This document shows, one piece after another, positions 1 to 42,534 of a stretch of DNA of 42,534 nt. Every line of letters begins with the position of its first letter. The stretch's first letter is position 1. The DNA is taken from positions 1 through 42,534 of the forward strand of contig JAHECW010000027.1 of assembly GCA_024641545.1 (NCBI GenBank), written 5' to 3'. The DNA comes from Acidobacteriota bacterium. Its GTDB lineage: Bacteria > Acidobacteriota > Thermoanaerobaculia > Thermoanaerobaculales > Sulfomarinibacteraceae. The notes beneath the pieces are model-generated. The model did not search any database. It was not told the origin of the DNA and saw only the letters and a program-made list of their open reading frames with translations. Position numbers and translations under genes: made by a program.

Positions 1-54
1 ACGATTCTCGGCCATCTGGAGAAGTTCAAGCAGCACATGTCGAAGATTTCCTGA
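1..54 (+). CDS. 3' end of an unidentified gene upstream of dsrL
   Basis: The first 54 bases read in frame 1 as 17 codons and a TGA stop, ending in residues HMSKIS. The fragment is lysine- and histidine-rich and too short to place in a family. The gene ends 43 bases before dsrL on the same strand, so it is probably part of the same operon. In dsr clusters the neighbour is often dsrB, but these residues do not look like the DsrB C-terminus I know, so no product is assigned. Confidence 0.45.
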   Translation, partial: TILGHLEKFKQHMSKIS

Positions 55-97
55 GTTTCGGCCCAGGCAACAGCAACGCAGTGAGGAGACGCGTCCC

Positions 98-1840
98 ATG
101 GGTCTACTGAAAAAGAAAGAGACAAAGAAATCGGGCAAGTTCGAGTCCCGACTCAAAGGCGGCGGCGGTGGCGGCGGCAGTCAGCTTTCGGCGTTGCGGC
201 CGCGGTATGTCGAGAGCCTCCCGCCGTGCACCGGCAACTGCCCGAGCGGAAACGACATTCGCGGCTGGCTGACGGTCATCCAACTGCGCGAGAAGCTCGG
301 ACTGACCCTCGACCAGGCCTGCGAGCAGGCATTTCAGGTGGAGATGGAGACCAACCCGTTCCCGGCCGTCATGGGTCGGGTCTGCCCACACCCGTGCGAG
401 ACCGCGTGCAACCGCGGCAAAAAGGACGGTTCGGTCGGGATCAACTCGGTTGAGCGTCATCTCGGTGACTACGCCCTCGAGCATCACCTCAAGGCGCGGA
501 TGATCGACGGTGAGGGTCCGAAGAAAGAGAAGATCGCTGTGGTCGGCGCCGGTCCTTCCGGTTTGTCGTGCGCGTATCACCTCGCTCGGCGCGGATACAA
601 GGTCACGGTCTTCGAGAGTCTTCCGAAGCCGGGCGGAATGCTCCGCTACGGGATCCCGGTCTACCGATTGCCGCGCGAGATCATCGACGCCGAGGTCCAG
701 CGCATCGTCGATCTCGGTGTCGAGCTCAAATGCGACTGCAAGATCGGCAAAGACGTCTCGTTCGCGGACATCAAGAAAGACTACGACGCAATCTATGTCG
801 CCATCGGGGCCCATCAGGGCAAGGCGATGGGGATCCCCGGTGAGGACGGCCCCGGTCTGTGGACCGGAACCGAGTTCCTCAACCACGCCAACTCGGGAAA
901 GAAGGTCGACATCGGCACCAACGTGGTTGTCATCGGTGGTGGCGACACCGCCATCGACGCCGCCCGTGTGTCCAAGCGAATCATCGGCGACACGGCCGCC
1001 ATGGCGTCGAAAATGGGCGCCCGGGTGACCATCCTCTATCGCCGCACGCGAGCCGAAATGCCGGCCATCGACCGCGAGATCGATGAGGCCATCGAGGAGG
1101 ACATCAACATCGAGTACCTCGCGGCCCCCATCGAGATCCTCCGCGACGACGAGGGCGCGGTTCGCGCCATGGTGGTCCAGCGCATGGAACTCGGTGAGCC
1201 GGATGCCTCCGGCCGCCGGCGCCCGGTGCCCATCAAGGGCGATACCTACGAGCTCCCGATTCAAACCGTGATCACGGCGGTCAGTCAAAAGCCGGATCTC
1301 GCCGCCATGAAGAGCTCAGAGCTCGGTGACGGCTGGCTCAACGGCGATGAGTGGGGATTCACCGGAGTCGACGGCGTCTGGACCGGCGGCGACAACATCA
1401 ACCTCGGCATCGCCACGACCTCCATCGGTCAGGCGCGCTTGGCTGCCGAAGCGATCCACGCCAAGCTGCAGGGCAAAGAGCCCCACAAGGTTGATCCGGG
1501 TCCGATGATCCGCAGCGAGAAACTCAAGCTCGATTGGTACAAGAACATCGACCGCACCCAACGGCAGGTGAAGTCGCCGGCAGACCGCCTCGCCAATCCG
1601 TTCGACGAGGTCGATCTCGGTTTGACGGCGGACGACGCGTTGATCGAGTGCACCCGTTGCTTCAGCTGCGGCAAGTGCTTCGGCTGCGAGAATTGCTGGA
1701 TGTACTGTCAGGCGAATGTCTTTGCTGCCGTTGATCCACCATCGCAGGGTCACTTCTTCAAGATCAAGAAGATGGAAGTCTGCGACGGCTGTAAGAAGTG
1801 CTGGGAGGAATGTCCCTGCGGCTTCATCGTGGGCGAGTAG
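98..1840 (+). CDS. dsrL: DsrL-like iron-sulfur flavoprotein, NAD(P)H:acceptor oxidoreductase
   Basis: Cytoplasmic protein of 580 residues related to the glutamate synthase small subunit. In the DsrL family it passes electrons between NAD(P)H and sulfite reductase/DsrC. An N-terminal cysteine-rich segment (CTGNC, later CPHPCETAC) should bind iron-sulfur centres. A first Rossmann motif (VVGAGPSGLSCA, about residue 147) binds FAD. A second (VVIGGGDTAIDAA, about 275) followed by LYRRTRAEMPA binds the nicotinamide cofactor. The last 60 residues form a ferredoxin-like module with two cysteine clusters (CTRCFSCGKCFGCENC and CDGCKKCWEECPCG). A seven-glycine linker lies near residue 23. The ATG follows a GAGGAG Shine-Dalgarno sequence. 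Identification rests on the fold order, this C-terminal ferredoxin and the dsr context; an unrelated GltD-like paralogue is possible but unlikely. It is shorter than the roughly 650-residue Allochromatium DsrL. Confidence 0.88.
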   Translation: MGLLKKKETKKSGKFESRLKGGGGGGGSQLSALRPRYVESLPPCTGNCPSGNDIRGWLTVIQLREKLGLTLDQACEQAFQVEMETNPFPAVMGRVCPHPCETACNRGKKDGSVGINSVERHLGDYALEHHLKARMIDGEGPKKEKIAVVGAGPSGLSCAYHLARRGYKVTVFESLPKPGGMLRYGIPVYRLPREIIDAEVQRIVDLGVELKCDCKIGKDVSFADIKKDYDAIYVAIGAHQGKAMGIPGEDGPGLWTGTEFLNHANSGKKVDIGTNVVVIGGGDTAIDAARVSKRIIGDTAAMASKMGARVTILYRRTRAEMPAIDREIDEAIEEDINIEYLAAPIEILRDDEGAVRAMVVQRMELGEPDASGRRRPVPIKGDTYELPIQTVITAVSQKPDLAAMKSSELGDGWLNGDEWGFTGVDGVWTGGDNINLGIATTSIGQARLAAEAIHAKLQGKEPHKVDPGPMIRSEKLKLDWYKNIDRTQRQVKSPADRLANPFDEVDLGLTADDALIECTRCFSCGKCFGCENCWMYCQANVFAAVDPPSQGHFFKIKKMEVCDGCKKCWEECPCGFIVGE

Positions 1841-1865
1841 CGAGAAGCGCGCGGACGGTCGATCC

Positions 1866-3266
1866 ATGCAACTGCGAACCCCACGACTGGTGGTCGCCGG
1901 TTTATCCGGGGATGGCGGGAAGACCCTGGTCAGCCTCGGCTTGTGCCGGGCATTGGCCGATCGGGGTCGAGTGGTGCAGGCCTTCAAGAAGGGCCCGGAC
2001 TATATCGACGCCGCCTGGTTGACCGCCGCCACCGGCCGCCCGTGCCGCAATCTCGATTCGTATCTCTTCGATCAACCGGCCATTGGGCGGGCCGTCCGGG
2101 CCGCGGGCGGCGCCGATCTCCTGCTCGTTGAAGGCAACCGTGGTCTCTTCGACGGCGTCGACGCTGCCGGGAGCCACTCGACCGCGACCCTCGCCAAGCT
2201 CCTCGGCGCTCCGGTGATCCTCGTCGTCAACGTCACGAAGATGACGCGGACCGCCGCCGCCGCGGTGCTGGGCTCCATACACCTCGATCCGGCGCTCAAC
2301 CTCGCCGGCGTCATTCTCAACCGCGTCGGCACCGCCCGCCAGGAGCGGGTGATTCGCGAAGCGATCGAGACCGCCACCGGGGTGCCCGTGGTCGGCGCCA
2401 TCCCGCGTCTTCGGGGCGAGGACCCGCTTCCGGATCGTCATCTCGGTCTTGTCACCGCGGTCGAGCACCCCCGTCGGGACGAGGCGATCGCACGAGCCGC
2501 TGCCGCCATCAGCGAGCATGTCGATCTCGAGCTTGTCGAAAGCATCGCCGCCGCCGCCCCCGAGGTCGTGCTCGAGGTGGGCGATGTCCTTCCCGGTCGA
2601 TCCAGGGTCATCATCGGCTACTTCTCAGACCAGGCGTTCAGCTTCTATTATCCGGAGAATCTCGAGACACTCGAAGCCGCGGGGGCTCGACTGGTCGCGG
2701 TGTCGCCGAGCAGCGATGCCGCCCTTCCCGAGGTCGATGGTCTGTATATCGGCGGCGGATTTCCCGAGGTCCACGCTGCACGACTTGCCGAAAACCGCGG
2801 ATTCGCCAAATCGGTGACGGCGCGGGTCGACAGCGGGCTGCCCGTCTACGCGGAGTGCGGCGGTCTCATGTATCTCGCCCGGGAACTCCGGGTGGGTGGC
2901 ATCGGCCACCCGATGGCGGGGGTGCTCGATCTCACCATCGAACAGACCGGTCGACCGCAGGGTCACGGCTACGAAACAGTCGTCATCGACCGAGAAAACC
3001 CTTTCTATCCAGTAGGGACCGAACTCAGAGGCCATGAGTTTCACTATTCGAAAATCTCTTCGGGCGGCGATCTGGCGAGAACCGTGGCCGAGGTGAAGCG
3101 AGGTTCGGGCACCGGAGGCGGTCGCGACGGGATCGTCGCCGGCCGGGTCTGGGCGTCCTACCTTCACATCCACGCCTCCGCCAGCCCGAACTGGGCGACC
3201 GGGTTTTTGGCCCAGGCCTCGATCCACGCCGCCGAGTTCACCCAACCGGCGGCGGCATGGGGCTGA
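1866..3266 (+). CDS. dsrN: DsrN, siroheme amidase (cobyrinate a,c-diamide synthase family)
   Basis: ATP- and glutamine-dependent amidotransferase of 466 residues. In dsr clusters this CbiA-like enzyme converts siroheme to siroamide, the prosthetic group of dissimilatory sulfite reductase. The N-terminal half is a P-loop domain (GLSGDGGKTLVSLGL near residue 12; KKGPDYIDAAWL). The C-terminal half is a class I glutamine amidotransferase with the nucleophile in YAECGGLMYL (Cys331) and a closing histidine region (SYLHIHASASPN). The reading frame is open further upstream, inside dsrL, but the ATG at 1866 gives the normal family start MQLRTPRLVVAGLSG. It lies 25 bases after dsrL, consistent with one transcript. 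A true CbiA of cobalamin synthesis is the alternative; no other cob/cbi gene is nearby, which favours DsrN. Confidence 0.87.
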   Translation: MQLRTPRLVVAGLSGDGGKTLVSLGLCRALADRGRVVQAFKKGPDYIDAAWLTAATGRPCRNLDSYLFDQPAIGRAVRAAGGADLLLVEGNRGLFDGVDAAGSHSTATLAKLLGAPVILVVNVTKMTRTAAAAVLGSIHLDPALNLAGVILNRVGTARQERVIREAIETATGVPVVGAIPRLRGEDPLPDRHLGLVTAVEHPRRDEAIARAAAAISEHVDLELVESIAAAAPEVVLEVGDVLPGRSRVIIGYFSDQAFSFYYPENLETLEAAGARLVAVSPSSDAALPEVDGLYIGGGFPEVHAARLAENRGFAKSVTARVDSGLPVYAECGGLMYLARELRVGGIGHPMAGVLDLTIEQTGRPQGHGYETVVIDRENPFYPVGTELRGHEFHYSKISSGGDLARTVAEVKRGSGTGGGRDGIVAGRVWASYLHIHASASPNWATGFLAQASIHAAEFTQPAAAWG

Positions 3267-3277
3267 AGGGACGAGTG

Positions 3278-3769
3278 ATGGAGTTGCTCCAGGTCGGAGA
3301 CGAGAGGAGATTGGGCGCGCTGGCGTCTCTGCAGCCGCATGCGACCCGTTTCCTGATGGGCCGCTTGTGGGACGCTGACGAAGCGCTTCGTCGGCGCGCA
3401 GCCCGGGCTCTGGGAATCGTCGCCGGCGCTCATCCCGAGATCGGAACTGACCTCCTGCGCCGGCTTATGTGGGCGCTGAATGATGAGTCGGCCACCAACG
3501 GTATTTTCGGCATCCCCGCGGTGGCGGAAATCGGATTCAACAACCCTGTACTGGTCGCTCCGTTCATCGCACCGCTCGCCTCGCTGTCGTGGGACGATGG
3601 GCTCCGCCGGGAGATCATCAGTGCCCTGACAAGAATCGCAGAGGCGGCGCCCGAAGCGGTTCGGCCGGTTTGCACGATCGTTGCCGAGCATGTCGATTTC
3701 GAGGATCCGGATGAGCGCCGGGCGTTCATGCGTCTCCTCGAGGTGTCTGGAGGGATCGATGAGTCGTGA
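3278..3769 (+). CDS. HEAT-repeat-like protein of the dsr cluster
   Basis: Protein of 163 residues made of paired amphipathic helices (for example DADEALRRRAARALGIVA and GLRREIISALTRIAEAAP) typical of HEAT/armadillo repeats. There is no signal peptide, membrane segment or catalytic motif, so a cytoplasmic scaffold or protein-binding role is inferred. The chosen ATG has an AAGGGA Shine-Dalgarno sequence six bases upstream. An alternative ATG at 3257 adds seven residues and overlaps the end of dsrN. Its stop overlaps the start of the TPR gene. Position between dsrN and dsrC suggests a role in assembling or handling the sulfite reductase system, but no function is known to me. Confidence 0.75.
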   Translation: MELLQVGDERRLGALASLQPHATRFLMGRLWDADEALRRRAARALGIVAGAHPEIGTDLLRRLMWALNDESATNGIFGIPAVAEIGFNNPVLVAPFIAPLASLSWDDGLRREIISALTRIAEAAPEAVRPVCTIVAEHVDFEDPDERRAFMRLLEVSGGIDES

Positions 3770-4352
3770 AAGCCAGAAGCACCGCATCGAAAGGTGCCTC
3801 AAGGCGATCGAAGAGAGCCCCGAGTCCGCTCCGGCGTACTACAACCTGGGGCTCGCCTATACCATCTCGGGACGGGTCAAGAGCGCGGAAGAGGCCTACC
3901 TCAAGGCTGTCGAGTTGGATCCCGAGATGATCCAGGCCTGGGTCAACCTGGGCGGGGTCCGATTGATGAGATGGGAATTCGAAGGCTGTCGGGATGCGAA
4001 TCTCGAGGCCCTGCAGCTCGACGACTCGCTCGTCATCGCCCACTACAACCTCGGGCAGGCATATCTCTACCTCAATGATCCTGAAAACCTGGTGAAATGC
4101 AACGAGAGGGTGCTCGGGCTCGAGCGCGATCATCCGGCGGCTCACTACCACCTGGCGGTAGGCAATCTGGCCCTCGGCAACCACGGTGCGGCTGAACGCC
4201 ATTTGGCGCGCGCCATCGAACTCGGTCATGCCCCGACACAGGATTTCGTCAAGGCCCTTGAAAAGGCTCAGATCAAGAAGTCCCGCAACACAAACACGAC
4301 ACTGGTGGAAATTACCGGGGCCGATGGCCCGGGAAAGAAAAGGGAGGAATGA
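3759..4352 (+). CDS. TPR-repeat protein next to dsrC
   Basis: Protein of 197 residues with four or five tandem tetratricopeptide repeats. Recognisable units are SAPAYYNLGLAYTISGRVKS, EMIQAWVNLGGVRL, LVIAHYNLGQAYLYLNDPEN and HPAAHYHLAVGNLALGNHGA. It is soluble with a lysine-rich C-terminus and presumably binds a protein partner. The ATG lies inside the last codons of the HEAT gene (11-base overlap) behind a GGAGG site, so the two are translationally coupled. It ends three bases before the dsrC ATG. Close packing with dsrC suggests a DsrC- or DsrAB-related adaptor; this is inference from context only. Confidence 0.8.
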   Translation: MSRESQKHRIERCLKAIEESPESAPAYYNLGLAYTISGRVKSAEEAYLKAVELDPEMIQAWVNLGGVRLMRWEFEGCRDANLEALQLDDSLVIAHYNLGQAYLYLNDPENLVKCNERVLGLERDHPAAHYHLAVGNLALGNHGAAERHLARAIELGHAPTQDFVKALEKAQIKKSRNTNTTLVEITGADGPGKKREE

Positions 4353-4355
4353 GTA

Positions 4356-4673
4356 ATGGCGACTTTTGAACAAGGCAGCGTTTCGATCACCGTCGATGAA
4401 GACGGCTTCATGATGGAGCCTGAAGCTTGGAATGAGGACGTTGCGAACGCGCTGGCGACCACCGAGGGCGTGAATGACCTCACCGAAGACCATTGGAAAG
4501 TCGTAAACTACCTTCGCGACTACTACCTCCAGTTCGGTGTGGCGCCGATGATTCGCAAGCTCTGCAAGCAGACCGGATTCCAGCTCAAGGAAATCTACGA
4601 GCTGTTCCCGTCGGGCCCGGCGAAGGGCGCCTGCAAAGTTGCCGGTCTGCCGAAACCGACCGGCTGCGTCTGA
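4356..4673 (+). CDS. dsrC: DsrC, sulfur-carrier protein of dissimilatory sulfur metabolism
   Basis: Protein of 105 residues, the same length as DsrC of sulfate reducers. It carries the swinging C-terminal arm with both conserved cysteines, Cys93 and Cys104 (the latter penultimate), inside GACKVAGLPKPTGCV. In the family, sulfite reductase loads sulfur across these two cysteines as a trisulfide, and DsrMKJOP reduces or regenerates it. Other hallmarks are DEDGFM, DLTEDHW, LRDYYLQFGVAPMIR and the IYELFPSGPAKGACK segment that holds the loop characteristic of DsrC as against TusE. It is the last gene before a strong terminator. With both cysteines present it is predicted fully functional. Confidence 0.97.
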   Translation: MATFEQGSVSITVDEDGFMMEPEAWNEDVANALATTEGVNDLTEDHWKVVNYLRDYYLQFGVAPMIRKLCKQTGFQLKEIYELFPSGPAKGACKVAGLPKPTGCV

Positions 4674-4696
4674 ACTTTCGACGATCCGGTGTATTT

Positions 4697-4745
4697 CCCT
4701 GTCGTCTCTGCTCCGTTCGGGGGCGGGGCGGCAGGGCTTTTTTTT
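4697..4745 (+). terminator. Intrinsic terminator after dsrC
   Basis: A hairpin with outer arms CCCTG (4697-4701) and CAGGG (4732-4736) continues inward through several G-C and G-T pairs to a short GTTC loop. It is followed by eight consecutive T residues (4738-4745). This is a textbook rho-independent terminator, and it separates the dsrL-dsrC transcript from the dsrMKJOP unit. Confidence 0.9.
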
Positions 4746-4856
4746 CGGATGGGTCGTCGAAGGGGTTTTCTCACCGTCTGATCGGCGGGGTCGCCGAGGC
4801 CCGACGCCATGCCGACTTCGTCGGGATTTCGGGTGAGAAATTCGGGTGAAAGGGGC

Positions 4857-4928
4857 CGGTCGTTACGCGACCGAAACACGTGAACGGATCCGGGCACCTC
4901 GCGCGATGGATCGGACCGACCCAGGTCG
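4857..4928 (+). promoter_or_regulatory. Candidate enhancer (UAS) sites for a sigma-54 activator
   Basis: A perfect inverted repeat CGGTCG-N5-CGACCG lies at 4857-4873, and a second, reversed one, CGACC-CA-GGTCG, at 4917-4928. They sit about 70-140 bases upstream of the predicted transcription start of the sigma-54 promoter, the usual place for binding sites of NtrC-type activators. Both use the same GGTCG half-site. The assignment is inference; GGTCG is not rare in GC-rich DNA. Apart from these sites and the flanking terminator and promoter, the intergenic stretch 4674-5014 shows no gene. Confidence 0.4.
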
Positions 4929-4971
4929 CGCAGGATGAGTGTTTTGCAGCGTCCGTTCAAAGTCGCGCCAC

Positions 4972-4987
4972 TGGCACAGCGGTTGCA
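4972..4987 (+). promoter_or_regulatory. Sigma-54 (-24/-12) promoter of the dsrMKJOP operon
   Basis: The sequence TGGCAC-AGCGG-TTGCA matches the sigma-54 consensus TGGCAC-N5-TTGC exactly, with the invariant GG (4973-4974) and GC (4985-4986) correctly spaced. The predicted start of transcription is near 4998, leaving a short leader with GGGAGGG before the ATG at 5015. Such promoters stay silent without an AAA+ activator bearing GAFTGA; one is encoded at 17008-18387. Confidence 0.8.
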
Positions 4988-5014
4988 GTAGGAAACTCGG
5001 TTCGGGAGGGGTCG

Positions 5015-5527
5015 ATGTCTCTGAATCTCAGCCGGGATGAGCGAACGAAGATGGTCGCGCGGTGGTTTGATCTCATCGTCGACGGCTATCCGGCCGAGAC
5101 GGCGCGTTTCCTTCGTGAGCAGTCGGACCCTTTTGCCAACCCGGTTGGCGCCGGCCTGAGGGAGGAGCTTGCGCCCATTCTCGACTGGATCGTCGATGGC
5201 GGGGATGGAGCGGCGGTCGAGTCGGCGCTCGACCGCATCGTGAGGATTCGGGCTCTGCAGGACATGTCGCCGTCGCAGGCGGTGTCGTTTGTCCTGATCC
5301 TGAAGGATGTTCATGAAGAGATCGCGGCCGACACGACGGCGGGTGCCAAGGGCAAGTTCGACTCTCGGGTCGATGGAGCGCTCCTGATCGCATTCGACGT
5401 CTTCAGTCGCTGCCGTCAGCAGGTGTACGACATTCGGGTGAAAGAAGTTCGAAATCGATCCCTCAAGGTGATGGAACGCCTCAACTCGTGGCGCGAAGAA
5501 CGAGCGGGCGGGCCATCAACCACGTGA
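5015..5527 (+). CDS. RsbRD-N-like helical protein, first gene of the dsrMKJOP operon
   Basis: Protein of 170 residues, almost entirely helical, resembling the RsbRD N-terminal four-helix domain (LIVDGYPAETARFL, ALDRIVRIRALQDMSPSQAVSFVLILKDVHEEI). It has no membrane segment. Proteins of this type often sit directly before dsrM in sulfate reducers; their role is not established, and a regulatory or assembly role is inferred. The ATG follows GGGAGGG at 5004-5010. The reading frame is open further upstream, but that stretch contains the promoter, so the later start is chosen. Its stop overlaps a possible small ORF by four bases. Confidence 0.8.
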   Translation: MSLNLSRDERTKMVARWFDLIVDGYPAETARFLREQSDPFANPVGAGLREELAPILDWIVDGGDGAAVESALDRIVRIRALQDMSPSQAVSFVLILKDVHEEIAADTTAGAKGKFDSRVDGALLIAFDVFSRCRQQVYDIRVKEVRNRSLKVMERLNSWREERAGGPSTT

Positions 5528-5643
5528 GCTGCATGGGCTGCCGGCGACTTCCCGTGAGCCGACGGCGGTGGTGCACGACGTGTGGGGATCATCCGGAGGG
5601 CCGGTCCCGGGTTGGAGCCGGTCAACGATCTCCGGTTACTTAG
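5524..5643 (+). CDS. Possible 39-residue double-CxxC (zinc-ribbon-like) protein
   Basis: A GTG codon overlaps the stop of the preceding gene (GTGA) and opens a 39-codon frame ending in TAG just before the dsrM Shine-Dalgarno sequence. The product begins VSCMGC and continues to WCTTCG, giving two CxxC knuckles ten residues apart, the arrangement of a small zinc ribbon or rubredoxin-like knuckle. The rest is arginine-rich. The four-base stop-start overlap and exact fit into the gap support it. Short length, non-ATG start and lack of a strong ribosome site count against it. Confidence 0.33.
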   Translation: MSCMGCRRLPVSRRRWCTTCGDHPEGRSRVGAGQRSPVT

Positions 5644-5661
5644 GAAGGAGGATTCGAGTCG

Positions 5662-6657
5662 ATGGGTGCCTTGGTTTCCCTCGTCGCGGTTGCCGTCCTG
5701 GCACTGCTCGCCGTCACGGCGGTCGCTTCTGACAACCTGCGTTTGGTGTTCGGGGCGGTGATCCCGGGCGTCGCGTTTGCGGTCTTTCTGGTCGGTGTTG
5801 TGGCCAGGGTGACTCGTTGGGCGCGCGCGCCGGTGCCGTTCCGAATCCCGACCACTGCGGGTCAACAGAAGTCGCTGCCGTGGATCAAGAACTCCGAGCT
5901 GGACAATCCCAGCGGCACTTTGGGTGTCGTGGGACGAATGTTCCTCGAGGTGTTGTTCTTCAGGTCCTTGTTCCGCAACACCAAAGTCGAGCTCATCACC
6001 GACAAGGAGAAGGTCAACTACATCGGCACCAAGTACCTCTGGGCCGCCGCCATGGCTTTCCACTGGTCGATGCTGATCGTGGTCTTCCGGCATTTCCGGT
6101 TCTTTGTCGAGCCGGTGCCGCGCGTCGTCGAGATCATCCAGAGTCTGGACGGCTTCTTCCAGGTCGGTGTGCCCGTGATCTACGCGACCTCGGTCCTGCT
6201 CATCGTGTCGTTGGGCTACCTGCTGCTGCGGCGGCTGGCCGACGCCAAGGTGAAATACATCTCGCTGCCGACGGACTACTTCGCCCTCTATCTGCTGCTC
6301 GGGATTGCGATTTCGGGTTTCCTGATGCGGCACCTGGAGAAGGTCGACATCGTCAATGTCAAGGCGGCCATCGCGGGTTGGGCCTCGTTCCAACTCGTGG
6401 CGCCCGAGGGCGTCGGTGCGCTCTACTTCATCCACGTCTTTCTGGTCAGTGTGCTGTTTGTCTACTTCCCGTTCTCGAAGCTGCTGCACGCGCCCGGGGT
6501 CTTTCTCTCGCCGACCCGAAATCTGGCCAACAACAACCGCGCCAAGCGCCACGTCAACCCGTGGAACCCGCCCATCGTCGGCCACACCTACGCCGAGTGG
6601 GAGGAGGAGTTCCATGACAAGTTGGTGGCCTCCGGCTTCGTCCTGGACAAGGAGTAG
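5662..6657 (+). CDS. dsrM: DsrM, membrane cytochrome b subunit of DsrMKJOP
   Basis: Integral membrane protein of 331 residues of the NarI-like di-heme cytochrome b type. It has about six hydrophobic helices, the first being the N-terminus MGALVSLVAVAVLALLAVTA. Histidines in or near the helices that could bind heme occur in MAFHWSMLIVVFRHFRFF, FLMRHLEK and LYFIHVFLVS. In the complex DsrM exchanges electrons between the quinone pool and DsrK. The ATG follows a very strong AGGAAGGAGG site. It ends four bases before dsrK. The hydrophilic C-terminus (HVNPWNPPIVGHTYAEWEEEF) is typical of DsrM. Confidence 0.94.
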   Translation: MGALVSLVAVAVLALLAVTAVASDNLRLVFGAVIPGVAFAVFLVGVVARVTRWARAPVPFRIPTTAGQQKSLPWIKNSELDNPSGTLGVVGRMFLEVLFFRSLFRNTKVELITDKEKVNYIGTKYLWAAAMAFHWSMLIVVFRHFRFFVEPVPRVVEIIQSLDGFFQVGVPVIYATSVLLIVSLGYLLLRRLADAKVKYISLPTDYFALYLLLGIAISGFLMRHLEKVDIVNVKAAIAGWASFQLVAPEGVGALYFIHVFLVSVLFVYFPFSKLLHAPGVFLSPTRNLANNNRAKRHVNPWNPPIVGHTYAEWEEEFHDKLVASGFVLDKE

Positions 6658-6660
6658 GCC

Positions 6661-8283
6661 ATGTCGGAGAAGTCACCCCAAGAACTGATTCAGATCGATC
6701 TCAATCCGCCTCGAAAGAAGTGGATGGACCCGTCCGTTGACTTCGAATCCCGGCGCGGCACCTGGTCCTACCCGGGTGGTGTCAAGAGTATCGAATACAT
6801 GGGATTCGCCAACCCGCGAGAGTGGTCGCCCACCGACGAGGACTGGAAGCTGCCGGAGAACTGGCAGCAGATCATCCACGACGGTTTCAAAGAGCGGCTC
6901 GGAAAATACCGTTCGTTGCGGGTTTTCATGGAAACCTGTGTTCGCTGCGGCGCCTGCGCCGACAAATGCCACTTCTTCATCGGTTCCGGCGATCCGAAAA
7001 ACATGCCCGTCCTGCGGTCGGAGCTGTTGCGCTCCATCTACCGCAATGACTTCACCCTGGCCGGCAAGATCCTCGGCGCCTTTGCCGGGGGTCGGAAACT
7101 GACGTTGGACGTGCTCAAGGAGTGGTTCTACTACTTCTTCCAGTGCACCGAGTGCCGCCGCTGCAGCGTCTATTGCCCCTACGGAATCGACACCGCAGAG
7201 GTCACCATGATGGCCCGCGAGCTGATGATGCTGGTGGGCGTCAACATCAACTGGATCTGCGAACCGGTCGCCAACTGCCACCGCACCGGCAACCACCTCG
7301 GGATCCAACCTCACACCTTCAAGGACAACATCGAGTTTCTCTGCGAGGAGCTCGAGGACGACCTCGGTATCACCGTCAATCCCGTGATCAACAAGAAGGG
7401 CGCCGAGGTTCTCTTCATCATCCCGTCGGCCGACTACTTCGCCGATCCCGGGACCTATACTTTTATCGGCTATCTCATGCTCTTCCAGCAGATCGGGCTC
7501 GACTACACCATGTCGGCCTATGCCTCGGAGGGCGGCAACTTCGGCCTCTTCACCTCGCACGACACCATCAAGAAACTCAACTACAAGATCTACCACGAAG
7601 CCAAGAGACTCGGCGTCAAGTGGATCATCGGTGGTGAGTGCGGCCACATGTGGCGGGTCATGCATCAGTACATGGACACGATGAACGGGCCCACCGATTT
7701 CCTCGAAGTACCCCGTTCACCGATCACCGGGACGGTCTTCGAAAACGCGAGATCGACCAAGATGGTCCACATCTGCGAGTTCACCGCCGACTTGATCCGT
7801 AACAAGAAGATCAAGCTCGACCCGAGCCGCAACGACAAGTACCGCGTGACCTTCCACGACTCGTGCAATCCCTCGCGGGCCCTCGGGCTCTTCGAGGAGC
7901 CGCGCTACATTCTCAAAAACGTCTGCAACAACTTCTTCGAGATGCCGGAGAACACCATCCGCGAACACACCTTCTGTTGCGCGGGCGGCGCCGGCCTCGG
8001 CAACGACGAGAACATGGAGATGCGCCTGCGGGGCGGGTTGCCTCGGGGCAATGCCCTCAAGCACGTCCGTGACGCGCACGACGTCAACCTCATGAGCTGT
8101 ATCTGCGCCATCGATCGCGCGACGCTGCCGCCCCTCGCCGAGTACTGGGCGCCCGGGGTGGAGATCAGCGGCGTTCACGAACTCGTGGCCAACGCACTGG
8201 TGATGGACGGCGAGACCGAACGCACGAAGAACCTGCGGGGAGAATCGCTGAAGGCGGAAACGGAGGAGACCACCGATGTATGA
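6661..8283 (+). CDS. dsrK: DsrK, HdrD-like iron-sulfur subunit of DsrMKJOP
   Basis: Cytoplasmic protein of 540 residues homologous to heterodisulfide reductase HdrD. Two ferredoxin-type [4Fe-4S] motifs are present, CVRCGACADKC (about residue 98) and CTECRRCSVYCPYG (about 162). The C-terminal half holds the CCG-type cluster region: DSCNPSR, then CCAGGAG, then SCICAID. This site is believed to act on the DsrC trisulfide. The length is normal. The last codons overlap the dsrJ start (ATGTATGA), so translation is coupled. Confidence 0.95.
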   Translation: MSEKSPQELIQIDLNPPRKKWMDPSVDFESRRGTWSYPGGVKSIEYMGFANPREWSPTDEDWKLPENWQQIIHDGFKERLGKYRSLRVFMETCVRCGACADKCHFFIGSGDPKNMPVLRSELLRSIYRNDFTLAGKILGAFAGGRKLTLDVLKEWFYYFFQCTECRRCSVYCPYGIDTAEVTMMARELMMLVGVNINWICEPVANCHRTGNHLGIQPHTFKDNIEFLCEELEDDLGITVNPVINKKGAEVLFIIPSADYFADPGTYTFIGYLMLFQQIGLDYTMSAYASEGGNFGLFTSHDTIKKLNYKIYHEAKRLGVKWIIGGECGHMWRVMHQYMDTMNGPTDFLEVPRSPITGTVFENARSTKMVHICEFTADLIRNKKIKLDPSRNDKYRVTFHDSCNPSRALGLFEEPRYILKNVCNNFFEMPENTIREHTFCCAGGAGLGNDENMEMRLRGGLPRGNALKHVRDAHDVNLMSCICAIDRATLPPLAEYWAPGVEISGVHELVANALVMDGETERTKNLRGESLKAETEETTDV

Positions 8284-8665
8284 CGCCGGCAAGATCATCG
8301 TCGGAATCGTGGTCTTCGTGGTCCTGGCCACGTCACCGCTGTGGTTCAACGCCCTGACCGAGGCAACCCCCGAGGCTCCCAAGCTCACGTTGCCGACCAA
8401 CGGCTCGACCGAGTGCGTCGAGGCCACAGGGTACATGCGCGCGAGTCACATGGACCTGCTCAACCAGTGGCGCGAACAGGTGGTGAGGACCGGACAACGG
8501 GACTATGTCAGCAGCTCGAGCGGAAAGGTCTTCGACATGAGCCTTTCCCGGACCTGCATGGACTGTCACTCCAACAAGGCTGATTTCTGCGACGCCTGCC
8601 ACACCTACATGGCGGTTTCACCCTATTGCTGGGACTGCCATGTGGAACCGAAAGGGGCCAACTGA
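8276..8665 (+). CDS. dsrJ: DsrJ, triheme cytochrome c of DsrMKJOP
   Basis: Protein of 129 residues with an uncleaved N-terminal anchor (IIVGIVVFVVLATSPLWF) placing the rest in the periplasm. Three heme-binding motifs are packed at the C-terminus: CMDCH, CDACH and CWDCH. The only other cysteine is Cys47 (NGSTEC), which matches the position of the unusual His/Cys heme ligand described for Allochromatium DsrJ (Cys46). The ATG overlaps the dsrK stop and the TGA shares a base with the dsrO ATG. Confidence 0.95.
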   Translation: MYDAGKIIVGIVVFVVLATSPLWFNALTEATPEAPKLTLPTNGSTECVEATGYMRASHMDLLNQWREQVVRTGQRDYVSSSSGKVFDMSLSRTCMDCHSNKADFCDACHTYMAVSPYCWDCHVEPKGAN

Positions 8666-9519
8666 TGGATGGGAACAGACGTGATTTCCTGAAGCTGGCA
8701 GGCCTCACCGCCTTGGGAGCGACCGGGGCGTCGTCGATCAATGCCACAACCGCGGCAGCATCGACCGTCGAGAGCCAGGCCGAGGCGTCGACGGGCGGTG
8801 TCCGCTTGGGCATGGTCATCGACCTTCGCAAGTTCTCCAAGAACGACGCGCTCATCGAGCGCTGCATCGAGGCCTGCCACGCGGCTCACAATGTCCCCGA
8901 TTTCGGGGACGATGCCAAGAACGAGGTCAAGTGGATCTGGTCGGAAGACTTCGAGACGGCATTCCACTCGCAGGAGTTCCACTACATCCGCGAGGATCTC
9001 AAGGGCAAGCCGACCCTGCTGCTGTGCAACCACTGCAACAACCCGCCGTGCACCCGGGTCTGCCCCACACAGGCGACCTGGAAGCGTGAGGCGGACGGCA
9101 TCGTCATGATGGACTGGCACCGCTGCATCGGATGCCGATACTGCGTCGTGGCCTGCCCGTACGGATCGCGCTCCTTCAACTGGAAGGACCCGCGCCCGGC
9201 CATCGACGAAATCACTCCCGACTATCCCACGCGGATGCGGGGAGTGGTCGAGAAGTGCACCTTCTGCGAGGAGCGCATCTCCCGCGGCCTCGAACCGGCG
9301 TGCGTCGAGGCCTGCTCGAACGACGAGATCGTCTTCGGCAACCTCAACGATCCGGACTCGAAGGTGCGGCAGCTGCTCGCCGAGCGGATGGCGATCCGAC
9401 GCAAATCCGGTCTCGGAACCCAACCCGAGGTCTACTACATCATCGACGACCCGCGGACCTTGCAGGAGACCGCGCCGGCGGCCGTGGTCGAGGTGGCGGA
9501 AGGGGGCGACCATGCTTGA
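8665..9519 (+). CDS. dsrO: DsrO, periplasmic ferredoxin-like subunit of DsrMKJOP
   Basis: Protein of 284 residues starting with a twin-arginine signal peptide (NRRDFLKLAGLTALGATG), so it is exported folded with its clusters. Four cysteine groups for [4Fe-4S] clusters follow: CIEAC, CNHCNNPPCTRVCP, CIGCRYCVVACPYG and CTFCEER with CVEAC. It wires the triheme DsrJ to the membrane subunit DsrP. The ATG at 8665 shares its A with the dsrJ TGA and gives a proper Tat start; the frame is open 13 codons further upstream inside dsrJ. The final bases overlap dsrP by eight. Confidence 0.95.
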   Translation: MDGNRRDFLKLAGLTALGATGASSINATTAAASTVESQAEASTGGVRLGMVIDLRKFSKNDALIERCIEACHAAHNVPDFGDDAKNEVKWIWSEDFETAFHSQEFHYIREDLKGKPTLLLCNHCNNPPCTRVCPTQATWKREADGIVMMDWHRCIGCRYCVVACPYGSRSFNWKDPRPAIDEITPDYPTRMRGVVEKCTFCEERISRGLEPACVEACSNDEIVFGNLNDPDSKVRQLLAERMAIRRKSGLGTQPEVYYIIDDPRTLQETAPAAVVEVAEGGDHA

Positions 9520-10675
9520 GAAGGCGCTCACTGGAAACCGCACGTACTGGACGTGGATGTTCTTCCTCCTCGCCATCATCGGGGCGGGTGCCGCGTGCTG
9601 GTTCTGGCAGTTCCGTACCGGTCTGACCGTCACGGGCTTGAGTCGTGACGTGGTCTGGGGCCTCTACATCGCTCAGTTCACCTTCCTGGTGGGCGTCGCC
9701 GCTTCGGCGGTGATGGTGGTGCTGCCGTACTACCTGCACAACTACAAGGCATTCGGCAAGATGACCATCCTCGGCGAGTTCCTCGCCATCGCGGCGGTCA
9801 TCATGTGCATGCTCTTCATCTTCGTCGACATGGGCAGACCCGACCGGATCTTCAATGTCTTCCTCCATCCGACGCCGCACTCGATGATGTTCTGGGACAC
9901 GGTGGCCCTCGGCGGTTATCTGGTGCTCAACATCCTGATCAGCCGGGTGTCGCTGAGCTGCGAACGGCGGGGCGAGCCGCCGCCAAAGTGGATCAAGCCG
10001 ATCATCATTCTCTCCATCCCCTGGGCGGTCAGCATCCACACCGTTACGGCATTTCTTTATGCCGGTCTCGCAGCCCGGCCGTTCTGGATGACGGCGATTC
10101 TGGCCCCGCGGTTCCTGGCGTCGGCCTTTGCGGCCGGCCCGGCCCTGCTCATTCTGCTGGCGCTGATCGTCCGCAGGCTGACGACATTCGATCCCGGCAA
10201 GGAAGCGATCCAGAAGCTCGCCGAAATCGTCACCTACGCCATGCTTCTCAACGTCTTCTTCGTCGCCATGGAGCTTTTTACGGCGCTCTACAGCGATATC
10301 CCGGAACACGTTCTTCACTTCCAGTTCCTCTTCATGGGACTCGAAGGCAACAACACCCTGGCGCCGTGGATGTGGCTGTCGGTGGTGCTGGCCGTGGTGG
10401 CGTTGGTGATCCTGGTCAATCCCTCGACCCGTCGCTCGGAGACCACTCTCGTGGTCGGCTGCATCGCCGTTTTCGGTTCGCTCTGGATCGACAAGGGTCT
10501 CGGCATGGTCATCGCGGGGTTCATCCCTTCGCCTCTGGGAAAGGTGACCCAATACTCACCGACCGCGCCCGAGCTCACCATCTCGCTGGCGATCTACGCC
10601 ATCGGAATTCTGATCGTGACCGGTCTCTACAAGATCGCTCTTGAAGTTCGGGGACAGATGAAGACCGAGCCCTAG
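9512..10675 (+). CDS. dsrP: DsrP, NrfD-like quinone-interacting membrane subunit
   Basis: Integral membrane protein of 387 residues of the NrfD/PsrC family with about ten hydrophobic helices, beginning at YWTWMFFLLAIIGAGAACWFW. Family features seen are DVVWGLYIAQFTFLVGVAASAVM in the second helix and FVDMGRPDRIFNVFLHPTPHSMMFWD after the third or fourth. It exchanges electrons between menaquinone and DsrO. The start overlaps the dsrO end and the gene is followed by an intrinsic terminator, making it the last gene of the operon. Confidence 0.95.
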   Translation: MLEKALTGNRTYWTWMFFLLAIIGAGAACWFWQFRTGLTVTGLSRDVVWGLYIAQFTFLVGVAASAVMVVLPYYLHNYKAFGKMTILGEFLAIAAVIMCMLFIFVDMGRPDRIFNVFLHPTPHSMMFWDTVALGGYLVLNILISRVSLSCERRGEPPPKWIKPIIILSIPWAVSIHTVTAFLYAGLAARPFWMTAILAPRFLASAFAAGPALLILLALIVRRLTTFDPGKEAIQKLAEIVTYAMLLNVFFVAMELFTALYSDIPEHVLHFQFLFMGLEGNNTLAPWMWLSVVLAVVALVILVNPSTRRSETTLVVGCIAVFGSLWIDKGLGMVIAGFIPSPLGKVTQYSPTAPELTISLAIYAIGILIVTGLYKIALEVRGQMKTEP

Positions 10676-10706
10676 CTCGGGCGGATCTCCGTAACTGTGA
10701 ATTCGT

Positions 10707-10742
10707 TCGCCCCCGTCCGATCGCGGCCGGGGGCGATTTTTT
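10707..10742 (+). terminator. Intrinsic terminator after dsrP
   Basis: Arms TCGCCCCCG (10707-10715) and CGGGGGCGA (10728-10736) form a perfect nine-pair stem with a 12-base loop, followed by six T residues. The ribosome site of the next gene (GGAG at 10743-10746) begins directly after the T-run, so any expression of that gene from the dsr promoter depends on readthrough. Confidence 0.88.
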
Positions 10743-10751
10743 GGAGCAACC

Positions 10752-12410
10752 ATGAGCGAGACATCAAAGAGAATCGTGATCGTCGGCGCCTCCGCCGCGG
10801 GGCTGCGCTGCGCGTGCCGCGTCAAACGGCTGCAGCCGGGCTGGTCGGTGGTGGTGGTTGAAGCCAGGGAGGTGTTCTCGTACGGCGCCTGCGGGATGCC
10901 CTATGTGCTGTCCGGCGACATCGAGGAGCTCGGCGTGCTCAGGAAAACCCCGTACGGAACCGACCGGGATGCCGGCTATTTCGCTTCCGTCAAGGGCGTC
11001 GAAGTCGTCGCGCCATGGCGAGCCGTCGCGATCGACACCGAGTCTCGGACGCTCACGATCACGAACACGGGCGACGAGCGCGTCCTCGAGTGGGATGAAC
11101 TGGTGCTGGCGACCGGAGCAACGCCCCGGACGCTCCCCGGTCAGCCCGTCCACGAACGGGTGCGGGCCTTTCATGTCTGGGATGACGTCAAACCGCTCAA
11201 GATCGGTCTCATGCGGGGCGAAATCGGCGAGGTGGCGGTGGTCGGCGCCGGGTTGGTGGGCTGCGAGGTTGCGGAGGCGTTTTCGTCGCTCTGGGGCGCC
11301 GATGTGACCCTCATCGAGGCGGCGCCCACGCCGCTGCCCGAGATCCTCGACCCGGAGCTCGGCAGAGTCGTGGCGAAGCACCTCGAGAGCCGCGACGTGA
11401 AGGTGTTGACCGGTTGTCCGGTTGAGCGGTTCGAGCCGGATGACGAGGGCGTCACCGTCCACGCCGGCGGCAACGAAATCCGCGTCGACGTGGCGGTGGT
11501 TGCCGTGGGCGTGAGGCCGAAGGTCGATTTGGCCCGGACCGCCGGCGTCAGTCTCGGGCCGACCGGGGCGATCCGCGTCGACGAGAAGCTCGGGACCTCG
11601 GTGCCGCACATCTGGGCCGCCGGTGACTGCGCGGAGGTGCACCACGTGGTCACCGGCGGGCCGGCATACACCCCGCTCGGTTCGCTGGCCAACCGACAAG
11701 GGCGAATCGTCGGTACGTTGATCGCCGGTGGAGAGGGATCATTCGGTCCCATCGCCGGTGCAGCCGCGGTCAAGGTCTTCGACCTCAATGTCGCCTCCGT
11801 GGGGTGCACCGAGTACCGGCTCGGCGCCGACGGCCAGGGGGTTCGCTCGGTCTGGATCAGCGCAGAAGATCGTGCTCACTACTGGCCCGAATCCAAGCTC
11901 GTCCTGCTCGGGATGGTCTATGACCCGGCGAGCCGCCGCGTCCTCGGGGTCCAGGGAGTGGGCGAGGGGGGAGAGGTCGCCAAGCGGATCGACGTCGCCG
12001 CACAGCTGATCCTCCGTCACGCCACCATCGAAGACTTCATCGAGCTCGAGCACGCCTACGCGCCGCCCTACGCTCCCGCTCTCGACCCGTTGACGGTCCT
12101 CGCCTGCGCGGCCCAGAACGAGCTCGACGGGATCGAGGCCGAGTCCCCGCTGACCGATCTCTCTCGGGCCACGGTCCTCGATGTCCGGATCGACGAGGAA
12201 CGCAAGGAGCGGCCCGTCGAGGCCGGAACCGTGGTCTCAATCGAGATCGGCGAGCTCAGAGACCGGGCCGACGAGATCCCGGGCGGTCCGCTGATCGTCG
12301 TCTGCGCCCACGGCACGCGCTCGGCCGAGGCGGTGCGCTATCTCGCCAGCCGGGGCATCCAGGCGCGGTATCTCGGAGGAGGGATGAGTTGGCGGGTGCG
12401 GGCGAAGTAG
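10752..12410 (+). CDS. CoA-disulfide/persulfide reductase-like flavoprotein with C-terminal rhodanese domain
   Basis: Protein of 552 residues. The N-terminal 450 residues form a pyridine nucleotide-disulfide oxidoreductase with two Rossmann motifs (IVIVGASAAGLRCA and VAVVGAGLVGCEVAEA) and the FAD-closing motif IWAAGDCAE. A single redox cysteine, Cys47 in YGACGMPY, replaces the CxxxxC pair of classical members, as in CoA-disulfide reductases. The last 90 residues are a rhodanese with active-site loop CAHGTRS (Cys518). Similar fusions reduce CoA-persulfide or polysulfide with NAD(P)H. In this context it could handle zero-valent sulfur beside the Dsr pathway; the substrate is inferred. It starts ten bases after the dsrP terminator with its own GGAG site. 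Confidence 0.85.
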   Translation: MSETSKRIVIVGASAAGLRCACRVKRLQPGWSVVVVEAREVFSYGACGMPYVLSGDIEELGVLRKTPYGTDRDAGYFASVKGVEVVAPWRAVAIDTESRTLTITNTGDERVLEWDELVLATGATPRTLPGQPVHERVRAFHVWDDVKPLKIGLMRGEIGEVAVVGAGLVGCEVAEAFSSLWGADVTLIEAAPTPLPEILDPELGRVVAKHLESRDVKVLTGCPVERFEPDDEGVTVHAGGNEIRVDVAVVAVGVRPKVDLARTAGVSLGPTGAIRVDEKLGTSVPHIWAAGDCAEVHHVVTGGPAYTPLGSLANRQGRIVGTLIAGGEGSFGPIAGAAAVKVFDLNVASVGCTEYRLGADGQGVRSVWISAEDRAHYWPESKLVLLGMVYDPASRRVLGVQGVGEGGEVAKRIDVAAQLILRHATIEDFIELEHAYAPPYAPALDPLTVLACAAQNELDGIEAESPLTDLSRATVLDVRIDEERKERPVEAGTVVSIEIGELRDRADEIPGGPLIVVCAHGTRSAEAVRYLASRGIQARYLGGGMSWRVRAK

Positions 12411-12412
12411 GT

Positions 12413-12616
12413 TCAATCAGTGGCGGGCAGATGCGCACACGCCATCAGTGCGCGTGGCCAGCGGCAGCGCTGGAAGGTGCCCTCGATGGTCGATATCGAG
12501 CCTTCCATTCCATCGACTGCGTCGAGGAGAATCCGTGCCTGATCCGGGTCATGGATCAGGCCGGAAGGGCCCTCAACGAATCCGCAGCCGGCACGAACGC
12601 GCTGAACGTCCGACAC
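12413..12616 (-). CDS. Small hypothetical protein downstream of the BASS transporter
   Basis: A GTG-started frame of 67 codons (SDVQRVRAGCGFVEGPSGLI onward) with codon choice like the neighbouring genes and an AGGTGG site upstream. It lies in the same frame as the transporter gene after that gene's stop; the frame stays open from the stop to 12413, about 94 codons, so its start is uncertain. It ends two bases from the convergent flavoprotein gene. I recognise no family and see no membrane segment. It is either a small gene or the eroded tail of something larger. Confidence 0.35.
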   Translation of the reverse strand: MSDVQRVRAGCGFVEGPSGLIHDPDQARILLDAVDGMEGSISTIEGTFQRCRWPRALMACAHLPATD

Positions 12617-12694
12617 TGAGGGCCACCTGTCGTGTGGCGAGAGATACGACCGGCCGCCGTGAAATTCGGGCTCGATCGTTGCCCGTGGATGTGG

Positions 12695-13555
12695 TCAGGC
12701 TGGAGTTCGTGCCCTTCTGAGAAGCGCCACCATGGTCAAGATGACGAGCGCCTGAATGAGCAGGAGAACAGTCGCGAAACCGGCGAACTCGGGTCGGCCG
12801 AGGATTGTCACCGAAACCACCAGGGCGAGGGCGAGGTTCCGGCAGGGAAACTCGATGAGATAGGTCAGCCGGTCGGCCGGTGGCCGGCCGGTGACCCAGG
12901 CCAGCGAGTACCCGGAAGCCATGGCGAGCGAGGTGAACACCACCGCCGCCAGCACAAGCTCACCCAGGGCGGATGCCATCGCGACCCTCTGGTCGTAGAC
13001 GATATAGGTCACCAGCGCGACCAAAGCGACCAGGCTCACCCGCCGCAGGGCCTTGTCTCGGCTTTCGTTTGTCTTCGGCCGCCAACGCCGGAGGATCATG
13101 CCTAGACAGGTGGGGAGCGCGACGAGGAAGAGCAACTGGATGACGAGGGCCGTGATCGGGGTCTCGATCTCGGGTTGGTCGTTGAGCCAGAAGAAGAACC
13201 CTGCCGCCACGAGAAAAGGCAGCGTGACGAACGCCAGGAGGCACGATATTGCGGTGAGCGTGATGGACAGCGCCGAGTTGGCTCCGGCGAGGCAGGCGTA
13301 GAAGTTCGAAATCGTCCCGCCGGGGCAGGCGGCCACGAGCACGAGGCCGGCAATGACGGCCGGTGGGGGGTTGAAGACAAGGATAATGACCGTCGCGATG
13401 AGAGGGAGCAGAACCAGCTGGCCGAGGGTGGCGGTGATCAAGGCGCGGAGATCGGTCGCCGATCGGCGCAGTTCCGAGGTCGTAAGGCCGTGGCCCACCG
13501 CAACCATCATGAGGAAGGTCACGGTCGGAACGGCGGCATCGACCAGCGGTCCCAT
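12695..13555 (-). CDS. Bile acid:sodium symporter (BASS/SBF) family transporter
   Basis: Integral membrane protein of 286 residues with eight to ten hydrophobic helices. Family hallmarks are MVAVGHGLTTSELRR near the start and the broken-helix region ACPGGTISNFYACLAGANSALSI, which lines the sodium and substrate site in ASBT-like proteins. Members move organic anions or small acids with sodium; the substrate cannot be read here. It is transcribed away from the siroheme gene, from which it is separated by 117 bases of shared promoter region. Placement among sulfur genes hints at a sulfur-containing or organic-acid substrate, but this is weak. Confidence 0.85.
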   Translation of the reverse strand: MGPLVDAAVPTVTFLMMVAVGHGLTTSELRRSATDLRALITATLGQLVLLPLIATVIILVFNPPPAVIAGLVLVAACPGGTISNFYACLAGANSALSITLTAISCLLAFVTLPFLVAAGFFFWLNDQPEIETPITALVIQLLFLVALPTCLGMILRRWRPKTNESRDKALRRVSLVALVALVTYIVYDQRVAMASALGELVLAAVVFTSLAMASGYSLAWVTGRPPADRLTYLIEFPCRNLALALVVSVTILGRPEFAGFATVLLLIQALVILTMVALLRRARTPA

Positions 13556-13672
13556 CGGCGATCATTCTGCGCCATTGCAAGGGCAGGACGCAACGGAAAC
13601 CTGCATTTGTTTCGATGCTAAACTTCGCGGCGTGCGTTCGCTGGTCGCCGGACCGCGGGAGGATGGATCGAG

Positions 13673-15463
13673 ATGTATCCGGTCATGTTGGATGTCACCG
13701 ATCGCTCATGTCTGGTCGTGGGTGGCGGTGGGATCGCCCTGCGCAAGGCGCAAGGGCTGGTCGAGGACGGCGCCCGGGTCACGGTCGTCGCCCCCGAGGT
13801 TGTCGATCCCCTGGCGAGGATGGCCGAAGCAGGTCGGCTCCGCCTCGAGCGCCGCGTCTACGAGACCGGTGAGGCCGTGACCTATGCGCTGGTCTTCGCC
13901 GCGACCGACGACCGAGAGGTCAATGCGGAGGTGTTTGCCGACGCCAACGATGCGGGCGTATGGGTCAACGTGGCGGATGATCCGGAACTGTGCTCCTTCC
14001 ACCTTCCGGGCCGGGTCCGGCGAGGTCCGCTCCAGATCGCCGTCGCATCGGCCGGCGAGGCGCCGTTCGCCGTTCGTCGCCTGCGCCAGCTCCTCGAGCG
14101 TCGTTTTGGCGCCGAGTGGTCGGAGTGGGTTGCTGCGGCGAGCCGCTTTCGCAATCGAGTCTACGAACTCGGCGTTGCGCCCGCCGATTCCGAGGCGCTC
14201 TTCGATCGGTTCTTCTCGTCGACGGTCGATGCCGAGAGTTGGAAGGCTCGGGTCCCTACCGCCACCGAGGAGGCCGAGTGGATCTCGGCCCCGGTGAGTC
14301 ATCTCGACCGCGGCCCGACTGCCGAGGACGGCGGGGCGAAGGCGTGCCGCGACGGTGAGTCGAACCGGGGATTCGTGTCCCTCGTGGGTGCCGGACCGGG
14401 TTGCTCCGGGTTGCTCACGGTCCGCGGACGACAGCGGCTCTTCGAGGCGGACGCGGTGGTGTACGACCGCCTCGCGGCGCCTGCCCTCCCTTGTGAACTC
14501 GGGCCGGAGGTCCAGCTTCACCCGGTCGGCAAGGAAGCTGGGGTCCACCCCATCCCGCAGGAGGAGATCAATTCCCTCCTGGTGCGGCTCGCGCGGCAGG
14601 GTCTCCGGGTGGTTCGACTCAAGGGCGGCGATCCCTATGTTTTTGGCCGGGGCGGGGAAGAGGCCGAGGTTCTCGACAGCGAAGGAATCGCCTTCGAGGT
14701 CATCCCGGGGGTCACCTCCGGGGTCGCCGCCATGGCTTGGGCCGGAATCCCGGTGACCCACCGGCGGGAAGCGGTGCGGTTGACGCTGCTGACCGCCCAT
14801 GAGGCGGTGAAATCAGACGGGCCGCAGGTTCGATGGGATCTCCTCGCGCAGGACAAACACGCGACCATCGTCGGCTATATGGGAGTGACGGCTTTGCCCG
14901 AGGTGGTGCACCAGCTCCTCGGCGGAGGGATGGATCCATCGACGCCCGCGGCCATGGTCGAACAGGGCACGACGGCCTCGCAGCGGAAGGTGATCTCGAC
15001 CCTCGCAGAGTTGCCAGCCGCCATCGTCGAGGCCGGGCTTCGACCTCCTGCGCTCTTCGCGATCGGGCCGACCATCGGCCGCTCGGACAAGCTCGACTGG
15101 TTCAGCCGCCTGCCGTTGGCCGGTGAGCGACTGGTGGTTCCCGACGCCGCCGGGGTCGTGGTGCGTCGGCTCGAAGCAGCCGGCGCCGATGTCGTGCCGG
15201 TACCGTTTCCGGTGACCCCGGCGGCGCGGGTGGTGATGGCGGCTCTGCCGGTCACCGGCTGCGTTGTGACCAGCCCAGCCGAGGTCGATTGGGTGGACGA
15301 TGAACGCGGCGGTCCCGGTTGGATTGACGCGGCTCGGAGTTGGTGCGTCGGCGAAGCAGCGGCGGAGCGCGCGCGGCAACGAGGATGGCGGCACGTCCAC
15401 GAGCTGTCGGCGGGGTTGGATTGCAGCGACCTGGTGGCGGAAATTGCCGGTACTCGTCGCTGA
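13673..15463 (+). CDS. cysG: Siroheme biosynthesis fusion: precorrin-2 dehydrogenase, SUMT and HemD-like tail
   Basis: Protein of 596 residues in three parts. Residues 1-170 resemble the NAD-dependent precorrin-2 dehydrogenase domain of CysG/Met8 (MLDVTDRSCLVVGGGGIALRKAQGL; VNVADDPELCSFHLPG). Residues 233-480 are a uroporphyrinogen-III C-methyltransferase (GAGPGCSGLLTVRG, VRLKGGDPYVFGRGGEEAE, PGVTSGVAAMAWAGIPVTHR). Residues 485-596 look like part of uroporphyrinogen-III synthase (VTSPAEVDWV, SWCVGEAAAERARQRGW) at about half normal length. It would supply siroheme to sulfite reductase, upstream of the DsrN step. The ATG follows GGGAGG. The short third part may be inactive. It probably leads the unit containing the following two-component pair. 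Confidence 0.88.
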   Translation: MYPVMLDVTDRSCLVVGGGGIALRKAQGLVEDGARVTVVAPEVVDPLARMAEAGRLRLERRVYETGEAVTYALVFAATDDREVNAEVFADANDAGVWVNVADDPELCSFHLPGRVRRGPLQIAVASAGEAPFAVRRLRQLLERRFGAEWSEWVAAASRFRNRVYELGVAPADSEALFDRFFSSTVDAESWKARVPTATEEAEWISAPVSHLDRGPTAEDGGAKACRDGESNRGFVSLVGAGPGCSGLLTVRGRQRLFEADAVVYDRLAAPALPCELGPEVQLHPVGKEAGVHPIPQEEINSLLVRLARQGLRVVRLKGGDPYVFGRGGEEAEVLDSEGIAFEVIPGVTSGVAAMAWAGIPVTHRREAVRLTLLTAHEAVKSDGPQVRWDLLAQDKHATIVGYMGVTALPEVVHQLLGGGMDPSTPAAMVEQGTTASQRKVISTLAELPAAIVEAGLRPPALFAIGPTIGRSDKLDWFSRLPLAGERLVVPDAAGVVVRRLEAAGADVVPVPFPVTPAARVVMAALPVTGCVVTSPAEVDWVDDERGGPGWIDAARSWCVGEAAAERARQRGWRHVHELSAGLDCSDLVAEIAGTRR

Positions 15464-15535
15464 CGGCCGGCGCCGGCGTCCGGTCGGCTGCCCGATGGAG
15501 GTCGCCGTCGCCCTGGCGAATCACGGGTGGGCGCG

Positions 15536-17011
15536 ATGATTCGTCTCGGTCTCCGGGCCAGGTTTTTTCTCTATTCGAACTCGCTGATCGCGGCCACCAT
15601 GACCATCGTGACCCTCTTCGCCATGGTCCACGAGCGGAATTCGCAGCATGAGGCCATCGACCAACGGGGGCGGAGCATCGCCGATGCCATGGGAATCCTC
15701 ATCACCGAAGCCCTGGTCCAGGAAGAGCTCGGTCATGTCGAGAATCCGGATTACATCGACAACAGCATCTCGCAGATCGTCAATCGGAATCAGGATCTGA
15801 TGCGCTACGTGGTGGTCTGTGATCCCGACGGGAGGGTGTTCCACGCGACCGATCGGCCGCTCGTCGGAGGATTCTTCCCGCGAGCGCTCGGACCCGACGC
15901 CGTCGCCGGTTCGCCGGTGACGAGCTTCCGGCTCGGGGCGGGTGGCGACCGCATTCTCGAAGTCCGAGCGACCCTCGGCACGGCGCCGGACTTCAGAGGA
16001 TCGCTGGCCATCGGTATCTCGCTCGAGCCCGTCGAGCGACGGGTGGAGGATCTCGCACGCCGGGCCATGGTGGCGGCGATGATTCTCATGCTGGTCAACT
16101 CGGTTCTCACCGCCGTCTATGTCGAGACCCTCATCCGTCCGATCCTCAGCCTCAACCAGACCATGAAACGCGCCGCGCTCGGCAATCTCGGTGTCCGTGC
16201 GACGGCGCGGACGGGTGATGAGGTGGGTGAGTTGGCCGACTCCTTCAATCGCATGATGGACGAACTCGAGGCCGCGCGCGACCGAGAGAAGGTCCAGCGC
16301 GCTCAGCTTGCCCACACCGAGAAGATGGCCGCGGTCGGGACCCTCGCCGCCGGTGTCGCCCACGAAGTCAACAACCCGCTCGCCGGTATTCTCGCCTGCA
16401 TCGAGAACATGAAGGCGGATCCCGAGAACGCGGAAATCAGGAACCGCTACCTCGATCTGATTGTCGACGGCCTCAATCGAATCGAACGCACGGTCACGAC
16501 GCTGCTCAATTTCTCCCGCCAGCGTGAGATGGCTCTCGAAGAGACCTCGCTCAACCACAACCTCAAGCACGTCGTGGAACTGGTAGGCTATCAACTGCGC
16601 CGCGCCGGCATCGAAGTGAAGTTCGACCTCGACGCGAGCGGTGCGGTCGTGATGGCTGATCACTTCCAGATGGAGCAGTTATTCCTCAATCTCGTTCTCA
16701 ATGCGGTGCAATCCATGCCACGCGGGGGTGAACTCTTGCTCCGGACGCGGGTGGGCGAAAATTCGGTTGTCGCAGAGGTGCATGACAGCGGCGGCGGCAT
16801 CCCTGAGGAGATCCGCGACCGGATCTTCGACCCGTTCTTCACAACCCGGGAGGTCGGAGAGGGGACCGGGCTCGGGCTCTCGGTGAGTGACAGCATCACC
16901 GCTGCGCACGGAGGAACGATCGAGGTCAAGTCCACGCTCGATGTCGGGACCATTTTCAAGGTGGAACTCCCGCTGCTGCCGGAGGATGGAGCCAGAGGAG
17001 AGGTCTCATGA
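15536..17011 (+). CDS. Membrane sensor histidine kinase, NtrB/AtoS-like
   Basis: Protein of 491 residues. A first transmembrane helix (about 8-28) and a second (about 178-200) enclose a 145-residue extracytoplasmic sensor region of PAS/Cache size (YVVVCDPDGRVFHATDRPLVGG). A HAMP linker follows (TLIRPILSLNQTMKRAALGNLGVRATARTG region). The phosphoacceptor is His276 in AAGVAHEVNNPLAGIL. The ATPase domain has N box NLVLNAVQSMPRGG, DSGGGIP and GTGLGLSVSD. It should phosphorylate the activator encoded immediately downstream, whose ATG overlaps its stop. An in-frame GTG at 15527 is an alternative start. The sensed signal is unknown. Confidence 0.92.
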   Translation: MIRLGLRARFFLYSNSLIAATMTIVTLFAMVHERNSQHEAIDQRGRSIADAMGILITEALVQEELGHVENPDYIDNSISQIVNRNQDLMRYVVVCDPDGRVFHATDRPLVGGFFPRALGPDAVAGSPVTSFRLGAGGDRILEVRATLGTAPDFRGSLAIGISLEPVERRVEDLARRAMVAAMILMLVNSVLTAVYVETLIRPILSLNQTMKRAALGNLGVRATARTGDEVGELADSFNRMMDELEAARDREKVQRAQLAHTEKMAAVGTLAAGVAHEVNNPLAGILACIENMKADPENAEIRNRYLDLIVDGLNRIERTVTTLLNFSRQREMALEETSLNHNLKHVVELVGYQLRRAGIEVKFDLDASGAVVMADHFQMEQLFLNLVLNAVQSMPRGGELLLRTRVGENSVVAEVHDSGGGIPEEIRDRIFDPFFTTREVGEGTGLGLSVSDSITAAHGGTIEVKSTLDVGTIFKVELPLLPEDGARGEVS

Positions 17012-18387
17012 AGATCGGTGGTCACCGTCTCTTGATCGTCGAGGATGAACCTCTACTCAGAATCACCATGGCGGACGCGCTGCGCAAGGAGGGCTGGACC
17101 GTCGACGTCGCCGAGGACGGTGTCAAGGGAGCGGCTCTTTTCGAGCAGCACCTTCACGACACGGTGCTCTCCGACCTCGTGATGCCGAAGCTCGGGGGGA
17201 TGGAGCTGCTCAAGAGGATCAAGGCGCTCCAACCCGACACCACGGTGGTGATCATCACCGCCCACGGCACGGTCGACCGCGCGGTGGAAGCCATGCGCGA
17301 AGGGGCGTCGGATTTCATCACCAAGCCGTTCTCCATGGCGCAGGTGGTGGTTCGAATCGCAAATGTATGCTCGGTCCGCCTGCTTCGCGAACAGAATGTC
17401 CGTCTCCAGGAGCAGTTGGAGCAGCGGCACTCCTTTTCGTCGATCATCGGCCGCTCCAAGGCGATGCACGAGGTCTTCGACCTGATCCGGTTGGTGGCCG
17501 ACTCCGAAGCTTCGGTGCTCATTCACGGCGAGAGCGGAACCGGCAAGGAGATGGTGGCGTCGGCGATCCACTTCAACTCGGGGCGCCGGGCCAAACCCTA
17601 CATCCGAGTGAGCTGCGCCTCTCTGCCGGAATCGCTCATCGAGTCCGAGCTCTTCGGGTACGAGAAGGGCGCCTTCACCGGAGCCAGCGAGCGCCGGATC
17701 GGGCGATTCGAGGCGGCGAGCAGCGGCACGCTCTTCCTCGACGAGATCGGTGAGCTCCCCCTGAGCTTCCAGGTCAAGCTGCTCCGCGTGCTCCAGGAAC
17801 GCCAGATCGAGCGTCTCGGTTCTAACCGGCCCATCGATGTCGATGTACGATTCGTGTCGGCATCCCTGCGCCCCCTGGAAGAAGAAATCAAAGCTGGTCG
17901 TTTTCGCGAGGATCTCTATTTCAGGGTGAACACCGTCGCCATCCACCTGCCCCCGCTGCGCGATCGGCGGGAGGATATCTCCCTCCTGGCGCAGGCCTTT
18001 CTCGTCGAATTCTCGAACGAGCGGGCACGAGACATCGAAGGATTCTCGGACGAAGTGATCGGTCTCTTCGAGGCCCACTCCTGGCCCGGCAACGTCCGCG
18101 AGTTGCGGAACGTCGTCGAAAGAGCGGTGCTCTTTTGTCGCGGCCCCGTGATCACGGCCGACGACCTGCCCATCGCCCTTCGCGGCGAGGACCGCAAGGT
18201 CCTGCGGCCCTCTCAGGGCCGGATCGAGCCGCTCCAGATGGCGGTCGAGCGAGCCGAGGTCGAGGCGATCCAGGCGGCGCTGCAATCGACCAACGGGCGG
18301 CGGGCCGAAGCTGCCGAGCTCCTCGGTATCTCGCGCAAGACCCTGTGGGAGAAGATCAAGAACCTCGACATCTCGGTCGACTTCTGA
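17008..18387 (+). CDS. NtrC-type sigma-54-dependent response regulator
   Basis: Protein of 459 residues. The receiver domain (1-125) has its phosphoacceptor at Asp56 (LSDLVMPKLGG) and the conserved Lys in DFITKPFSM. The AAA+ domain has Walker A GESGTGKE, the intact sigma-54 contact loop GAFTGA, and Walker B TLFLDEIGELPL. A Fis-type DNA-binding helix-turn-helix closes the protein (NGRRAEAAELLGISRKTLWEKIKNL). It is therefore a competent activator of sigma-54 promoters. The start overlaps the kinase stop (ATGA). The one clear sigma-54 promoter in the window, at 4972-4987 before the dsrMKJOP operon, is its most obvious candidate target. Confidence 0.95.
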   Translation: MKIGGHRLLIVEDEPLLRITMADALRKEGWTVDVAEDGVKGAALFEQHLHDTVLSDLVMPKLGGMELLKRIKALQPDTTVVIITAHGTVDRAVEAMREGASDFITKPFSMAQVVVRIANVCSVRLLREQNVRLQEQLEQRHSFSSIIGRSKAMHEVFDLIRLVADSEASVLIHGESGTGKEMVASAIHFNSGRRAKPYIRVSCASLPESLIESELFGYEKGAFTGASERRIGRFEAASSGTLFLDEIGELPLSFQVKLLRVLQERQIERLGSNRPIDVDVRFVSASLRPLEEEIKAGRFREDLYFRVNTVAIHLPPLRDRREDISLLAQAFLVEFSNERARDIEGFSDEVIGLFEAHSWPGNVRELRNVVERAVLFCRGPVITADDLPIALRGEDRKVLRPSQGRIEPLQMAVERAEVEAIQAALQSTNGRRAEAAELLGISRKTLWEKIKNLDISVDF

Positions 18388-18450
18388 TTCTCGATTGGAT
18401 CTTGTGAAAACGGAGACAAGGGCGACTATACTTGCCCGGTGAGGGGCACT

Positions 18451-19815
18451 ATGCGGTCTTTCTTGGGTATTGCACTCGTTCTTTTGTTGGCGTTATCAGT
18501 CCTGGTTCTGCCGGCGGCGGCAGAAGAGGGTAGCGAGGAGAAGGCGCCCAACTCCATCCTCGCGAAGTACGACAAGGGCTTCCGCTTCACCACCCGAGAC
18601 GGTCGCTACGCGCTCCGCATCAACGGTCTGCTTCAGGCCCGGTACACCTATGTCGACTACGACCCCGAGATCCGCTACAACCAGGAGGATTACTCCAACC
18701 TGTACCTCCGCCGCGCCCGGCTCTTCTTTTCCGGCAACGCCGGCGGCAAGCGGCTGACCTACCTGTTCCACGTCCAGCTCGAGCCCAGCCAGGGGCTCAG
18801 CGCCAACGACCTCTGGGTCGAGTACGAGTTCACCGACCTGCTCCGGGTCGGGATCGGGCGCAACAAGATCTCGTACGGCCTCGAGATGCTCAACTCGGGC
18901 TCGGCGCTGGGGATGGTCGAGCGCTCGCTGATGTACGGCGAGACGGACATCGACGTCGGCTCGGACTCGGCGCCGGGGCCGAGGTACCCGGGCGGCGGCA
19001 CCCAGCGCTTCGGATTGAGCTGGATCGCGCCGAACGGTTTCGCCACCGGCGGCCTGAACCTGTTCCGGTCGCAGGGGATCCAGCTCCGGGGCGAGCGCGG
19101 CGCCGACAACCGGCCGGGCTTCGAGTACCAGCTCGGTATCTGGCAGGGACGCGGCACCAATTCGGCGGCCAACCAGGGCAACGACCACCTGGTGTCGCTG
19201 CGGGTCGGCTTCCACCCGTTCGGGTGGATCGACTGGAAGGTCGTCGGCGACGTCGACTTCACCGAGCGGTTCAAGCTCGCGGTCATCGGCTCGATCTACC
19301 GCGACAGCACCGACCAACCGGTGGCGTTCGAAGAGAGCGGCTACAACCTGGCGTTGCTCGCCCGTTGGCGCGGCTGGTCGGTCGACATGGAGTGGGCCAC
19401 CGAGTCGTTCGACTACCGGGAACCACGCGCCACCTACGACCGCGACGGCTGGCGGGCGAGCCTCGGCTGGTTCGTGGTGCCGAAGAAGTGGGAGCTGAGG
19501 ACCCGCTACGCCGAGATTGAGCGACTCAACGACCCGACCTACCGCCGGGCGGTGGACTCGCAGCTCGGGGTCCCCCAGGTGTGGGACGGCAGCGACTGGA
19601 CGCCCGCGCTCGAGGCCAAGATCTCGGAGATCACCGTCGCCGCGAGCGTCTTCGTCCTGGAGTGGCGAAACCGGCTGATCGTCGATGTGTCGCAGCTGCG
19701 GCGCGAGTTCGCGGCCGACCCGGAAGCGGTCATCGACGGTGAGCCGGGGCCGATCACCAAGGCGCGCGACCAGGTCGACCACCGGATTCGCCTGATGGTG
19801 CAGCTGGGCTTTTGA
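18451..19815 (+). CDS. OprO/OprP-like outer-membrane porin
   Basis: Protein of 454 residues starting with a Sec signal peptide (MRSFLGIALVLLLALSVLVLPAAAEE). The mature part is rich in alternating aromatic and polar residues and glycine typical of outer-membrane beta strands (YALRINGLLQARYTYVDYDP, NLYLRRARLFFSGNAGGKRLTY) and ends in the C-terminal aromatic signature MVQLGF. The LRRARL and NDLWVEYEF segments match phosphate-selective porin O/P proteins. It likely lets anions through the outer membrane; whether sulfur anions are the natural substrate is speculation from context. The ATG at 18451 is preferred for its GAGGGG site; an upstream GTG at 18439 is in frame. Confidence 0.88.
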   Translation: MRSFLGIALVLLLALSVLVLPAAAEEGSEEKAPNSILAKYDKGFRFTTRDGRYALRINGLLQARYTYVDYDPEIRYNQEDYSNLYLRRARLFFSGNAGGKRLTYLFHVQLEPSQGLSANDLWVEYEFTDLLRVGIGRNKISYGLEMLNSGSALGMVERSLMYGETDIDVGSDSAPGPRYPGGGTQRFGLSWIAPNGFATGGLNLFRSQGIQLRGERGADNRPGFEYQLGIWQGRGTNSAANQGNDHLVSLRVGFHPFGWIDWKVVGDVDFTERFKLAVIGSIYRDSTDQPVAFEESGYNLALLARWRGWSVDMEWATESFDYREPRATYDRDGWRASLGWFVVPKKWELRTRYAEIERLNDPTYRRAVDSQLGVPQVWDGSDWTPALEAKISEITVAASVFVLEWRNRLIVDVSQLRREFAADPEAVIDGEPGPITKARDQVDHRIRLMVQLGF

Positions 19816-19875
19816 CCCTCCCGCCGCAGCCGATCCGCCTGCGATGTTCGGCGACCGTTGCGTCTTTGCGGTTTC

Positions 19876-20940
19876 CTAATCTCCCAGACCCAGGCGCGAG
19901 CCGTCGTAGCGGTCGCGGGTGACCTCGTCGCACCACGCTCGATTGGCGAGGTACCACTCGACCGTGGTTCGCAGGCCCGCGCCGAAATCGTGGTCGGGCG
20001 TCCAGCCGAGCTCCTTCTCGATCCTCGACGCATCAATGGCGTAACGCTGGTCGTGCCCCGGCCTGTCGGTCACGAAAGTGACGAGATCGCGACGCGAGGA
20101 GCCATCGGGCCGCGGCACCAGTTCGTCCACCAGATCACAGATCGTGTGGACCACGTCGAGGTTGGTCTTCTCGTTGTGGCCGCCGATGTTGTAGGTCCGG
20201 CCGACCTCTCCACGGCGAACGATGAGGTCGATGGCGCGGCAGTGGTCCTCGACAAAGAGCCAGTCGCGGACGTTGGATCCGTCGCCGTAGACCGGGAGCG
20301 AGCGCTCCGCGACCGCATTGGCGATGATGAGCGGAATGAGTTTTTCCGGGAACTGATACGGCCCGTAGTTGTTCGAGCAATTGGACAGGGTCACGGGAAG
20401 CCGGTAGGTCCGGTGCCATGCTCGGACCAGGTGATCGGAGGCCGCTTTGGACGCCGAGTAAGGGCTCGACGGGTCGTAGGGTGTGCCCTCGGTGAAAAAC
20501 CCGTCGGTGCCGAGCGAGCCGAAGACCTCATCGGTCGAGATGTGGTGAAAGCGAACATCGTTGCGGTCGCCCCAGAGCGCGCGGGCGGCCTCGAGGAGAT
20601 TGGCGGTGCCGCGAATATTGGTGTCGATGAAGTCCAGGGGACCGTCGATGGAGCGATCGACGTGGCTCTCGGCGGCGAAATGGACCACCGTATCGACGGC
20701 ATGATCCGAGAAGATGCGGCGGACGAACCCGGCGTCGCGGATGTCACCCTCGACGAAGACGTATCTCTCGCCGTAGGTCTCCACGACCCGGCGCTGGCTC
20801 GCCGGGTGACCGGCGTAGGTCAGGGCATCGAGATTGACCACATGAAGCCCGGGGTCGGCCTCGAGAGCGATCGGCAGGTAGTTGCAGCCGATGAATCCGG
20901 CGCCGCCGGTGACCAGCATGTGGCGGGGAGTGTGGGTCAT
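19876..20940 (-). CDS. rfbB: dTDP-glucose 4,6-dehydratase
   Basis: Protein of 354 residues of the extended short-chain dehydrogenase family, converting dTDP-glucose to dTDP-4-keto-6-deoxyglucose. The NAD motif is [11 protein letters not shown] at the N-terminus. The catalytic YxxxK is in [12 protein letters not shown], and [11 protein letters not shown] carries the other active-site residues. [12 protein letters not shown] is diagnostic for RmlB. The start [15 protein letters not shown] is chosen over an open upstream extension that runs into rfbC. Its ATG overlaps the rfbC stop by four bases. It is the last gene of rfbA-rfbC-rfbB, supplying activated deoxysugar for surface polysaccharide. 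No rfbD is present here. Confidence 0.96.
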
Positions 20941-21500
20941 GGGCTGTACCTCGGAAGATCGCTGTCCGACGTGTCCTCGAGGCGGGGCCAGGCGAGGTCG
21001 CGATCCGACAACACGAGTTCGAGACCATCGAAAGGCCAGTCGATGGCGATGGACCGGTCGTCCCAACGGATCCCGCGTTCCTCTTCGGGGGCGTAGAAAT
21101 CCGAACACTTGTACTGGAACTCGGCGATCTCGGAGAGAACCAGAAATCCGTGGCCGAAACCGGGCGGTGCAAAGAGCATCCGCCGGTTGTCTTCGCTGAG
21201 TTCCGCACCCACCCAGCGCCCGAACGACGGACTGCCGCGGCGCAGGTCGACCACCACGTCGAAAACCCGGCCCCGGGTTGCCCGGACGAGCTTGGCCTGG
21301 GGTCGGCCGAGTTGGTAGTGGAGGCCGCGAAGCACGCCCGCCCGAGAACGCGAGTGATTGTCCTGGACAAAGTCGTGTTCGATGCCGAGCGCGGCGAAGC
21401 GGTCCTTGTGATAGCTCTCCATGAAGAAGCCCCGGTGGTCGCCGTGAACCACCGGCTCGATCAGGCAGACGCCGTCAATGGCGGTGTCGATCCTTCGCAT
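20937..21500 (-). CDS. rfbC: dTDP-4-dehydrorhamnose 3,5-epimerase
   Basis: Protein of 187 residues of the RmlC cupin family. Recognised motifs are [35 protein letters not shown] (with the catalytic His of RGLHYQ) and [13 protein letters not shown]. It epimerises the 4-keto-6-deoxy sugar made by RfbB. It lies directly after rfbA and overlaps rfbB by four bases, so the three are one operon on the minus strand. Confidence 0.96.
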
Positions 21501-22376
21501 TCAGCTCTCCGCGCGGGCGAGCACCTCTCTGAGGTAGTCGCCGTAGCTCGATGTGCCGGCCGCTTCGGCTTCGCTGCGGAACTCGTCGGTGGTGATCCAA
21601 CCGCGGGACCACGCGATTTCTTGGAGACAGCCGACCTTGAGCCCCTGTCGTTCCTCGATCGCCTGGATAAAGCTCGACGCCTCGATCAGGCTCTTGTGGG
21701 TGCCGGCGTCGAGCCAGGCATAGCCGCGACCGAGCACTTCGACCTCGAGCTCGGCGCGATCGAGATAGAGCCGGTTCAAGTCGGTGATTTCGAGTTCACC
21801 GCGGGAGCTCGGCTCGAGCTCGGCCGCGAGGGCACAGACATCGGGACCGTAGAAGTAGAGTCCGGGCACGGCGTAGTTGCTGCGCGGTTTGGCGGGCTTT
21901 TCCTCCAGCGACAGGGCGCGCCCGTTCTCGTCGAACTCGACAACCCCATAGCTTCGCGGGTCGCGGACCCAGTATCCGAAGATCCGCGCGCCGCTCACGA
22001 GTCTGGCGGATCGCTGGAGCATTTCCGAAAGACCGTGTCCATAGAGGACGTTGTCGCCGAGGACCAGGCACACGGTGTCGCCGTCGAGAAACTCCCGGCC
22101 GAGGATAAAGGCCTGAGCGAGACCTTCCGGTCGCGGCTGCTCGCAGTAGGCGAAACGCATCCCGAACCGACTCCCGTCGCCGAGCAGCTCGCGGTAGTCG
22201 GGCAGGTCCTTCGGGGTCGAGATGATCAGGACTTCACGAATCCCGGCGAGCATGAGAAGGCTCAGCGGGTAGTAGATCATGGGCTTGTCGTAAACCGGCA
22301 AAAGCTGCTTGCTGACCACGCGGGTGACCGGATGAAGCCGGGTGCCGGAGCCCCCGGCAAGGACTATGCCTTTCAT
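21501..22376 (-). CDS. rfbA: Glucose-1-phosphate thymidylyltransferase
   Basis: Protein of 291 residues that makes dTDP-glucose from dTTP and glucose-1-phosphate. The nucleotidyltransferase signature [11 protein letters not shown] starts at residue 8, followed by [28 protein letters not shown] and [12 protein letters not shown] are also typical of RmlA. The start MKGIVLAGG is preceded by GGAGG with seven-base spacing. An upstream in-frame extension to 22427 is open but lacks such a site. It is the first gene of the rfb operon, transcribed away from the HD-GYP gene. Confidence 0.96.
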
Positions 22377-22619
22377 GCAATCCTCCATCAAGACGCCGGC
22401 CCTTCGGCTCGGTTCTGCCGCTCGCAACGCAAAGCGATGTCAGCGCTTTTCCGAGTGGCTCGTCTGCCGTGCCGCAAGGTGCGGGATGCGACCTCGGAGT
22501 CTAACACGTCCTTTTCTCCGGCAGCAGATCAGACCGGGAGCTTCCATCGGACCCGCGGGAGAGTGTAAAATAGGCCATCCGTTTGATCGAGTTGCTGTTA
22601 CCATAAGGACGAGGGGGCG

Positions 22620-23595
22620 ATGAGCGAAAGCCGCGGAACCGTACTGGCAGTCGACGACGACCCGGGCGCCTTGTCCGCACTTGCCGACGCGCTTGGCACG
22701 CTGGGCTTCGATGTGGTTCAAGCGGCTGACGGAGCCACGGCTCTCGAGGTCGCCAAAGCGCAGCAGCCCGATGTCGTTCTCCTCGACGTCCAGATGCCCG
22801 GGATGGACGGGTTCGAAGTCTGTCGCCGACTCAAATCACAGCCTGAGCTTCTCCTCGTGCCGGTGGTGTTTCTCACCGGCCACGGATCGCGGCGGGCGAG
22901 GCTCGAGGGACTCGAGGCCGGCGCCACCGATTTTCTCAACAAACCGTGTGATCTTGTCGAGCTCGAGGTTCGGGTTCGGAATCTGGTCAATTTTCGCCGG
23001 CTCACCACCGAGCTCGACTCGGCGGAGCAGATGGTTTTCTCCATCGCCCGGGTGGTCGAGGCGCGGGACCAGGACACCGGCGACCACTGCGAGCGGCTGA
23101 CCCGGCTGGGTGTCGGTCTCGGCGAGCGGCTCGGTCTCGACCCGGAGCTGATCACGGCCCTGCGGCGGGGCGGCTATCTCCATGATCTCGGCAAGATCGG
23201 CATTCCCGACGAGGTCCTGCTCAAACCCGGCAAGCTGACCCCCGACGAGTGGACGGTGATGAAACGGCACGTCGAGATCGGCGTCGAGATCTGTTCGCCG
23301 TTGCGCAGCCTCAAGCCGGTGCTGCCACTGATCCGCCATCACCATGAGCGGTTTGACGGATCCGGGTACCCCGATGGCCTGTCGGGAGAGGAGATCCCCC
23401 TCTTGGCCAGGGTCTTTCAGGTTGTCGACGTCTACGATGCCCTGACTGTGGACCGCTGCTACCGTGACGCCATGTCGGTCGATGAAGCCGTGTCGGTGGT
23501 CAGGGAAGAAACCGAAAAGGGCTTCTGGGACCCGCAGATCGTCGACGAATTCTTCGCCATGCTCGAGGAGGATGAGCACGCGCCACCGTCCAAGG

Positions 23596-23603
<8 letters not shown>
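22620..23603 (+). CDS. HD-GYP response regulator, RpfG-like cyclic-di-GMP phosphodiesterase
   Basis: Cytoplasmic protein of 327 residues. The receiver domain (1-125) contains the acidic pair VDDDPGA, phosphoacceptor Asp in LLDVQMPGMDG and Lys in DFLNKP. The output is an HD-GYP domain with YLHDLGKIGIPDE, the metal-binding HHHERFDGSGYPDG and VDVYDALT. With all metal ligands present it should hydrolyse cyclic di-GMP. No cognate kinase is adjacent. The ATG follows GAGGGGG. It is divergent from rfbA (243-base gap) and its last bases overlap the convergent aspartase gene by eight. Confidence 0.94.
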
Positions 23604-25455
<1,852 letters not shown>

Positions 25456-25499
25456 CTGAAGGCCTCCGGGCGACACGCTAGCACGACAGCACGTTCGGC

Positions 25500-25645
25500 G
25501 GCGCGTGCCTGGCGTTCGGGGCACAAAGGGCAGCGTGCGGCGGCGGTGCCTGGCTCTCATTTTCGTCCGAAGAAAATGGTGCCTGGCATCTGCTCGGGAA
25601 CACCGATGAAAGAGTCATGTTCGGGAACGCGCTCCGGGAAACGTC
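25500..25645. repeat. REP-like palindromic repeat, copy 1
   Basis: The gene-free stretch 25456-25815 holds three TGCCTGGC boxes (25506-25513, 25547-25554, 25580-25587). Between the last two is a hairpin CATTTTC (25558-25564) / GAAAATG (25572-25578). The boxes and the following GCTCGGGAACA and GAACGCGCTCCGGG segments recur at 29600-29710, with different stem bases that still pair. The remainder of the stretch shows only a run of nine C residues (25686-25694) and no gene. Confidence 0.7.
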
Positions 25646-25815
25646 AATCCGAACCCGGTCTCCTCATCGCGGTTGCCCGTGACTGCCCCCCCCCAACGAT
25701 ATTTGGGCCCGGGACGATTTGCGTGCTGGCAAGGGGATGGTTCCCAAAATCGTTCGAGACGGCACGTCCGATCGAGGCGAGGTGTGCATGCTCTCGAGGT
25801 CACGCGACCGCCCCC

Positions 25816-25864
25816 TTGACATTCGGTTATCGGTGACATAGTGTATTACATCAGCGACACACTA
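25816..25864 (+). promoter_or_regulatory. Promoter and operator of the GntR-ABC operon
   Basis: TTGACA (25816-25821) is a perfect -35 box, followed after 17 bases by TAGTGT (25839-25844) as a weak -10. The -10 is one arm of an exact inverted repeat, TAGTGT-N14-ACACTA (25839-25864), similar to operators of YtrA-type GntR regulators. An AAGGAG ribosome site starts at 25864. Binding of the first gene's product would block this promoter, so autorepression is likely. Confidence 0.65.
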
Positions 25865-25875
25865 AGGAGTCTTCC

Positions 25876-26283
25876 ATGCTCGGCCTGCTTGACATCGACC
25901 CCGCCGCCGCCGCCCCGATCTGGCGCCAGATCGAGGACGGGATGCGGCGGTTGGTGGCGTCCGGCGCGCTTCCGGTGGGAACTGCGGTCCCGTCGGTGCG
26001 CGAGCTCGCCCGCGAGCTGCGGATCAACCCGGCGACGGTCTCCAAGGCCTACCAACGGTTGACCGCCGACGGCGCCCTCGAGGTCAGGCGTGGCGAGGGG
26101 ACGTTCGTCGCGGAAAGACCGGCCGGGGCCCTGGCCGATGAACGCGAACGGCTGCTCGCGGACGGCGCGACGAGTTTTGTCGAGGCCGCGATCTCCATGG
26201 GTGTCGCCAAAAACGATGCGATCGCTGCGATTTCGGCGGCGTGGAGGGAAATCAAAGACGCCGCCGATGGAGGAAAGCCATGA
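25876..26283 (+). CDS. GntR-family (YtrA-type) transcriptional regulator
   Basis: Protein of 135 residues with an N-terminal winged helix of GntR type (PIWRQIEDGMRRLVASGAL, then SVRELARELRINPATVSKAYQRLTADG and the wing RRGEGTFVA). The short helical C-terminus replaces a full ligand-binding domain, as in the YtrA subfamily, which commonly controls adjacent ABC transporters. A palindrome lies just upstream. Its TGA overlaps the ATPase ATG, so regulator and transporter are one operon. Confidence 0.92.
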   Translation: MLGLLDIDPAAAAPIWRQIEDGMRRLVASGALPVGTAVPSVRELARELRINPATVSKAYQRLTADGALEVRRGEGTFVAERPAGALADERERLLADGATSFVEAAISMGVAKNDAIAAISAAWREIKDAADGGKP

Positions 26284-27200
26284 GCACCACCGCCGATCCA
26301 CTGGTCATCGACCACCTGACGGTGCGCTACGGAAGGGTCACCGCCGTCGATGATCTGAGTTTCTCGGTTCCGCGGGGCGAGGTCTACACGCTTCTCGGCC
26401 GCAACGGCGCCGGAAAGTCGTCGACGATCTCCTGCCTCGTGGGTCAACGCAAGGCTGCGTCCGGTGGGTGCCGGATCTTCGGTATCGACACGTGGCGGGG
26501 CCGGCGGCACGTGATGGCGCGGGTCGGCCTCGTTCCCGAGACGCCCGACATGCCCCCCGGCGCCTCGGCCCGGGAGCTCGGTCGTTTTCTCGGCCGGATC
26601 CGACCGGTGTGGAACGCCGAAGACTACGAAAAACGGCTCGACCGGGTCGGCGTTCCGCGTCGCCTGCCGTCGGGCAGCCTCTCGAAGGGTCAACGGCGTC
26701 AGCTCGCCCTGGCCGCCGCGCTGGCGGCCGAACCCGAGGTGCTCATCCTCGACGACCCGACCCTGGGCCTCGACGCAGTGGTGAGGAGAACCCTCTTCGA
26801 GGAGCTCGTCGGCGAGCTCGCGGATCGCGGCACCACCGTTCTCGTGACCACCCACGACCTCACCGGGATCGAGGGCATCGCCGACCGGGTGGGCATCATG
26901 CAGCACGGGAAGCTCGTCTACGACGAGACCATGGACGGGCTCAAGGCACGGTTTCGTCGTCTCCGCTGTGTACGCGGCGCGGCGACAACGACCGATGAGG
27001 TCGAGCGGGCGCTCGCCGCCCTCGAGCCGACGGAAACGCGTCTTGTCGGCGCCCGCGTGGATGCGGTCATCGGCCGGGCCGATCACGCCGCCGTCGCCCG
27101 GTTCAAGGAGACGGTCGGGATCACCGAGGTGGAAGTGGAACCCCTCTCGCTCGAGGAGATCTTCGTCGCCCTGTGCGGCGATGGTCAAGGGGGTGCGTGA
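26280..27200 (+). CDS. ABC transporter ATP-binding protein
   Basis: Cytoplasmic ATPase of 306 residues. Walker A is LLGRNGAGKSST, the signature is LSKGQRRQLALAAAL, Walker B is LILDDPTLGLD and the switch histidine is in VTTHDL. The C-terminal 90 residues form the extra domain seen in CcmA/drug-efflux type ATPases. The chosen ATG overlaps the regulator stop (ATGA). It pairs with the membrane protein encoded immediately downstream. The transported substrate cannot be read. Confidence 0.94.
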   Translation: MSTTADPLVIDHLTVRYGRVTAVDDLSFSVPRGEVYTLLGRNGAGKSSTISCLVGQRKAASGGCRIFGIDTWRGRRHVMARVGLVPETPDMPPGASARELGRFLGRIRPVWNAEDYEKRLDRVGVPRRLPSGSLSKGQRRQLALAAALAAEPEVLILDDPTLGLDAVVRRTLFEELVGELADRGTTVLVTTHDLTGIEGIADRVGIMQHGKLVYDETMDGLKARFRRLRCVRGAATTTDEVERALAALEPTETRLVGARVDAVIGRADHAAVARFKETVGITEVEVEPLSLEEIFVALCGDGQGGA

Positions 27201-29143
27201 TGCGCGCCTTCATTGCCCTCGTCTTGCGCGAGATCAATGAGCGCAAGGCACTCCTCGCCGCCGCGGCGGTGGCGTCGGTCCTGCCGCTGCTCGCGCCGCT
27301 GTTGCCGTCCACCGGGTCGAACCCGGCGGCGGATATACGTGAAGCCGTGATGTGGGTGGTCCTCGGTGGTTTGCCGCCGCTGTTTGCCCTCCTCCTCGGG
27401 GTCGGTTTCATCGGTCGTGACCTCGCCGAGGGCCGGATGGGCTTCTACTATGCCCAGCCCCTGTCGGGGTCGACCATCTGGTTCGGCAAGCTGACCGCGG
27501 TGGTGGTGCTCATTTGGGCGGTGGAGCTCATCGTCATGCTTCCCACCGTGCTCCTGGCGCCGGACCCGGGGCGGTTCTTCGCGGCTCCTGAAGTCTTCGA
27601 TCGATTCACGCCGAATTGGTTCGCGCCGCTGGTTTTCTGGATTGCATCCGTCGCCGTCGTCCTCCTCGCCCACGCCGTCGGCGTCGTCTGGCGCGCCCGG
27701 TCGGCCTGGCTGGTTGTCGATCTCTTCGCGTTTTTGACGGTGGTCGGCGCTGGTTGGATCGCCTTGAGTCCGTTTCTGCCGATTGTCGCACCCGAGGTCG
27801 GCGTCACCGGCTTGGGAATTCTGACCGCCGCGGGGCTCGCCGGTCTCATCGCCGGGGGCGCGGTCCAGGTCTCGCAGGGACGGGTCGATCTGCGCCGCTG
27901 CCACCGGACGCTGTCCACGACCCTGTGGACCGTCCTCGGGGCGTGTTCAATCGCCGTACTCGGTTGGTCCGTCTGGATTCGGTCGGGGACCATCGAGGAC
28001 ATCCGCAGCTTCAACCGTCTAGCGGTCGGTTCGGGCAATTGGATTGGTGTCGATGGAGTTTCCGACGGGCGGATGGACTACCTGCCGAGGTTCCTGCTCA
28101 ATGTAAACGATGGACGTTCGCTATTCATCGGCCCGGCGGTCGACTGGAATTGGAACGAGGTCCAGTTCTCCGCCGATGGCACCCGCGCGGTGTGGACCGA
28201 GTTCTCCGCCATCGACCAGTGGCCGATGATGTACGCGGATCTCGGGGTTTCAGATCCGCAACCGGCGTTCACGGGGGTGGTCCTCGGTGCCGACCGGGAC
28301 GAATTTTCGGTTTCGCCGGACGGGTCTCGGATTGCCGTCCTGGAACACAACACGGTTGCGGTCTATCAGATCGATCCTCCGGAGCAGTTGATGGCTGCGC
28401 ACATCGAAGGTGAGTTCACCCCGATCGATCTTCGATTCGACGATGCGAACTCGGTTCGAGTTCTTGCCTCCTCGACGCCGGAAGGACGCGGCGGTGATCT
28501 TCATTGGCACCTCTTCTTCGTTGAACTCGAAACTCGACAGCTGATCGAGAGTGCCGAGTTCGATTCCCCCTTGAGGTGGGGAAGTCGATCCCTCGACGGC
28601 AGGTTTCCGGACCGGTTGGCACGGATCGACGTCGACGGTGAGGAGCATCTTGTCATTCTCGGCAATGGGAACGGCGAGGTCGCAGTCGATCTCGGGCGGG
28701 CGCCGAGATGGTCAGGGTTGCGAACGATGGCCGACGGGCGCATCGCCGTCTTTCAAGATCGGGATGATGACCACTGCATCGATGTCTTCACCCCGGACGG
28801 ATCATTGATCCATCGCATCGAACTGCCCGCAGCGGAGGAAATTTATGACGGGGCAGAGGTGGGCCCCGATCAGTTCCTGGTCGGTCTTTGGTCCTGGGAA
28901 GGTGAGTTTCCCAATCGAACGCGACACCTCATGACCGGTCTCATCAATCTCAAGACGGGGAAGACGGAACGCACTTTGAGCGGCCATGCTCCGGTTCTCG
29001 GCTATTGGGGAGTGTGGAGTTCTCCGGGTTCCTGGGAGGTCGGCTCCGTCGCCGGTCGCCTGATCCAGAGCGAGGACCGTGTCCTCTCCCTCTGGGATCC
29101 GGAGACCAACGAGCTCGAACAGCTCATCCCAGTGCTCCAATGA
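27200..29143 (+). CDS. ABC-2-type permease fused to a beta-propeller-like domain
   Basis: Protein of 647 residues. The first 270 residues carry about six hydrophobic helices (ALLAAAAVASVLPLLAPLLP, GGLPPLFALLLGVGFI, LTAVVVLIWAVELIVML, LVVDLFAFLTVVGAGWIAL, TLWTVLGACSIAVLGWSVWI) of an ABC-2 permease. The remaining 370 residues are soluble with repeated strands such as VQFSADGTRAVWTE, FSVSPDGSRIAVLEH and TMADGRIAVFQDRDDD, like WD40 or TolB propeller blades. Topology suggests the propeller lies outside the membrane. ABC-2 permeases are usually 250-400 residues, so this is an unusual fusion. The ATG shares its first base with the ATPase stop. Confidence 0.82.
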   Translation: MRAFIALVLREINERKALLAAAAVASVLPLLAPLLPSTGSNPAADIREAVMWVVLGGLPPLFALLLGVGFIGRDLAEGRMGFYYAQPLSGSTIWFGKLTAVVVLIWAVELIVMLPTVLLAPDPGRFFAAPEVFDRFTPNWFAPLVFWIASVAVVLLAHAVGVVWRARSAWLVVDLFAFLTVVGAGWIALSPFLPIVAPEVGVTGLGILTAAGLAGLIAGGAVQVSQGRVDLRRCHRTLSTTLWTVLGACSIAVLGWSVWIRSGTIEDIRSFNRLAVGSGNWIGVDGVSDGRMDYLPRFLLNVNDGRSLFIGPAVDWNWNEVQFSADGTRAVWTEFSAIDQWPMMYADLGVSDPQPAFTGVVLGADRDEFSVSPDGSRIAVLEHNTVAVYQIDPPEQLMAAHIEGEFTPIDLRFDDANSVRVLASSTPEGRGGDLHWHLFFVELETRQLIESAEFDSPLRWGSRSLDGRFPDRLARIDVDGEEHLVILGNGNGEVAVDLGRAPRWSGLRTMADGRIAVFQDRDDDHCIDVFTPDGSLIHRIELPAAEEIYDGAEVGPDQFLVGLWSWEGEFPNRTRHLMTGLINLKTGKTERTLSGHAPVLGYWGVWSSPGSWEVGSVAGRLIQSEDRVLSLWDPETNELEQLIPVLQ

Positions 29144-29186
29144 GTGAACCGCCGAACCCCGTTCTTCGTACATCTGGACGGAGGCG

Positions 29187-29399
29187 ATGAACATGTGGAC
29201 CTTTATTCTCTGGCTGATTCTCCTGGTGGTGTGCTGGCCCCTGGCTCTGCTCGCCCTGGTGCTCTACCCGCTCGTGTGGTTGCTGATGCTCCCGTTCAAG
29301 CTCGTCGGGATCACCGTCGACGCGGTCTTCAAGTTTCTGCACGCCGTGCTGATGCTGCCCGCACGGGTGTTGAAGGGACCGTCGGCGGCGAAGGTTTAG
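29187..29399 (+). CDS. Small membrane protein
   Basis: Protein of 70 residues with two closely spaced hydrophobic helices (WTFILWLILLVVCWPLALLALVLYPLVW, split by a proline) and a basic C-terminus. The ATG follows GGAGG; a second ATG two codons on is possible. It lies 43 bases after the permease and may belong to that operon. No function is known to me. Confidence 0.7.
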   Translation: MNMWTFILWLILLVVCWPLALLALVLYPLVWLLMLPFKLVGITVDAVFKFLHAVLMLPARVLKGPSAAKV

Positions 29400-29416
29400 G
29401 CTCGCAGCGGCGCCGA

Positions 29417-29700
29417 TCCGAACATGGTGTTTTCATCGGTGTTGCCCGAGGGAGCCACCTTTTGCATTGTTCGGGATCAGGATTGCACAGTAGTTCGGCG
29501 ATTTACCCCCGAACAATGGCAAAAGACGGCACCCCGTTCGAGGTTGGATCCGAGTTCTCTCTAGGCTGTCGATTGTTCCGGAACGGCAAAGAACGCGTGC
29601 GGTGGCGGTGCCTGGCTCCAACTTTGTGGGTCGCGCACAAAGTTGCGTGCCTGGCATCCGCTCGGGAACATCGAGGACAGCACCATGTTTTGAAGAACGC
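29417..29700. repeat. Nested inverted-repeat element with REP-like copy 2
   Basis: The gene-free stretch 29400-29727 is a nested palindrome. Its outer ends (about 29417-29460 and 29645-29697) are imperfect inverted copies of each other and of the repeat near 25580-25640. An inner hairpin pairs 29451-29475 with 29508-29533, sharing GCAAAA and CCGAACAAT. At 29609-29655 two TGCCTGGC boxes flank a perfect nine-pair stem, AACTTTGTG (29620-29628) / CACAAAGTT (29636-29644). No reading frame here looks coding. The form fits a non-autonomous mobile element or a large REP/BIME structure. Confidence 0.68.
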
Positions 29701-29727
29701 TCCGGGTCAGTTCGACGTTTTCCTTCG

Positions 29728-30105
29728 CTACTTCGCCAGCAGCCACCCCGTGAGCCCGCGCAGCACCTGCTCATCGGTGTGCGCGTAGGCCGGCATCTCG
29801 ATGGGGTACTTCTCGGCCATGTAGGCGAGCCGCGGCGTCGCCGCCTGGACCGCCTGAGGATTGCGCAGATAGGCGATGAGGTCATCTTCAGACCAACGGG
29901 TAGCGAGCCCGGTCAGCCTGGGCGCCGTGCGTTGACCCTCGAGTCCGGCGCCGTGGCACTTGGCGCACTTGAGAGCCACGAAGGCGACTTCGGGCGGCTG
30001 ACCGGTCAGATCGACGATCTCCTGCTGAAACTCGTCTTTGCCCTGACCACAGCCGAGGATGACGGCGATGGCAATCCCGGTGACGGCGGTTCCGATGGCT
30101 TTCAT
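29728..30105 (-). CDS. Monoheme cytochrome c lipoprotein
   Basis: Protein of 125 residues. The signal peptide ends in a lipobox (AVILGC), so the mature protein is lipid-anchored on the periplasmic side. The heme motif is CAKCH and the likely methionine ligand is in YPIEMPAYAH. The fold resembles small class I cytochromes c that shuttle electrons between respiratory complexes. The ATG at 30105 gives a normal signal peptide; a TTG further upstream would overlap the preceding dehydratase gene. It follows that gene by 16 bases and is probably co-transcribed. Confidence 0.88.
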   Translation of the reverse strand: MKAIGTAVTGIAIAVILGCGQGKDEFQQEIVDLTGQPPEVAFVALKCAKCHGAGLEGQRTAPRLTGLATRWSEDDLIAYLRNPQAVQAATPRLAYMAEKYPIEMPAYAHTDEQVLRGLTGWLLAK

Positions 30106-30121
30106 TGCTCCCCCCGCGAGC

Positions 30122-30457
30122 TCAGTCGCCAACGAGATGATCCACGTTGGCAGCGCAGATGAAGTCGTTTTCGGACAGACCGCCGATCGAGTGGGTCGAG
30201 TACGACACCATGCAGGTGTTGTACCCGACCATCATCTCGGGGTGGTGGTCCTCACGGTGCGAAACCCACGCTACGGCGTTGACGAACGCGATGGTCTGGA
30301 AGTGGTCTTCGAACTGGAAGACCTTTGTCAGAACGCCGTTGTCGACCTCCCAGCCGGCGGTGTGGGAGAGCAGGTGCTCGAGATCATGGCCGGTGATGGG
30401 CGGGGTGCCCTCGGGGATCGGTCGGCAGGTCTTCATCAGCATATGATTGTCACACAT
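30122..30457 (-). CDS. phhB: Pterin-4a-carbinolamine dehydratase
   Basis: Protein of 111 residues. The family signature is REDHHPEMMVGYNTC, containing the catalytic EDHHP histidines, followed by YSTHSIGGLSENDF with the closing histidine and aspartate. It dehydrates 4a-hydroxytetrahydrobiopterin; many bacteria keep it as a pterin repair or molybdopterin-related enzyme without a phenylalanine hydroxylase. The ATG has GGAGG upstream. It is divergent from the DtxR-family gene across 86 bases. Confidence 0.94.
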   Translation of the reverse strand: MCDNHMLMKTCRPIPEGTPPITGHDLEHLLSHTAGWEVDNGVLTKVFQFEDHFQTIAFVNAVAWVSHREDHHPEMMVGYNTCMVSYSTHSIGGLSENDFICAANVDHLVGD

Positions 30458-30508
30458 GGGTCCTCCCAGACGATCGCCATCATACCCGATTCGGAGGTGC
30501 GCTGGAGC

Positions 30509-30543
30509 TTGCGTGGGGGCGATTTTTAGCCTAGACTAAAAAT
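30509..30543 (+). promoter_or_regulatory. Promoter and metal-regulator operator before the DtxR-family gene
   Basis: A 20-base palindrome, TTTTTAG-CCTAGA-CTAAAAA (30523-30542), ends one base before the ATG. A promoter TTGCGT (30509-30514), 17 bases, TAGACT (30532-30537) overlaps it, so the start of transcription falls on or next to the ATG at 30544. There is no Shine-Dalgarno sequence. This suggests an autorepressed, possibly leaderless message. The palindrome resembles operators of MntR/DtxR-type proteins. Confidence 0.7.
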
Positions 30544-31245
30544 ATGTCCATCAGCGAAATGCCGACCGACCGCAGCAGACCCGAGAGGCAGGTCCTGTCC
30601 CCGTCCCAGGAGGATTATCTCAAGCAGATCTTTCTTCTCGGCGACGGCGGGGGGGCGGTGTCGACGCGGGACCTCGCGCTGCGCCTCGATGTCCGTCCGG
30701 CGTCGGTGACCGGGATGGTCCAACGGTTGGCTGAACAGGGGCTCGTCCGTCACGAACCCTACCGCGGCGTCAGGTTGACCGAAGATGGGCGCCGGGTCGC
30801 GCTCGAGATGCTGCGCCACCACCGTCTCCTCGAGACCTTTCTCGAGCGGGTTCTGGGTTATGGATGGGACGAGGTCCACGACGAGGCCGAGCGGCTCGAG
30901 CACGTGATCTCGGAGCGCTTCGAGGCCAGGATCGCCGAAACCATGGGTCACCCGACTCGCGACCCGCACGGTGACCCGATCCCGGACGCGGATCTGCGAC
31001 TCCCGTCGGCGGTGCCTGAGATCCGGCTCACCGAGCTTTCGGTCGGTGTGTCGGCGACCCTGTCGCGGGTGGGCACCCAAGATCGGGACAGCCTGAGCCT
31101 GCTCGGCCGTCTCGGGCTGGTCCCGGGGGTCGAGATGACGGTGGTGGAAAGCCGGGTGACGGGGGTCCGCCTGGCCGTCGAAGAGCAGCGATGCCTGATC
31201 CCGCGGCAGCTCGCGGACGAGCTCTGGTTTGTGGAGGATGTATGA
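30544..31245 (+). CDS. DtxR/MntR-family metal-dependent repressor
   Basis: Protein of 233 residues. An N-terminal winged helix ([48 protein letters not shown]) is followed by the metal-binding dimerisation domain ([29 protein letters not shown]) and a C-terminal SH3/FeoA-like domain ([16 protein letters not shown]). The HHRLLE and [11 protein letters not shown] residues match the metal sites of the family. It should repress the downstream transporter when metal is plentiful. Its stop overlaps the start of the binding-protein gene (ATGA). Confidence 0.94.
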
Positions 31246-32183
31246 CGAGGGGACGACGGACGCTGGTGTCGATCGGGCTTCTGGTTGTGGCTTCCGGCTG
31301 CGGAGGCGGACAGCCGACGGGTGGAACGGACGGTCCGCTGCGGGTGGTTGCGACGACTTCCATCGTCGGCGATCTCGTGCGCTCCATCGGCGGCGACGCC
31401 GTCGAGCTCCGGACCCTCATGGGCGCCGGCGTCGATCCTCACCTCTACAAGCCGTCGGCCGGGAATGTGCGGGCGATGGCTTCGGCCGAGTTTCTGGTTT
31501 ACAGCGGCCTTCACCTCGAGGGGAAAATGACCGAGGTGCTGACCGAAATGGGGACCCGCGGGGTGGAGACCCTGGCGGTCGCGGAGTGCGTGCCCGCGGA
31601 CCGGCTCCTCGGGATCGAAGGCTACGACACTCTTCACGATCCGCACGTCTGGTTCGATGTCGGTCTTTGGGAGTATGCCGCGGCCTGTCTTCGCGACGGG
31701 TTGATCCGAGTCGATCCCGAACACGAGACCGGCTACCGGGAGCGGGGCGATGCGCTGATCGCCGACTTCGCCGCTCTCGACGCCTGGGTCCGCGAACGGA
31801 TCGCCGAGGTGCCCGAGGAACGGCGGGTGTTGGTGACGGCACACGATGCCTTCTCCTACTTCGGGCAGGCCTACGGGATGGAGGTCCGCGGCCTGCTCGG
31901 GGTCAGCACCGCGGCCGAGGCGGGAACGGCCGATGTCCAGGAACTCGCCGGGTTCATTGCCGACCGGGGCCTTCCTGCGGTCTTTGTCGAAACCTCGGTG
32001 CCGCCGCGGTTCATCGAGGCCCTGACCGAGGCGGTGGTGGCGAGGGGCGGTCGGGTGACCATCGGCGGCAGCCTCTACTCCGACGCGCTCGGGAGTCCGG
32101 GCGGACCTGCCGAGACCTATGTCGGGACGGTTCGCGCCAACGTCGACACCATCGTCGGCGCGCTGTCCGGGAGTGCCGAGTGA
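31242..32183 (+). CDS. Metal ABC transporter substrate-binding lipoprotein (TroA/ZnuA/MntC family)
   Basis: Protein of 313 residues with a lipoprotein signal (GLLVVASGC, acylated Cys20). Likely metal ligands are His67 ([10 protein letters not shown]), the histidine of DPHVWFD, the Glu in [11 protein letters not shown] and the Asp in YSDALG. A His/His/Glu/Asp set and the absence of a long histidine-rich loop favour manganese, though zinc or iron cannot be excluded. It captures metal in the periplasm and delivers it to the permeases downstream. Start and stop overlap both neighbouring genes. Confidence 0.92.
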
Positions 32184-32944
32184 TGCAGGATCGAAGATTC
32201 GCGCTCGAGGTCGAGGATCTCACCGTCGCCTACTCGGATCAGCCGGTGCTCTGGGACATCGATCTCACGGTGCCGGCAGGTGACAAGATGGCCATCGTCG
32301 GACCCAACGGCGCCGGCAAGAGCACCCTGATCAAAGCCGCAATGGGTCTGGTGCCTTCGGTCGCCGGCGAGGTCAGGGTCTTCGGCCGGCCCTTTGCCAA
32401 GGGTCGCGGCGAGATCGCCTATGTGCCGCAGCGCTCGAGCCTCGAGTGGGACTTTCCCACCGACGTGCTCGACGTCGTCACCATGGGCACCTACGGCAGC
32501 CTCGGCTGGTTCCGTCGTCCGGGTGCGGCCGAACGCCGTCGCGCGCAGGCGGCGCTCGAGGTGGTCGCCATGGAGGCGTTCGAACGACGCCCGATCGCCC
32601 AGCTCTCGGGAGGCCAACAGCAGCGCGTCCTGCTCGCCCGCGCGTTGGTTCAGGAGGCGCCGATCCTCATGCTCGACGAACCCTTCCAGGGCGTCGACGC
32701 GCCCACCGAGCGGGCCATCGCCGCGGTCCTCGACCGGCTCTCGGATGAGGGCAAGACGGTAATCGTCGTCCACCACGACCTGCAAACGGTGCCCGAGTAC
32801 TTCGACTCGGTCCTGCTGCTCAATGTGCGTGCCATCGAATCAGGGCCGGTGGCCGATGTCTTCACCGAGGACAACCTCCGTCTGACCTTCGGCGGCCGGG
32901 TCGGGGTCCTCGCCCAGCTGGCGGCGGCGGAGACCGGCGGCTGA
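32183..32944 (+). CDS. Metal ABC transporter ATP-binding protein
   Basis: Cytoplasmic ATPase of 253 residues with Walker [13 protein letters not shown]-loop [13 protein letters not shown], signature [15 protein letters not shown], Walker [13 protein letters not shown] and switch VHHDL. The PQRSxxDWxFP-like Q-loop is typical of Mn/Zn/Fe chelate transporters of the TroB/MntB group. It shares single-base stop-start overlaps with the genes on both sides. Confidence 0.95.
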
Positions 32945-34065
32945 TGGAGCTCTTCGGCGACTACACGCTGCGGGTCGTCGCCCTCGGTTCGGGGGTGCTC
33001 GGCGCCGCCGCCGGCGCCCTCGGCTCGTTCGCCTACCTCCGCCGTCAAAGTCTGGTGGGAGATGCGCTCAGCCACGCCGCGCTGCCGGGGATCGCGCTCG
33101 TGTTTCTACTCACGGGAAGCAAGGCGCCGCTGCCGATCATGCTCGGGGCCGCCCTGGCGGGTTGGACGGCAACCCTCGCGGTACGGTTGGTGGTGCGTCG
33201 CAGCCGGGTGCCCTACGATTCGGCCCTCGGGATGGCCCTCGCGGTGTTCTTCGGCTTCGGCCTGGTGCTGTTGACCGCGATCCAGAAGCGACCCGACGCC
33301 GCCCAGGCCGGGCTCGAGTCGTTTCTTTTCGGTCAGGCCGCGTCGCTGCTCCGCGAGGACGTCGTCGTCATGAGCCTGCTCGGCGCCGCCTGCCTGGTGG
33401 CGCTCGCCGTGCTGTGGAAGGAGTTCAAGCTGCTGAGCTTCGACAGCGAGTTCGGCTCGAGCCTCGGCCGGCCCATGCGACGGCTCGACGGGCTGTTCAC
33501 CCTGCTGCTGGTCGTGGCGGTGGTCATCGGCCTGCGGACCGTCGGGGTCGTGCTCATGTCGGCAATGGTGGTGGCGCCCGCCGCGGCGGCGCGACAGCTC
33601 ACCAACCGGCTCGCGACCATGGTCGGGCTCGCCGCCGGGATCGGGGCGTTCTCGGGCGTCACCGGCGCGGTCCTGAGCTCGGTCGTCCCGCGGCTCCCCA
33701 CCGGTCCCACCATCGTCCTGGTCCTGAGCACCGTGGTTGTGCTTTCTCTCGTGGCCGCACCCCGGCGGGGGCTGCTCTGGCGTTGGATCCGGCTCGGCCG
33801 TCTGCAGCCGGCCGCTGCCCTCGACCCGGTGCTGATGCACCTCTATGCGCTGTCGCAGCAACACCCCGGCGAACCCGATCACGGGCACCCCCTGGCGGTG
33901 TTGCGGACCATGAGCCCGGCGGGCGCCGACCTCGATCGCGCGCTCGCCGATCTCGAACAGCGGGGACTGGTCCATACGGTGGGCGACACCCTCTGGGCTC
34001 CGACCCCCATCGGTCGCCGCGAGGCCGAGAAGATCCTCGACGACAGCGATGAGGTGAGTCCATGA
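32944..34065 (+). CDS. Metal ABC transporter permease with C-terminal winged-helix-like domain (first)
   Basis: Protein of 373 residues. The first 280 form the ABC-3 permease (LGSFAYLRRQSLVGDALSHAALPGIALVFLL, GLRTVGVVLMSAMVVAPAAAARQL). The extra 90 residues are soluble and look like a winged helix: MHLYALSQQHPGEPDHGHP, ADLDRALADLEQRGLV and a wing ending TPIGRREAEKIL. Such tails resemble the DtxR-like domain fused to the permease in chlamydial YtgC-YtgR, but a DNA-binding role is not shown. The end overlaps the second permease gene (ATGA). Confidence 0.9.
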   Translation: MELFGDYTLRVVALGSGVLGAAAGALGSFAYLRRQSLVGDALSHAALPGIALVFLLTGSKAPLPIMLGAALAGWTATLAVRLVVRRSRVPYDSALGMALAVFFGFGLVLLTAIQKRPDAAQAGLESFLFGQAASLLREDVVVMSLLGAACLVALAVLWKEFKLLSFDSEFGSSLGRPMRRLDGLFTLLLVVAVVIGLRTVGVVLMSAMVVAPAAAARQLTNRLATMVGLAAGIGAFSGVTGAVLSSVVPRLPTGPTIVLVLSTVVVLSLVAAPRRGLLWRWIRLGRLQPAAALDPVLMHLYALSQQHPGEPDHGHPLAVLRTMSPAGADLDRALADLEQRGLVHTVGDTLWAPTPIGRREAEKILDDSDEVSP

Positions 34066-35177
34066 GCGCCGAGTTCGAGATCCTCGCCATCGCCGTGGTG
34101 ACGGCGGTCGCGGCCGCCCTCCCGGGAACCTATCTGGTACTGCGCCGGACGGCCATGGTTTCCGACGCCATCTCGCACGCCATCCTGCCGGGGATCGTCG
34201 TCGCGTTCTTTCTCACTCACGACCTCAACTCGCCGCTGCTGTTGTTGGCGGCGGCCGCCACTGGCGTCCTGACGGTGGTGCTCATCGAAGCCCTGGTCCG
34301 CAGCCGTCTGGTTCCCGAAGACGCCTCCATCGGACTCGTTTTTCCGGCGTTGTTCAGCATCGGCGTGATTCTCATCTCGCGCGGGGCCTCGGGTGTCCAT
34401 CTCGACACCGATGCGGTCCTGCTCGGCGAGCTCGCCTTTGCGCCCTTCCACCGTCTGACCGTCGCCGGCGTCGATCTCGGGCCGGCGGCGCTGTGGAGCA
34501 TGGGGGCGATTCTCGCGGTCAACGCGGTGCTGATTCTCCTGGCCTGGAAGGAGCTCAAGCTCGCAACCGTCGATGCCGGGCTCGCGGCCCTTCTGGGTTT
34601 CCATCCGCTGGTGATCCACTACGGGCTCATGTCCATGGTTTCGGTGACCGCGGTCGGGGCTTTCGATGCCGTCGGTTCGATTCTGGTAGTGGCGCTGATG
34701 ATCGCCCCGCCGGCGACCGCGTATCTGCTGGCCGAGCGGCTCGGATCCATGATCGGCCTCGCTGTCGCGATAGCCGCCGCCGGCGCCGCATTGGGTTGGG
34801 CCGCCGCATTGGCCCTGGACGTGTCCATCGCCGGTTCCATTGCCACCGCCTGTGGACTGGTCTTTGCGGTCGCATTCCTCACGGCGCCGGAGCGCGGGCT
34901 TCTGGCTCAGGTGCGACGGCGGTCGGGCCAGCGGCTCGATTTCGCCGTCCGACTGCTGCTGGTCCACCTGCTCCACCACGAGGGGACGCCCGAAGCTGCC
35001 GAGGAGTGTCGCGAGAGCGGGCTCCACCGCCACCTCGGTTGGCGCGAGTCGTGGACCAGGAGGGTCGTGGCCAAGGCGCGGCAACGGGCGCTGGTGGACC
35101 GCAGAGGGGGATTGGTGCTGCCGACCGACGCCGGCCGCCACCTCGGCGACCATGCCGTGATCGGCTTCAGCGATTGA
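34062..35177 (+). CDS. Metal ABC transporter permease with C-terminal winged-helix-like domain (second)
   Basis: Protein of 371 residues, paralogous to the preceding permease. The membrane part has LRRTAMVSDAISHAILPGIVVAFFL and VGAFDAVGSILVVALMIAPPATAYLL. The C-terminal 80 residues (LLVHLLHHEGTPEAAEECRESGLHRHLGW, then RRVVAKARQRALVDRRGGLVLPTDAGR) again look like a winged helix. The two permeases would form the heterodimeric channel, as TroC/TroD do. It closes the five-gene metal operon. Confidence 0.9.
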   Translation: MSAEFEILAIAVVTAVAAALPGTYLVLRRTAMVSDAISHAILPGIVVAFFLTHDLNSPLLLLAAAATGVLTVVLIEALVRSRLVPEDASIGLVFPALFSIGVILISRGASGVHLDTDAVLLGELAFAPFHRLTVAGVDLGPAALWSMGAILAVNAVLILLAWKELKLATVDAGLAALLGFHPLVIHYGLMSMVSVTAVGAFDAVGSILVVALMIAPPATAYLLAERLGSMIGLAVAIAAAGAALGWAAALALDVSIAGSIATACGLVFAVAFLTAPERGLLAQVRRRSGQRLDFAVRLLLVHLLHHEGTPEAAEECRESGLHRHLGWRESWTRRVVAKARQRALVDRRGGLVLPTDAGRHLGDHAVIGFSD

Positions 35178-35272
35178 CGACCGACGCCGGGCCTGCGATG
35201 TGACGCGACCCGCGACCTGTCCCCGGCATCGAGCATCGACCCGCTCCAATGGCCTCGCAAAGCCAATCGGGC

Positions 35273-35278
35273 TACAAT
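35273..35278 (+). promoter_or_regulatory. Likely -10 box of the ribH promoter
   Basis: TACAAT at 35273-35278 is one mismatch from the sigma-70 -10 consensus and lies 18 bases before the ribH ATG. The -35 (TGGCCT, 17 bases upstream) is poor. A transcription start near 35285 would leave a 12-base leader with GGAGG. This leader is far too short for an FMN riboswitch. Confidence 0.5.
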
Positions 35279-35296
35279 AAACCTCTGGAGGATCGC

Positions 35297-35779
35297 ATGC
35301 GGGTTATCGAAGGCAAATTGGATGCGAAGGGTCTGCGGTTCGCGCTCGTCGTCAGCCGTTTCAACGAAGCGTTGACCTCTCGTCTCGAGTCCGGAGCCGT
35401 GGATTGTCTTGAACGCCACGGCGCATCGAGCGACGACATCACCATCTACCGGGTCCCCGGCGCGTGGGAGATTCCTCTGGTTGCGAGCCGGCTCGCTTCG
35501 TCCGGCAAGCACGCTGCGGTGGTCTGTCTCGGAGCTCTGGTTCGCGGCGGAACCGCTCACTTCGATCTGATCGCTGCCGAAGTTGCCAAGGGCATCGCCC
35601 AAAGCGCCATGACTTCCGGCGTACCCATGACTTTCGGCGTCATCACCGCCGAAAATCTCGAGCAGGCTGTCGAACGTGCCGGAACGAAGATGGGCAACAA
35701 GGGTTGGGAGGCCGCCCTCGCCGCCATCGAGATGGCGCGGTTGTTCGAGGGTTTCGATGGGAGCGACAAGCACGCATGA
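35297..35779 (+). CDS. ribH: 6,7-dimethyl-8-ribityllumazine synthase
   Basis: Protein of 160 residues that condenses the two riboflavin precursors. Recognised motifs are [15 protein letters not shown], the conserved [14 protein letters not shown], and [23 protein letters not shown] with the catalytic histidine; [26 protein letters not shown] closes the family signature. The ATG has GGAGG eight bases upstream. The frame is open 16 codons further upstream without support. It precedes nusB by 14 bases, a very common pairing. Confidence 0.97.
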
Positions 35780-35793
35780 TTGGGGTGCACTAG

Positions 35794-36207
35794 ATGGGAA
35801 CGCGCCGCCGCGCCAGAGAGCTCGCTCTGCAACTGCTCTATCAACACGAACACACCGGCGCCGATCTCGAAGCCATGCAGACCGATTTCGACGAGTGGAC
35901 GAGCGCGACCGACGGGGTCCGTGAGTTTGCCGATTTCCTGCTCCGCGGGACTCTGGCCAGCCTGGAAAAGCTCGACGAGGAGCTGAGCCTTCAGACGACT
36001 CACTGGCGTCTCGAACGGCTCGCCGCGGTGGATCGCAACATCTTGAGGCTGGCGCTGTTCGAGCTGACCCATGTACCCGACACGCCGCCGGCCGTGGTCA
36101 TTGACGAGGCGATTGAAATCGCCAAGAAGTACGGCGCCGAGGAGTCCGGTCGATTTGTCAACGGGGTTCTCGACGGTTACGTCAAACGAAGGCACGACGG
36201 TCGGTGA
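35794..36207 (+). CDS. nusB: Transcription antitermination factor NusB
   Basis: All-helical protein of 137 residues that binds boxA RNA together with ribosomal protein S10. Family motifs are RRRARELALQLLYQHEHTG at the N-terminus, ERLAAVDRNILRLALFELTHVPDTPPAVVIDEAIEIAKKYG and the ending FVNGVLDGYVKR. The length is normal. Its stop overlaps the GTG start of the following gene. Confidence 0.97.
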   Translation: MGTRRRARELALQLLYQHEHTGADLEAMQTDFDEWTSATDGVREFADFLLRGTLASLEKLDEELSLQTTHWRLERLAAVDRNILRLALFELTHVPDTPPAVVIDEAIEIAKKYGAEESGRFVNGVLDGYVKRRHDGR

Positions 36208-37175
36208 AGCCGATTCTCTTCGGCCTGGTGATTGCTGCAGCCGTCGCGGTCAACGCCGACGAGGCCGTGTATCTCATGCGCGGGCCGATCCTTCCTCTCC
36301 CGCACTCGGTCAACGGCTATGTTCTCGATATCCGTGACCGTGCCGACGGAGAGGTCGAGGTGCACGTCGAGACGTCGCTCAACCCCATCGGCGCGAGCGG
36401 CTCCTTCGCCGAGGTCGAAGCCGGAGAGGGCCCGACCGTGCCTCGAGGGTTCGAAGTGCCGAGGAGCCTGCGGTCGAGCGTGCGCGCTGAAATGGGCGCC
36501 TGGGATGCGGCGACCGCGGTGCTGAAGTGGGTTTCCAACCATCTCGCCCTGGTCGATGACGACAGCTTTCCGCAGGACGCCGCGTCGGTTCTCAAGCGGC
36601 GCGGTGGACGGTGTTCGGGGCTTGCAAATGCCACCGCGGCGCTGCTCATGGCCACGGGATTCGAGGCGCGAACCGTGAGCGGTCTCTTGATCACCGGGCG
36701 ACAGGCGATTCCTCATCGGTGGGTGGAATGCCGGTTGCCGGGAGCCGGGTGGGTCCCGACCGATCCGACCCTCGGCTGGTGGGTCGTCACCCCCCGGCAC
36801 GTCGCCTTCGCCCGGGCCGTTGACCAGGTTCCGTCGATCGAGGTTCTCGCGCCGGCCGCCGGCGAGCTGCACCGGCTGCCTCGGGTCGGCAATACCCTGG
36901 TTCGCCCGAACCTCGGCGCCGAACTCGTCTGCCGTTTGACGGACATGAGTGACGATCGTCGGGCGATCGCGTGGCTCTCCCGGGGGTCGGACCAGCGGCA
37001 GGCGGTTTTGGGGTACGAAGTGCGTTTTGCCAGCCTCCTTCCCGGGCGGTGGTTGCTCGAGATCGAGCTCGAGGGAAAGGTCGTCGAGCGGCGTGAATTC
37101 GACCTCCGGTCGGGAGTGGTTCACAGTTATGTCGTTCACCTGCCTTCGGTCGGGAATGAGGAGGTCGGGTCATGA
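36204..37175 (+). CDS. Exported transglutaminase-like (papain-fold) protein
   Basis: Protein of 323 residues starting at GTG inside the nusB stop (GTGA). A short signal peptide (KPILFGLVIAAAVAVNADEA) suggests export. The transglutaminase-like core has all three catalytic residues: Cys137 in GGRCSGLANATAALL, His171 in IPHRWVEC and Asp187 in WVPTDPTLGW. A C-terminal domain of about 110 residues is beta-rich. Bacterial members act as proteases, peptidases or amidases on unknown targets. Its end overlaps the next gene (ATGA). Confidence 0.85.
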   Translation: MKPILFGLVIAAAVAVNADEAVYLMRGPILPLPHSVNGYVLDIRDRADGEVEVHVETSLNPIGASGSFAEVEAGEGPTVPRGFEVPRSLRSSVRAEMGAWDAATAVLKWVSNHLALVDDDSFPQDAASVLKRRGGRCSGLANATAALLMATGFEARTVSGLLITGRQAIPHRWVECRLPGAGWVPTDPTLGWWVVTPRHVAFARAVDQVPSIEVLAPAAGELHRLPRVGNTLVRPNLGAELVCRLTDMSDDRRAIAWLSRGSDQRQAVLGYEVRFASLLPGRWLLEIELEGKVVERREFDLRSGVVHSYVVHLPSVGNEEVGS

Positions 37176-38518
37176 AACGGATTCTCTCTGGCAGCCTCAC
37201 TCATCTCGGACCGCCCGCCCTCATGAGATTGTTGTCAGCCACGGCCACCAGCGGTGTTTTGGAGTTGGTGACGGACGAGGGCTCCTTCCGGATGGAGATC
37301 GACCATGGCTGGACCGCGGTGCCTCCGCCCGATCAGCTCGATGCGGCGGGTCGCATCCTGTCGTGCGTCGAAGGAGCCTTTCGATTCGAACCGGGCGATG
37401 TCTCACCCGTCGATGGGCCGTCGTTGAGTCTCGGCGCTTTTGCCGATGCGGTTCGGTCGGGTTTGCGGGAACTCGATCACAGCCAACTGACCGAGATCGA
37501 GGTCGAAAGACTGGTGGCGGGGGAAATCGTCGAGCTCGCTCAATCGGCGACCCTGCCGAATATTCACCTCCTCGGAGCCAAACCTCCGGCCAATCCCCTC
37601 GATGATCTGCTCCAGGGTCTCGCGGATCAGGCGCCCGAAGAGCTGCTCTTCGCTCAGGTCGGTGTCGTGGCGCCGGATCCCCGCCTCTGGCGTGGCGCGT
37701 TGGAGAACGAGTGGCGCCGACGCGGATGGGAGGTCAGACAGATCGGCAAAAGCGGCGATGTCGATCTTGCCGAGTTCGACGTGATCGTCGTGCACCAGGC
37801 TGCGGGTGTCTCGCGCGGCGGCGGGTCGTCCAAGAGGCTCGATTTGGTACGGCGGGCGCGGGAGATCGAGCCACCCCTGCCCGTCGTGTGGGCAGCGCCT
37901 CTCGGTGATCCGCTGTGGGTGCACGAACTGGTCAAGGCCGGAGTCAGCTTCCTGCTCCCGGTTCCTCCCGGCGACGGTGGCGAGATCCAGAGTCGGTTTG
38001 TCGAAGACCTGACCCTGGTGGTTGACCGACAACTCAGATCTCTCCGACCCGCCAGCCGGTCGGTGCTGCCGCCGGCGGTGACCGAACTTGTCGATGCGCT
38101 TCTCCACGAGGCGGATTCTGAGCAAGCCGTGGGGGTCTTGTTGCAGCTGGCTTCGGGACACCTTCTCCGCGGGGCGGTGCTGATGGTCGAGGAGACGGCG
38201 ATCCGCTGTCGGGCCGGATTCGGCTACCCGCTTGTGCGCGGCACGCAGGCGCTGCCTCGGGGTCTGAGCATCCTCGAGCTGGTGATCAGATCCAACAACC
38301 CCACCATCGGTATCGACCCGGCGGCGGGAGGTTCCCATCGACTCGCGGAATTGCTCGGCCTCGAAGAGCTTCCGTCGGCGACCGCGGTCATCCCTCTCGG
38401 GATCGGGGCGTCGGTCGCGGGGATTCTCGTCGGAGATCGCGAGGGCGAAGGTCTCCCGGATCTCTCGGAGTTGGTGGTTCTTGCCGGTCGCCTCGGTGGG
38501 GTGGCGCTGCACTCATAG
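37172..38518 (+). CDS. DUF4388/PatA-like protein with receiver-like and GAF-like domains
   Basis: Protein of 448 residues. Residues 1-110 resemble the PatA/DUF4388 N-terminal domain (LSGSLTHLGPPALMRLLSATATSGVLEL, where SGSL and SGVLEL are typical). Residues 165-290 look like a receiver-type fold (DVIVVHQAAGVS, VSFLLPVPP) without a clear phosphoacceptor aspartate, so it is probably a pseudo-receiver. Residues 310-448 resemble a GAF domain (RGAVLMVEETAIRCRAGFGYPLV, TAVIPLGIGASVAGILVGDREG). It is likely a cytoplasmic signalling adaptor. Start overlaps the transglutaminase stop. Domain calls are by eye and moderate. Confidence 0.72.
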   Translation: MKRILSGSLTHLGPPALMRLLSATATSGVLELVTDEGSFRMEIDHGWTAVPPPDQLDAAGRILSCVEGAFRFEPGDVSPVDGPSLSLGAFADAVRSGLRELDHSQLTEIEVERLVAGEIVELAQSATLPNIHLLGAKPPANPLDDLLQGLADQAPEELLFAQVGVVAPDPRLWRGALENEWRRRGWEVRQIGKSGDVDLAEFDVIVVHQAAGVSRGGGSSKRLDLVRRAREIEPPLPVVWAAPLGDPLWVHELVKAGVSFLLPVPPGDGGEIQSRFVEDLTLVVDRQLRSLRPASRSVLPPAVTELVDALLHEADSEQAVGVLLQLASGHLLRGAVLMVEETAIRCRAGFGYPLVRGTQALPRGLSILELVIRSNNPTIGIDPAAGGSHRLAELLGLEELPSATAVIPLGIGASVAGILVGDREGEGLPDLSELVVLAGRLGGVALHS

Positions 38519-38719
38519 CTCATCGCAGGTCGGAATCGCGGGCGGCGGGCAGGTTCTCTCTCAACTCGCGGAGGTCGACGAATCAAGGGTCGCGGTCCGG
38601 GCGAAGAGTGGATGAGTCCGGTCTTTCGATCCGACCTGTTCTTCAACTGGACGTTTTCTTCGGTGTTGGCAGCCCACGCGAACCGACCTGGGTGATTCAC
38701 CGGGGCACTGTGCTATGAA

Positions 38720-38748
38720 TTGACAGACTGTCGACTCTTGGATATCGT
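38720..38748 (+). promoter_or_regulatory. Sigma-70-type promoter before the FHA protein gene
   Basis: A perfect TTGACA (38720-38725), 17-base spacer and TATCGT (38743-38748) make a good housekeeping promoter with a start near 38755. The leader would be about 100 bases. The rest of the stretch 38519-38856 shows no gene and no clear terminator. Confidence 0.6.
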
Positions 38749-38856
38749 CGAGGAGTCATCATCCGGTCTGAGCGATCTCGAGCACGATCGGGCTCGGGTT
38801 TCGTGCCTCAAGGGTAAGAAGAACGTGTCCAGGAACAAACCACGTCGGGCGCTCGC

Positions 38857-40677
38857 ATGGTGACCTTGGTCATCGAGGGCACGGGAGACTCCCAGCTGAC
38901 CTATCAGTTGGACAAGCAGAGCGTGTCCGTAGGCGCATCCAGCCACAACGATGTCGTTCTTCGTTTGCCCGGGGTTGCTCCCCAGCACGTCGTGATTCAG
39001 CGCAACGGCGCGGTCTACACCTTTCTCGGTCAGAATCGGCAGGTCGTGGTTCTCAATGGCGAACGTCGATCGCGCGGTGTGCTCAAAGTCGGCGACAAGA
39101 TCCGGATCGGCACCGCGACCATCGTCTTCAAGGGCGGTGATGAAGGCGAAACCGATGTCGCGGTGGTCGAGGGAACCCGGGATCGAGACATCGAGAGTGA
39201 ACCGGCGGCGGTGCTGCCGGCCGCCGACCAAAAGGAGCGCTCTGAGGTCGTCCTGTATCGTGAGCCCCACAGGCTGAGCGATGCTCGCCAGCACCTCGTG
39301 GAGATCTTCAGATCTCGGGTGCGATCGGATCTCGTGCCCTCGTTGCGCACCTTTTTTGCAACCGTTTTCACCGACCGCAAAGCGCTTTTGGCGTTGATCG
39401 ACGACGAGGGACGTTTTCAGCCGGTCATCTCCCAGTGGGAAGGAGACCTCCCGCGGCTGCCGGCTCGAACTTTCGAAGAGCTGGCGTCGACGGGGCGGTA
39501 TGCGGTCCTCAGGCTGGCCGGTCAGGTCCTCCTCGTCTACCCTGTCGACCGGGGTTCGGGTCAACCTAACGCGTATGTGCTGGTCGAGTCCACTTCCGAG
39601 GACCAGGACGAGGACCGCGAGCTGCTCGGCGAGTTCTCCCGGCAGCTCTCGGTCCATTGGGACCGGGTTGAACGATCGACTCTGGCCTACGGAGCCTGGG
39701 TCAAGAAGGCGCAACAGCTCTTGGAGACCCACCTGCCCGGAACTTCCCAGGCCGTCCACATACTGCGGGACACCGTGGGGGTCGCGGCCCGCTCCGCTTC
39801 GCCGGTGATGCTGTGCGGACCGGTCGGCGTGGGTCGGATGTTCCTCGCGAATCTGATCGCCTCGCTCCGCCCCGCGGGAGAGGCCCCGGTCCGCGTCTTT
39901 CAGGCGCGATCAGGCGACGACGCCGCCCTTCGGGTCGAGCTCTTCGGCGCCGATCGTGAGAGCGACGGAGAGAGTCTGGGAGAGCGCTCGCGGGGCGCGG
40001 TCGTCGTTGTCCGCGATGTCCACCTCATGACACCGGGGCTGCAGCGCGAGTTGGCCGCGGCGGTGACCCGGGATCTCGATTCCGCTTTCGGACCCTCCGT
40101 GCGTTGGATCGCCACAACCGGTGAGGACGCCATGGCAATGGTCAATGAGGGTGTCCTCGATGCGACGCTTTTCCGGCTCTTCGACCGCCAACTGATCCGA
40201 GTCCCGTCGCTGGATGACCGACGGGAGGATCTCCCGCTGATCATCGTTCGACTCCTCGAGCGGATCGGCGCCGAACAGGGCAAGGAGATCAGGGGGATCG
40301 AGCTGGAGACCTTGAACTCGCTCCTCGACTACGCCTTCGACGGGCAGATGACCGAACTCCTGGGCGAGCTTCAACGACTGGTGTCGGCCGCGCAGGACGG
40401 CGAGATGGTCAGGGGCGTGGTACCACGCCGAGCTTCGGCCGCACGCGGCGACCACGTTGACGAAGGCGATGCGCTCTACACATCGCTCATGACCAACGAT
40501 GACCTCAAGCTCGTGATTCCGGGGGTCGAAGCACTCATCATCGACAGGGTTCTTCGTCGTTTCAAGGGCAACCAGAGTCAGGCCGCGCGGACCTTGAATC
40601 TGTCCCGGGGCGCCCTGATCTCGAAGATCAAGGACTACGAGATTCCCGACTATCGCTCGCTCCGTCGGAACCGGTAA
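38857..40677 (+). CDS. FHA-domain protein with degenerate sigma-54-activator AAA+ domain and Fis-type HTH
   Basis: Protein of 606 residues. Residues 1-105 are an FHA phosphothreonine-binding domain (VSVGASSHNDVVLRLPGVAPQHVVIQ; LKVGDKIRIG). A GAF-like region covers about 130-280. The AAA+ part is degenerate: the P-loop reads CGPVGVGRM with Arg for the essential Lys, the LFGADRESDGESLGERSRG segment lacks GAFTGA, and Walker B is VVVVRDVH instead of a DE pair. The C-terminal Fis helix-turn-helix is intact (GNQSQAARTLNLSRGALISKIKDYEI). It probably binds DNA and a phosphorylated partner but cannot hydrolyse ATP or drive sigma-54 in the usual way. Confidence 0.85.
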   Translation: MVTLVIEGTGDSQLTYQLDKQSVSVGASSHNDVVLRLPGVAPQHVVIQRNGAVYTFLGQNRQVVVLNGERRSRGVLKVGDKIRIGTATIVFKGGDEGETDVAVVEGTRDRDIESEPAAVLPAADQKERSEVVLYREPHRLSDARQHLVEIFRSRVRSDLVPSLRTFFATVFTDRKALLALIDDEGRFQPVISQWEGDLPRLPARTFEELASTGRYAVLRLAGQVLLVYPVDRGSGQPNAYVLVESTSEDQDEDRELLGEFSRQLSVHWDRVERSTLAYGAWVKKAQQLLETHLPGTSQAVHILRDTVGVAARSASPVMLCGPVGVGRMFLANLIASLRPAGEAPVRVFQARSGDDAALRVELFGADRESDGESLGERSRGAVVVVRDVHLMTPGLQRELAAAVTRDLDSAFGPSVRWIATTGEDAMAMVNEGVLDATLFRLFDRQLIRVPSLDDRREDLPLIIVRLLERIGAEQGKEIRGIELETLNSLLDYAFDGQMTELLGELQRLVSAAQDGEMVRGVVPRRASAARGDHVDEGDALYTSLMTNDDLKLVIPGVEALIIDRVLRRFKGNQSQAARTLNLSRGALISKIKDYEIPDYRSLRRNR

Positions 40678-40685
40678 CGGGAGCG

Positions 40686-40700
40686 GGGGTCGGCGACCCC
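40686..40700. terminator. Possible hairpin between convergent genes
   Basis: GGGGTC (40686-40691) and GACCCC (40695-40700) form a perfect six-pair stem with a three-base loop between the ends of the FHA gene and the convergent membrane protein gene. Neither strand has a T-run directly after it, so it may be a weak or rho-assisted terminator. Confidence 0.35.
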
Positions 40701-40715
40701 GCGGAAAACCCCGGG

Positions 40716-41336
40716 CTACACCTGCGTTTTCTTCTTCTTGCCGGTGCTGGGGGTTTCATCAACCGGGTCGGTCCTCGGCCCGAGCAACTGGATGACAAGA
40801 TCCCAGTTGAACCCCAGCCAAATCAGGAATGGGAATGAGAACCGCCCGGGGAGGTCGGTGAAATAGCGCCAGAACCCATAGAAATCGCGCGAAAAATTCG
40901 AGTAGTTCTGCAGGCTCCAGTCGGCGAGCGAGAGCGCGTAGAGACACTTGACGTGGAGCAACAGATTGATGCTCTGGGTGAGATAGAGGATGCACCAACC
41001 CATGAAGAGCCGTTCCAGCTGACGCCTTGAAAACGGTCGCGGCAGCGCCAGATAGAGGGCGAGCAGGACGATGGTGTTGAAGTGTTTCTCGGTGAGGGGG
41101 ATCGCCGGGATGCCCGAATCGGTTCGGAAATCTGCGCGCCGGACCTGCGCCCTGTGATCGTCCACGACGAGGCGCGTCACCCTGGGGACCTCGAACGACC
41201 TGATCAGCAGTTGGGCAAACCCCGAGATCGCAGTATCGAGCACCGGGCGGAGGAGCAACCACACCGCCATCGCCGCCAGCAAGGTCAACGGCAGCCGCTT
41301 GAGGAAACGACGGTAAAGCTCGACCTCTTCGCTCAT
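40716..41336 (-). CDS. Exosortase H-associated membrane protein
   Basis: Integral membrane protein of 206 residues encoded just after exosortase H on the same strand. It has an N-terminal helix (LPLTLLAAMAVWLLLRPVLDTAISGF), a short soluble loop, and later helices (HFNTIVLLALYLALP, FMGWCILYLTQSINLLLHVKCLYAL, FLIWLGFNWDLVIQLL). The C-terminus is lysine-rich. The start MSEEVELYRRF follows GGAGG; an in-frame extension upstream overlaps the exosortase gene and is not supported. Proteins of this kind accompany exosortase H in other genomes; their job is unknown. Confidence 0.75.
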   Translation of the reverse strand: MSEEVELYRRFLKRLPLTLLAAMAVWLLLRPVLDTAISGFAQLLIRSFEVPRVTRLVVDDHRAQVRRADFRTDSGIPAIPLTEKHFNTIVLLALYLALPRPFSRRQLERLFMGWCILYLTQSINLLLHVKCLYALSLADWSLQNYSNFSRDFYGFWRYFTDLPGRFSFPFLIWLGFNWDLVIQLLGPRTDPVDETPSTGKKKKTQV

Positions 41337-41382
41337 CAGGAGCCCTCCCCGACCGACGAGTCGACCATTCGATCCCCGTTGA

Positions 41383-41904
41383 TCAACCTGCCTCTCGCTT
41401 CGGCGGCGCGGCAAAGAGGTGCGCCCAGACGATCCAAAGCGCCACCCCTGCCAGAATCACCAGCGACTGCCAGATGAAGATGTGAGATGAATTGAAGAGC
41501 TTTGGTAGGAAGATGCCGATATAAAAGAGCGAGATGATGCGCACCAGGTTGATTGCCTGGATGGCCAGCAGACCGCCGGCGACGCCGATGAGTTTGGCCG
41601 ACCACCGTGCCGGAAACGCGAGGACGCCGGAGACAAAGATCAAGCTGGTGATGAGCCCGTTACAACCGTTGTAGATGGTGACGGCAAAACGAGGTGACCG
41701 GAGAACACAGCCGTTGATGGTGATGTCCTCACCCATGAGGCCGAGAATGACGCCCGACACCCTGGCGATGAGGGTTGTGTAGGGGACGACGAACGCGTCG
41801 TTCACCGGTCGCAGGGCGATCACCGTGAAGCTGATCCCCAGGATGCTGAGAAAAACGATGAGAAATCGTGACTCTGGACGTCGCCAGAGGGTTCGTGGAT
41901 CCAT
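41383..41904 (-). CDS. xrtH: Exosortase H-like transpeptidase
   Basis: Polytopic membrane protein of 173 residues with the exosortase/archaeosortase catalytic set: Cys81 in YNGCNGL, Arg122 in INLVRII and His141 in NSSHIFIWQ. Enzymes of this family cut proteins with a C-terminal sorting tail, and XrtH-type enzymes act on IPTLxxWG-CTERM tails. The small size and the partner gene downstream favour XrtH over the larger EpsH type. The ATG at 41904 has GGAGG nine bases upstream; an ATG at 41922 adds six residues. No gene with a sorting tail is seen in this window. Confidence 0.85.
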   Translation of the reverse strand: MDPRTLWRRPESRFLIVFLSILGISFTVIALRPVNDAFVVPYTTLIARVSGVILGLMGEDITINGCVLRSPRFAVTIYNGCNGLITSLIFVSGVLAFPARWSAKLIGVAGGLLAIQAINLVRIISLFYIGIFLPKLFNSSHIFIWQSLVILAGVALWIVWAHLFAAPPKREAG

Positions 41905-41980
41905 TCGGACTGACCTCCCCACCTGCGCGCTCCGCGCCCGGCGCAGCGGTCATGATACCTGAACTCGCGGATGGCGATGG

Positions 41981-42469
41981 TTCCCCGGGGTTCCGGCCTT
42001 CCGGGCCGCTTCCGACGTCCCAGCGTCGCGCATTGTGGTGCGGGCGTCCCGCCCGCAGGATGCCGTTGGGGTTCGCCACCATCGCGGACTGGCGCGGGCA
42101 GGGCACGCGGCTTCCCGGGGCTCCGGCCTTCCGGGCCGCCTGCGGCGGCCACGCCGCTCGCATGCTCGGATGGTCCGACGTAGGGTGGGCCTGGGCCCAC
42201 CTTCAGCGGCATCGATGCAGCCGAGTCGTTCCACGCGAGTCCCTAGGAGGATGCGGCCGCTGCCCGGGTCGCTGTCGCGGTTGTACCGGGAGGCTGGGAT
42301 CCATTGTGGGGCCGGCGCCCCCGCCGGCCTGCCCGGCCTTGCGGGTGGCCTATTGTGGTGCGGGCGTCCCGCCCGCAGGATGGTCTGTGTCTTGGCACCA
42401 TCGGGCACTGGCTCGGGCAGGGCAGGTGGCTTCCTGGGGCTCCGGCCTTCCGGGCCGCCTCCGGCGGCC
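41981..42469. repeat. Tract of GC-rich palindromic intergenic repeats
   Basis: The 630 bases after the exosortase start hold no credible gene but several repeats. A 31-base unit containing GCGGGCGTCCCGCCCGC is identical at 42032-42062 and 42352-42382. A second unit built on CTCCGGCCTTCCGGGCCGC occurs at 42111-42150 and 42430-42469, with a diverged copy at 41981-42010. Other palindromes are GGTGGGCCTGGGCCCACC near 42184 and a GGCCGGCGCCCCCGCCGGCC unit near 42310. The order is repeated as unit A followed by unit B about 80 bases later. Confidence 0.8.
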
Positions 42470-42534
42470 CGGCGTCGCGCGATCAGCGTGGTCGGAGAGC
42501 AGAACGGGAAGGGCTGCGACCACGCCGATCGCGC

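Follow-up and report, generated by a model that had tools for sequence, protein, structure and literature searches.

A likely sigma-54- and ATP-independent descendant of enhancer-binding proteins in Acidobacteriota, possibly tied to exosortase H

The window, a stretch of 42,534 nucleotides from an Acidobacteriota genome (contig JAHECW010000027.1), encodes a protein, P0001, whose AAA+ domain has lost the catalytic and sigma-54-contacting motifs of an enhancer-binding protein (EBP) and is kept under purifying selection. We consider it likely, with a probability of about 0.7, that P0001 is a DNA-binding regulator that works independently of both sigma-54 and ATP, in the manner of TyrR and VpsR, possibly acting on exosortase-H functions. 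It would descend from a sigma-54 EBP and would retain neither ATP use nor sigma-54 contact. Its AAA+ and lid domains may persist as a folded scaffold through which the protein assembles with itself or passes on a signal, its FHA-like and GAF-like domains may sense something through a contact that does not involve phosphothreonine, and its Fis-type helix-turn-helix (HTH) is predicted to bind DNA at promoters of the ordinary sigma-70 type, where, like TyrR and VpsR, it would either activate by contact or repress; exosortase-H functions may be among its targets.

Loss of the ATPase and sigma-54 motifs in a conserved protein

The features of the gene and its surroundings are collected in Table 1. 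In P0001 the FHA-type fold (Yop-YscD_cpl at residues 5-91, FHA at 23-85), Sigma54_activ_2 (295-452), the AAA lid (454-525) and HTH_8 (557-594) all score above the Pfam gathering cut-offs; the HTH_8 match agrees with an earlier sequence-only reading in which the Fis domain was intact. A Pfam search of P0001 gave no Response_reg match. An AlphaFold2 model was built from 32 orthologues; its AAA+ part resembles the ATPase domains of EBPs, among them VpsR (7v2b, Z 21.8), and its N-terminal part lies on the FHA domain 3poa with an rmsd of 1.7. The middle domain is GAF-like in its modelled topology only: a profile search with it found no PDB sequence at E values up to 1, and GAF profile support came from GAF_3 in just one of 20 members (E 0.028).

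Table 1. Features of the regulator gene, its protein domains and its neighbours (positions in the window)
Feature	Position	Strand	Basis
P0002, preceding gene: DUF4388-like, pseudo-receiver and GAF-like parts	37172..38518	+	Profile; structure model
Sigma-70-like promoter element, TTGACA-17-TATCGT	38720..38748	+	Upstream alignment
P0001, whole gene: FHA-like/GAF-like/dead AAA+/Fis HTH regulator	38857..40677	+	ORF, ATG start, 606 aa; model pLDDT 82.0 (mean)
FHA-fold domain (res. 1-96), without Arg/Ser/Asn phosphothreonine contacts	38857..39144	+	Pfam; 3poa Z 16.5
GAF-like alpha/beta domain (res. 136-275)	39262..39681	+	Modelled topology only
Pseudo-AAA+ core (res. 291-452)	39727..40212	+	Pfam; Z ~21 to EBP AAA+ domains
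Former Walker A, GPVGVGRM, Lys replaced by Arg327	39817..39840	+	Motif alignment
Site of deleted L1/GAFTGA loop (res. 364-380)	39946..39996	+	Motif alignment
Former Walker B acids, now Arg386-Asp387 (VVVVRDVH)	40012..40017	+	Motif alignment
AAA+ lid (res. 453-525), sensor II Arg lost, GNVREL now GQMTEL	40213..40431	+	Pfam; motif alignment
Fis-type HTH and conserved C-terminal DYRxLRR tail (res. 550-606)	40504..40674	+	Pfam; orthologue alignment
Exosortase-H-associated membrane protein	40716..41336 (ORF to 41414)	-	NF041730 E 1.3e-7, 31.5 bits vs cut-off 35
Exosortase H (XrtH)	41383..41922	-	TIGR04177, 126.1 bits vs cut-off 86

Orthologues number 33: with a threshold of at least 390 bits they were found in all 20 genomes of the family to which the window belongs (f1, counting the genome of the window itself) and in 12 of 17 genomes of the sister family f2, and one more lies on a contig in f9. 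The f9 contig came to light when 148 genomes of the class were searched with a profile, a search that also added weaker relatives in f16 (2/2) and f4 (13/14 by our reading of the search output, one of the 13 partial). This contig (L106, G089:C174, 4291 bases) carries an f1-type orthologue that groups with that of G004 at 100/96, and it is probably misbinned. In a sample of the phylum, searched with only three candidates scored per genome, 14 of 396 genomes matched at E 1e-48; nine belong to f1 or f2, four to f4 or f16, and the remaining match, G058 (f7), is AAA+/HTH-only. Two orthologue contigs derive from metagenome-assembled genomes named 'Holophagae bacterium', which NCBI taxonomy places in the Acidobacteriota. 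HTH_8, PF14532, FHA and Yop-YscD_cpl were each matched in 32 of 32 orthologues and PF00158 (Sigma54_activat) in 28 of 32.

Motifs were compared among the 33 orthologues, 14 distant relatives, three FHA-type EBPs and six active EBPs of the genome of the window; L039 and L040, which share contigs with L015 and L014, were dropped before alignment, the partial f4 member G138 (237-aa frame) stood outside the motif table, G137 had no member, and the FHA columns were read without one or two truncated f4 rows. The Walker A Lys is Arg in 32 orthologues, P0001 included, as the sequence-only reading had it, and Lys in one. This last (L042, from G036) reads GAPGVGKT and has still lost its Walker B. The same reading held that the Walker B acids were gone, which is right for the Asp, replaced by Arg in 30 of 33 orthologues and kept in none, but not for the second acid, which survives in P0001 as Asp387 (among the orthologues this Glu position holds Asp in 16, Glu in 3 and other residues in 14). 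The GAFTGA loop, also correctly called missing, is deleted in 33/33, and a search of the whole P0001 protein found no other copy. To that list the alignment adds both arginine fingers (R-fingers) and the sensor II Arg, replaced in P0001 and present in none of the orthologues. Five elements (Walker B Asp, GAFTGA, the two R-fingers and the sensor II Arg) are absent together in every one of the 33.

An atypical yet working ATPase or sigma-54 activator, with its motifs displaced or functionally replaced, would fit the P-loop Lys of G036, the Asp or Glu found at the second Walker B position in 19 of 33 orthologues and the persisting Sigma54_activat matches, but that joint absence in the whole set makes such an activator extremely improbable.

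Could the domain simply be decaying? We calculated pN/pS for 11 close pairs, in several of which dS is near saturation. The ratios were 0.12-0.26 for the AAA+ domain, 0.05-0.19 for the lid, 0.01-0.28 for the HTH, 0.04-0.25 for the FHA domain and 0.07-0.35 for the middle domain, with 0.26-0.92 for the linker; purifying selection acts on every folded domain, the dead AAA+ domain included. We exclude chance or sequencing error because 33 orthologues share the motif state and the folded domains are under selection. A pseudogene or frameshift was likewise rejected, given orthologue matches free of internal stops and the same selection.

A kept AAA+ fold would also suit a dominant-negative partner, in which the dead domain joins the rings of active EBPs, poisons them and thereby tunes sigma-54 promoters, and the genome of the window has 27 PF00158 matches, mostly strong. 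But a mere ring poison would not need the HTH, which is strongly conserved in P0001, and the R-fingers and sensor II are lost; we regard this alternative as quite improbable. Three other PF00158 matches in this genome, besides that of P0001, (G000, contigs C155, C78 and C126) are weak, at 25-32 bits, and these proteins could be further degenerate EBPs or unrelated AAA+ proteins.

The C-terminal part has Fis itself as a sequence relative (4fis, E 4e-4; NF001659, E 5.5e-7), which could point to an architectural or nucleoid protein of little sequence specificity whose other domains only set its oligomeric state. The Fis-type HTH is, however, general among EBPs, and the FHA-like and GAF-like input domains are conserved, so that we give such a protein little credence.

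The FHA domain and the preceding gene

The sequence-only reading took the FHA domain to be intact and the protein to be a phospho-dependent DNA-binding factor. The fold is there; the residues are not. The Arg, Ser and Asn at aligned positions 27, 41 and 62, which we take to be those that contact a phosphothreonine peptide, are each present in 0 of 33 orthologues, which have A/S, A/G and Q/L instead. A profile alignment to OdhI and EmbR puts the A/S at the Arg of the GR motif and the A/G at the Ser of SxxH, and alignment to FHA-type EBPs puts the Q/L at their Asn. Three such EBPs (L107-L109) keep the Ser and Asn and read S, A and S in the Arg column, which leaves the Arg column by itself unable to tell the two groups apart. 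Among the profile relatives of the P0001 FHA domain is that of KIF13B (3fm8, E 5e-4), with a similar pattern of G-S, P-x-H and NG, which is described as binding centaurin alpha-1 in unphosphorylated form (PMC9203973). KIF13B is a eukaryotic kinesin, unlike P0001, and serves as a structural precedent only. Because the contact residues are replaced and this relative binds without phosphorylation, phospho-dependence of P0001 appears unlikely.

Spelled out, the phospho-dependence of the earlier reading would have a Ser/Thr kinase make a phosphothreonine peptide whose binding by the FHA domain controls DNA binding. In its favour are the confidently modelled fold, with its match to the phosphothreonine-binding 3poa, and His44, which is retained in 33/33 orthologues. 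Against these stand the three replaced positions, throughout the orthologues, and the Arg and Ser losses seen against OdhI and EmbR, and we judge control of this kind to be improbable.

The preceding gene, P0002, had been described as a receiver-like/GAF-like adaptor and possible partner. The description stands, in that the model has a receiver fold and, at the C-terminal end, a part that is GAF-like, behind an N-terminus that is DUF4388-like (22.9 bits against a Pfam cut-off of 25). The partnership is not constant: P0002 adjoins the regulator in 14 of 20 f1 genomes, and perhaps in G014 too, where a contig end cuts off each of the two genes from what follows; it does so in none of 12 f2 genomes. 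In f2 the P0002 homologues are unlinked and diverged, and they occur in four of the five genomes that lack the regulator; on this co-occurrence P0002 was rejected as an obligate partner. The column of the phosphoacceptor Asp, a role assigned to it from the receiver pattern, is His208 in P0002 and His in 29 of 29 rows, making this a pseudo-receiver. Between nusB and P0002 lies a gene for a transglutaminase-like protein (36204-37175; PF01841, E 2.1e-16), and the order nusB, transglutaminase-like gene, P0002 recurs in the f1 genomes that retain the ribH-nusB flank.

When upstream regions were aligned within groups to seek shared elements, the only one to stand out was the sigma-70-like element of Table 1, which was counted, with no chance control, in 15 of 20 f1 and 0 of 12 f2 genomes.

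The exosortase H neighbourhood

Downstream lie the genes for XrtH and for the membrane protein associated with it, both running towards the regulator gene, so that their proximity need not mean a common promoter. The associated-protein gene lies next to the regulator in 15 of 20 f1 loci, and it does so even where the upstream genes are different (G003, G008, G013, G016 and G018). Using the f1 profiles we found XrtH and the associated protein directly after the regulator in 8 of 12 f4 loci as well; of the rest, two stop at a contig edge and two are without the pair. The same profiles did not find the pair beside the regulator in the f16 (0/2) or f2 (0/12) loci. Counted at any locus, XrtH occurs in 35 of 39 genomes, among them three of the five f2 genomes without the regulator; we therefore rejected the idea that regulator and XrtH always occur together, and with no adjacency in f2 the link is not obligatory. 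That the arrangement survives in two families, f1 and f4, whose other flanks differ is evidence that the dead and intermediate forms share an ancestor, and a hint that regulator and XrtH are functionally connected.

IPTL-CTERM signals, which we take to mark the substrates of XrtH, were found in 31 of 39 genomes, with 17 matches in G033. In the genome of the window, two proteins with frames of 898-900 aa (L172 and L173, on G000:C235 and G000:C225) have near-identical IPTL-CTERM tails. We searched for an operator by running a Gibbs sampler on the regions upstream of the G033 regulator gene and of 12 IPTL-CTERM genes from the same genome, omitting one of three near-identical L157 regions, and nothing rose clearly above shuffled sequence. 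The best palindromic scores were 103.4 at width 16 (eight shuffles reached at most 96.8) and 108.8 at width 20 (at most 107.4); without symmetry they were 129.0 (shuffles at most 126.8) and 137.1 (at most 132.7). As the excess is small, the sites differ from one another, and the shuffles were few and had half as many restarts, we take this as no result.

There is a precedent for an EBP-type protein tied to an exosortase system, namely PrsR, a sigma-54 response regulator described for PEP-CTERM genes (in passages of PMC1569441). PrsR combines a receiver with a sigma-54 core, whereas P0001 has no Response_reg match and sits beside XrtH; TIGR02915, the PrsR family, scores 43.6 bits on P0001 against a cut-off of 502.6. 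A role in exosortase-H functions is possible because the genes stayed together in two distant families, and a reasonable guess because an exosortase-linked EBP is known; it is a tentative proposal all the same, and the weakest step of our explanation. A more specific and rather unlikely version would make P0001 a dedicated XrtH regulator, the counterpart of PrsR, that shed first sigma-54 and then ATP and whose former ATP pocket binds another anionic signal, linking the sorting of cell-surface proteins to that signal. The pocket does hold two conserved arginines, at 327 (Arg in 32 of 33 orthologues) and 386 (30 of 33). A search of the open-licence literature found no paper on XrtH or IPTL-CTERM. 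P0001 is put forward as a candidate regulator for exosortase-H systems.

Decay within the class and known relatives

The 14 relatives in f4 and f16 have the GAFTGA loop deleted, 14/14, as the 33 dead forms do, and keep the P-loop Lys (14/14), R-finger 1 (14/14), R-finger 2 (13/14), the sensor II Arg (14/14) and the second Walker B acid (14/14); their Walker B Asp has become Glu in 12 and Asn in 2. In a phylogenetic tree the dead forms are a single clade (100/100), and a further 100/100 branch splits 47 pseudo-type rows from 9 ATPase-intact rows; these 9 rows are a small outgroup, and the tree gives no firm branching order among f4, f16 and f1/f2. Judged by the aligned residues, one class holds a ladder of stepwise decay, with the f4 and f16 proteins as its apparent intermediates, and the simplest story would have sigma-54 contact lost first and ATP use later. 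Sigma-54 itself was not lost, since rpoN was found in 36 of 39 related genomes. The motifs, the selection and the tree together support the core of the sequence-only reading, that an ancestor of the enhancer-binding type gave rise to a sigma-54-independent, ATPase-dead and probably DNA-binding factor.

Intact counterparts occur in the same order of bacteria. L107-L109, from G034, G015 and G005, are FHA-GAF-AAA-Fis EBPs that share the domain order of P0001 and resemble it over most of its length; unlike P0001 they retain the Lys, the Walker B Asp and Glu, both R-fingers and the sensor II Arg, as well as the FHA Ser and Asn. With these ATPase motifs intact, they have GVATG or GAATG where GAFTGA would stand, with Ala for the Phe in 3/3, and they may also differ in sigma-54 contact.

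P0001 is known in kind, as a sigma-54-free EBP descendant. Published descriptions have TyrR, DhaR, HupR, the NtrC proteins of R. capsulatus and Caulobacter, and VpsR with GAFTGA lost or changed and acting with sigma-70 (passages in PMC3162934 and PMC10274813). P0001 shares with the TyrR/VpsR type its EBP ancestry without GAFTGA and its Fis-type HTH, its action with sigma-70 being predicted; the likeness to TyrR, DhaR and HupR is drawn from their published descriptions. VpsR of Vibrio cholerae, which like P0001 has no sigma-54 loop and matches its AAA+ fold, reportedly regulates sigma-70 promoters and can do without ATP (PMC10274813), and has been linked to exopolysaccharide (PMC3162934). It is described with a conserved aspartyl phosphorylation site, whereas P0001 carries domains of FHA-like and GAF-like kind and does not match Response_reg. 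The Caulobacter NtrC is reported to need its Walker residues and that of R. capsulatus to need ATP binding (PMC10274813); in contrast, P0001 has also lost the P-loop Lys, the Walker B Asp, the R-fingers and the sensor II Arg. The P0001 family was not named in the titles or abstract openings covered by our open-licence literature search, which is weak evidence of novelty.

What is unusual about P0001 is the completeness of its loss and the presence of living intermediates in one class. Single cases of activators that left sigma-54 were already known; here one class of Acidobacteriota holds three living states, with the ATPase intact, with the loop lost and with all catalytic residues lost. These three states, together with a dead domain under selection, make the order of events by which an ATP-driven activator became an ATP-free regulator directly testable.
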